A stretch of DNA of 40,049 bases from Candidatus Pacearchaeota archaeon CG_4_10_14_0_2_um_filter_35_33. Its GTDB lineage: Archaea; Nanobdellota; Nanobdellia; Pacearchaeales; GW2011-AR1. Positions 1 to 40,049 of this stretch are shown here, piece after piece. A program made the translations under genes and the position numbers. Numbering within the stretch: the first letter of the stretch is position 1; the number at the start of each line of letters is the position of its first letter. The stretch spans positions 1 to 40,049 of the forward strand of contig PFOR01000001.1 in the NCBI GenBank assembly GCA_002792635.1. Direction: 5' to 3'. The notes under the pieces are model-generated. The model was given only the letters and a program-made list of their open reading frames with translations, was not told the DNA's origin and did no database searches.

Positions 1-1
1 T

Positions 2-316
2 ACCCTCGACTTACAGACAGGAAAGACACCAACCCAGTTCTTAGGAGGAACAAATCCGGGATATATGTGGAATGTTACTAGTTTGGAATCTAATAGTTGT
101 GTAAATGATAGTTATGAAGAGCCGTTTGGTGATGTGAACTTCACGATGTATGGCGTTTTTGCGAGCACTTCCACTTCGTCTACAAGAGTATGTCAGTATT
201 TTAACTTTATATCTGGCGCAGATACGATAGAAATTGACATCAATCTGTCAGTTCCATCAGATTCTTTAACTGGGGCCTTAACGGATACTATTACGGCTAC
301 TGCAACAGTTATCTAA
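2..316 (+). CDS. C-terminal end of a surface/secreted protein (5' partial)
   Basis: The frame is open from base 2, so the gene begins upstream of the window. About 104 residues are visible, rich in Thr, Ser, Asn and Gly, with several N-x-S/T sites and two Cys. It ends in a beta-strand-like stretch (LTGALTDTITATATVI) with no membrane anchor or charged tail. This composition is typical of archaeal extracellular beta-sandwich proteins. It lies just upstream of a run of membrane-anchored Ig-like proteins on the same strand and may belong to the same surface structure. The specific function is not recognisable. Confidence 0.7.
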   Translation, partial: TLDLQTGKTPTQFLGGTNPGYMWNVTSLESNSCVNDSYEEPFGDVNFTMYGVFASTSTSSTRVCQYFNFISGADTIEIDINLSVPSDSLTGALTDTITATATVI

Positions 317-324
317 CGCGAAAG

Positions 325-333
325 GTATAAAAA
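325..333 (+). promoter_or_regulatory. TATA element for the surface-protein operon
   Basis: The sequence gtataaaaa is centred about 26 bases before the ATG at 355. This is the spacing seen repeatedly in this window and implies a leaderless or nearly leaderless transcript covering 355-1877. Confidence 0.55.
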
Positions 334-354
334 ACTGATTTTGTTAATAGTCTT

Positions 355-1464
355 ATGTTGAAAAGAGGTTTTTTGTTTTTAATTCCCTTAATAGTTTTTG
401 TGGGAATAGCTAGTGCAGCTTTAGGAATTACCCCTGCAAAAGAAGTGGTTAATTTTGTCCCTGGGCAACAGCTTCAGTTTGAGTTTACAATTCTTTCGGA
501 TAAACCAGATCAAGAAATTGCTCTTTATACGGAAGGAGATTTGGCCGGATATACTCGGCTTAGCAAGACAGAAATAAAAGGAGAAGATAGATTAACTGTT
601 TATTTGTCTTTTCCTGATGGAGATATAGCTCCGGGCGAGCATAGGATTTTGGTGGGTGCGAGAGAAATTCCAGATGAAAGTCAGTTTCTTGGAGTCGCAG
701 TTAATGTCAGAGCAGTGATTGTTGTGTTTGTTCCATATCCAGGGAGATATGCGGAAGTTTCTCTAAATGTACCAGATGCTAATGTTAATGAAAACCTTCC
801 TATAGAAGCTTATGTTGTTAATAGAGGAAGAGAAAACTTGTTTACTCATGTCAAGGTCAATATTTATGAATCGGATAGAACTTTGTTAGATCGTATTGAT
901 TTTCAACCTTATGATATAAATCAAGGAGGGGATAGATATTTTAGGAAATTGTATCCGACTTCGGAGTTTAAGGCAGGATCATATCTTGCGGAAGCGGTTG
1001 TTGATTATGGGGATATTGTCATCGTGAATGACACATTTAGGTTGGGTTCTTTGAATGTTAATCTGACTAATTATACAGATAGGTTGAGGCAGAAGGAAGG
1101 TTTTCAAGAATATAATCTAGATGTCCAGAGTTTGTGGAATAATCCCTTGGATGAAGTTTATGCAGATGTTAATATTTCTAATGGTGTTCAAAATGTGGAA
1201 ATTAGGACACCATCTATCAGTCTTAATCCATGGGAGGTTGGAATTCTTTCTGGGTTTATAGATACTTCTGAAATGGAAGGAGATTATGATGTTGAGTTTG
1301 TTCTCAGGTATGCTCAGGCTAGCTCTGTTTATTATGGGATGATTAGCGTGTTTGTTGTTAATTACTTGATGATTGGTATAATAGCTGGGGTGATATTGGC
1401 GCTTATTGTTATAATAGGCCTAATAATATATATAAGAAAACTTAAAAAGAAAGTTAAAAAATGA
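355..1464 (+). CDS. Membrane-anchored surface protein with Ig-like modules
   Basis: 369 residues. The N-terminus is a signal peptide (MLKRGFLFLIPLIVFVGIASA). A long extracellular beta-rich region follows, and a C-terminal transmembrane helix near residues 336-361 ends in a Lys-rich cytoplasmic tail (RKLKKKVKK). The middle (about residues 130-230) resembles the Ig-like module in the proteins at 1912 and 3131, with a conserved pattern of 'Y...NRG', an 'ESD/KDxxGN'-like turn and 'FKAGSYLAEAVVDYG'. It may be a structural or adhesive cell-surface protein. The gene overlaps the next one by ATGA, so the two are probably translationally coupled. No enzymatic motif was seen. Confidence 0.8.
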   Translation: MLKRGFLFLIPLIVFVGIASAALGITPAKEVVNFVPGQQLQFEFTILSDKPDQEIALYTEGDLAGYTRLSKTEIKGEDRLTVYLSFPDGDIAPGEHRILVGAREIPDESQFLGVAVNVRAVIVVFVPYPGRYAEVSLNVPDANVNENLPIEAYVVNRGRENLFTHVKVNIYESDRTLLDRIDFQPYDINQGGDRYFRKLYPTSEFKAGSYLAEAVVDYGDIVIVNDTFRLGSLNVNLTNYTDRLRQKEGFQEYNLDVQSLWNNPLDEVYADVNISNGVQNVEIRTPSISLNPWEVGILSGFIDTSEMEGDYDVEFVLRYAQASSVYYGMISVFVVNYLMIGIIAGVILALIVIIGLIIYIRKLKKKVKK

Positions 1465-1877
1465 AAAAAGTTGCTTATTTCTTAGTTATTTTTGCTTTTG
1501 TTCTATTGACTCTTTCTATTTGGATATCTAGTGTTTATTCGAACCAATATCTGGAAGAAAAAACGTTTTATGCTAGCGCCAATTTCACCTATAATCATCT
1601 AGGATTTGATGTTAGCAATTCTTCCCTTAATTTTGGATATATCCCAATTGGATCTTCCTCTACTAGGGAAGTGGTGTATTTTAATCATTATGATTTGCCT
1701 GTTTATGTCTATATAGAAGCAGAAGGAGAATTGTCTGATTCTCTTATTTTTGAGAGTCCTGTTTTCGTAGAGGGAAAGAGTGAGAGAGTTATTTCTTTCA
1801 CAGCATTTGCTCCAAGAGATTCCATGCCTGGATTTTATGATGGTTCGGTCAGATTTATTATCAAACCGGCTAAATAA
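1461..1877 (+). CDS. Small secreted or signal-anchored protein
   Basis: 138 residues. A hydrophobic N-terminal segment (about residues 5-25) is a signal peptide or anchor. The rest is one beta-rich domain with the pattern 'LNFGYIPIGSSSTREVVYFNH', like the ASPM/SPD-2/Hydin or NEW3-type Ig folds in which a 'NFG.i..G.s..r.v...N' motif opens the domain. No C-terminal anchor is present. It is coupled to the preceding gene by a 4-base overlap. Probably part of the same extracellular assembly; the specific role is unknown. Confidence 0.75.
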   Translation: MKKVAYFLVIFAFVLLTLSIWISSVYSNQYLEEKTFYASANFTYNHLGFDVSNSSLNFGYIPIGSSSTREVVYFNHYDLPVYVYIEAEGELSDSLIFESPVFVEGKSERVISFTAFAPRDSMPGFYDGSVRFIIKPAK

Positions 1878-1881
1878 TAAG

Positions 1882-1890
1882 ATATTTAAG
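1882..1890 (+). promoter_or_regulatory. TATA element for the gene at 1912
   Basis: atatttaag is centred about 26 bases before the ATG at 1912, consistent with a leaderless start. Confidence 0.5.
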
Positions 1891-1911
1891 ATAGATTCTC
1901 AATAACTTTGT

Positions 1912-3129
1912 ATGAAAAGGGAGGGGTTTTATTTGATTCTGATTTTGGTAACTTTTACAGTATTACTTTCCTTATTTAATATTTTTTTATTTCAGAGTGT
2001 TAGCCAAAATTTTGTTTTAGGATCTGCTACTAACCAGGGCACTTTAACATTAAGAGTCGTGGGAGGGGACAATATTGCACCAGCAATTGATTTAACTTAT
2101 CCAGGAAATATTAGTTATTCGTCTCAGAAGACCGAACTTAATTATTCTGTTTATGATAACAATATTTTAGATAGCTGTTGGTATTCTTTGAATTCTGGGA
2201 CTACTAATACTAGCGTTACATGCGGACAGAATGTTACAGGCATTTCCAGTTCATTAGGAACCAACACGTGGACAGTTTATGCGAATGATACTTTTGGAAA
2301 TGAAAATTCAAGCAGCGCCACATTCTTTATCGAATCTGGTGGTGGAGGAGGTGGCGGAGATGGTGGAGGTGGAGGAGGTGGAGGGCCAGAGTTAGAGCCA
2401 TTTAGTGTGAATCCGAGAGACACATCATTGGAATTAACTGAGAAAGATTCTATTGCGGAAGAGATTAAGATAGTTAATATCATAGATTCTGCTATCACTC
2501 TTGATTTTTCTTTAGAAGGTTTTGATTCTACTGCTTCACTTAGCTCTACATCTACGACTTTATTACCGGGAGAAGTTTATAGTCTATTTCTTATTTCAGA
2601 ATTATTGGATCCAGGAGTGTATACCGGAAAAGTTTTAGTTAGCTCAGGGAATATAGTAAAAGAAGTTTTAGTTGTCTTGACAGTCAGATCTGAGAAGCTG
2701 TTGTTTGATATTTCTTTGGAGATTTCTGATGAGTTTAGAAAAATAAGTGTAGGGAAAAATGTTAGTGCCTCTATATCTATCTATAATCTTGATGAACTCT
2801 TGGAAGCAGGAGAAATTAATGCTACGTATTTAATTAAGGATTTCAGTGGCAATGTGCTATATGAGGATTCAGAGATATTGTTTGTTGAAGATAGGACTAA
2901 TTATAATTATGTTTATCCGACTGATTTCTTGAGTGCAGGAGAATATGTTATAGCAGTTGAAAACATTTACCAAGGAGGTTTTGCAGTTTCTTCTGTGAGG
3001 GTATCTATTATCGATGAAGATTTTAATTATCTATTATGGCTTGCTATTGCAATTGCAGTGATTTTGGCAGCAGTTGTTCTTTGGAGATCCATATACACAT
3101 ATAAAAAGTCGGAGAAATATAAAAAATAA
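1912..3129 (+). CDS. Membrane-anchored surface protein with poly-Gly linker and Ig-like domains
   Basis: 405 residues. The N-terminal hydrophobic segment is followed by an Ig-like/PKD-like domain ('APAIDLTYPGNISYSSQ', two Cys near residues 85-105 that could form a disulfide). Next comes a glycine linker of about 16 residues interrupted by one Asp, near residues 143-160. Two further beta domains and a C-terminal membrane helix ('LLWLAIAIAVILAAVVLW') complete the protein. The last domain ('LLFDISLEISDEF... YLIKDFSGNVLYEDSEILFVEDRTNY') aligns by eye with the protein at 3131 ('LWFDISIEQS... YYIKDLQGNEIYSDTQNIFVENTLSF'), so the two are probably paralogues. Likely a structural surface protein with a flexible hinge. 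Confidence 0.8.
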   Translation: MKREGFYLILILVTFTVLLSLFNIFLFQSVSQNFVLGSATNQGTLTLRVVGGDNIAPAIDLTYPGNISYSSQKTELNYSVYDNNILDSCWYSLNSGTTNTSVTCGQNVTGISSSLGTNTWTVYANDTFGNENSSSATFFIESGGGGGGGDGGGGGGGGPELEPFSVNPRDTSLELTEKDSIAEEIKIVNIIDSAITLDFSLEGFDSTASLSSTSTTLLPGEVYSLFLISELLDPGVYTGKVLVSSGNIVKEVLVVLTVRSEKLLFDISLEISDEFRKISVGKNVSASISIYNLDELLEAGEINATYLIKDFSGNVLYEDSEILFVEDRTNYNYVYPTDFLSAGEYVIAVENIYQGGFAVSSVRVSIIDEDFNYLLWLAIAIAVILAAVVLWRSIYTYKKSEKYKK

Positions 3130-3130
3130 G

Positions 3131-4138
3131 ATGAAGTGGTTACCTTTATTTGTGATAATTTTGTTTGCTTCCTTAGCAGGTGCACAATTCAATTATTATA
3201 GCGTGAATACCCCAGTTGTTGAAAGTGTTTTGCCATCCGGGGGATTTATAACAGTTCAAGTTGATGTTAACAATAATGTTGAGGACGAACTTGTTGTCCA
3301 AGCATCTTATTCTTCTAAAGAAGGTTTTTTTGATGTGAACCCTCTTGAAGCCAGAATAAAAGGATTAGAAGGCCATACTTTCGATGTATCGATGGATTCT
3401 TCTGGGCTTGATAAGGGTGTTTATGTTGGGAAGATAGATTTTTTGGGAGTGCAGCCAGTTACAGTGCCTGTAATCATGGAAGTTCAGTCACCTAGAGACT
3501 CCTTGTGGTTTGATATTTCAATCGAACAATCGATAGGACAAATATCACTGCCTCCCAGGCAGAATTCTTTTGATGTAAGTGTCGATGTTTTTAATTTAGG
3601 TGCTGTTTCAGGATACACAACTATTGGGTATTATATTAAAGATTTACAAGGCAATGAAATCTATTCAGACACGCAAAACATATTTGTTGAGAATACCTTA
3701 TCTTTCAGAAAATCTATTCCTCTTTCCGAGGAACTTGATTATGGTGATTACGTTCTTTACGCTGTGATTGAGGGAGAGGGTAGTTCAGGAACAGACAGCA
3801 TTGTTGTTAATGTTGCAAGTCCTGTTTTGGCTAGTCCTCTAACATCAGGATTCAATTATTTTATATTTATGATTTTGATTTTTCTTGCTATTTCTTTTTT
3901 AGTCATAAATTATTTATGGGATAGGAGAGTTAGGACGGTTGCTAGAGATTGGAATCAAAAGGTTGTTAATCTTAAAAGGATTAAATTTAGCGATACGGCT
4001 AAGGAAATGCATAAATTAGAATATAAAAAAAGGCTTTTGGAGAAGGCTTATAAGAAGAGGTACGTTAAGAAGAGCTCATATGATGAGAGTGTTAAACGGA
4101 TTAACGAACTCATAAGGAAGTTAAAGAAACGTTTATAA
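3131..4138 (+). CDS. Membrane-anchored surface protein, paralogue of its upstream neighbour
   Basis: 335 residues from the ATG at 3131. This ATG lies one base after the upstream stop and begins a good signal peptide (MKWLPLFVIILFASLAGAQF); an in-frame ATG 57 bases earlier would put a charged segment in front of it. Two beta domains precede a membrane helix near residues 236-258. A cytoplasmic tail of about 75 residues follows, very rich in Lys and Arg and predicted helical ('KEMHKLEYKKRLLEKAYKKRYVKKSS'). The long basic coiled tail is unusual and could bind nucleic acid, ribosomes or the basic coiled-coil protein encoded next. Confidence 0.8.
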   Translation: MKWLPLFVIILFASLAGAQFNYYSVNTPVVESVLPSGGFITVQVDVNNNVEDELVVQASYSSKEGFFDVNPLEARIKGLEGHTFDVSMDSSGLDKGVYVGKIDFLGVQPVTVPVIMEVQSPRDSLWFDISIEQSIGQISLPPRQNSFDVSVDVFNLGAVSGYTTIGYYIKDLQGNEIYSDTQNIFVENTLSFRKSIPLSEELDYGDYVLYAVIEGEGSSGTDSIVVNVASPVLASPLTSGFNYFIFMILIFLAISFLVINYLWDRRVRTVARDWNQKVVNLKRIKFSDTAKEMHKLEYKKRLLEKAYKKRYVKKSSYDESVKRINELIRKLKKRL

Positions 4139-4140
4139 AT
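4132..4140 (+). promoter_or_regulatory. TATA element for the gene at 4161
   Basis: tttataaat is centred 25 bases before the ATG at 4161 and overlaps the stop codon of the preceding gene. Confidence 0.6.
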
Positions 4141-4160
4141 AAAGTTGTATTATAGTCATC

Positions 4161-4502
4161 ATGAAAAAGAGGGTTAAGAGAAAGAAGTCTGTTAAGAGGA
4201 AGTCGTCTTCTAAGAGGTTTTCTAAGAAATCTCCATTGAGCTTGGCTATGGGCGATTTGAGTTCTGAGCTTAGGAAATTAATGGGTGAGAAAAGCTCTTT
4301 CAAGGAGGCCTTACATAGAGTTTCTGCATCTTTGGATTCTGGTCACAATGAAGAAAGAGAACTTCAGAGGAAGATTGCAAGAGTTATTGAAAAAGAGGCT
4401 AAGTTGAATAAGAAGAGAAAAGTTTTGGCCATGAGAATTGATAGAATATCAGATAGGTTAAATAAGATTTCTAAGATTAAGTCTGAAATGTCTGATATCT
4501 AA
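4161..4502 (+). CDS. Small basic coiled-coil protein
   Basis: 113 residues. The first 25 are almost all Lys, Arg and Ser (KKRVKRKKSVKRKSSSKR). The rest is predicted long alpha-helix with heptad-like spacing ('ELRKLMGEKSSFKEALHRVSASL', 'KKRKVLAMRIDRISDRLNKISKI'). No known enzymatic motif. The gene follows a TATA box at leaderless spacing and overlaps the DUF192 gene by one base (TAATG). The basic head suggests nucleic-acid or membrane-surface binding, but this is inference. Confidence 0.65.
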   Translation: MKKRVKRKKSVKRKSSSKRFSKKSPLSLAMGDLSSELRKLMGEKSSFKEALHRVSASLDSGHNEERELQRKIARVIEKEAKLNKKRKVLAMRIDRISDRLNKISKIKSEMSDI

Positions 4503-4846
4503 TGAATTTTAAATTATCCTATAAGGAAAAATCCAGGATTTTGAACGTTAGACAAGTCAAGGGTTTGGCGATGGGTATTGGGCTCACATTTAAATCCAGA
4601 AATACAGAAATCTTGCTATTCGATTTTGGAAAATTAACCAGATTATCTATTACCTCTTTTTTTGTCTTTTTTCCTTTTTTAGCAGTTTGGCTAGATGGGA
4701 AAAATAGAGTTATTGAGAAAAGAGTTGTTCAACCGTTTCAGTTTAGGATAGCTCCTAAAAAGGGATTTCGTCGCTTGATAGAAATCCCAATCAATTCCAG
4801 GAATGCCAAAATTTTTGAGTTTCTCGACGAGGGAGGAAAAGTTTAA
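4502..4846 (+). CDS. DUF192 (UPF0127/COG1430) family protein
   Basis: 114 residues. The order 'KGLAMGIGLTFK', 'ILLFDF', 'LAVWLDGKNRVIEKRVVQPF', 'RRLIEIPI' matches the DUF192 fold, in which 'RxxGLMGR', 'M.f.f', 'vd.vfld....Vv......P' and 'yvLElpaG' are conserved. The function of the family is not settled. The length is normal for an archaeal cytoplasmic member without a signal peptide. It is coupled to the basic coiled-coil gene upstream. Confidence 0.7.
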   Translation: MNFKLSYKEKSRILNVRQVKGLAMGIGLTFKSRNTEILLFDFGKLTRLSITSFFVFFPFLAVWLDGKNRVIEKRVVQPFQFRIAPKKGFRRLIEIPINSRNAKIFEFLDEGGKV

Positions 4847-4895
4847 ATACATTGTTTGTTATTGATATATGTAATAATCAAAAAGGAGGTGTTAG

Positions 4896-5117
4896 ATGGG
4901 AAAAGTCATTGCAAAAAATGTTGTCGACAGGAAGCAGGGTTACTTGTACTATGTAGACGGCAAGGGTAATGTGTGTGAGGCAAAGATGTCAAGAGGCGGA
5001 AGGAAGAAGAAGGCTAAGAAGAAGACTACTGCCAGAAAGACTACAAGGAAAACAACAAAGAGAAAGACAACTGCAAGAAGAACAACTGCAAGAAGAACAA
5101 CTAGAAGGAAGAGGTAA
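4896..5117 (+). CDS. Small DNA-binding-like protein with histone-H1-like KTTARR tail
   Basis: 73 residues. A short N-terminal domain (MGKVIAKNVVDRKQGYLYYVDGKGNVCEA) looks like a small beta-hairpin. It is followed by about 40 residues made almost only of Lys, Arg, Thr and Ala in repeated KTTARR/RTTARR units, as in eukaryotic and bacterial H1-like tails. A strong Shine-Dalgarno (aaggaggtg) lies just upstream, unlike most genes here, suggesting high expression. A TATA element (gtttaaatac, about 4842-4850) overlaps the end of the previous gene. A chromatin role is inferred from composition only. Confidence 0.7.
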   Translation: MGKVIAKNVVDRKQGYLYYVDGKGNVCEAKMSRGGRKKKAKKKTTARKTTRKTTKRKTTARRTTARRTTRRKR

Positions 5118-5123
5118 GTAATT

Positions 5124-5145
5124 ATTTATTTTTTTATTTTTTTAT
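5124..5145 (+). terminator. T-rich archaeal terminator after the basic protein gene
   Basis: Three T runs (ttattt, ttttttta, tttttttatt) directly follow the stop codon at 5117. Oligo-T tracts are the usual archaeal termination signal; no hairpin was seen. Confidence 0.5.
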
Positions 5146-5154
5146 TGTGTGTAT

Positions 5155-5394
5155 ATGTTTTTGTATGAATTTATGAGGTTAGTAGGTTTTATTCCTCGCG
5201 ACTCAATCGTTTGAGTTGATGCAAAATACCATCAGGCAAATGATTTAGATGGATTGAGGATGAGGATAAGAGATAGATTTGATGATGAAAAACTTGTTCT
5301 TTCTGCATCTGATTATATTAGTCAGATGGAAAAAAGGGATTATAATCAAGCCGTTAAGAATCTTTTTCGCACGAGATTTTTCGCACGGGATTGA
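5155..5394 (+). pseudogene. Decayed small ORF interrupted by TGA
   Basis: One frame from ATG 5155 reads MFLYEFMRLVGFIPRDSIV, then TGA at 5212, then stays open in the same frame for 59 codons (VDAKYHQANDLDGLRMRIRD...) to a TGA at 5392. An internal ATG at 5260 could still give a 44-residue product. Near its end a 14-15 base unit (tttttcgcacgagat / ttttcgcacgggat) is tandemly duplicated. The protein is not recognised. Other genes here use TGA as a normal stop, so the internal TGA is more likely decay or a sequence error than recoding. It fills the gap before kae1. Confidence 0.4.
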
Positions 5395-5416
5395 AGTTGA
5401 TAGGTATTTAGTATTA

Positions 5417-5425
5417 TTTATAAAT
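5417..5425 (+). promoter_or_regulatory. TATA element for kae1
   Basis: tttataaat is centred 26 bases before the kae1 ATG at 5447. Confidence 0.65.
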
Positions 5426-5446
5426 CTGGTTTTATTTTGAGTTTTT

Positions 5447-6418
5447 ATGATACTAGGGATTGAATGTACAGCCCACACTTTTGGAGTTGGTTTGGTGAAT
5501 AGAAGGAAGATATTGGCTAATCAGAAAGATATGTATAAACCTGAGAAAGGTGGAATAATACCCATGGATAGTGCAATGCATCATAGGGAAGTCGCACAAG
5601 ACATTTATCAAATGGCATTAAAGGAAGCAAAGATTAAGGAAAACAAGATTAAGGCAATTGCAGTTTCAAATGCTCCGGGTTTAGCGCCATGTTTGCACGA
5701 GGGATTGAAGTTTGCAAAGAAATTGGCAAAGAGATTAGGTGTTAAGTTAATAGGTGTTAATCATTGCATCGCGCATTTAGAGATTGGACAATCAATAGGA
5801 GCTAAAGATCCTGTTTTATTATATGCTTCTGGCGCTAATACCCAAGTAATTGCGTTTGCAGAAGGGAAATATAGAGTGTTTGGAGAGACCCTAGATTCCG
5901 GGATTGGTAATTTTATCGATACTTTTGCCAGGCATTGTGGAATTCCTTTTCCTGGAGGGCCTAAGATTGAGGAAAAAGCTAAGAAAGGCAAGTATATTGA
6001 GTTGCCTTATTCTATTAAAGGGATGGATGTTTCTTTTGCAGGAATGCAGACGAAAATGAAACAACTGTATGACTCTGGGAAAAAATTGGAAGATTTATCG
6101 TTTAGTATGCAAGAAAATGCTTTTGCTATGCTTGTGGAGGTGGCTGAGAGGGCGTTAGCTCATACAGGGAAGAAGGAGCTTGTTTTTGGGGGAGGAGTGG
6201 CTTGTAATTCTAGATTACAGGAGATGGCTAAGATAATGTGCCAGGAAAGGGAATCTAAATATTTTTGTCCGGCTAAAAGCTTGTTGGTTGATAATGGAGC
6301 AATGATTGCCTTTGCAGGAGAATTGATGATGAAGGATAAGAAGTTGTTAATGGAGCCTGAGAAATTGGATATTGCCCCCCGGCAAAGAACCGACGATGTT
6401 CTGGTGACTTGGAGATAA
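5447..6418 (+). CDS. kae1: KEOPS complex tRNA threonylcarbamoyladenosine transferase Kae1
   Basis: 323 residues, normal for stand-alone Kae1. It makes t6A at position 37 of ANN-decoding tRNAs, transferring threonylcarbamoyl from TC-AMP within KEOPS. Visible motifs are the ASKHA start 'ILGIECTAHTFGVG', the metal-binding 'HCIAHLEIG' (HxxxH), 'YASGANTQVIAF', 'LDSGIGNFIDTFAR', 'FPGGPKIEEKA' and 'VFGGGVACNSRLQEM', with 'VDNGAMIAFAG' near the end. No Bud32 kinase domain is fused, so Bud32 must be encoded elsewhere. It has its own leaderless-type promoter and lies upstream of the L7Ae ribosomal cluster. Confidence 0.95.
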   Translation: MILGIECTAHTFGVGLVNRRKILANQKDMYKPEKGGIIPMDSAMHHREVAQDIYQMALKEAKIKENKIKAIAVSNAPGLAPCLHEGLKFAKKLAKRLGVKLIGVNHCIAHLEIGQSIGAKDPVLLYASGANTQVIAFAEGKYRVFGETLDSGIGNFIDTFARHCGIPFPGGPKIEEKAKKGKYIELPYSIKGMDVSFAGMQTKMKQLYDSGKKLEDLSFSMQENAFAMLVEVAERALAHTGKKELVFGGGVACNSRLQEMAKIMCQERESKYFCPAKSLLVDNGAMIAFAGELMMKDKKLLMEPEKLDIAPRQRTDDVLVTWR

Positions 6419-6427
6419 ATTTATAAA
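6419..6427 (+). promoter_or_regulatory. TATA element for the L7Ae-S28e-L24e operon
   Basis: atttataaa directly follows the kae1 stop. The expected transcript start lies near 6445-6450, giving an L7Ae leader of about 45-50 bases, longer than the leaderless pattern of most neighbouring genes. Confidence 0.6.
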
Positions 6428-6448
6428 CCCTTTTTTTCATCTCTTCTC

Positions 6449-6470
6449 AGCCAATGACCTTAAGGAGGCT
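6449..6470 (+). promoter_or_regulatory. Possible kink-turn/kink-loop in the L7Ae mRNA leader
   Basis: Read as RNA: a 4-bp stem AGCC (6449-6452) / GGCU (6467-6470), a three-base bulge AAU (6453-6455), then GA (6456-6457) facing GA (6465-6466), closed by C-CUUAA-G. A three-base bulge followed by tandem G.A pairs is the kink-turn plan recognised by L7Ae. Archaeal L7Ae is known to repress its own mRNA through such a motif. The non-canonical stem is very short here, so it would be a kink-loop. The motif is seen in the sequence; the function is inferred. Confidence 0.4.
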
Positions 6471-6495
6471 TATGTTTCTTTAAGGGGGATTTAAA

Positions 6496-6798
6496 ATGGA
6501 TGCATATACAATTATTGAGAAGGCGAGAAGGACAGGGAAAGTTGATAAGGGAGTTAACGAAGTTACTAAAGCTATAGAGAGGGGTGTCGCTAAGTTTGTT
6601 GTTTATGCTTCGGATGTTGATCCAAAAGAGATTGTTCAGCACTTATCTGTTTTATGCAAGGAAAAAGGGATTCCATATGAAGAAGTTGATTCTAAGCAGA
6701 AATTAGGTATTGCCGTGGGCATTCCTGTGAATACGAGTGCTGTTGCTGTTATTGAGACCGGTGATGCTGAGAAAGATATTTCTGCCATGAAGAAGTGA
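6496..6798 (+). CDS. rpl7ae: Ribosomal protein L7Ae / kink-turn binding protein
   Basis: 100 residues, slightly shorter than the usual 115-125 because the N-terminus is trimmed. It binds kink-turns in 23S rRNA, box C/D and H/ACA guide RNAs and RNase P RNA. Visible signatures are 'GVNEVTKAIERGVAKFVVYASDVDPKEIVQHLSVLCKEKGIPYEEV', 'SKQKLGIAVGIPVNTSAVAVI' and a charged C-terminus. It heads a tight operon with S28e and L24e. The leader may contain a kink-turn for autoregulation. A purine-rich AAGGGGG stretch lies about 7 bases before the ATG. Confidence 0.95.
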   Translation: MDAYTIIEKARRTGKVDKGVNEVTKAIERGVAKFVVYASDVDPKEIVQHLSVLCKEKGIPYEEVDSKQKLGIAVGIPVNTSAVAVIETGDAEKDISAMKK

Positions 6799-6808
6799 GT
6801 TGATTAAG

Positions 6809-7093
6809 ATGGCAAAGAAACAAAGAGTTAAAGAAGGAAAATCTGATAGAGGCAAAGATAGATTATCTGGAGAGCCTGTTAATGCTGTTGTTGAGGAACT
6901 AAGTGCGAGGACAGGAGCAAGAGGGGAGGTTACCCAAGTTAAAGTTAAGGTTCTTGGAGGAAAGAATGAGGGAAAGACAATGAGGAGAAATGTTAAGGGT
7001 CCTGTGAAAGTGGGAGACTTATTGGTATTAAGAGAAACTGAGATAGAGGCAAGAAGAGTTAGGGGTAGAATTACAAAAGGAGCGCATAGTTAA
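6809..7093 (+). CDS. rps28e: 30S ribosomal protein S28e
   Basis: 94 residues starting at ATG 6809; the frame also has an earlier TTG at 6800, but family members begin shortly before the core. The signature 'ARTGARGEVTQVKVKVLGGKNEGKTMRRNVKGPVKVGDLLVLRETEIEARRV' is the S28e OB-fold core. An N-terminal extension of about 25 basic residues (AKKQRVKEGKSDRGKDR) is longer than usual. It follows L7Ae by about 10 bases in the conserved L7Ae-S28e-L24e order. Confidence 0.95.
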   Translation: MAKKQRVKEGKSDRGKDRLSGEPVNAVVEELSARTGARGEVTQVKVKVLGGKNEGKTMRRNVKGPVKVGDLLVLRETEIEARRVRGRITKGAHS

Positions 7094-7094
7094 G

Positions 7095-7409
7095 ATGGAA
7101 GAGGTTTTGGAAAGAGAAGGGATAAGCGAGTTTGCTTATCAGGTCATGGATTTAATGGGTGTTGATAATCCGGATGATTATATTATCAGAGCTAGACATG
7201 ATAGATTAGTTGTCGGTTTTAATAGAGATGTTGGATTTGGATTTGTTGTTGGGAACATGAAATATGGGGGAGAGGGATATGGAAGAAAATTAGTTAATAA
7301 GTTCAGGAAAATGAGGGGAAGAGATGTTCAAGTCTTTAATACTTTTTGCCAGGATTTGAATCTTGGAGGATTTGTTTTTAATGCTATTGGGAGGAAGCAA
7401 GATGGCTAA
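7095..7409 (+). CDS. Unknown protein inserted in the ribosomal cluster
   Basis: 104 residues, not recognised. It starts one base after the S28e stop and overlaps L24e by 8 bases, so it is a full member of the operon. The sequence has acidic helices first (MEEVLEREGISEFAYQVMDLMGVDN). A beta-rich middle follows with aromatic and Gly residues ('RLVVGFNRDVGFGFVVGNMKYGGEGYGRKLVNKFRKMRGRDVQVFN'), then 'QDLNLGGFVFNAIGRK'. Its position between S28e and L24e and the basic 'KLVNKFRKMRGRD' stretch suggest a ribosome- or RNA-associated role; this is inference from context. Confidence 0.75.
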   Translation: MEEVLEREGISEFAYQVMDLMGVDNPDDYIIRARHDRLVVGFNRDVGFGFVVGNMKYGGEGYGRKLVNKFRKMRGRDVQVFNTFCQDLNLGGFVFNAIGRKQDG

Positions 7410-7683
7410 GTGTACATTTTGTGGGAAGGAACAGGACGATTATAAGGGTACTTTCCTGATGAAAAATGATGGTACTAGTAATTATTATTGTTCTATGAAA
7501 TGCCAAAAAAATCATTTAAAGTTGAAAAGGGACAAGAGAAAGATTAAATGGACTGAGGCATTCCATACAGTTAGAGAAAAAAGACTGGCAAAGGAAAAAG
7601 AAAGAGTTGAGAAAGTTAGGAAAGAAAAGGCCGAAAAAAAGGCTGGAAAGAAGAATTCCGACAAAAATGATGCCAAGAAATAA
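7402..7683 (+). CDS. rpl24e: 50S ribosomal protein L24e
   Basis: 93 residues from ATG 7402, where the conserved N-terminus MAKCTFCGKEQ begins. The zinc knuckle is CTFC ... CSMKC (C-x2-C ... C-x3-C), followed by 'KNHLKLKRDKRKIKWTEAFH'. The last 30 residues are a Lys/Glu/Ala-rich tail (KEKERVEKVRKEKAEKKAGKK) not found in short L24e proteins. It is the last gene of the L7Ae operon. In many archaea ndk follows directly; here ndk is about 6 kb downstream, behind the gyrase operon. Confidence 0.95.
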   Translation: MAKCTFCGKEQDDYKGTFLMKNDGTSNYYCSMKCQKNHLKLKRDKRKIKWTEAFHTVREKRLAKEKERVEKVRKEKAEKKAGKKNSDKNDAKK

Positions 7684-7690
7684 TTTTTAA

Positions 7691-7707
7691 TTTTATCGAC
7701 GATAAAA
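7691..7707. terminator. Perfect 8-bp palindrome between L24e and gyrB
   Basis: ttttatcg-a-cgataaaa is an inverted repeat with a one-base centre, just after the L24e stop and about 20-30 bases before TATA-like elements (catataaag, gtttataaagg at 7719-7737) preceding gyrB. It could be a terminator hairpin or a dyad operator for gyrB; the one-base loop favours a DNA-binding dyad. Confidence 0.35.
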
Positions 7708-7770
7708 GGCTGGTTTATCATATAAAGGTTTATAAAGGAAGTTTGACTTTTCTGTTCAGGATTTTAAACA

Positions 7771-9672
7771 ATGGCACAGATGAAAGACACCAAAAAGGAA
7801 TATTCTGCAGAAAAGATTAAGGTACTTGAAGGCTTGGAAGGAGTTAGGAGGAGGCCTGCTATGTATATTGGAAGTACAGGTAAGCAAGGCTTGCATCATC
7901 TAGTATATGAGGTTGTGGATAACGCTGTGGATGAGGCGATGGCTGGTTATTGCGATTTGATTGATGTTATTTTGAATAAGGATGGTTCAGTGACCGTAAG
8001 AGATAATGGAAGAGGAATTCCAGTTGACAAGCATCCAGTTTATAAGATTCCTGCTGTTGAAGTTGTTGTTACTAAGCTTCATGCCGGCGGGAAATTTGAT
8101 AAGAGGAGCTATGCTGTTTCCGGAGGGCTACACGGAGTTGGGATTAGTGTTGTAGCTGCTTTATCTAAGCATATGAGCGTTATTGTTAAGAGGGCTGGAA
8201 AGAAATATCAGCAAGAATACAAGATAGGAAAATCTATTTACAAACTAAAGACTATTGGAAGCATTGGGAAAGATGATACTGGAACAGAAGTCACATTTGT
8301 TCCGGATAATGAAATATTTTCTACTCTTGATTTTGATTTTTCTGTTTTACAGACAAGGTTTAGGGAAATCGCGTTTTTGAACAAAGGTGTTAAGATAAAA
8401 TTGAGTGATGAAAAATCAGGAAAAAAAGAGACATTCCATTTTGAGGGTGGGATTATAGAATTTGCGAAATGGATTAATAAAAATAAGGATGCGATACATT
8501 CAAAGCCAATCTATTATGCAGGAGAGGAAAGTGGAGTTGTTGTCGAAGTATCAATACAATATAATTCAGGATATCAGGAAAATGTTTTAAGTTTTGTAAA
8601 TACAATTAATACTGTTGAAGGCGGAACGCACGTTATTGGTTTTAAGACTGCTTTGACAAGAGCTATTAACGAATATGCTAGAAAGAATAAGTTATTGAAA
8701 TTTGGAAATCTTAATGGCGATGATGTTAGAGAAGGACTTTCAGCAATAATTTCTGTTAAAGTTCCTGAACCACAGTTTGAGGGACAAACAAAGACGAAGC
8801 TTGGAAACTCGGAAGTTAAGGGAATAGTTGATAGTTTGTCTATGCTCAGATTGAGTGAGTTTTTTGAAGAAAATCCTGTAATTGTTAAGAGGATTGTTGG
8901 GAAAGCAAATGATGCACAAAAAGCAAGGGCTGCTGCTAAGAAGGCTAAAGATTTAGTAAGAAGGAAGAATGCTTTCAGTGTCGGAGGTCTTCCAGGGAAG
9001 TTGGCGGATTGTTCTAAGAAGAAGTCTGATGATACTGAATTGTATATTGTTGAGGGAGATTCTGCAGGTGGAACAGCCAAACAGGCAAGGAATAAGGAAT
9101 TTCAGGCTATTTTGCCATTAAGGGGGAAGATATTGAATGTTGAGAAAGCTAATCCGAATAAGGTTTTTGGTAATGAAGAGATTGCTAATTTGATTACTGC
9201 TATTGGCACAGGAGTCGGGGATAGTTTTGACTTGGAAAAGTTAAGATATTCTAAAATCATTATAATGACTGACGCTGATGTTGATGGTGCACATATTAGA
9301 ACCTTGTTGTTAACATTCTTCTTTAGATTTATGAGGAAGCTTGTTGATAACGGGAATATTTACATTGCAGTTTCTCCATTGTATAAGATTCGGAAGAAAA
9401 AAGACCATTATATTTATTCTGACCAAGAGTTAAAGGCGGTTTTGGGCAAGTTAGGGAATGCAACGGTTCAGAGATTTAAGGGTTTAGGAGAAATGAACTC
9501 TGAACAACTTTGGAGCACAACTATGAATCCTAAAACTCGGTTGTTGAACAAGGTTACTGTTGAAGATGCTGTGAGGGCTGATGAAATATTTGCAAGATTA
9601 ATGGGAGATAATGTTGAACCTAGGAGAGAGTTTATTTTAGCTAAAGCACATGAAGCGGAGGTTGACATTTAA
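7771..9672 (+). CDS. gyrB: DNA gyrase subunit B (bacterial type)
   Basis: 633 residues, the usual length for short GyrB. With GyrA it introduces negative supercoils using ATP. The GHKL ATPase part shows 'LEGLEGVRRRPAMYIGSTG', 'VDNAVDEA', 'DNGRGIPV' and 'VSGGLHGVGISVVAALS'. The transducer and Toprim parts show 'QTKTKLGNSEVK', 'KLADCSKKK', 'YIVEGDSAGGTAKQARN', 'AILPLRGKILNVEKA', 'IIIMTDADVDGAHIRTLLLTFF' and 'RFKGLGEMN'. All catalytic residues appear intact. Gyrase is of bacterial origin in archaea, so ancestral transfer is likely. It is first in a five-gene operon ending with gyrA. Confidence 0.97.
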   Translation: MAQMKDTKKEYSAEKIKVLEGLEGVRRRPAMYIGSTGKQGLHHLVYEVVDNAVDEAMAGYCDLIDVILNKDGSVTVRDNGRGIPVDKHPVYKIPAVEVVVTKLHAGGKFDKRSYAVSGGLHGVGISVVAALSKHMSVIVKRAGKKYQQEYKIGKSIYKLKTIGSIGKDDTGTEVTFVPDNEIFSTLDFDFSVLQTRFREIAFLNKGVKIKLSDEKSGKKETFHFEGGIIEFAKWINKNKDAIHSKPIYYAGEESGVVVEVSIQYNSGYQENVLSFVNTINTVEGGTHVIGFKTALTRAINEYARKNKLLKFGNLNGDDVREGLSAIISVKVPEPQFEGQTKTKLGNSEVKGIVDSLSMLRLSEFFEENPVIVKRIVGKANDAQKARAAAKKAKDLVRRKNAFSVGGLPGKLADCSKKKSDDTELYIVEGDSAGGTAKQARNKEFQAILPLRGKILNVEKANPNKVFGNEEIANLITAIGTGVGDSFDLEKLRYSKIIIMTDADVDGAHIRTLLLTFFFRFMRKLVDNGNIYIAVSPLYKIRKKKDHYIYSDQELKAVLGKLGNATVQRFKGLGEMNSEQLWSTTMNPKTRLLNKVTVEDAVRADEIFARLMGDNVEPRREFILAKAHEAEVDI

Positions 9673-9953
9673 TGGACAAAGTAAGAAAAATTGTTCTTGA
9701 AATCCAGAATAATTATCGGAATAAACTGAAAACTGATAAAGAAATATTTTATCATCTATTGGAGCAGACAGGGAGACATATAATTAAGTCGGGCAAGTTG
9801 AAAGAAAGCGGGGAGAAGGAGATATTCAGGAGAGAAGTGGTCAATATGTATCTTTTAAGTTTAGGGTTGATTGAATTAGAGAGAGTAGATGATGATACTA
9901 TCAAAGCATCTGCGGACTATTATAATAACAAAATAAAGGAGTTATTTGAATAA
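9672..9953 (+). CDS. Small helical protein of the gyrase operon
   Basis: 93 residues, not recognised, overlapping the gyrB stop by one base (TAATG) and the next gene by one base. It is almost entirely helical and charged ('MDKVRKIVLEIQNNYRNKLKTDKEIFYHLLEQTGRHIIKSGKLKESGEKE', '...FRREVVNMYLLSLGLIELE...'). It might form a small helical bundle, loosely like MazG or HEPN folds, but no catalytic signature is clear. Tight coupling to gyrB suggests co-expression, not necessarily a gyrase function. Confidence 0.7.
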   Translation: MDKVRKIVLEIQNNYRNKLKTDKEIFYHLLEQTGRHIIKSGKLKESGEKEIFRREVVNMYLLSLGLIELERVDDDTIKASADYYNNKIKELFE

Positions 9954-10108
9954 TGGAAAAGAAATTTTGTCCGAATTGTAAGAGCGAGAATGTTGAGCTT
10001 GTGGCAGGAGGAGTTAGCGGAACATGGATGTGTAGGGATTGTGGGTTTAGCGGAAGCTTATTTCCGGAGAAGGATATTGTCGGAGGAAATATGGAGGATA
10101 AAGAATGA
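9953..10108 (+). CDS. Small zinc-ribbon protein
   Basis: 51 residues: MEKKFCPNCKSENVEL, then 'GTWMCRDCGFSGSLFPEKD'. The two CxxC pairs (CPNC and CRDC) 23-24 residues apart form a zinc ribbon like those in transcription factors, RNA polymerase subunits and ribosomal proteins. It starts on the last base of the preceding stop (TAATG) and overlaps the next gene by ATGA, so it belongs to the gyrase operon. The function is unknown; nucleic-acid or protein binding is likely. Confidence 0.75.
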   Translation: MEKKFCPNCKSENVELVAGGVSGTWMCRDCGFSGSLFPEKDIVGGNMEDKE

Positions 10109-10500
10109 AATTATATTTAGCACACAAGGCGAGTGAGGAAGATAAGAATGAATTGTCCCAAGAAATGAAAAGAGTTGTTGGGAAGTTAGATGATTTGGGT
10201 ATTGGATGGTATTGCACATTTCTTGATGAAAATATTAGGGAAAAAACAAGAAAGGACTATATTGGAAACACTATTGAGACAATAAAAGGGGTTGATGGGA
10301 CTTTGGCAATAATTAAGTCTGAGGAAAAGAACGAGGGTTTGTTGATTGAAGTCGGCTTAATTGTTGGAATGCAGAAAAAGTTATTTTTACCTATTAGGAA
10401 GGGAGTTATGAAAGGAAGATATGTCAGGCTTCTCGCTGATAAGATAATTGAATTTAATGGTATTGATGATTTAGTTAATAAATCGGGAGGAATAAAATGA
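10105..10500 (+). CDS. Nucleoside 2-deoxyribosyltransferase-like protein
   Basis: 131 residues. '[39 protein letters not shown]' gives a Rossmann-like start. '[44 protein letters not shown]' matches the nucleoside 2-deoxyribosyltransferase/TIR-like pattern 'aD.vva...... s.Gt..EiG.A.a..kpv'. The Glu in 'GLLIEVG' would be the catalytic nucleophile position. It could transfer deoxyribose between bases or hydrolyse nucleotides (DNPH1-like). It is nested between gyrB and gyrA with 4-base overlaps, an unusual place for a nucleotide-salvage enzyme. Confidence 0.65.
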
Positions 10501-13013
10501 CGCCCAAGGGGAACGGAGAGAAGAAAATAGAAGAAGAAGTTGAAAAGATGGAAGTTCAAAGAAGATTGAAAGATCAAATTGGATTTGAGAAAGGAGTTGC
10601 TGGAAAAGAAATTACTGAGGAAATGGAAAAATCTTATATTGATTATGCAATGTCTGTTATTACTCAGAGAGCTCTACCCTCGGCTGAAGATGGATTGAAG
10701 CCAGTTAATAGGAGAATATTATATGCAATGCATTCTGTTGGGTTGACGCCTGATAAACCGACAAAGAAATCTGCTACTGTTGTTGGAGAGGTTTTAGGTA
10801 AATTCCATCCACATGGAGATGTTGCTGTCTATGATGCCATGGTGAGAATGGCTCAAGATTTCTCTATGAGATATCCCTTAGTTAAAGGGCAAGGAAACCT
10901 TGGAAGCATGGATGGCGATAGTCCGGCAGCTATGAGGTATACAGAAGCAAAGCTGGCAAAAATATCTCATGAATTGTTGAAAGATATTGAGAAAGATACA
11001 GTGAAGATGCAACCAAACTTTGATAACTCTATTAAAGAGCCTGAAAATCTTCCAGGATTATTGCCTAATTTACTTTTGAACGGTGCCACAGGAATTGCAG
11101 TAGGAATGGCTACAAACATTCCACCCCATAATTTAACTGAAATTTGTGATGCTATTATTACTTACATTGGAAAATCGAATATAACTGAGGAAGCCTTAAT
11201 GGAAATAGTTACAGGTCCGGATTTTCCAACTGGTGGATATGCAACAGGACCAGGAATCCAAGATATGTATAAATCCGGAAAGGGGAAGGTTATTATGAGG
11301 GGAAGAACCAAGACAGAAGAAAAGAAGGGAAAGCCTCTTGTTGTAATCACAGAAATTCCCTACATGGTTAACAAAGCAGATTTAGTTAAAGATATTGCAA
11401 GACTTGCTACTGAGAAAAAATTGCCAGATGTGTCTGATTTGAGGGATGAATCTAGCAAGGGAGATGTTCGGATTGTTGTTGAGTTGAAGAAAGGGGCAGA
11501 GCCCAAGTTTACATTGAATAAATTATATAAGTTAACAAAATTACAGACTAATTTTGATGCTAATATATTAGCCTTGGTTAATGGAAAACCGACTGTTTTA
11601 ACTTTAAAGAATTATTTGAATGTGTATATTAATTATAGGAAGAATGTAGTTATTAAAAGAAGCAAGTTTGAATTGAAGAAGGCCGAAGATAGATTAGAAA
11701 TTGTTTTAGGTTTGTTAATAGCATTGAAGAGTATTGACGCAGTCATTGATTTAATTAAGAAGTCTAAGAATGCTACCGAAGCTAATGAGGGATTGATTAA
11801 GAAGTTTGGGTTAACTGGAAGACAAGCTAAGGCAGTTTTGGAGACAAGATTACAGCAGTTGACAAGGTTAGAAGATGGTAAGCTGAAAGATGAGAAGAAG
11901 AAACTTGAAGAAACAATAGATAGTCTTAAGAAGATATTAGGAGACGAAGAAGAGGTTTTGAAAGTTGTTAAGAAGGAAGTTCAGGATTTGAAAAAAATAT
12001 ATGGAGATAATAGAAGAACTACTATATTGAAGAAAATTGCAGAAATAAAAGAGAAGGATTTAGTTGAGAAGAAAGATGTTGTTGTTACTTTGACTAATTC
12101 AGGATACGTTAAAAGGCTTGATGTCAAGGTCTATAAAGAACAGAGGAGGGGTGGCTCAGGGGTAATGTCTGGACTAAAAGATGAGGATTTTGTAAGGAAT
12201 ATGCTTACATGTTCTACTCATGATTATTTGTTGTTCTTTACATCTAGAGGCAGGGTGTATTGGGTTAAGGCAAATGATATTCCAGACTCTAGTAGGCAAA
12301 GTAAGGGAAGAAGTATTGCTAATCTTTTGAATTTAAGAGATGAGGAAATTGCAAATGTTATTGCTGTTAAGAATTTTGATTCTGGATATTTAATGTTTGC
12401 TACGAAAAAAGGGGTTGTCAAGAAGTTGGCTTTGAAGGATGTTAGCAGACCTAGAAGTACAGGAGTTAGGGTGATTAATCTTCCAGGAGATGGTTCTGAT
12501 AGTCTAATTAATGTTGTTATAATTCAGGATAAACAGGAGGTTTTATTAACAACTAAGAGAGGGCAGGCTGTTAGATTTAGTTCGGATGACGTGAGGGCAA
12601 TGGGCAGGGCTAGTTATGGTGTTAAAGGAACTGGATTGGGTTCAGGAGATGAAGTTGTCGCATTAGTTGATTTGGATAAAAATGGAACGATTTTGACAAT
12701 TACAGAGAAAGGATATGGAAAGAGGAGTAAGTTGGAAGATTATAGAAAAACAGCCAGAGGCGGGAAAGGAGTGATAAATCTTAAGACTAGTGAGAAAACT
12801 GGAAAAGTTGTTAAAAGTCTTAGTTTGGATAATAAGGATTCCGTGATATTAACAACTGTTAAGGGAATGGTGATAAGAATCAATATGAAAGCGATGAGAG
12901 TTATGGGAAGAGCCACGCAAGGTGTTAGAGTTGTTAAGCTTAAAGTAGGAGATAGGGTGGCCGATGTTGTTAAAGTTCCGAGGGAAGAAGTTTTGGTTGA
13001 GAAGATTGAGTGA
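10497..13013 (+). CDS. gyrA: DNA gyrase subunit A
   Basis: 838 residues. The breakage-reunion domain shows '[29 protein letters not shown]', '[22 protein letters not shown]' and the catalytic Tyr148 in '[10 protein letters not shown]'. A coiled-coil gate lies around residues 400-500. The C-terminal beta-pinwheel contains the GyrA box as 'QRRGGSG' (usual form Q-R/K-RGG-R/K-G), which marks gyrase rather than topoisomerase IV. The position matching E. coli Ser83 is Val ([10 protein letters not shown]), while the Asp87 position is kept. The first about 35 residues are a charged extension. It is the last gene of the operon and overlaps the previous gene by ATGA. Confidence 0.97.
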
Positions 13014-13057
13014 GGGAAAGGTTGAAGCGTTAGGCAGTTCTTTCGGGATTTTCAGGC

Positions 13058-13072
13058 TTTTTTTTATTCTTT
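13058..13072 (+). terminator. Oligo-T terminator after gyrA
   Basis: Eight T followed by attcttt lies about 45 bases after the gyrA stop, an archaeal-type termination tract. Confidence 0.5.
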
Positions 13073-13115
13073 AGAGTGTAATAATAATTAAAAAGAGCGG
13101 TTCTAGGTAATAAAC

Positions 13116-13411
13116 ATGGAATTTGATTTAGCTCAAGTATTAGGATGGATTGCAACTATTCTTTTTTCAATTATGGTTATACCACAGATGATAAAAACAT
13201 TGAAAACAAAGAATACTGAAGGTGTCAGCCTATTGCTTTTTTAACCTTTCTAACAGCAAATATAATTGCATTGATTTATGCTTTTATGATCTCTCAACCA
13301 CCTTTGATTATTAAGTATGAAATAGGGATTCTGACAACTGTTTTCTATCTAACTATTTATTATGTTTATTCTAAAAATAACTCTGAAAAATCTATTGAGA
13401 ATTTGGTGTAA
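13116..13411 (+). pseudogene. SemiSWEET / PQ-loop sugar transporter, one frameshift
   Basis: The first frame reads MEFDLAQVLGWIATILFSIM then VIPQMIKTLKTKNTEGVSLLLF and stops. The second frame continues LTFLTANIIALIYAFMISQ, then PPLIIKYEIGILTTVFYLTIYYVYSKN, to a TAA at 13409. Together they make a full three-helix SemiSWEET of about 98 residues with the PQ motif (IPQ). One extra T in the T6 run near 13237-13242 would restore the frame exactly. This is either a sequencing or assembly indel or a recent mutation. The gene lies between gyrA and ndk. Confidence 0.75.
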
Positions 13412-13425
13412 GGAAAGAGTGTTTT

Positions 13426-13680
13426 GTGGTTGAGGTGTTTAATGTTCATTTGGAAGATACTAATAAGGGTTCTGAAACGCACTTGAATCATATTTTAAGA
13501 TTGTGTGCTCGAAGAGACATAAAATCCATAATTGCCGGGGATTTCAATATGTATTTGACGGATGTTATGAAAAAATTATCTGAAAAGCATGAGTTAATGA
13601 TAGTAACTTCTAGGACAATTTCTAAGGAAGAAAGAACGAAAAAATGGATAAAAAAGTATTTAAATCTCATATTCACTTGA
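13426..13680 (+). pseudogene. Fragment of an endonuclease/exonuclease/phosphatase (EEP) protein
   Basis: About 84 residues from a GTG. 'VEVFNVHLEDTNKGSETHLNHILRL' and 'SIIAGDFNMYLTDVMKKLSEKHEL' carry the EEP motifs N-x-H-L and GDFN. Full EEP domains are about 250 residues: the N-terminal catalytic Glu region and the C-terminal 'SDH' motif are absent. The end of the ORF runs into the ndk promoter. It is therefore a relic, possibly left by a rearrangement between gyrA and ndk. Confidence 0.6.
13657..13665 (+). promoter_or_regulatory. TATA element for ndk
   Basis: tatttaaat is centred 25 bases before the ATG at 13686 and fixes that ATG, rather than an upstream in-frame ATG at 13644, as the likely start. 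Confidence 0.6.
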
Positions 13681-13685
13681 ATTTA

Positions 13686-13970
13686 ATGGGTAATGAAAGG
13701 ACTTTGGCAATTTTGAAACCTGAAACTTTGGAAAAAGGGCTTGAATTCGAAATTTTAGATAAAATAAGAGGTAGAGGGTTGCAAGTTGTTGATCTTAGAA
13801 GGATGGTTGCTTCTGAAAGTTTGCTCAGGAGACATTATGAGGAAGTTATTGAAAGAGTTGGTCCGGTTATAGGGGATCAAATAATTAATTATATGACTTC
13901 TGGTCCGGTCATGGTTGTTGTCCTTGAAGGAGAAGGGGCTGTTAAATCTGGAAGGGAAATTGGGGTATAG
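13686..13970 (+). CDS. ndk: Nucleoside diphosphate kinase, N-terminal part (frameshifted)
   Basis: Starting at ATG 13686 the product reads MGNERTLAILKPETLEKGLE, the NDK beginning (xERTlviiKPd), through 'GPVMVVVLEGEGAVKSGREI', then meets a TAG at 13968. The missing C-terminal part, including 'RNLIHMSDS' with the phospho-accepting His, continues in another frame. One extra G in the G4 run at 13962-13965 restores 'REIGGIDKDPIKCSEDSIRR', a good NDK continuation. As written the enzyme would lack its active-site His and be inactive. NDK balances NTP and dNTP pools. In many archaea it follows L24e. Confidence 0.8.
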   Translation: MGNERTLAILKPETLEKGLEFEILDKIRGRGLQVVDLRRMVASESLLRRHYEEVIERVGPVIGDQIINYMTSGPVMVVVLEGEGAVKSGREIGV

Positions 13971-14077
13971 ACAAAGACCCTATAAAGTGCTCTGAAGATT
14001 CCATTAGGCGGATTTATGGTGATGATACTCTAGAAAAATCAATCGAAGAGGAGAGATGTGTTAGAAATTTAATCCAT

Positions 14078-14707
14078 ATGTCTGATTCAAATTCTGCTGC
14101 AAAAAGGGAAATTAACTTATGGTTTGGAGAAAAATATGTGGAAGGTCCTTATGGAAAAGCCGTGAGAAATGTTGCTGAAATAACTAGGCTAGATGGTGAA
14201 GGCATAATAAAAGAAATAATGGACTTTTCTAACCAACAACAAGCTATCGTTCATGGTATTAAATTGGCTAAAGATGCTAAAAAAATAATGGGAAGTTCCC
14301 TCAAACCTCATACTCCTGAAAGTGGACCATGTAGTTTTTGGGCTAGTGGGAGGTGTATATTATATCCTGTTCGGAGTTCTCTAATATTCAATTATTCTGG
14401 TGTGTATTGCCCCGAAGCAAATACTCAAGAATATAATTTAGCCCTGACTAGCTTTCCTGCCTTGAGAGATCATTTCTTAAACTTGCCTCTTTTTGAAGAA
14501 GATTCCCATATTAAAATTGGAGCGGAAATTCCATATTCCGCATTTGCCCTTCTAAATGTAAAGGTTAAGAGTTTAATTGGTGCAAGCCCTAGAGAGATAA
14601 GGATGATAGCTGAAAGAACAATGATTTTAGGATTGCACAATCTTCTTTCCACTGAAATTCCATTTGGCAAACTAATTAGATATGGGGAGGTTGATATTAA
14701 AAAATGA
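14078..14707 (+). CDS. C-terminal end of NDK joined to an unknown about 185-residue domain
   Basis: The frame is open upstream of ATG 14078 back into the NDK region (DKDPIKCSEDSIRRIYGDD and RNLIHMSDS, where His is the catalytic residue of NDK). Normal NDK ends soon after 'SAAKREINLWFGEKYVE'. Here the frame runs on for about 185 residues that I do not recognise. These include a Cys-containing stretch ('GPCSFWASGRCILYPVRSS', 'GVYCPEAN') and a helical C-terminus ('PREIRMIAERTMILGLHNLLS'). The true protein is probably one NDK-X fusion of about 340 residues from 13686 to 14707, broken by a single-base indel. It is coupled to the HAD gene by an ATGA overlap. Confidence 0.6.
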   Translation: MSDSNSAAKREINLWFGEKYVEGPYGKAVRNVAEITRLDGEGIIKEIMDFSNQQQAIVHGIKLAKDAKKIMGSSLKPHTPESGPCSFWASGRCILYPVRSSLIFNYSGVYCPEANTQEYNLALTSFPALRDHFLNLPLFEEDSHIKIGAEIPYSAFALLNVKVKSLIGASPREIRMIAERTMILGLHNLLSTEIPFGKLIRYGEVDIKK

Positions 14708-15288
14708 TTATAGCTATTGACTTGGACGGAGTAATTGCTGACTCATTAGGAAAATTTATAGAATTTCATAATGATGTTTTTAATACTAGTTTGAAAGTTG
14801 CTGATTTTACATCATACACATTGAACGAAAGTATTGGCATGCCTAGAAAAGAAGAAATAAAACATATAGAAATGTTTGATGATAGTAATTATTTTAATGA
14901 AATAAAACCTTTAAAAGAGGCACCTAGTGCAATTTTAGATTTATCAAGTAGTCATAAGTTAGCAATAGTTACTGGGAGAAATGAAGGTCAAAAAGAAAAG
15001 ACTTTACTTTGGATAAAAAAATATGTCCCTCAAATAAAGGAAATTTTTTTTATAAGAAAATCTGTAAGAGATAATTCTAAATCAAAAGCAGAAATCTGCA
15101 AGGAAATTCAAGCAGACATCTTAATAGAGGACAACCTTAAATACGCCCAACAAGTCGCACAAGCCGGAATAAAAGTACTTCTTTTTGATTATCCTTGGAA
15201 TCAATCATCTAATTTGAACCCCTTGATTATAAGAGTATGTGGATGGAAAGAGGCCTTAAATTTCATAAATTCTCTGAAAATAAAATGA
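14704..15288 (+). CDS. HAD-family 5'-nucleotidase (deoxyribonucleotidase-like)
   Basis: 194 residues. HAD motif I is 'IAIDLDGVIADSLG' (nucleophile Asp6 and acid Asp8), motif II is 'LAIVTGRNEG', and motif III/IV is a Lys followed by 'ILIEDNLKYAQQVAQAG'. A helical cap follows motif I. The pattern 'DLDGVIADS...' with a small cap resembles the NT5C / COG5663 5'(3')-deoxyribonucleotidase group, which dephosphorylates nucleoside monophosphates. It sits between an NDK fusion and a nucleotide kinase in a run of nucleotide enzymes. Its start overlaps the preceding stop (ATGA). Confidence 0.75.
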   Translation: MIIAIDLDGVIADSLGKFIEFHNDVFNTSLKVADFTSYTLNESIGMPRKEEIKHIEMFDDSNYFNEIKPLKEAPSAILDLSSSHKLAIVTGRNEGQKEKTLLWIKKYVPQIKEIFFIRKSVRDNSKSKAEICKEIQADILIEDNLKYAQQVAQAGIKVLLFDYPWNQSSNLNPLIIRVCGWKEALNFINSLKIK

Positions 15289-15301
15289 TTTTAAATAAAC
15301 A

Positions 15302-15856
15302 ATGAAATCTTTGGTTATCTGTGGACCATCAGGAGTTGGAAAAACAACAGTCTTAAATTTATTTCAAGAAAGAAACCCCTCTTATGTTGAGCCTGTCTCA
15401 TATTATACTCGTCCAACAAGAAAAGACGACAAAAGTAAATATGTTCATCTTTCTCCTTTGGAATTTAGGCAAAAAGAAGTGCGGGGGGAATTTATTTGTG
15501 TTAGCCAATTTTTAGGCTGGAAATATGGACTTCCTTTGTCTGAAATACAAACTATAAAAAAAGGAGGATCTAAATTACTAATGGATTATTCTCTTGAGAA
15601 CTTGCATTTATTAGTGAATTTGAAAGAACAATTAAATGCTTTATTTGTCTATCTTTTGCCAAAAAATAATGAAATACTCTTAGGAAGATTAAGAACAAGA
15701 TCTGATTCTTCTTTTGCTGAAGTGCGTTATGAAAAAGCGTTAAGAGAAATTAGAACAAGATCTGATTCTTTGAACTGGGCTCATATTGACAGAGAACTTA
15801 TAAATGAGGATCTAGACCTAACTATTAGATGTTTAGAAAAAATGGTTTCAATATGA
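15302..15856 (+). CDS. Guanylate-kinase-like nucleotide kinase
   Basis: 184 residues. The P-loop is 'LVICGPSGVGKTTVLNLF'. 'VSYYTRPTRKDDKSKYVHLSPLEFRQKEVRGEFICVSQFLGWKYGLPLSEI' matches the guanylate kinase NMP-binding region (S.TTR.pR.gE..g.dY.Fvs...F...i..g.fle....g..YGt). The lid region contains two copies of RTRSDS 20 residues apart. It may phosphorylate GMP, dGMP or another NMP; guanylate kinase of this type is mostly bacterial and eukaryotic, suggesting transfer. It overlaps the next gene by ATGA. Confidence 0.75.
   Translation: MKSLVICGPSGVGKTTVLNLFQERNPSYVEPVSYYTRPTRKDDKSKYVHLSPLEFRQKEVRGEFICVSQFLGWKYGLPLSEIQTIKKGGSKLLMDYSLENLHLLVNLKEQLNALFVYLLPKNNEILLGRLRTRSDSSFAEVRYEKALREIRTRSDSLNWAHIDRELINEDLDLTIRCLEKMVSI
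15692..15770 (+). repeat. In-frame 19-base direct repeat inside the guanylate-kinase-like gene
   Basis: agaacaagatctgattctt occurs at 15692-15710 and again at 15752-15770, exactly 60 bases (20 codons) apart, both encoding RTRSDS. This suggests a local duplication, or conversion, in the lid region. Confidence 0.8.
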
Positions 15857-16506
15857 CTACAATCTTTTTAGCAACAAACAATAGGGCGAAATACCGCTTT
15901 ATGCGAGCGTACTGTTCATTAATTAAATGTAATTTTGAAACTCCCCACGATAGTGGTCTGGACCATTCATTTGAAGAAAATGGAGAAAGTATTGAAGAAA
16001 ATGCTAAAATAAAGGCCTTGGGTTGGTCTAATTATACTCCACACATGGTTTTATCAGAGGATTATGGATTTGAGATACCTGCATTAAAAGGTAATTGGAG
16101 AAAAGAATGGTCAAAAAGAAATGTTGGTGGGGAACAAGTTACTGATGCTGAAAGAAGAAGAAACCTCTTACTACTTATGGGAGATCTAAGAGGGGAAGAC
16201 AGAAGAATCTATTGGACTTCTGCAATAGCGCTTGCTATGGGGGGTAGACTAGTGGGGGTGGTATCTTCTGATAATCCTAACCCTAGTTATATAGTTGAGA
16301 AAATTGATTTAGATAAAGACATTGTAAGGGCTTTGAAGAAAAGAGCTGACAAGAATTATCTTTCCTTGAAAGAGATGGTTGAGGATATTATTAGAAGGAG
16401 CATGGTCTCTTGGAAAGGCGGAAGTATAAGGAAAAGGTTTAAATCTGATGATAAGTTAGTTTCAGTGTTCTCTAGAGAGAAAAGAGGAAGGAAAAAGAAA
16501 AGATGA
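15853..16506 (+). CDS. ITPase/HAM1-like pyrophosphatase fused to a ribbon-helix-helix-like tail
   Basis: 217 residues from ATG 15853, which overlaps the previous TGA. Residues 1 to about 140 look like non-canonical purine NTP pyrophosphatase: 'MTTIFLATNNRAKYRFMRAY', 'SFEENGESIEENAKIKA' and 'LSEDYGFEIPALKG'. The usual C-terminal part (GFGYDPIF..., SHR) is missing. From about residue 150 the sequence becomes 'IDLDKDIVRALKKRADKNYLSLKEMVEDIIRRSM', which resembles a ribbon-helix-helix unit, then a basic end (FSREKRGRKKKR). Either this is a real fusion or a truncated ITPase was joined to the 3' end of a resident gene. Catalytic activity is uncertain. Confidence 0.6.
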   Translation: MTTIFLATNNRAKYRFMRAYCSLIKCNFETPHDSGLDHSFEENGESIEENAKIKALGWSNYTPHMVLSEDYGFEIPALKGNWRKEWSKRNVGGEQVTDAERRRNLLLLMGDLRGEDRRIYWTSAIALAMGGRLVGVVSSDNPNPSYIVEKIDLDKDIVRALKKRADKNYLSLKEMVEDIIRRSMVSWKGGSIRKRFKSDDKLVSVFSREKRGRKKKR

Positions 16507-17099
16507 AAAAAAGTTTGTGGATTTTGTTGATATTTAACTTGGCTTATATCTTGGGTTTTGCTATTTACTATGCTTCTATTAAAAATTATGAATTCTTAGG
16601 ATATATTGCTTTGTTAGTTATCTTATTTTTTCTTGTTACTTTTACATATAAATACACAACATTTAGTGATAAATTGTTATGGGCTTTGACTGTCTGGGGT
16701 TTGTTGCATATGCTTGGTGGAGGTTTAATAGTCGGGGGCGCTGTTTTGTACAGATTACAGTTAATTCCTATTTGGATTACAGAGAACTTCTATGTCTTAA
16801 GAATGGATCAGTTTATCCATGCTTATTTGTATTTTGTAGTTGTTTTTGTTATCTGGCATTTGCTTAAAGGTAATCTAAACAAGAATATGAATAAGTGGTT
16901 AGTATTAATTATAGTTGGTTTGGCAAGTGTTGGTATTGGTGGTTTGAATGAGATTATTGAATTTATGATGGTTCTTTTCCTGGATAAGACAGGTGTTGGA
17001 GGCTATTATAATACATTATGGGATATTGTGTCTAATACTGTTGGGGCTATATTAGGTGTTCTTTTGTTAGCATTTATGAGTCGTTCTAAGAAGGGATAA
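16503..17099 (+). CDS. DUF2238-like integral membrane protein
   Basis: 198 residues with about six membrane helices. The pattern 'LLHMLGGGLIVGG', 'RMDQFIHAYLYFVVVFVIWHLL', 'GIGGLNEIIEFMMV' and 'YYNTLWDIVSNTVGAILGVLLL' recalls the DUF2238 (YjdF) family: D-x3-H on one helix, E-x2-E on another and 'N/D..D...N..Ga' near the end. These polar residues could bind a metal, but the function of the family is unknown. It overlaps the preceding gene by ATGA and the next by one base. Confidence 0.65.
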   Translation: MKKSLWILLIFNLAYILGFAIYYASIKNYEFLGYIALLVILFFLVTFTYKYTTFSDKLLWALTVWGLLHMLGGGLIVGGAVLYRLQLIPIWITENFYVLRMDQFIHAYLYFVVVFVIWHLLKGNLNKNMNKWLVLIIVGLASVGIGGLNEIIEFMMVLFLDKTGVGGYYNTLWDIVSNTVGAILGVLLLAFMSRSKKG

Positions 17100-17482
17100 T
17101 GGAGAAAAGAATTGTTTTAGGTAAGAGGATATTAAATGTGAGGTGTAGTGATGAATGCAACCCTAAGATTTACAAGAGTTTTTTTGCATTATTGGAAAAA
17201 TATGAGGGTGGTTTGATTGAACTGATGGATGAGTATGTTATTCCTGAAGAGGTTTTAGTTAATTTAAGAGGGGGAGAAAGTGAATTAGAGGGATTTTATT
17301 ATAAGCATGATAAGGATACTTCAGAGAATCTAGTTGTTATTGATATTTTTACAAAACATATTGATATGCAAAATGTTGAGAAAAGCTTATTAGACGTCTT
17401 TGTGCATGAGATAGTTCATCATCTTGTTGAGGATGAGAAAGAGACTAAGAAGAAAGCAGAGGAGTTTATTAGGGGACTTTAA
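17099..17482 (+). CDS. Small HExxH metalloprotease-like protein
   Basis: 127 residues. The C-terminal 'LLDVFVHEIVHHLVEDEKE' contains HEIVHH, a zincin-type HExxH helix with an extra His. The N-terminal part 'IVLGKRILNVRCSDECNPKIYKSFFALLEKYEGGLIEL' is not recognised. This looks like a minimal zincin such as those found beside regulators or toxins, but a third zinc ligand is not obvious. It is convergent with the helicase gene (4-base overlap). Confidence 0.65.
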   Translation: MEKRIVLGKRILNVRCSDECNPKIYKSFFALLEKYEGGLIELMDEYVIPEEVLVNLRGGESELEGFYYKHDKDTSENLVVIDIFTKHIDMQNVEKSLLDVFVHEIVHHLVEDEKETKKKAEEFIRGL

Positions 17483-20409
17483 ATCCCCCAGACATATTCA
17501 TTGCAGAATTCACAATTAGCTTCAATTGAACATGGTTTGAAACCAGAATTGTAAGCCTCTAAGATGTTTTTTGCAACCTGAATCATTTCATCTTTTGTTT
17601 CCTGAAGGTTGAAAGACATTCTGCCACCGGATTCTAGTGCGTTTCCCTCATTATCTAGAATGAATTCAATTGGTTTCTCTTTTTTTAACATGTCTAATGT
17701 TAGTTTCTTTACTTTTCCGTAATTTTCCTTAGCAGCAAGTGCGTAAAAACCTAATTGGAAGTTTCTTGCTTTTGGCTGGATATAAGAGTTTCCCGTTTTG
17801 TAATCTATGATTTCTAAACCATCTTCATGAAAGTCTATTCTATCAGCATAACCATGGAAATGAAGGCCTTCAATTTTGGCGTGTAAATGAATTTCTGTTT
17901 TGGATTCTGGAGTGTATTTGTTCTTATTTCTTTCGAAGAATACTTTTATTATGGGTATTGCCTGATTTATATCTACAGATTCCCATTCTTCTTCTGCTTG
18001 AAGGGATTTTGCAAGCAAGATGAATTCTTTTTCGGTTTTGAAATTTTGTTTTACCCCTATATCTGCTATCTGGTGAACAAAAGAACCTAAATTTATTGCC
18101 TCCCAGGAGATAGGTTTTGGTTCGGGCATGTTGTATACATATCGGTATTCATATTTTTTTTGGCATTCATCGAAACATAATAGGGAAGAAGGGGAGAATT
18201 TGACTTCTAATTCTTTTAAGGAGTCTAGATCAGATTCTGCCGTTTTTATTTTTAGTTCCGGTTCGTTAAATAAATTTTCTTTGTCTAATGTATAGATTAT
18301 GTCTTTGTTTTGCTTATAGTTGATTTCATTCAGGAATTGCGAGGGCCAAAATTTCTTGTTCGAGTATTCTTTGGCGAATAAAACATATAACCTTTCTTTT
18401 GTTCTTGTAAATGCTACATAGCATAGCCTTCTTTCTTCTAGCAATTGGTTTTGTTTTTCATATTCTCTAATTACGCTTTCTTTCTCAGACTCATGAACAC
18501 CCTTTAGTTTGTTTTTTAATTCAGGAGATAATTCAGAAGGAATTAGTGGGTTTGTATTGACCCTTTCCATGGGGAATCTTTTTTGAACGAAATTAGATAT
18601 AATTACTATTTTATATTCCAAGCCTTTTGCGGCATGTTGTGTCATTATTCTAATTCCCTTATTCTCGGTTGTGGGGGCTTTTACTTCTATTCCAAGGTTT
18701 TCTATTATCATTATATGATGTAGAAAATCTGAAACTTCTGATGAGTCTGTCTCAGAGAATTCTTTTGCCATTTCCATAAATTTTTGCAAACAGAGGAATT
18801 TTTCTTTTTCTATCTTTTCTAATTCTGAGTTTCCCAACCCGATTATTTCTATTGTTTTATGGATTATTTCCGTTATAGGAGAATCAAGGATATTAGTTAT
18901 TTTTTCTATCTTTTTTGTTATTATTTTAGTTTTTAGATTTCCAGAATCTGATAGATTAAGCTGAGATGGAATTTCAATTATCGTTTTTGTTATAGGCTCA
19001 GGTTTATTTCGTTTTTTCAGGAATCTTCCAATTTTTATTAAATCTTCTTTTGAGAAATTTAAGTCCTGGAGGAGATTCCACCATGAATTTTCAAATCCTT
19101 TTGATTCATTTTTTGAGGCGTTTGCTAATCTTAAATAATCAAGTATTTTTTTTATCTCTTTTGTTTTTAGAAGGGATTTTGCTCCGACAGCCGTAAATTC
19201 TATATTTTCTGATTTGAGAGATTTCTTTAATAGTTGAGCCTGCTGGTGTGTCCTGAATAAGATGCAGATTTCATTTTCGGGAGTACCTTGTTTTATTTCT
19301 TTGTTGATAATTTCAATTATTTTTCTAACTTCTTCTTTTGCGTTATTTAGTTCGAAGATATTTATTTTTTCTCCTTCTTTGTTTTCTGAATTTGTGACAA
19401 AAAAGCATTCATCTGGATTTTTATAATTGTTTTTTATTAATTGATGGGCTATCTTCAGTATTTTGTTAGGTGATCGAAAAGATTTGTCCAGGGTAAAGAC
19501 CTCTTCTTCTAAGGCAGTAAATTCTTTTTTGAATGAATTAAAATTTTCTTTATATGCTCCTCTGAATCTGTATATCGATTGGTTTAAGTCTCCGACTATT
19601 GTTATATTCTTGTGAGGTGCTATCAACTTTAGAAAATCAAACTGAAGTTTGTTTGTGTCCTGGAATTCATCAACAATTATGTAGTCATATTCTTCTGTTA
19701 TTTCAGGATGATTTGAAAGAAGTTCAATTGATTCTTTATTTAAATCTGAATAGTCTTGGTAATTCTTTAATTGTTTTATTTTTTCATACGCTTTCCATAC
19801 ATTAACGAATTTTCTTATTTTTATAATAGATGAGAGATTTTCTATATCTCTTAATAATGCCAATTTTTCGTTTTTATTTTGTGGCCTTAGATAAAGGGTT
19901 TTGAATTTGAATTCGAGATTTTCTAATTTTTTTTCTATTTCTTCATTGCTTTGGCTGTTTGATTTTTTTTCTAAGTAATTTTCGAATTCTTCTATTGAGA
20001 TTCCTAAATCTTTGGCGGTTCCTATTGTGCTCACATATTGATGGCATTGATAGGGTTGCACTTTTAAGTTTTTATGGAGCATTATCTTTGCATCTTCTGG
20101 TAAAAGGATTCTAAAGTTTTCCTTTATTCCTATTTTTGAGCCATGTTTTCTTAAAACATCAGCACAAAATGAATGAAATGTTCTGATTATTGGCTCTTTT
20201 TCATCTTTTAAGATTGGCAAAATACGGTTTCTTAATGAATTGGTAGCTTCGTTTGAGAATGTAAGACAGACAATTCTTTCTGGGGAATAAATTGAGTTTT
20301 CTAAGAGGTATTTTATTTTTTCTACTATTGTGTATGTTTTTCCTGTTCCTGCCCCCGCAAGTATCATGCACGGCCCCTTTATTTTTTTAGTTGGATTTTT
20401 CTCTATCAT
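17479..20409 (-). CDS. UvrD/RecB-like superfamily 1 helicase with C-terminal PD-(D/E)XK nuclease
   Basis: 976 residues. Helicase motifs are Walker A 'MILAGAGTGKTYTIVEK', 'RIVCLTFSNEATNSLRNRI', 'FHSFCADVLRKH', Walker B 'YIIVDEFQDTNKLQFDFLKLI', 'ITIVGDLNQSIYRFRGA', 'RSPNKIL', 'IRIMTQHAAKGLEYKIVII' and 'RRLCYVAFTRTKERLYVLF'. From about residue 770 a RecB-like nuclease follows: 'FVHQIADIGVKQ', 'FHGYADRIDFHEDGLEIIDYKTGN'. Cys in 'LLCFDECQKKYEY' and 'CSIEANCEFCNEY' could hold an Fe-S cluster as in AddB/Cas4-type nucleases. The usual Q motif (LNxxQ) before Walker A is not visible; the ORF starts only about 15 residues earlier. Likely acts in DNA end processing. Confidence 0.9.
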   Translation of the reverse strand: MIEKNPTKKIKGPCMILAGAGTGKTYTIVEKIKYLLENSIYSPERIVCLTFSNEATNSLRNRILPILKDEKEPIIRTFHSFCADVLRKHGSKIGIKENFRILLPEDAKIMLHKNLKVQPYQCHQYVSTIGTAKDLGISIEEFENYLEKKSNSQSNEEIEKKLENLEFKFKTLYLRPQNKNEKLALLRDIENLSSIIKIRKFVNVWKAYEKIKQLKNYQDYSDLNKESIELLSNHPEITEEYDYIIVDEFQDTNKLQFDFLKLIAPHKNITIVGDLNQSIYRFRGAYKENFNSFKKEFTALEEEVFTLDKSFRSPNKILKIAHQLIKNNYKNPDECFFVTNSENKEGEKINIFELNNAKEEVRKIIEIINKEIKQGTPENEICILFRTHQQAQLLKKSLKSENIEFTAVGAKSLLKTKEIKKILDYLRLANASKNESKGFENSWWNLLQDLNFSKEDLIKIGRFLKKRNKPEPITKTIIEIPSQLNLSDSGNLKTKIITKKIEKITNILDSPITEIIHKTIEIIGLGNSELEKIEKEKFLCLQKFMEMAKEFSETDSSEVSDFLHHIMIIENLGIEVKAPTTENKGIRIMTQHAAKGLEYKIVIISNFVQKRFPMERVNTNPLIPSELSPELKNKLKGVHESEKESVIREYEKQNQLLEERRLCYVAFTRTKERLYVLFAKEYSNKKFWPSQFLNEINYKQNKDIIYTLDKENLFNEPELKIKTAESDLDSLKELEVKFSPSSLLCFDECQKKYEYRYVYNMPEPKPISWEAINLGSFVHQIADIGVKQNFKTEKEFILLAKSLQAEEEWESVDINQAIPIIKVFFERNKNKYTPESKTEIHLHAKIEGLHFHGYADRIDFHEDGLEIIDYKTGNSYIQPKARNFQLGFYALAAKENYGKVKKLTLDMLKKEKPIEFILDNEGNALESGGRMSFNLQETKDEMIQVAKNILEAYNSGFKPCSIEANCEFCNEYVWGI

Positions 20410-20833
20410 TTGGATTTTTCTCTTGACATTCCAATGCGTATCTTGCTACACCAAATCTTAATTGTGGCAGGTATTGTTCTCTTTTTAATGAATGGCCTGG
20501 AGCCATATTTCCAAGTCCTTTTTGGAAATTCTTTGAATAAACTAGTTCTCTGCAAGTATCTTCGTCTGATAACCATTCCATCACAAGTGGCCTTTTGTTT
20601 CCTAGCTCATTATATACGTTATCAAAGTATATTTCCATTTGTTCAGGTGTTTTTTGAGGGTTTACAAGGCTAGTTATAATCCATTTTACGAGTCTAGGAG
20701 TGGCCAATATTGCTTGTTCACTTCTTAATACTATTTCTTTTCTTCTTGCTTGCTCTTCTCTTTCCAACCAGGCGGTGTTATCATTACCATATCTATTTCC
20801 AAAATAGTCTATAATTCTGCGAAAAGGGTTCAT
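20387..20833 (-). CDS. Unknown 148-residue protein between aIF2-gamma and the helicase
   Basis: Not recognised. It is mostly helical and charged ('TAWLEREEQARRKEIVLRSEQAILATPRLVKWIITSLV', 'RPLVMEWLSDEDTCRELVYSKNFQKGLGNM', 'LPQLRFGVARYALECQEKN'). Its start overlaps the aIF2-gamma stop by one base (TAATG) and its end overlaps the helicase start by 23 bases, so translation of the three genes is probably coupled. Confidence 0.65.
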   Translation of the reverse strand: MNPFRRIIDYFGNRYGNDNTAWLEREEQARRKEIVLRSEQAILATPRLVKWIITSLVNPQKTPEQMEIYFDNVYNELGNKRPLVMEWLSDEDTCRELVYSKNFQKGLGNMAPGHSLKREQYLPQLRFGVARYALECQEKNPNDREKSN

Positions 20834-22020
20834 TAGATTACCTCGCCGTACCCGATTAAACGCCAGTGGTTATTGATATTTCTTGCTATCCCCACATTAT
20901 CTCCCTTGAATGGAACTACAGGTATTTTTAGAGATAGTTCTATTTCATCTTTGTTTATTTTTTTTGCTATTCCTACAGTTGTTGATGTGTTTACAGAAAG
21001 CATTAGAGTTTCTGATGGTTTTATTGGTTCGATAGATTGATGTTCTCCTAGTCCAAAAATTTCTTTAAAAAGAGTATGTTTTAGTTTTATGGATGATGTG
21101 ATTTCAGGCAGGTTTCCGAAAGTTGATGCAACACATCCAGATAAGATGTCCGTTTTCCCTGTTGACATATCTAATTCTGTTTCTATTGCTAGGCTCCCCC
21201 CAGGGGTTATTTCATCTTGCTTGTATTTTCCTTTGAATAAGGAAACTATTTTGGTTTCTAATGGTTTTTGTTTTACTTGATTTGATTCCTTTATTGTTAA
21301 ACCGGGTTTGATTTCGATTTCCTGACCTACTTTTAGGATTCCTTGTTTTAGTGCTCCTCCGAGAACTGCTCCATGCAAATCTTTTGGTGATGTTCCTGGT
21401 TTATTTATATCAAATGATCTCGCTATTACAAATATTGGTTTTTCTTTAGTGTTCCTGACAGGAAGTTTTATGGAATCTAGGGCTTCATATAGACTTTGTA
21501 AGTTGATGGATTGTTGAGCAGATATGGGAATTATTGGGGAATCCTGGGCTATTGTGCCTTTAACGAATTCCTTTATTTTTTTGTAGTTTTCTAAGGCCTG
21601 TTCTTTGGAAACAAGGTCAATTTTGTTTTGTGCTATTATCACATTTTTGATGCCTTTTGCCTGTAATGCTGCTAGATGTTCCTGCGTTTGAGGTTTAATG
21701 CCTTCATTAGCTGCCACAACTAAAATTGCGGCATCAACAATTGCTGCGCCTGAAAGCATTGTTGCCATAAGCATTTCATGCCCTGGAGCATCTATGAATG
21801 AGATGTATTTTATCGGCTTTCCTTTTTCTTGGATGTTGTATTCTTTATCTTTATGGAGGATGATGTCTGCATATCCTAATTTGATTGTGATTCCTCTCTT
21901 TAATTCCTCAGAATGAGTGTCCGTCCATTTTCCTGATAGTTTTTCTAGCAATGTTGTCTTGCCATGGTCAATGTGTCCGACTAGAGCAACATTTATTGTA
22001 GGTAGTTTTGATATGTCCAT
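20833..22020 (-). CDS. eif2g: Translation initiation factor aIF2 subunit gamma
   Basis: 395 residues. This GTPase carries Met-tRNAi to the 30S subunit. G1 is 'LVGHIDHGKTTLLEKLSGKW', switch I 'EELKRGITIKLGYAD', G3 'FIDAPGHEMLMATMLSGAAIVDAAILVVAANEGIKPQTQEHL', G4 'AQNKIDLV', followed by domains II and III. The zinc knuckle normally found between switch I and G3 (two CxxC pairs) is absent: only 'IILHKDKEYNIQEKGKPIKYIS' spans it. A TATA-like gattttaaag (22043-22052) precedes the start. S6e lies directly upstream, a common archaeal pairing. Confidence 0.95.
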   Translation of the reverse strand: MDISKLPTINVALVGHIDHGKTTLLEKLSGKWTDTHSEELKRGITIKLGYADIILHKDKEYNIQEKGKPIKYISFIDAPGHEMLMATMLSGAAIVDAAILVVAANEGIKPQTQEHLAALQAKGIKNVIIAQNKIDLVSKEQALENYKKIKEFVKGTIAQDSPIIPISAQQSINLQSLYEALDSIKLPVRNTKEKPIFVIARSFDINKPGTSPKDLHGAVLGGALKQGILKVGQEIEIKPGLTIKESNQVKQKPLETKIVSLFKGKYKQDEITPGGSLAIETELDMSTGKTDILSGCVASTFGNLPEITSSIKLKHTLFKEIFGLGEHQSIEPIKPSETLMLSVNTSTTVGIAKKINKDEIELSLKIPVVPFKGDNVGIARNINNHWRLIGYGEVI

Positions 22021-22058
22021 GGAATAGGATTAGAAAGAGGGATTTTAAAGATTTGGGT

Positions 22059-22730
22059 TTATTCTTTCTTCTCTTCGTCTTCGGCAATTTTTTTGGCAAC
22101 TTCTTCGGACTGCTCTGTAACTTCTTCTGCAACTTCCTCGGTCGCCTTTTCTTTTTGCTCTTCAGTTTTTGTTTCAGGAGAGTCTGGGATGTCGTCTTTG
22201 ATTTCTTCCTTGACTTCTTCTTTTATCTCTTCCTTGATTTCTTCTTTTTCGTCTGGCATTTTTTCTTCCTTTTCTTGTTTATTATCATTATCTGTGGATG
22301 GTTCTTCTTTCTTCTCTTCCTCTTTCTTGTTTTGGTCTGGAAATATTTCTTGCAAGGGTTTGCTTCCGGGTTTTTTGACAACTAGATTAATCTGGACTGT
22401 CTTATCGGAAATTGTGTTTCCTCTTACCGTTTTTCTTCTCCTAAACCCTTTTGGAGTACTTACTGGTTTTTTGCCTTCTTTCTTTGTTCTTTTATGCATA
22501 CCCCATCCTTTCTTCAGAAGGACTTTTTTGAGTTGGGGGCCTTCTATGTCTTCTTTGTGTGGAAAGCCAGCTATATCTGATGCTCCCTTGATAGTGAATT
22601 CATATCCTGATAAATCTGGTGATATATCTTTACCGGAGACTTTATCTCCAAGCTTCTTGCCTTCTAACGCCTCCGAGTCAGATTCTATCTTGAACGTCTT
22701 TCCCTTTTCAGCTATATTGATTTTGAACAT
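22059..22730 (-). CDS. rps6e: 30S ribosomal protein S6e with long acidic tail
   Basis: 223 residues; archaeal S6e is usually about 125-135. The core is 'MFKINIAEKGKTFKIESDSEALEGKKLGDKVSGKDISPDLSGYEFTIKGASDIAGFPHKEDIEG' followed by 'RRKTVRGNTISDKTVQINLVV', diagnostic for S6e. The last about 90 residues are a Glu/Lys/Asp-rich low-complexity tail (EEIKEEIKEEVKEEIKDD, EEVAEEVTEQSEEVAKK). The acidic tail is unusual for a ribosomal protein and could recruit factors or interact with neighbouring basic proteins. Confidence 0.93.
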   Translation of the reverse strand: MFKINIAEKGKTFKIESDSEALEGKKLGDKVSGKDISPDLSGYEFTIKGASDIAGFPHKEDIEGPQLKKVLLKKGWGMHKRTKKEGKKPVSTPKGFRRRKTVRGNTISDKTVQINLVVKKPGSKPLQEIFPDQNKKEEEKKEEPSTDNDNKQEKEEKMPDEKEEIKEEIKEEVKEEIKDDIPDSPETKTEEQKEKATEEVAEEVTEQSEEVAKKIAEDEEKKE

Positions 22731-22751
22731 GGATAGATGGGGAAATTGTGG

Positions 22752-22760
22752 TTTTTAAAG
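22752..22760 (-). promoter_or_regulatory. TATA element for rps6e
   Basis: tttttaaag on the plus strand (ctttaaaaa on the minus) is centred 26 bases from the rps6e ATG at 22730. Confidence 0.55.
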
Positions 22761-22804
22761 GTTGCCTTGATAAAATTTAAATAAGAAGGGGATTGGTGTT
22801 GTTT

Positions 22805-22920
22805 ATGAAAGTCGTGATATTTTTAGGTAGTTTGAGGATGAATCATATAAGAAAAGGATTGATAAGTTTTTAGATGAGTTGGAATGGTATGCAAGTGCTT
22901 TGAAGGCTAAGAAATCATAG
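22805..22920 (+). pseudogene. Small ORF with a one-base frameshift (about 38 residues if restored)
   Basis: A TATA-like element (atttaaata, about 22775-22783) sits 26 bases before ATG 22805. The first frame reads MKVVIFLGS. A second frame continues FEDESYKKRIDKFLDELEWYASALKAKKS to the TAG at 22918. One extra T in the TTT at 22831-22833 joins them. The promoter spacing makes this a credible former or mis-sequenced gene. The family is not recognised. Its 3' end overlaps the end of the convergent aIF5B gene by 6 bases. Confidence 0.4.
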
Positions 22921-24642
22921 ACCCCAATTGTCATTCTTTTTTCTCTTGATTTCTGCGATTTCTGATAATGTTTTGATTTCTTCTTGGGATAATAAGTCTT
23001 TGTTGAGTTTGAAAGTTTTGAATTGATATTCCGTTATTTGCGAATAAAGGTGTTTTATTTCTGGATTTTTTATTTGTCTCTCATAGTTTGTCCCGGGTAA
23101 GGAGATAGCTACTTCTGCATCTTGGGGAGCCCCATCAACAGAGTTTTTGTCTAACTGAATTGCTTTTATTCTTGCTATCGAGTTATCGTTTTCATCTATT
23201 AACAATAGGTTGGATTTTAGTTTTCCTGCTAAAATCCTGACACCGAATATTGCTGGATTGCTGTTTCTGAATACGTATTGCGGTAGAATCTCGAGTTTGC
23301 AAATTGTTGCTAACCCTAGCAGCCTTTGCCTTTCTATTTCAGCTTGTTTTTCTTTACGCCATTCTTCAAGAGATTCAATTAGTTTGTATACAACTTCATC
23401 TGTTAGAACTTTTATGTTTTCTAAATCCAGGCCTTCTTCTATTTCTGTATTAAACCCAACAATCACTGCATCCAAAGGATTAATTCTGAGATTTGCTTTT
23501 GCCGAGATGACATCTGCTTTGTTTATTGACCCGATTCCTGCTTTTACGAATTGGATATTTGATTGTTTTAATAAATTGATTAATGCTTCCAAGCTCCCTA
23601 ATGAATCTGCTTTAATTATTATTCCCTGTTTATATGTGGATGTTGCTTCAGAAATCTCTTTTTTGAATCCTTGTTTTATGGATTCGAGGTTTTCATTTAC
23701 TTTTTGGAATGGCATTCCTGAAACTAGCCCTTCCTTATTTGTCAATTGTAATCTTAATCCAGTTGCAGCAGTTGTTTCTTTTACGGATTGAAATTGAAAT
23801 GAAAGGGGTTGAATTTCTTGAATTGCTCTGACTTTAGACAAGATTGGTTCGCTTAGGGTGGCTATAACTATTTCATCTCCTTCCTTTAGATTTCCATCAT
23901 GGAGGATTGCTTCCGCCCATTCAATCGACTTATCTTTTTTTACTTCTAAAATAACACCTTTTGCTTCTTCTGTTATAGCTAGTTTTTCCATCAGGAATCT
24001 TTGTGATAGTCCACAAAGCACAAATAAGAGTTCTGGAATTCCAAGTTTTGATTTTGCAGAACATGGAACAATTGCTACTTTCTTTTTGAAGTCTTGGATA
24101 TTGTAATATAAATCTGAATCGAATCCGTGTTGTTGTAATGCTCCTTGAAATGTGAATAGTGCGGTATTGAATTCTTGTTCGACATGTTGGGCTTGAGATT
24201 CAATAGACTCTTTTATAGAATCCTTGACCTGCCATCCAGATATCGTGTCTATTTTGTTTAGGGCTACTACGAATGGCGTTTTGTTTTCTTTTAAGATTGA
24301 AATAACTTCCTGAGTTTGGGGTTTAATACCTTCTTTTATATCAACAACCAATACTGCTAAGTCTGCTAATGAGCCCCCTCTTTTTCTTAGATTAGTGAAT
24401 GCTGCGTGTCCTGGTGTGTCTATGAATAAAAATCCAGGTATATCTAAGGAAACATTGGATTTATCGATTAGTGGGCAGGCTTTTTTTATTTGTTCCTTAG
24501 GATAACGAGTGAATGATATTTTTTGTGTTATTCCTCCAGATTCTTGAACTTGGACTGCTGACTGACGGAAACAATCCAAAATTGATGTTTTTCCATGGTC
24601 TACATGGCCTGCAACGGTGATTATTGGTTGTCTAATTGTCAT
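22915..24642 (-). CDS. infB: Translation initiation factor aIF5B (IF2-like)
   Basis: 575 residues, typical for archaeal IF5B without an intein. It promotes subunit joining. GTPase motifs are 'TVAGHVDHGKTSILDCFRQSAVQ', 'GGITQKISFT', 'LFIDTPGHAAFTNLRKRGGSLADLAVLVVDIKEGIKPQT' and 'VALNKIDTISGW'. Later signatures are 'GIIIKADSLGSLEALINLL' and 'VRILAGKLKSNLLLI', with a C-terminal helix near 'ISEIAEIKRKKNDNWGL'. It is transcribed divergently from the gene at 24693 from what appears to be a shared TATA element. Confidence 0.95.
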   Translation of the reverse strand: MTIRQPIITVAGHVDHGKTSILDCFRQSAVQVQESGGITQKISFTRYPKEQIKKACPLIDKSNVSLDIPGFLFIDTPGHAAFTNLRKRGGSLADLAVLVVDIKEGIKPQTQEVISILKENKTPFVVALNKIDTISGWQVKDSIKESIESQAQHVEQEFNTALFTFQGALQQHGFDSDLYYNIQDFKKKVAIVPCSAKSKLGIPELLFVLCGLSQRFLMEKLAITEEAKGVILEVKKDKSIEWAEAILHDGNLKEGDEIVIATLSEPILSKVRAIQEIQPLSFQFQSVKETTAATGLRLQLTNKEGLVSGMPFQKVNENLESIKQGFKKEISEATSTYKQGIIIKADSLGSLEALINLLKQSNIQFVKAGIGSINKADVISAKANLRINPLDAVIVGFNTEIEEGLDLENIKVLTDEVVYKLIESLEEWRKEKQAEIERQRLLGLATICKLEILPQYVFRNSNPAIFGVRILAGKLKSNLLLIDENDNSIARIKAIQLDKNSVDGAPQDAEVAISLPGTNYERQIKNPEIKHLYSQITEYQFKTFKLNKDLLSQEEIKTLSEIAEIKRKKNDNWGL

Positions 24643-24663
24643 ATGTTTTGAAAAGCAGGGGTA

Positions 24664-24672
24664 TTTTTAAAG
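24664..24672. promoter_or_regulatory. Shared symmetric TATA element for two divergent genes
   Basis: tttttaaag lies midway between the infB start codon (24642, minus) and ATG 24693 (plus), about 25-26 bases from each. TTTAAA is its own complement, so one TBP site could serve both directions. The intergenic space is only 50 bases and no second TATA box at the usual spacing was seen. Confidence 0.55.
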
Positions 24673-24692
24673 GTATATTATTTTGGTTTTGG

Positions 24693-25091
24693 ATGGCAGA
24701 AGATGAAACGGAAGAAGATGAGGAGCCTGATTTTTATAGGGCAACTCTTGAAGGGTATATCAAGAACGAGGAAGGAAAGGTTAGAGGATATAAATTTAGG
24801 ATAAATAGTTCGCCTTTTAGAGACCTTGTTGGAAGGAGCGTGAAAGTTCATATTAGTTATGCTAAAGACATATTTTTTCAGAGAGGGGGAAGAACAAATG
24901 TTTTTAGGTATGTCCCAGATTTTCTTCTAACTTATCTTGAGGGGCCCGGGGATGTAGAAAAAAGAGTTATTGATAAAATAAGGAAGAGCAATTCTAATTT
25001 TTCCCAAGAAGATGAACATGAACGAGAGATAGTTGATGAAAGCGGGTATAGCGAGGGTCCAATTGAATTGGAGGATTTGGATGAGGATTAA
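24693..25091 (+). CDS. Small acidic protein, unknown
   Basis: 132 residues from ATG 24693; an in-frame ATG at 24636 lies inside infB and upstream of the TATA element, so it is not used. The centre 'DFYRATLEGYIKNEEGKVRGYKFRINSSPFRDLVGRSVKVHISYAKD' looks like a small beta-barrel (OB- or Tudor-like) by strand pattern. The ends are acidic (MAEDETEEDEEPD; GPIELEDLDED). No family is recognised. It overlaps the next gene by 11 bases. Confidence 0.7.
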   Translation: MAEDETEEDEEPDFYRATLEGYIKNEEGKVRGYKFRINSSPFRDLVGRSVKVHISYAKDIFFQRGGRTNVFRYVPDFLLTYLEGPGDVEKRVIDKIRKSNSNFSQEDEHEREIVDESGYSEGPIELEDLDED

Positions 25092-25332
25092 ACTAATTAT
25101 TTCATTAATTACAGCATTATTAATAATGGGTGTGGTGGGTGTAACTGGATTTTTAATGGATGATGATAAATGGGACAGGACATGGACAACGGCTATTTGT
25201 TCTGGAAACCAATGTAGGGATTATTTGGTAATCTGTTCCGGCCAAGAAGTTGTTGATATGGTTCCTATTTCAGGATTAGTGACGTTTGACGAGGGATGGG
25301 AGGACCCTAGAGGAAAAGGAGAGTTATGCTGA
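25081..25332 (+). CDS. Small secreted or membrane-anchored protein with paired cysteines
   Basis: 83 residues from ATG 25081 (MRIKLIISLITALLIMGVVGVTGFLMDDD), giving a signal peptide or anchor. An extracytoplasmic part follows with four Cys ('TTAICSGNQCRDYLVICSGQEVVD', '...GKGELC') that could form two disulfides. It is coupled to the preceding gene by an 11-base overlap. Function unknown. Confidence 0.6.
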   Translation: MRIKLIISLITALLIMGVVGVTGFLMDDDKWDRTWTTAICSGNQCRDYLVICSGQEVVDMVPISGLVTFDEGWEDPRGKGELC

Positions 25333-25353
25333 TGTCAATTATAGTTGCCGAAG

Positions 25354-25524
25354 ATGATTTATATTGATACTGAAGTTGATAGTGTTGAAGCTGTTGGGAG
25401 TCCTGATAGGAGGATGTTGGAAGATACTTTGGTTGGATGGAATCTTGTAAGGGCAATGAGGTCAAATGCTGTTGCTATTGTCAATCAAGGACAGGCTGCT
25501 TACAAGCCCGGAGAAGTCTTATAG
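25354..25524 (+). CDS. Possible 56-residue small protein
   Basis: MIYIDTEVDSVEAVGSPDRR, then MLEDTLVGWNLVRAMRSNAVAIVNQGQAAYKPGEVL. It occupies most of the gap before rpoL, on the same strand. Ordinary amino-acid composition supports coding. No TATA box or ribosome-binding site of its own is evident and the family is not recognised; it could also be the end of a decayed gene. Confidence 0.4.
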   Translation: MIYIDTEVDSVEAVGSPDRRMLEDTLVGWNLVRAMRSNAVAIVNQGQAAYKPGEVL

Positions 25525-25528
25525 CAAA

Positions 25529-25537
25529 ATTTAAAAA
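25529..25537 (+). promoter_or_regulatory. TATA element for rpoL
   Basis: atttaaaaa is centred 26 bases before ATG 25559. Confidence 0.6.
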
Positions 25538-25558
25538 TGCTCATTTTAATCATTTGAT

Positions 25559-25804
25559 ATGAATATAGAAATTATTAATCAGGAAAAGGATTTAATTGAG
25601 TTGAAAATGGACAATATAACTGTGGCAGAAGTGCTGAGAGTTTATTTGAATAACTCTGGAATCAAATTTGCCGCATGGAGGAGAGAGCATCCTGTGAAGC
25701 CGATAGTTTTTAGGATTGAGGATAGTAATGTCAAAAAGGCAGTCAGTGATGCAGTATCTGCAATAAGAAAAGATGCTGATAAGATTGTTAAGGCTGTTAA
25801 ATAG
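25559..25804 (+). CDS. rpoL: DNA-directed RNA polymerase subunit L (Rpo11)
   Basis: 81 residues. It pairs with subunit D to nucleate RNA polymerase assembly. 'LKMDNITVAEVLRVYLNNSGIKFAAWRREHPVKPIVFRIE' corresponds to the L/Rpb11 signature (eDHTl.N.Lr..L......v.faaY...HPl.....l.i.t). The usual 'EDHTF' is replaced by 'MDNIT'. The stop codon lies inside the 8-bp target duplication of the adjacent mobile island, so the gene ends exactly where the island begins and remains intact. Confidence 0.9.
   Translation: MNIEIINQEKDLIELKMDNITVAEVLRVYLNNSGIKFAAWRREHPVKPIVFRIEDSNVKKAVSDAVSAIRKDADKIVKAVK
25797..25804. repeat. Target-site duplication, left copy
   Basis: ttaaatag directly before the left inverted repeat; an identical copy lies directly after the right one at 29280-29287. 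It contains the rpoL stop codon TAG. Confidence 0.85.
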
Positions 25805-25828
25805 TGAGCTGTTAAGTTAGCGGTGCTT
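25805..25828 (+). repeat. Left terminal inverted repeat
   Basis: tgagctgttaagttagcgg is followed by tgctt. The reverse complement appears at 29256-29279 with one mismatch at the twentieth base; the outer 19 bases are identical. Confidence 0.9.
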
Positions 25829-25867
25829 TTTGGAAAGATTTAAAGGGTTCTTTTTCTTAAAACTTCT

Positions 25868-26656
25868 ATGAATGATTTGATTAGAATTGGCTCGGAAACA
25901 GCTAAAGGTGGCTTTGTGAATGAGAAGGCAATAGCGAAAAAATTTGATAATTGGAAAGAAGATAAAGAAGCTCAAAAATGGCTTAAAATAATGGGTTACA
26001 ATTTGAATGAAATAGAAAAAGTAGAAGCTGTTATTTTACACGGATATAAAACTGATGTCCAAATAAAAGTTACAATCACACTCAAAGAAGCTATCTCGGT
26101 TCAAAACTTATCTATAAAGAAAGCAAATAACGACGCAGATTATAACCAGATAGATAAAAGATGGGTAAAAAATTACATTGAATTATGGAGTATCCCAGAA
26201 AATATCGTTAACCTTTTAGAGATTTTTTGTGGTAAAATATCTCCAAAACAATTACTTAGGGAAGAAAAGATAACTAAACAAAAGTATGAAAGTTTAAGAG
26301 ATAAAAGAAGATTTTTTGTTGATGAGTTTGAGAACAGGGATAAGAAATTATTGATAGATTTTTTTAAGAAAAATAAACTATTGGTTATTACTGACATAAT
26401 AAAAGGTAGAGGACAATTTGCGGCTGACTGGATTTTAGTAACAAGATATGATAAAAAGAAAGATGAAACGAGTTGGGTTTTAGCGGATATTAACAAAGCC
26501 ATGAGCATTTTCGGAGAAGGCGAAGTTAAGATAAGCCCAAGAGGTAGTATATCCATTGGCAGAATTACTTTACAAAGAAAGGGTGGAGATGGTGGTAGAG
26601 AAACAGGAAATATGATACAGTTTAAAATAAAACCTTGTAATTTGTTTAAGTATTAA
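25868..26656 (+). CDS. Type II restriction endonuclease-like protein
   Basis: 262 residues. The N-terminal 'GGFVNEKAIAKKFDNWKEDKEAQKWLKIMGY' and 'VEAVILHGYKTDVQIKVTI' suggest a PD-(D/E)XK nuclease in which D63-x-Q65-x-K67 is the active-site strand (QxK variant) with Glu19 upstream. The C-terminal 'SPRGSISIGRITLQRKGGDGGRETGNMIQFKIKPCNLF' is a pattern I associate with Type II restriction enzymes. It is convergent with the methyltransferase, overlapping it by 11 bases. A TATA-like atttaaag (25838-25845) lies 26 bases before the ATG. Call rests on motif reading and neighbourhood. Confidence 0.7.
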   Translation: MNDLIRIGSETAKGGFVNEKAIAKKFDNWKEDKEAQKWLKIMGYNLNEIEKVEAVILHGYKTDVQIKVTITLKEAISVQNLSIKKANNDADYNQIDKRWVKNYIELWSIPENIVNLLEIFCGKISPKQLLREEKITKQKYESLRDKRRFFVDEFENRDKKLLIDFFKKNKLLVITDIIKGRGQFAADWILVTRYDKKKDETSWVLADINKAMSIFGEGEVKISPRGSISIGRITLQRKGGDGGRETGNMIQFKIKPCNLFKY

Positions 26657-27464
26657 ATTTTAATTTAGCTTGTTGTAAAAAAGGTTTTATTCTTTTATTT
26701 GCTTCTTCACAATATTCTTTACTTATTTCAGAACCAATAAAATTACGATTATTTAAAATAGCCATCTTAGCAACCGTTCCAGAACCCATCATAGGGTCAT
26801 AAATTAAATCTCCTTCATTACTCCAAGATAAAATATGGTCTTCCGCTAACTTTTCAGGGAAGATGGCTGGATGTCCATTATTAGATGTTCCGACAGGTAT
26901 CTCCCAAACATTATTTCTTTTTTTATAATCTCCAACGACAAAATCAGGCACAACATCCCTTATTCCATTTGCGTGCTTTCTTGCACCTTTAACTTTCTGT
27001 CCTTTTAATTTTGTTGGAATATCTTTGATTAAATTGATAGCTTTAATTTTTCCTTTAGAAAAAACAAACATATATTCAAAACTTTGACGATAACAAGCAT
27101 TTGAGCCAAAATTAAAACTATTTGGTTTAAACCAAATCATAGTATCATGCAAATTAAAACCAACCCCCTTAAAATAAAGGGCTTGCCTAAAAGAAGAACC
27201 TGTCTCATTTCCTTTAAGGGTTGCATCCCCGACAACCCACACTAAAACACCACCTTTTTTCGTTACTCTATATAATTCTTTTGCTATTTTCTTAAACTCA
27301 AAAGTGTAGCCGTTATAATCTCTCAAGTTGTCGTAAGGCGGAGATGTTATGGATAAATCTATAAAATTGCCGGGCATTGAAGCCATTGTTTTCAAACAAT
27401 CCTCATTATAAATTTTGTTTAACTCCATTCTCTTTTTTCTCATATTCTTTAAACGAATTGCCAT
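26646..27464 (-). CDS. Beta-class DNA methyltransferase (N4-cytosine or N6-adenine)
   Basis: 272 residues. Motif IV 'DLSITSPPYDN' (Ser41-Pro-Pro-Tyr) precedes motif I 'DPMMGSGTVAKMA' (about residue 223) and 'FIGSEISKEYCEEANKRI', the beta-class order. TSPPY favours N4-cytosine but is also seen in N6-adenine enzymes. A target-recognition region lies between. An internal ATG at 27428 (MELNKIYNEDCL) is the family-like start; the frame from 27464 adds a short basic stretch. It lies 1 base after the transposase stop on the same strand, so the two may share a transcript. Confidence 0.88.
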   Translation of the reverse strand: MAIRLKNMRKKRMELNKIYNEDCLKTMASMPGNFIDLSITSPPYDNLRDYNGYTFEFKKIAKELYRVTKKGGVLVWVVGDATLKGNETGSSFRQALYFKGVGFNLHDTMIWFKPNSFNFGSNACYRQSFEYMFVFSKGKIKAINLIKDIPTKLKGQKVKGARKHANGIRDVVPDFVVGDYKKRNNVWEIPVGTSNNGHPAIFPEKLAEDHILSWSNEGDLIYDPMMGSGTVAKMAILNNRNFIGSEISKEYCEEANKRIKPFLQQAKLKFNT

Positions 27465-27465
27465 T

Positions 27466-28425
27466 TTAATTATTTTGTGTTGCTAACCTAATAAGGTCTA
27501 ACCACCTATTATTCCCTACTTGAACATCAACGCTAGCTCTCTCAAATGGCGTTTCGTTTGTGCCGCTATGTAACTCTATAAAGTTGTGTTGTATAACCAA
27601 AGCAGTCATTAAGATTGGTGCAGACCACAACGCCTTAAAACCTCTAAAATCATAAACTCTATCTTTTATTTTCATAAAGACAGTTTCTATTTTGTAATTG
27701 TGTATTCTTGTCTTTTGATAATTTTGTATTTTATGTTCTATGGTTAAGCCGCCGATTTTGTTTGAGTAAAACAATTTCTTAAATGCTTTCGGATAGAATT
27801 GGGCGGCATCTGTTTGGATAAATTTTGGCTTTCCTTTTGCTACCGACTTTTTAATAAATTCCTGTGCCTGTGTTATGCTTCCATTTAAAGAATAATGATA
27901 ACCTGTAATTAAGCGAGTGTTCCAATCAATACAAGCCCAAAATCTATCATGCTTACCCTCTCTTTGTATTTCTGTTTCATCGGCATAAAAGCTATCTCCA
28001 AGATTATAACCAAGTTTTTCTATAAACTTATTTACTTTTAATGTATATCTTCTAACCCAATCTAAAATAGTGATGTGAGAAACTTTAAATGAAAAGTGTC
28101 TTGATAGTTGGTTTCGCATTTTTCTTGAGGATAAATTGGAAACAAACATATCAATAGACATGGTTATTGTTCTCTCGTTAAATCTCATTCTATAAAAACC
28201 ATCGTTGTTAGTAAAGTTTTTACCGCAATCCTTACAATAATATCTCGCTATTTTTCCTCTATATTCTGTTCTCCTATATCCCTTCTTAATGTAATTCTGT
28301 GCTTTACAAAATACACAGCAAACATTTTTATTCTCTTTCTGTTTTACTTTTTTGCATTTCATCGTGATTGGTGATTTGTAGAGTAGCTCTATATGGGTTA
28401 CTCTTATATTGTTAATTAACCACAT
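27466..28425 (-). CDS. Zinc-ribbon DDE transposase (IS6/IS240-like)
   Basis: 319 residues. An N-terminal zinc ribbon (CVFC at 37-40, CKDC at 64-67) and a helical DNA-binding part ('LSRHFSFKVSHITILDWVRRY') are followed by a DDE core: D149 in 'FYADETEIQ', D206 in 'FIQTDAAQFYPKAF' and E247 in 'KIETVFMKIKDRVYDFRGFKAL'. The ending 'LVIQHNFIELHSGTNETPFERA' is typical of the IS240/IS6 type. Spacing is D-56-D-40-E. An ATG at 28362 is an alternative start. A symmetric atttaaat (28446-28453) sits 25 bases upstream of 28425. The gene appears intact. Confidence 0.88.
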   Translation of the reverse strand: MWLINNIRVTHIELLYKSPITMKCKKVKQKENKNVCCVFCKAQNYIKKGYRRTEYRGKIARYYCKDCGKNFTNNDGFYRMRFNERTITMSIDMFVSNLSSRKMRNQLSRHFSFKVSHITILDWVRRYTLKVNKFIEKLGYNLGDSFYADETEIQREGKHDRFWACIDWNTRLITGYHYSLNGSITQAQEFIKKSVAKGKPKFIQTDAAQFYPKAFKKLFYSNKIGGLTIEHKIQNYQKTRIHNYKIETVFMKIKDRVYDFRGFKALWSAPILMTALVIQHNFIELHSGTNETPFERASVDVQVGNNRWLDLIRLATQNN

Positions 28426-28510
28426 ATTATATAATAATATATATTATTTAAATGTTTCGGTAGTTAAACACATACGATAAGTTTATATATTAGTAGGACA
28501 TGTATTTGTT

Positions 28511-28663
28511 ATGGGCAAAATCAAATTTGAAGTAGAAGGTTATCAGTGTGAGAGATGTAAGCACAAGTGGGTTCCGAGAGGAAATGAACGACCTACATCT
28601 TGTCCAGCGTGTCACTCGCCATATTGGGACAAACCACGTAAGCGGAGTAAAAATAAGAAATGA
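28511..28663 (+). CDS. Small zinc-ribbon protein of the island
   Basis: 50 residues: MGKIKFEVEGYQCERCKHKW, then VPRGNERPTSCPACHSPYWDKP and a basic tail (RKRSKNKK). Two CxxC pairs (CERC, CPAC) define a zinc ribbon, and the tail suggests nucleic-acid binding. A TATA element (tttatata, 28482-28489) lies 25-26 bases before the ATG. It is the only plus-strand gene in the right half of the mobile island and could regulate the transposase or the restriction system; this is inference. Confidence 0.7.
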   Translation: MGKIKFEVEGYQCERCKHKWVPRGNERPTSCPACHSPYWDKPRKRSKNKK

Positions 28664-28770
28664 AAAAGTTTAAAAGCATCCAAAAATATATAAAGTAAGG
28701 AGTATTACACTTTATATGAAAAAGCGCGACACATCATATTTCTTGCATTCCAGCACTTTGGAATAATTGC

Positions 28771-28914
28771 ATTACGAGGTTTCGCTCAACCGCCCCCACC
28801 AAAGAGACGCCGAAACTACTTATTCACTCACTTGCTATCGCTTGTTTTTGTATTCGTCGGACTTAATAGGGCTTGACGTTTCTTGCCCGTTCTGTCGTCA
28901 TCCGACCTCGTAAT
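28771..28914. other. Region of nested inverted repeats, possible structured RNA
   Basis: attacgaggt (28771-28780) is perfectly complementary to acctcgtaat (28905-28914). Inside, gtttcg (28779-28784) pairs with cgaaac (28811-28816), gtcgga (28856-28861) with tccgac (28901-28906, competing with the outer helix) and gggc with gccc (28869-28888). The stretch is locally GC-richer than the rest of the island and spans the 3' part of the AbrB-like gene and the space beyond it. Either an RNA element or a transposon-related DNA structure is possible. Confidence 0.3.
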
Positions 28915-29154
28915 ATGATTTGTGGATAAATTTCTAATTGCTGTTACTTCTTCATTCATTAATCTTAAATTTTCTTCTGTCCTAACTCTAACTTCAATAT
29001 GTCCGTTAGCTTTCACTAAAATTTTATCTCCTGCTTTTATCTTATGTTCCTCTATCCATTCTTTTGGCAATGTCATTATAAGAGATGAACCAGATAAGGT
29101 TACTCTTCTTTCTTCAATAACAGGCATTTTTATCAACTCATTTTTAAATTCCAT
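28828..29154 (-). CDS. AbrB/SpoVT-type DNA-binding protein
   Basis: 108 residues. 'RRVTLSGSSLIMTLPKEWIEEHKIKAGDKILVKANGHIEVR' (about residues 17-58) is a swapped-hairpin AbrB domain as found in antitoxins and archaeal regulators. After about residue 70 the sequence becomes Ser/Thr/Lys-rich and unlike the family, overlapping the nested inverted repeats; the 3' end may not be original. A TATA element (about 29177-29187) lies 26-27 bases upstream. It may be the island's own transcriptional regulator. Confidence 0.75.
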   Translation of the reverse strand: MEFKNELIKMPVIEERRVTLSGSSLIMTLPKEWIEEHKIKAGDKILVKANGHIEVRVRTEENLRLMNEEVTAIRNLSTNHITRSDDDRTGKKRQALLSPTNTKTSDSK

Positions 29155-29255
29155 GTCCGTATTATGATTTTTGAAGTTTTTAAATATATCGCTGGCTATA
29201 TCTTATCTTATTTTCACTATATCAAAACCGAAAATCTAAAATTTTACAGAAATTT

Positions 29256-29279
29256 AAGCGCCGCTAACTTAACAGCTCA
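29256..29279 (-). repeat. Right terminal inverted repeat
   Basis: aagcg followed by ccgctaacttaacagctca, the reverse complement of 25805-25828 except for one base. Confidence 0.9.
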
Positions 29280-29287
29280 TTAAATAG
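29280..29287. repeat. Target-site duplication, right copy
   Basis: ttaaatag, identical to 25797-25804, directly outside the right inverted repeat. Confidence 0.85.
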
Positions 29288-29333
29288 TTAAATTTATTAA
29301 TAGATAGTGATTTTATGAAACAGGAGGTGTTAA

Positions 29334-29540
29334 ATGTGCGATTGTAAATGGACGGAGATTGTTTTGGGCGTTATAATCTTGGTGTTTGCCTTATGGGAAA
29401 CAGCATGGTCGATGTGGATAATAGCGATTGCTGCTATCTTACTCATATTGCATGCGTTGGTCTGCAAGAACTGTGGTAAATGCAAGAACATGGGTAGTAT
29501 GAAATCTGCTAAAAAGTCTATCAAGAAGAAGAAAAGGTAG
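29334..29540 (+). CDS. Small membrane protein with Cys cluster and Lys-rich tail
   Basis: 68 residues: MCDCKWTEIVLGVIILVFAL, two membrane helices, 'LVCKNCGKCKNMGSMKSAKKSIKKKKR'. A CxC at the N-terminus and C-x2-C-x2-C after the second helix could bind metal. A strong Shine-Dalgarno (aggaggtgtta) directly precedes the ATG, almost identical to the one at 4896. Before the island inserted, this gene would have lain directly after rpoL. Confidence 0.7.
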   Translation: MCDCKWTEIVLGVIILVFALWETAWSMWIIAIAAILLILHALVCKNCGKCKNMGSMKSAKKSIKKKKR

Positions 29541-29580
29541 GCTTAGTTAATTTTATAAATTTTGATTTTTTAATAAAAGG

Positions 29581-29832
29581 ATGGATAAAAATTGGGTGGC
29601 TGTGATGATTGTAGGTTTTCTTGGATTGGCTTTAGTGGGTAACTTCTTTTATTCTACTGTTGCTTATTCGGGATTGTTATTGGAGCCTCCATCTAATGCT
29701 CAAAATTTTAGTTTGTTGATGTTATTGTTTGGAATATTTATGGTTGCAGTATTTTTGATAGGTGTTTTTTTTGAAAGGGATTGGGAGAAGGAGCATCATA
29801 AGAAAAATAGAAAGAAGAAGAGGATAAGGTAA
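29581..29832 (+). CDS. Small two-helix membrane protein
   Basis: 83 residues with two hydrophobic segments ('WVAVMIVGFLGLALVGNFFYSTVAY', 'LLMLLFGIFMVAVFLIGVFF') and a Lys/Arg-rich C-terminus (HHKKNRKKKRIR). Not recognised. A TATA-like tttataaat (about 29552-29560) lies 25 bases upstream, consistent with its own leaderless promoter. Confidence 0.65.
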   Translation: MDKNWVAVMIVGFLGLALVGNFFYSTVAYSGLLLEPPSNAQNFSLLMLLFGIFMVAVFLIGVFFERDWEKEHHKKNRKKKRIR

Positions 29833-29851
29833 TCTTTATTGAGCATATGAA

Positions 29852-29861
29852 TTCTTAAATA
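29852..29861 (+). promoter_or_regulatory. TATA element for radB
   Basis: ttcttaaata is centred about 26 bases before ATG 29883. Confidence 0.45.
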
Positions 29862-29882
29862 GCTGGCTGGTTTTTCATCATT

Positions 29883-30587
29883 ATGGCAAAGATAGGCTCT
29901 GGAAGTTATGATATCAACAAATGGTTGTATGGAGGTTACGAGAGAGATGTTATAACCTGTTTTTATGGGGGGCCCGGGACAGGAAAGACTAATTTTTGTC
30001 TATTGGCTGCTGTTTCACAAGCCAAGAAAGGGAATAAAGTGATTTATATTGATACTGAAGGTGGTTTTAGCAGTGATAGGACTAAACAGTTAATTAATAA
30101 TGGGAATGGGAAAGGTTTGGATTCTGATGGCGTTCTAAGAAATATTTTGATTTTGAGGGCGACTAACTTTAAGGAGCAGAAGAAAGCGTTTGATGATTTA
30201 TTGAAAAATTTGAAGAAAGAAGTTTCGCTAATAGTGGTAGATGGGATGACTATGCTTTACCGGTTAGAGTTGGGAGATGCTCGGGATAAGGAAAAAGGAG
30301 AGATACAAAAAGTTAATTCTGAGCTTGCTAGACAGATGAGAGTTTTAGCAGAAATAGCCAGGAAGCAAGGGATTCCTGTTTTGGTGACTAATCAAGTTTA
30401 TAGTTGGGACGGAAAAATTGGAATGGTTGGAGGTGATATATTGAAGTATTGGAGTAAATGTTTGATTGAATTGGAAAATGATAAAGGTAGAAGATTTGCA
30501 TATCTGAGGAAACATAGAAGTTTGGGTGAGAAGAGTCTTGGATTTCAAATTTGGAATGGAGGCGTTAGGAAAAGGGGTTGGTTGTAA
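29883..30587 (+). CDS. radB: DNA repair and recombination protein RadB
   Basis: 234 residues, the size of the RadA core without its N-terminal helix-hairpin-helix domain, as in RadB. Walker A is 'CFYGGPGTGKTNFCLLAAV', 'VIYIDTEGGFSSDR' follows, Walker B 'VSLIVVDGMTMLYRL', and 'QGIPVLVTNQVYSWDGKIGMVGGDILKYWSKCLIEL' is RecA-like. RadB is a RadA paralogue with weak ATPase activity that assists recombination. It lies directly upstream of the DNA ligase gene. Confidence 0.92.
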   Translation: MAKIGSGSYDINKWLYGGYERDVITCFYGGPGTGKTNFCLLAAVSQAKKGNKVIYIDTEGGFSSDRTKQLINNGNGKGLDSDGVLRNILILRATNFKEQKKAFDDLLKNLKKEVSLIVVDGMTMLYRLELGDARDKEKGEIQKVNSELARQMRVLAEIARKQGIPVLVTNQVYSWDGKIGMVGGDILKYWSKCLIELENDKGRRFAYLRKHRSLGEKSLGFQIWNGGVRKRGWL

Positions 30588-30590
30588 AGA

Positions 30591-30600
30591 ATTATATAGG
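30591..30600 (+). promoter_or_regulatory. TATA-like element for the ligase gene
   Basis: attatatagg lies about 25 bases before ATG 30620. Confidence 0.45.
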
Positions 30601-30619
30601 TATTTGTTTTTAGCAATTC

Positions 30620-32299
30620 ATGTTATATAATGAGTTTGTGAAGGTTTATGATGCTCTTGCTGGAACTACTAGGAAACTTGAAAAAGCAGATATTCTTGCC
30701 GGGTTTCTTAAGAAGTTGAAGGAGAGTAAATGGATTTATCTTTTAAGAGGGAGAGTAACAGCCGATTATGATGAAAGGGTTTTTGGTATTTCGAATCAGC
30801 TTGTTATCAAGGCTATTTCAAGATCTTCAGGGGAAAGTGAAAAATATGTTACTGGAAGATTTAGGAAAATTGGCGATTTGGGAGAGGTTGCTGAAGAATT
30901 GATGGGAAAGAAAAGGCAGAGTACCTTATTTTCAGGCAAGTTGCAGACTACGAAAGTGTTTAGCAATTTGCAGAAGTTAATGATTATTGAGGGAAAAGGG
31001 AGTGTTGATAAGAAGCTTGCACTGATAGCGGAATTGTTAAGTAATGCTTCTGGGAAAGAGGCGAAGTATATTATAAGAACTTTATTGAACGATTTAAGAG
31101 TTGGTGTTGCAGATGCTATTTTGAGAGATGGGATTGTTGGCGCTTTCTTTAAGAAAGATGATTGGAAAGAGATGAAGGAGATTGTTGAGGAGGCGTATGA
31201 TAAGATAAATGATTTTGCAGAAATTTATGATATTGCGAGTAAGGGAAAGAAAGCGTTGACGAAATTAGAAGTAAAGCCAGGGAGACCGATAAAAGTTATG
31301 TTACCAGTTAAAGTGAATGAGTTGGAAGAGGCGTTTAGGATTTGCGGGAAGCCGATGGCTGTTGAGCACAAGTATGATGGTTTTAGGGTTATAATCAGCA
31401 ATGATGGAAAGAAGATAACATTGTTTACTAGGAGATTAGATAATGTTACAAAGCAGTTTCCAGATGTTGTTGAAACTGTTAAGAAATATGTTAAGGGAAA
31501 GAATTATGTTTTAGATAGTGAGGTAGTAGGGTATGATTTTAAAACAGGAAAAGCAAGACCATTTGAAGCAATTAGCCAAAGAATTAAGAGGAAGTATGAG
31601 GTTGATAGACTGATAAAAGAGCTTCCTGTTGAGATAAATGTGTTTGATATTATATATTATAACGGAAAGAGTGTTTTATTGGATTCGTTTAGGAAGAGGA
31701 GGAAGTTATTGGAGAGAATTGTGAAACCTACTAAAAATAAAATTAGATTAAGTAAACAGTTTGTTTCTGATAATAAAAAGAAGATAGAGAAGTTTTACAA
31801 GGATGCCTTGAAACAGGGAGAAGAAGGGATAATGCTGAAGAATTTGAATGCGGTTTATAGGCCAGGAAGGAGGGTAGGATATATTGTTAAAATGAAGCCT
31901 GTTGTTAATGATTTAGATTTGGTTATTACTGGAGCAGAATACGGCACAGGAAAAAGGGCAGGAGGGTTGACGAGCTATTATGTTGCTTGTAAGAAAAATG
32001 GAGAGTTTGTTGAAATTGGGAGAGTCAGTTCTGGATTGAAAGAAAAAGAAGGAATGGGAACGACATATAAGGAGATGGATAAATTGTTGAGACCTTTGAT
32101 TGTTAAAACAGATGGAAGAAAAGTAAGGGTTAAACCCAAGATTGTTGTAAGCGTTACTTATCAGAATATTCAGAAAAGTCCGGGCTATAGCTCAGGATAC
32201 GCTATGAGATTTCCAAGGATAACTCATTATAGACCTGACAGAAATACAGAAGATATTGCAGATTTAAAAGATATAAAGATGGTATCAAGAGATAAGTAA
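30620..32299 (+). CDS. lig: ATP-dependent DNA ligase
   Basis: 559 residues, typical of archaeal replicative ligase. An N-terminal helical DNA-binding domain ('LYNEFVKVYDALAGTTRKLEKADILAGFL', 'YIIRTLLNDLRVGVADAILRDGI') precedes the nucleotidyltransferase core with motif I 'MAVEHKYDGFRVII' (the Lys is adenylated), 'VLDSEVVGYD', 'GEEGIMLKN' and 'GYIVKMKP'. The OB domain contains 'EIGRVSSGL' and 'SGYAMRFPRITHYRPDR'. It seals nicks in replication and repair and may act with PCNA. Confidence 0.96.
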   Translation: MLYNEFVKVYDALAGTTRKLEKADILAGFLKKLKESKWIYLLRGRVTADYDERVFGISNQLVIKAISRSSGESEKYVTGRFRKIGDLGEVAEELMGKKRQSTLFSGKLQTTKVFSNLQKLMIIEGKGSVDKKLALIAELLSNASGKEAKYIIRTLLNDLRVGVADAILRDGIVGAFFKKDDWKEMKEIVEEAYDKINDFAEIYDIASKGKKALTKLEVKPGRPIKVMLPVKVNELEEAFRICGKPMAVEHKYDGFRVIISNDGKKITLFTRRLDNVTKQFPDVVETVKKYVKGKNYVLDSEVVGYDFKTGKARPFEAISQRIKRKYEVDRLIKELPVEINVFDIIYYNGKSVLLDSFRKRRKLLERIVKPTKNKIRLSKQFVSDNKKKIEKFYKDALKQGEEGIMLKNLNAVYRPGRRVGYIVKMKPVVNDLDLVITGAEYGTGKRAGGLTSYYVACKKNGEFVEIGRVSSGLKEKEGMGTTYKEMDKLLRPLIVKTDGRKVRVKPKIVVSVTYQNIQKSPGYSSGYAMRFPRITHYRPDRNTEDIADLKDIKMVSRDK

Positions 32300-32300
32300 T

Positions 32301-32309
32301 TTTATAAAT
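32301..32309 (+). promoter_or_regulatory. TATA element for the large surface protein
   Basis: tttataaat just after the ligase stop, 22-25 bases before the ATGATG at 32327-32332. Confidence 0.6.
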
Positions 32310-32326
32310 CTAGATTTGTTTTGTTT

Positions 32327-34378
32327 ATGATGGAAAAGAGGGTAAGAAATCTAGCCATCTTGGGCGGTGTATTAGTCATTTTAGTATATTCAGTTTTTTT
32401 TATGTGGGCTTTAAGGCCTGTGTCTGTTAGTGTAGAAAGAGAAACAGTGTTTTTTGAACCACCTGAAAATTCTGCTGGAACTTGTAGTGATGGCGATTAT
32501 GGTGTTTGGCCGTCTACCGCTTCGTCTGTTAACTCAAACCATTATAATTTCGGTCAAGATTTAGGCATCAGTGATTCTTGTTTTAATACCACTAGAGTAA
32601 TTGAATATAGTTGCTTACTAGAAAAAAATATGATTTATAGGTATCAAGAATATGATTGCATTAATGGTTGTGATAGCAATGCCTGTGCTTCCATATCTGA
32701 ATCTCATGTGTTAAGATTTACGAATTTTGTCAGAGATTTCAATAATGGGATAGATTATGTGGATGTTGAAGAGTTGTATGGTGGAGGATGGCATGAAGTT
32801 GCAACAGATAGAAAGACTGGAGATTTAGTTTATGTAGGAGATATAATCTTAACGTTGAATTCTGTCGGATTTGCTCCCAAGATTGTTGATTTGAGTTGGG
32901 GAAACTTAGGCAATCCATGGGTTAGGATGTATGATGCTCGTGATAATATATTGGAAAGGTTGCCTGTATTGGATGATGTTTTGGGTCAGACGGAGTATAC
33001 GTTTAACATATTAGATAGGGATGGGGCATGGTATCCCGGACAGGGTCCAATTCAAGAAGTCACAGCTTACTGGCAGAATGGAGAATTAAAACTTAATTAT
33101 AATGAATTGTCTCCAGGCAAGCAGCACGATTTTACTTTTGAAGTAGTTGATAATTATTTACAAATTAAGGTGCCTATGGCTGAAGGAAATGTTGTAGTTC
33201 CAGTTTTATATGGCGATGGTAATCAATTTACTGGAATTGGGAAGGATTCAGAGAATAAATTTGCGGCGGCTTTGGGAAATGATTTGATTTATGATTCTAC
33301 AGCAGGGGACAAGATGTTTGTTGTCTCTAGAGGGAGTGCTACAGTAACTAACGGAGGAGAGATTCAGTGCGAGTCTGATGTTGTTGCTTTTGCGACAGAA
33401 TGCCTTGAAAGTGAAAGTAGAGATATATATTATCTTGCGAGTGATGATTGTATAAGCAGTTTGCCTGCAAATTGGACTTATGAGGGGTGTGATTATAATG
33501 GGAATGGAATAATAGGGTTTGAAGAGGATATTGATGTTGATTATGATTTAACAATTTATGAGAATGGGGCGTTGTTTGATGATTCCATCATATTAAGAGG
33601 GAACGTGGACATTGAGTTTGTTGAAGATTCTGATACCAGGGTTGATTTTGAATTTAATTTCTCTGAGTCTGAACTGGACTTCACTAAAATATTTATGAGA
33701 AAGCAAAATGACGGGGATGATTACGGTTATTTGATTGTTAATGGGATTAATGCAGGTAAAACTTTTTATGTAGATTCGGTGAGTAATAGTTCGGATTCGG
33801 TTTGTGTAAAAGAGGCGGAGATAGATGATATAGATGATATTTCTTCAAGTTGTCTTAGGGGAAATGAAGTTATAGTTAAATGTAATGGCACGAATGTTGA
33901 AGGGTATACTTGTACTAAAAAGGGTGGAGATTATGTGGTTACGGGACTTAATGATTCCGCAGTCAGGGAGTTTGAGGAAATAGTACGGAATGATGATCCA
34001 GGTGATTGTACGCCTGATTGGAGTTGTACACTTTGGGGTTCATGTTCTTCTGGAACTCAGGAAAGAGTGTGTACTGATTTGAATGGATGTGGGGTAAGTA
34101 CAGGGAAGCCAGAGGAATCTAAGACCTGTCAGACTACCGGAACAGGCTCGAAGTCATGTAATCAATTAGGGGGGGATATTTGTGGAACTGGAGAAGTCTG
34201 TGATGTTAACACTGTTGATGCTACAGATGGCGATTGTTGTATCAGTTCTTGCGTAGAAGAAGGAACATCTCCTGCTTACTTCTGGGTTATTTTTTCGGTT
34301 TTGATATTGGCAATAATTGTTGTAGTTGTTATGATTATTCTTTCTATGAAAAATTCTAGGGGTATTAAAAAATTCTAG
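32327..34378 (+). CDS. Large Cys-rich membrane-anchored surface protein
   Basis: 683 residues from the first of two adjacent ATGs; TATA spacing slightly favours the second, at 32330. An N-terminal signal anchor (NLAILGGVLVILVYSVFFMWAL) and a C-terminal membrane helix (AYFWVIFSVLILAIIVVVVMIIL) bracket a beta-rich ectodomain. Near residues 560-600 'DCTPDWSCTLWGSCSSGTQERVCTDLNGCG' is a thrombospondin type-1-like repeat (W-x5-C, CSxxC), a module seen in DPANN and other archaeal surface proteins. A Cys-rich 'GDICGTGEVCDVNTVDATDGDCCISSC' segment follows. Probably an adhesin or structural protein of the cell surface. Confidence 0.8.
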   Translation: MMEKRVRNLAILGGVLVILVYSVFFMWALRPVSVSVERETVFFEPPENSAGTCSDGDYGVWPSTASSVNSNHYNFGQDLGISDSCFNTTRVIEYSCLLEKNMIYRYQEYDCINGCDSNACASISESHVLRFTNFVRDFNNGIDYVDVEELYGGGWHEVATDRKTGDLVYVGDIILTLNSVGFAPKIVDLSWGNLGNPWVRMYDARDNILERLPVLDDVLGQTEYTFNILDRDGAWYPGQGPIQEVTAYWQNGELKLNYNELSPGKQHDFTFEVVDNYLQIKVPMAEGNVVVPVLYGDGNQFTGIGKDSENKFAAALGNDLIYDSTAGDKMFVVSRGSATVTNGGEIQCESDVVAFATECLESESRDIYYLASDDCISSLPANWTYEGCDYNGNGIIGFEEDIDVDYDLTIYENGALFDDSIILRGNVDIEFVEDSDTRVDFEFNFSESELDFTKIFMRKQNDGDDYGYLIVNGINAGKTFYVDSVSNSSDSVCVKEAEIDDIDDISSSCLRGNEVIVKCNGTNVEGYTCTKKGGDYVVTGLNDSAVREFEEIVRNDDPGDCTPDWSCTLWGSCSSGTQERVCTDLNGCGVSTGKPEESKTCQTTGTGSKSCNQLGGDICGTGEVCDVNTVDATDGDCCISSCVEEGTSPAYFWVIFSVLILAIIVVVVMIILSMKNSRGIKKF

Positions 34379-34387
34379 CTTTCTAGA

Positions 34388-34408
34388 TAAAGCTTTAGTA
34401 AAGCTTTA
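34388..34408. promoter_or_regulatory. 21-base palindrome upstream of the secreted coiled-coil gene
   Basis: taaagcttta-g-taaagcttta: two copies of a 10-bp palindrome around one central base. It sits 10 bases after the previous stop and just before the TATA element atatttaaaa (34416-34425). The position next to the TATA box suits an operator; it could also fold as a terminator for the upstream gene. Confidence 0.45.
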
Positions 34409-34447
34409 CAAAAGCATATTTAAAAGGAAAATATTTTTGATTGAATC

Positions 34448-35299
34448 ATGATAAACAGAGCTGAAAGGAGATATAATGAAATGGAAAGCAAAATGGTTAA
34501 AGTAAGTGCATTATTTGCAGTTGCTTTGCTTTTAGCCGGAATCGTTGTTCCTTTTGCTAGTGCTCAACTGGGAGAAGAGAATAGGGTGGCAAGGCAGAGA
34601 TATGTACAGGCAAAGAGCGATTTTGTTCAACTTAGAAACCAATACCAGGAAGCTAGACAAGATTTTCTTCGGGCTAAGAATCAGCATGGATTGAGGCATA
34701 AGGCTACGGTCGCTGCTGCCAGCAATTTTCTTGATAAGGCTATGAGTGCTATAGTATCTCATTTGGAAAAAATTAAGGCATTTGTGGAATCTGATTGGGC
34801 TTTGTCCGATTCAGACAAATCAAGAATCGTTAATAAGATAAATACAGAAGTGAGCTGGATTGAAGCTAGACAAGCAGAACTTGAAGGTGCCTCAAGAACA
34901 GATCTTGTTGAAATCGGAAAGGAAGTTCAGAATAGGTGGCAGAACATCATCAGAGCTAACTTGAAGGAATATACAGGAGAAGTTCTTAGTGCTAGGGCTG
35001 ATTGGTTGATTGGCGAAGCTGATAAGGTTGAAGGCATTCTTCAGGACGAAATTGACAAGGCTTCTGCTGCAGGAAAGGATGTAACTGAAGCACAGCAATT
35101 GCTTGATGATTTCAAGACTAAAGTTGATTTGGCTGAGGCTGAATATGACAAAGCGAAAAATAGTTTTGAAAACACAGGTGATTTGGATGATGTAGATGGA
35201 TTGTTCAGAGAAGGTTATAACTTTATTAAGGCAGGAAATAGGTATCTTTTAGATGTTTATAATGACGCTCAAAGAATAAATTCTTCGTTGCGTGGTTAA
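34448..35299 (+). CDS. Secreted coiled-coil protein
   Basis: 283 residues from ATG 34448, which lies 27 bases after the TATA centre. An internal ATG at 34481, 10 bases after an AAAGGAG, is an alternative start closer to the signal peptide (VSALFAVALLLAGIVVPFASAQ). After cleavage the protein is almost entirely helical with long coiled coils ('QRYVQAKSDFVQLRNQYQEARQDFLRAKNQ', 'AQQLLDDFKTKVDLAEAEYDKAKNSF'). There is no C-terminal anchor. It probably forms extended extracellular structures. A hairpin terminator overlaps its stop codon. Confidence 0.75.
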   Translation: MINRAERRYNEMESKMVKVSALFAVALLLAGIVVPFASAQLGEENRVARQRYVQAKSDFVQLRNQYQEARQDFLRAKNQHGLRHKATVAAASNFLDKAMSAIVSHLEKIKAFVESDWALSDSDKSRIVNKINTEVSWIEARQAELEGASRTDLVEIGKEVQNRWQNIIRANLKEYTGEVLSARADWLIGEADKVEGILQDEIDKASAAGKDVTEAQQLLDDFKTKVDLAEAEYDKAKNSFENTGDLDDVDGLFREGYNFIKAGNRYLLDVYNDAQRINSSLRG

Positions 35300-35338
35300 T
35301 TTTTCACGCAACTTTTTTATTTTTTATTTTTTATTTTT
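35287..35338 (+). terminator. Hairpin plus T-tract terminator
   Basis: gttgcgtg (35287-35294) and cacgcaac (35305-35312) form a perfect 8-bp stem with a 10-base loop, followed by a T-rich tract of about 25 bases. This has the shape of a bacterial intrinsic terminator and overlaps the last codons and stop of the secreted protein gene. Confidence 0.75.
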
Positions 35339-35387
35339 GGAAAGGTTTATAAAAGGATTTCTTTTTTAAATGCCATAGTTATTTACG

Positions 35388-35960
35388 ATGGTGAAATCAA
35401 ATTTGAAAGTTCAGAACATTGTTGCTACTTCTTCCTTAGGAAAGCCGGTTTCGTTGACAAAACTTGCGAGAAGCAATAGCAGTACAGAGTATAATCCCGA
35501 ACAGTTCCCAGGTTTAGTTCTGAGAGTTCAGAAACCTAAGTCTGCTGTTTTAGTGTTTTCTTCGGGGAATCTTGTGTGTACAGGTACGAAATCGGTTGCA
35601 CAGGTTAAAGAGGTGATTACGCAGGTGATAAAGACGCTTGCGAAAATAGGGGTTAAGATCACCGACAAACCAAAGATAACTGTTCAGAACATTGTGGCTT
35701 CTGGCAGTATCGATGTAGATCTTAACCTTAATATTCTTGCATTGGAATTGGGGAATACGGAGTATGAGCCTGAACAGTTCCCAGGTTTAGTTTACAAATT
35801 GGATGAACCCACAACTACTTTCTTGTTGTTTAGCAATGGTAAATTGGTTTGTACAGGTACAAAAAGTAGAAAAGAATTGGAAGCTGCAATGACTCAATTG
35901 AGTAGGAATATTAAGGAAGTTCTGAGAAGGATTAATGCTAAGAAGAAAAAGAAGCGTTAG
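35388..35960 (+). CDS. tbp: TATA-binding protein
   Basis: 190 residues. Two direct repeats of the TBP saddle are visible: 'VQNIVATSSLGKPVSLTKLA... STEYNPEQFPGLVLRVQKPKSAVLVFSSGNLVCTGTKS' and 'VQNIVASGSIDVDLNLNILA... TEYEPEQFPGLVYKLDEPTTTFLLFSNGKLVCTGTKS'. The end is a basic tail (RRINAKKKKKR) instead of the acidic tail seen in many archaeal TBPs. Its own promoter has tttataaaa at 35346-35354, about 38 bases before the ATG, giving a short leader. It would recognise the TATA elements listed here. Confidence 0.96.
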   Translation: MVKSNLKVQNIVATSSLGKPVSLTKLARSNSSTEYNPEQFPGLVLRVQKPKSAVLVFSSGNLVCTGTKSVAQVKEVITQVIKTLAKIGVKITDKPKITVQNIVASGSIDVDLNLNILALELGNTEYEPEQFPGLVYKLDEPTTTFLLFSNGKLVCTGTKSRKELEAAMTQLSRNIKEVLRRINAKKKKKR

Positions 35961-36005
35961 ATTACATTATAATTAATTTTTTAAATTAGTTTGATATTGA
36001 GGGAC

Positions 36006-36489
36006 ATGAATACCTTATTTGTTTGTTATGGAAATATAGCAAGAAGCCAGTTCGCAAAGGCATTTTATGTCAAGGTTTCTTGAGCATCCAAAAGTTCAAA
36101 CAAACCCCGCACTTTAATAGGATAAGACACAAGAACTTTTTGATATTCATTTTAATGGGGAAGGAAATGTAAAAAGTGTACGTACAGATGCCAAAGATTA
36201 TGTCGGAAGAGAGTTGGGCAATTATGCTACATCTACTGTTTCTTGTATGAGGGAATTAGGGATGGACATTTCACATAATCAAGCAAAACATCTAACTCCT
36301 GAAATGGTTGACTGAGCTAATAGGATTTTAGTTATTACAGATAGGGAAAGCTGGCCTGATTTCCTTGATGACAAGGTTGAATATTGGCTTGTTTCTGATC
36401 CCGGTGAAACAAGAACTTATGAAGCACATGTGTCTGCTAGGGACAATATTAAGAAAAGAATCGAGGATTTAATCAAAAGAACTGGTTAA
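36006..36489 (+). pseudogene. Decayed low-molecular-weight protein tyrosine phosphatase / arsenate reductase-like gene
   Basis: The first frame starts MNTLFVCYGNIARSQFAKAF with an intact CX5RS P-loop and stops at 36080. A second frame continues FLEHPKVQTNPAL, two stops (36115, 36118), then DKTQELFDIHFNGEGNVKSV. The rest includes 'ELGMDISHNQAKHLTPEMVD', a TGA near 36313 and 'ANRILVITDRESWPDFLDDKVEYWLVSDPGET' to the TAA at 36487. At least one frameshift and three nonsense codons make this a true pseudogene. Its end overlaps the convergent nreA gene by 17 bases. Confidence 0.8.
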
Positions 36490-37627
36490 GTCTGGTTTGT
36501 TTTTTGTAATTATTTAGGAGCCAGGACCTTTTAGTGAAATTGTCTATATGTATCTTTAGACGGGATTGTATTTTTTGCAAGGCTTCTTGAAGTGTAGGAA
36601 ATTTTTCAGGATTTTTGAATGCTGCTCTAGATGCTTCTCTTAATATTCCTACTCCGCAAGGGGCATAGTATTCAGGCCTGATTTCCCTGATGACCAGGCA
36701 GGATGCTTGTCTTTTCACTTTTTCCAAGTATTCTGTTAATGCAAGTCTATTAGCATAATAAGCTCCTGTAACATTGTCTGCATATTTTTTTCTTGAGAAG
36801 AATGTTTCATAATCTTGCCAAATTTGAAATTTGTTTAATGAAATTTCCAAAACTTCGAAAGAATATTTATCAGGTAACAGCAGGAATTCATAGTGGTTGC
36901 CGAGATAAGTGGAATGAAAGACCTGATATTCAAAGATTTCTGGCATCAACTTTATTTTTTTGAGTTTGTCTTTGGATATTGTATCATCTGTTGCTGTTAT
37001 AGACCATCTCGTTGGCACAAGTTTTCTATTCTTTTTTAATCCTAAGAGGCCTGCAGAAAGGATTTTGATGATGTTTGATATTTGAATTTTGGATTTGTGG
37101 AGTTCTAATATTGCTGGCGCTGATTTTATATCTGTATCGTTTACCAAGTAGTCAACTTTCTTTTTGATTTTTGTGTTTTCTTCCAATCTTGCTTTTTGTA
37201 AGGGTGCTGTTTTTGCTATTAATGGAACCCGGGTATCAGGGTGTTTTGTAAATGAAGTTGGTTTTTTTAGAAAAAACTGGGTTGCTACAGATTTATGAGC
37301 CATTGCTATTTCATTAAAGATTTGTTTGAATTTTGATTCCTGTTTTTTGATGTTTGATTGCTTTCTAGAGTAAATTAATTGGTTTCTGAGTTGCATTATT
37401 TTTTCTATTGATAGCTTATTTTTATACCAGCTTTTAGGAGATGACATGATTTCGTTTTTGCCATATGTTTCTGGAGATAAAATACCTGTGTAAACTTCGG
37501 GATAATTCCAGCGCCCTACAAATATCTCTGGAGGGGAAGAGCCAGAGAATTCTGTTTTCTTTGTTCCAGGTAGTAAAAATGAGTGTTGTTTGCAATTTTC
37601 TTGGCCACATATTTTACATAAGGACAT
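36473..37627 (-). CDS. nreA: DNA repair protein NreA with PCNA-binding tail
   Basis: 384 residues. The N-terminal zinc motif 'LCKICGQENCKQH' (CxxC...C) and the signature 'RKLVPTRWSITATDDTISK' identify the Nre family (COG1602). 'REIRPEYYAPCGVGILREASRAAF' is also family-like. The C-terminus is QTRLNQFF, a PCNA-interacting (PIP) box (Q-x-x-L-x-x-F-F). NreA helps resist DNA damage in Haloferax and interacts with PCNA. A TATA-like tatatta (37650-37656) lies 26 bases upstream. Confidence 0.92.
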   Translation of the reverse strand: MSLCKICGQENCKQHSFLLPGTKKTEFSGSSPPEIFVGRWNYPEVYTGILSPETYGKNEIMSSPKSWYKNKLSIEKIMQLRNQLIYSRKQSNIKKQESKFKQIFNEIAMAHKSVATQFFLKKPTSFTKHPDTRVPLIAKTAPLQKARLEENTKIKKKVDYLVNDTDIKSAPAILELHKSKIQISNIIKILSAGLLGLKKNRKLVPTRWSITATDDTISKDKLKKIKLMPEIFEYQVFHSTYLGNHYEFLLLPDKYSFEVLEISLNKFQIWQDYETFFSRKKYADNVTGAYYANRLALTEYLEKVKRQASCLVIREIRPEYYAPCGVGILREASRAAFKNPEKFPTLQEALQKIQSRLKIHIDNFTKRSWLLNNYKKQTRLNQFF

Positions 37628-37665
37628 CCCCTCTGGAAAAGGAATTGCTATATTAATCTATGTCA

Positions 37666-37923
37666 TCACCACCTAGTTTTTAGAATTCTTGCCTTGTTTG
37701 CGTGATGGTGTGTTAAACCAACTATTAAAAATATTATTCCGACTGCTATTCCAGAGTATCCTATAGACACTAGTTCAGGAATTGCCGAGCCAAATTGTAG
37801 AATTCCAAATCCAAATATTAATGTAGCCATAGATGTTCTTATGTATGATAGAAAAGTTCTTTCATTTGAAAGAAGTGTCTGTTCCCTTATGAGCTTCTGG
37901 TTTGACACCTTCTTGTTTTTCAT
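37666..37923 (-). CDS. DUF202 family membrane protein
   Basis: 85 residues. 'REQTLLSNERTFLSYIRTSMATLIFGFGILQFG' is the DUF202 (YidH-like) signature: a cytoplasmic 'LanERTfLAwiRT' followed by two or three membrane helices. The role is unknown. A TATA element (attataaat, about 37945-37953) lies 25 bases upstream of the start. Confidence 0.88.
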   Translation of the reverse strand: MKNKKVSNQKLIREQTLLSNERTFLSYIRTSMATLIFGFGILQFGSAIPELVSIGYSGIAVGIIFLIVGLTHHHANKARILKTRW

Positions 37924-37958
37924 GAATGATTGAAGAACTTATGTATTATAAATCTTTT

Positions 37959-38162
37959 TTATCCTTTCAAATCAGAGATTCCAAGCAAGATAAATAACAC
38001 TCCAATCATCACGATAAACCAGAAAACTCCTCCCTTGAGGAATTCCCATGCGGCATATCTGAAGTCCCAAAAGCCTTCCCACCAAACCGGGGAATACCAT
38101 GCAATCAATATTGGAATTATCACAAGGATAAGTCCAAGCAAGATTTCTGCCCATTTATTCAT
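37959..38162 (-). CDS. Small two-helix membrane protein
   Basis: 67 residues: 'MNKWAEILLGLILVIIPILIAWYSPVWWEGFWDFRYAAWEFLKGGVFWFIVMIGVLFILLGISDLKG'-type layout with a Trp-rich loop between two membrane helices. Families like this are common small membrane proteins in archaea; the function is unknown. A symmetric TATA element is at leaderless spacing upstream. Confidence 0.7.
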   Translation of the reverse strand: MNKWAEILLGLILVIIPILIAWYSPVWWEGFWDFRYAAWEFLKGGVFWFIVMIGVLFILLGISDLKG

Positions 38163-38182
38163 AGTATTCTGATAGAAAGTCG

Positions 38183-38192
38183 ATTTATAAAT
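38183..38192 (-). promoter_or_regulatory. TATA element for the small membrane protein
   Basis: atttataaat is centred 25 bases from the start codon at 38162. Confidence 0.6.
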
Positions 38193-38248
38193 ATTGTTGT
38201 TTATTATTATATCGTTACACTTAAATAGATTATGAATGAAGTTAAGTC

Positions 38249-39295
38249 ATGATTAGCAGGAAGGAGATATCGGAAATTAAGGACCATCTTGAAAGAGCTC
38301 AGAATCCCATATTCTTTTATGACAATGATGCAGACGGTTTATGCAGTTATGTTTTGTTGAGAAGATTTTTGGGAAGGGGAAGAGGTGTTGCCATAAGGAC
38401 GCATCCGGATATAGATATTGGATATGTGCGAAAAGTTCAAGAATTAAAGGCAGATTATGTCTTCGTATTAGATAAGCCCGTTTTGGGTGAGAGTTTCGTA
38501 AATGAAATTAAAGGGCTTGGAATCCCAATTGTTTGGCTTGACCACCACGATGTTGGGGAAAAATACGAAGGAGTCTTTTCATATAATTCTTCAAGAAATT
38601 TGAAGAGGGACCAAATGGCTGAACCTGTTACCTGTATTTGTTACGAGGTGACTGGAAGAAGCGAGGATATGTGGTTGGGTATTATGGGATGTATAGCAGA
38701 TAATTTTTTGCCTAAATTTGCAGATAAATTCTCGGTTGAATACAAACCGTTTTGGGGAACCAAGAAAGAAATTAAGTTGCCCTTTGATGCTTATTATAAA
38801 ACAGGGATTGGTTTGTTAGCAAGATCGATTGGATTTGGATTAAAAGATTCTATAACTAATGTTATAAGGTTACAGAATTTATTGATTAAGTCAAAATCTC
38901 CAGATGAGTTAATGGGAGAACTTGATTCAGGCAATTCTTTTGGGAAAAAGTACAGGGAAATTAAAACTAAATATCAGAAGCTGGTTGAGAAGGCTAAGAA
39001 AAATGTTTCTGGCAAACTTTTGTTTTTTGTTTACTCAGGAGATTTAAGTATTAGTTCTGAGATTTCTAACGAGTTATGTTATTTGTATCCTAATAAAATA
39101 GTGGTTGTTGCATTTGATAATGGTGGTATTGCCAATCTTTCTTTAAGAGGAAGTAATGTTAAGGGTTTAATAGACAAACTGCTCCCTGAATTTGAGGGTG
39201 CTTCTGGTGGAGGACATCCTGATGCTGTAGGAGCGAGAATAAGAAGCAAGGACTTGGACAGATTTAAACAGGTTATTTTATCTGAAATTAAATAA
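38249..39295 (+). CDS. DHH/DHHA1 family phosphoesterase (RecJ-like)
   Basis: 348 residues. DHH motifs are 'IFFYDNDADGLCSYVLLRRFL', 'YVFVLDKP', 'IVWLDHHDVGEKY' and 'WLGIMGCIADNFLP'. The DHHA1 part ends 'GASGGGHPDAVGARIRSKDLDRF'. Members cleave single-stranded DNA, RNA, short oligonucleotides or cyclic dinucleotides. The size and lack of extra domains fit archaeal RecJ-like or nanoRNase-type proteins; the exact substrate cannot be told. acttaaata (about 38219-38227) is a TATA candidate 26 bases upstream. Confidence 0.85.
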   Translation: MISRKEISEIKDHLERAQNPIFFYDNDADGLCSYVLLRRFLGRGRGVAIRTHPDIDIGYVRKVQELKADYVFVLDKPVLGESFVNEIKGLGIPIVWLDHHDVGEKYEGVFSYNSSRNLKRDQMAEPVTCICYEVTGRSEDMWLGIMGCIADNFLPKFADKFSVEYKPFWGTKKEIKLPFDAYYKTGIGLLARSIGFGLKDSITNVIRLQNLLIKSKSPDELMGELDSGNSFGKKYREIKTKYQKLVEKAKKNVSGKLLFFVYSGDLSISSEISNELCYLYPNKIVVVAFDNGGIANLSLRGSNVKGLIDKLLPEFEGASGGGHPDAVGARIRSKDLDRFKQVILSEIK

Positions 39296-39349
39296 TGGAA
39301 ATTTTTTGGCATGCAAAAGGTTTTAAACTGTTGAAAAATTGCAAAATGT

Positions 39350-40042
39350 ATGATGAAAAAATTTGTGCCTAATCATGTGGCAATAATACCGGATGGAAAT
39401 AGGAGATGGGCTAAAAAGAAAGGCATGATTAGCTTTAAGGGTGTGGAATATGGGGGCAGTTATGAACACCTCAAGGAATTGTTTGAAGGTTTGAAAGATT
39501 CAGGAGTAAAACATGTTTCAGTATGGGGGTTTTCCACAGAGAATTGGAAAAGGCCAAAAAAAGAGATAGAGTCTGTTTTTAAGTTGATTGAAAAAAGTAT
39601 TGACAAGTTTAGGAAAGATGCGTTTGAGAATAAGATTAGATTTAGACATTTTGGGAGAAAAGATAGGATTCCAAGGAAGATTGTAGAGCTATTAGATAAT
39701 TTGGAAAGCGATACGAAGGAATTTACCGATTTTAATGTTCAGTTATGTCTTGATTACGGGGGGAGGGACGAAATTGTGAGAGCTGTTAATAAAATTATCT
39801 TAGAAGGTTTAAAGAATATAGATGAAGAATCATTTTCCAAATACCTGGACGATTCCGAGATACCAGACGTGGATTTTATTATAAGGACTTCTGGAGAGAA
39901 GAGAACCTCTGGTTTGATGCCTTTTCAGAGCGATTATGCAGAATTTTATTTCATAGACAAATATTTTCCAGACTTGAATTCGAATGATTTGAGAGAGGCG
40001 ATTGAGGAATTTGAGAGGCGGAAGAGAAACTTCGGAAAATAA
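39350..40042 (+). CDS. uppS: cis-Prenyltransferase (undecaprenyl/polyprenyl diphosphate synthase)
   Basis: 230 residues. It condenses isopentenyl diphosphate to long cis-polyprenyl diphosphate, the lipid carrier for glycosylation. Visible regions are 'HVAIIPDGNRRWAKKKG' (catalytic Asp and the diphosphate-binding loop), 'VSVWGFSTENWKRPKKEI', 'QLCLDYGGRDEIVRAV' and 'DFIIRTSGEKRTSGLMPFQSDYAEFYFIDKYFPDL'. In the last region the usual 'RLSNFLLWQ' reads 'RTSGLMPFQ', a variant form. A TATA-like ttttaaac (39321-39328) is centred about 26 bases before ATG 39350. The product could support N-glycosylation of the surface proteins encoded here. Confidence 0.92.
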   Translation: MMKKFVPNHVAIIPDGNRRWAKKKGMISFKGVEYGGSYEHLKELFEGLKDSGVKHVSVWGFSTENWKRPKKEIESVFKLIEKSIDKFRKDAFENKIRFRHFGRKDRIPRKIVELLDNLESDTKEFTDFNVQLCLDYGGRDEIVRAVNKIILEGLKNIDEESFSKYLDDSEIPDVDFIIRTSGEKRTSGLMPFQSDYAEFYFIDKYFPDLNSNDLREAIEEFERRKRNFGK

Positions 40043-40049
40043 ATGTAGG

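Follow-up and report, generated by a model that had tools for sequence, protein, structure and literature searches.

A probable single-unit DDE transposon with type II restriction-modification cargo, from one of two sister families in DPANN archaea

Arguments on how restriction-modification (R-M) genes spread have so far rested largely on the patchy distribution of these genes, and the locus described here raises the question of whether an R-M pair lying beside a transposase gene is carried by one definable mobile element. The locus is part of a stretch of 40,049 nucleotides (hereafter, the window) from the genome of what we take to be a tiny symbiont-type archaeon. The boundaries read from the sequence define a unit transposon of 3475 bp at window positions 25805-29279, with the following features:

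25797-25804, no strand: left copy of the target duplication, TTAAATAG (duplication rule confirmed in relatives)
25805-25828, + strand: left terminal inverted repeat, TGAGCTGTTAAGTTAGCGGTGCTT (conserved across 39 family 1 elements)
25838-25845, + strand: TATA-like ATTTAAAG, about 26 nt ahead of the endonuclease start codon (sequence only)
25868-26656, + strand: R.HinP1I-family type II restriction endonuclease, 262 aa (PF11463, PDB 1ynm, PADLOC)
26646-27464, - strand: beta-class DNA methyltransferase, SPPY (N4-cytosine type), 272 aa (PF01555, E 2.5e-47; PDB neighbours; partner in genome G426)
27466-28425, - strand: DDE transposase with an N-terminal zinc ribbon, 319 aa (DDE residues, PF13610, NCBIfam IS6)
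28511-28663, + strand: zinc-ribbon protein, 50 aa (relatives in other elements)
28828-29154, - strand: MazE/AbrB-type protein, 108 aa (PF04014, E 3.5e-9; ORF lists)
29256-29279, - strand: right terminal inverted repeat, reverse complement TGAGCTGTTAAGTTAGCGGCGCTT (one mismatch to the left)
29280-29287, no strand: right copy of the target duplication, TTAAATAG

An earlier note on this DNA had described 24-bp inverted ends with one mismatch and an exact 8-bp direct duplication outside them, and its coordinates hold to the base: the arms match at 23 of 24 positions, and TTAAATAG is exact on both sides. No other pair around the window transposase combines an exact 8-bp duplication with arms of at least 23/24 in the real sequence. 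The gene content that the note had listed is also supported. The restriction-endonuclease-like gene and the beta-class methyltransferase are recovered by PF11463 and PF01555, the latter with SPPY before DPMMGSGT; the transposase residues D149, D206 and E247 are invariant across 15 aligned sequences; and the "regulator" is the 108-aa MazE/AbrB-type protein. The 50-aa zinc ribbon was not among the genes listed. It has relatives in elements of both families defined below (L088 and L208, and fused to Fic in L085), and over half of the family 1 elements contain short AbrB-like ORFs. The conserved part of the transposase starts near residue 33, and its true start may be Met27.

The left copy of TTAAATAG includes the stop codon of an upstream 81-aa rpoL-like gene (PF13656, with a score under the cut-off). 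As this stop codon lies inside the duplication, the protein is unaltered by the insertion. The empty site, which the earlier note had named as a supporting result if seen in relatives, is present in two genomes of the same genus, G426 and G389, where the flanks are syntenic with those of the window element and the rpoL-like gene is followed directly by the gene found to the right of the element and then by radB, with no insert. The R-M genes are absent at the rpoL site when the ends are, so that R-M genes in place without the ends, a case that would have spoken against a transposon, were not encountered. The 3.5-kb element has moved as one piece into the 3′ end of the rpoL-like gene, where its insertion restored the stop codon and left the 8-bp duplication. 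We infer that the 24-bp ends are bound by the transposase, which would excise or copy the entire element and insert it at an AT-rich target cut with an 8-bp stagger. We regard it as very probable that this is a single-unit, non-composite DDE transposon with type II R-M cargo, belonging to family 1 of two DPANN sister families.

Rfam gave no match on the element and its flanks. An exact 10-nt inverted repeat, ATTACGAGGT/ACCTCGTAAT, lies inside the element at 28771-28780 and 28905-28914, around a rather GC-rich stretch of 124 nt; the region (28690-28930) is single-copy in the host genome and also lacks an Rfam match. A scan of IMG/VR with the transposase alignment found no relative, and hence no sign of viral carriage, and a plasmid collection contained only remote IS6 transposases (23-26% identity).

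The assignment of the endonuclease is supported by the R-HINP1I model PF11463 (E 6.4e-69), by PDB 1ynm (E 1.1e-77, with residues 3-260 of 262 aligned) and by PADLOC REase_II (E 3e-92). In the methylase, SPPY precedes DPMMGSGT, which is the beta order, and the closest PDB chains are N4-cytosine methyltransferases. The endonuclease is expected to cut GCGC, an inference for which we have no cutting data. A cytosine-type methylase is the partner we would presume for HinP1I from knowledge of the family, because GCGC has no adenine. The pair meets two criteria of a type II system of the HinP1I type, a HinP1I-family endonuclease and an adjoining cytosine methylase that could modify GCGC; action of both enzymes on GCGC is an inference. 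GCGC occurs in the host at 0.65 of expectation, versus 0.77-0.97 elsewhere; this scarcity is mild and not specific, and was therefore not used as proof of specificity. GATC is far scarcer than GCGC, at 0.24 of expectation in the host stretches (L198-L205 and the window) and 0.28-0.37 in relatives.

The two genes are convergent and overlap by 11 bp at their 3′ ends, and the methylase start codon lies 1 nt past the transposase stop codon on the same (-) strand. We infer from this arrangement that the methylase would belong to the transposase operon and be made from the transposase message, and that the endonuclease would be made separately, from the opposite strand; the TATA-like ATTTAAAG would fit a leaderless archaeal promoter of the latter, although this is only a possibility. 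Such an order would let modification begin when the transposase is made; no methylation was observed.

The nearest endonucleases outside the genus, 73-77% identical to that of the window, are convergent with a different SPPY methylase (L053:9112-10839, L054:6081-7727). One HinP1I-type endonuclease lineage has thus, on these sequences, changed its methylase partner, and the cognate pairing in the window rests mainly on G426. When the window methylase was used as a query, only remote relatives (best 53%) were found in the sampled phylum outside the genus. More distant HinP1I-type endonucleases of the phylum (L055-L060) stand in operons with a 5mC methylase and, in most, a Vsr-like repair endonuclease; no transposon ends were found at these operons.

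Genome G426, empty at rpoL, has the endonuclease and the methylase elsewhere, each 85% identical to that of the window. The DNA similarity to the window element (83.7% identity over 1574 bp) is limited to these two genes. In G426 they lie inside another element, L208:6351-9398, of 3048 bp, with ends TGCATTGTTGC, a 9-bp duplication CCTTGAAGC and a distant transposase. Comparison of third-codon identities between the two genomes gave 0.68 and 0.64 for the R-M genes versus 0.48 for radB and 0.45 for DNA ligase, which indicates that the cassette diverged more recently than the host genes did and moved laterally between vehicles. In the transposase tree, the two vehicles fall into separate clades (SH-aLRT 99 for family 2 and 89 for family 1), and no fewer than 10 changes of the R-M state are required; the tree comes from a quick search and has long branches to the bacterial IS6 outgroup. 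The separate clades, the shared cassette and the third-codon identities together show, at the level of sequence, that the cassette has switched transposon vehicles, in a direction that these data do not determine.

To delimit the family of the window element (family 1), its transposase was searched against 371 genomes of the phylum and the GTDB contig set, ends were scored against TGAGCTGTTAAGTTAGCG, and an 8-bp duplication with at most one mismatch was required. Nearly all genomes compared were draft metagenome-assembled genomes (MAGs). The contig records with transposase relatives are named Pacearchaeota, Woesearchaeota, Aenigmatarchaeota, Nanoarchaeota and others. This yielded 39 non-redundant elements of 1419-4850 bp (median 2719) with 37 distinct 8-bp duplications. 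The same ends are therefore present at 38 other loci, as the earlier note had expected for a genuine transposon, some of them around R-M cargo as its reading predicted. It had also named a transposase always found alone, with different, internal ends, as a refutation. None of the 39 elements carries the transposase only, although the filter would have let through a bare copy, at about 1.2 kb. The reading given in the note is thus supported, including that the ends enclose the R-M genes; its view of the element as unusual needs correction, in that the element is one of a family and not a lone case.

In five family 1 elements the methylase is accompanied by a recognised endonuclease, namely in the window element, L073 and L075 (MvaI/BcnI), L116 (BsaWI) and L122 (PADLOC REase_II). 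In L115 and L120 the methylase is convergent with an unrecognised ORF. For the unidentified partner in L120, the only PDB match was weak and the matched protein is not named as a nuclease; the structure model of the partner was poor. Elements with close transposases differ in cargo (an S66 peptidase in L074, an R-M pair in L075 and a TrmB-like regulator in L106), and other cargo of the family includes Fic, a ParE-like toxin, HEPN-nucleotidyltransferase, a VRR nuclease and TrmB, among others. Some of it is odd: a serpin-like protein (L153:6251-7513, on sequence alone), a proteasome-subunit-like protein (L116:131-955) and the S66 peptidase, of LD-carboxypeptidase/MccF type (L074:10474-11535).

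The transposase from G426 was searched in a similar way against 112 genomes belonging to the same family, with arms and duplication required. This delimited 18 family 2 elements (L208:6351-9398 and 17 further loci, L245-L273) of 2.0-5.6 kb, all with 9-bp duplications. A DNA methylase is present in 12 of the 18, often convergent with a nuclease, and nuclease support for the partner was obtained in 9 of these 12. The partners are HinP1I in L208, MjaI in L257 and L267, REase_II in L271 and, together with a 5mC methylase, in L262; L270 encodes a methylase-specificity protein of 823 aa that matches HSDR_N (IIG-like), in an element whose limits are less sure as its arms are the weakest of the family (14/20). 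In L261, L264 and L269 the methylase is of the D12 type, and the model of its partner resembles T4 EndoII, a GIY-YIG nuclease (match probability 1.00, E 4e-3, model pLDDT 66). Methylase-bearing elements without a resolved nuclease partner are L245 (HNH protein), L256 and L258, and comparison of the unidentified partners in the last two with the PDB gave nothing usable. The proteins of no known family beside methylases (L256:69-3732, L258:3246-8806, L120:4329-7762 and L115:4238-8492, convergent in the last three) are candidates for unrecognised restriction endonucleases. The host of the window element also has a transposase of family 2 whose gene contains an in-frame TGA and adjoins a zinc-ribbon gene (L063, G000:C24:47457-48377), for which no delimitable ends were found.

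Methylase genes are about 20-35-fold over-represented in the two families. With the seed elements left out, PF01555 methylases were observed 5 times versus 0.27 expected in family 1 (Poisson, P = 1e-5) and 6 times versus 0.17 expected in family 2 (P = 3e-8). The background was about 54 matches in 21 Mb from 18 genomes, and is if anything overstated, as fragments were counted. The elements are not fully independent by descent, and hence the P values are only guides.

On the preferred reading, R-M cassettes repeatedly enter and leave such DPANN elements. We propose tentatively, and at somewhat less than even confidence, that small DPANN transposons form a dedicated lineage of two families (8-bp and 9-bp) acting as interchangeable carriers of R-M cassettes. 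In this proposal the methylase often lies directly behind the transposase so that modification accompanies it, the endonuclease sits at the opposite end in convergent orientation, the cassettes are swapped, and the activity of the R-M pair selects for keeping its carrier. What the element gains is inferred, and could be either defence or the killing of cells that lose it. For the window element, it is plausible and reasonable, though untested, that it is retained because cells without the R-M genes would be killed. Such killing after loss is known from other type II R-M systems (PMC3031569), and toxin-antitoxin-like cargo in the family likewise counts against a purely defensive role. On the other hand, it stands close to an even chance that the pair is kept for host defence and not for addiction, the element spreading through immunity to viruses or plasmids and its loss not being lethal. 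The cargo of both families is indeed broader than R-M (Fic, RelE/ParE-like, HEPN-MNT, S66 peptidase, regulators and membrane proteins), so that these elements could persist without a selfish R-M trait.

Only one copy of the element was found in the host genome, so recent movement is not shown, and several relatives have broken transposases. We nevertheless consider it unlikely that the element is a fossil with genuine ends and genes and lost mobility, given its intact 319-aa transposase with invariant DDE residues, its exact duplication and 23/24 arms, the open frames of all its cargo genes and the empty site in same-genus relatives. Present mobility is an inference, as no transposition was observed. 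Still less probable, to the point of being very doubtful, is a pseudo-compound IS6-type unit, in which the R-M genes originally lay between two IS copies that have since lost their inner parts, so that the unit moves via cointegrates only. The transposase has a remote relationship to IS6, and IS6 members do form structures of this kind (PMC7986276), but 39 of 39 family 1 elements have a single transposase copy and ends that are inverted instead of directly repeated, and no element with two transposases was met. A chance neighbourhood of an R-M island and a transposase, or a MAG chimera, for which only the draft state of the host assembly (27 contigs) speaks, is refuted by simulation (none of 100 Markov sequences of the same composition contained a pair with an exact 8-bp duplication and arms of at least 23/24, and 5 reached 16/24), by the synteny of the flanks with two same-genus genomes and by the recurrence of the ends at 38 other loci. 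A composite transposon was also considered and rejected: there is one transposase, the arms are only 24 nt long and no IS pair flanks the unit.

In the preferred reading, a transposon of family 1 with R-M cargo, the vehicle is delimited to the base, and its ends, its duplication, the empty site and a second vehicle with the same cassette amount to one concrete route of R-M spread. With one transposase and 24-bp ends, it offers a small, testable system for asking if R-M cargo stabilises a transposon, and in what order methylase and endonuclease are expressed on arrival in a new, unmethylated genome. As a marker, the ends and the duplication can be used to find defence cassettes in archaea with small genomes, unrecognised endonucleases among them, and R-M-carrying transposons may help to explain gene turnover in these organisms.

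A literature search found no description of either family, although most subscription papers were outside its scope and ISfinder was not covered. As far as checked, no transposon lineage that repeatedly carries R-M genes was known before, and the two IS6-related DPANN families, previously unnamed, are likewise new. One of the close known systems is the IS6 family (archaeal IS6, with an IS240-type DDE domain). The window transposase matches PF13610 with 48.1 bits (cut-off 27, E 1.7e-12), and the NCBIfam IS6 model is matched by 15/15 aligned members; family 1 makes 8-bp duplications in all 39 elements (9 bp in sister family 2), and the N-terminal zinc finger recalls IS6 clade h (PMC7986276). However, the window transposase scores only 80.7 bits against an IS6 equivalog cut-off of 125. 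IS6 elements measure about 0.8 kb (1.76 kb at most), carry the transposase as sole gene and include one member with a passenger gene, ISDsp3, according to a review (PMC7986276), whereas family 1 elements are 1.4-4.9 kb long, have 24-nt ends of another sequence and, as in all elements here, contain further genes. The term IS6-like used in the earlier note is right as to the related DDE domain. The two transposase scores taken alone point both ways on membership; together with length and organisation, the score under the equivalog cut-off places the element as IS6-related, not IS6. With a single transposase and passenger genes enclosed by one pair of inverted ends, and with a target duplication, it meets the criteria of a unit transposon or transporter IS (tIS). 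It differs from tIS in that extra genes are standard in both families, among them complete R-M pairs with endonucleases of several families, and no named tIS family could be assigned. Tn7-like transposons have an unrelated, several-protein transposition machinery and are larger. The families here, with one transposase and 2-5 kb, share with them an exchangeable, defence-rich cargo (PMC8649781). The window pair differs from R.HinP1I in that the endonuclease is convergent with a beta-class SPPY methylase. Finally, R-M genes on transposons or near IS copies are already on record (PMC3031569, PMC4176335), the demonstrated case being IS-linked movement of PaeR7I with IS1/IS5 in E. coli (PMC3031569), and stabilisation by R activity has been proposed. 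As in those cases, R-M genes travel with transposable elements; here, in contrast, the pair lies inside an archaeal unit transposon, repeatedly so, and one cassette is found in two transposon families.
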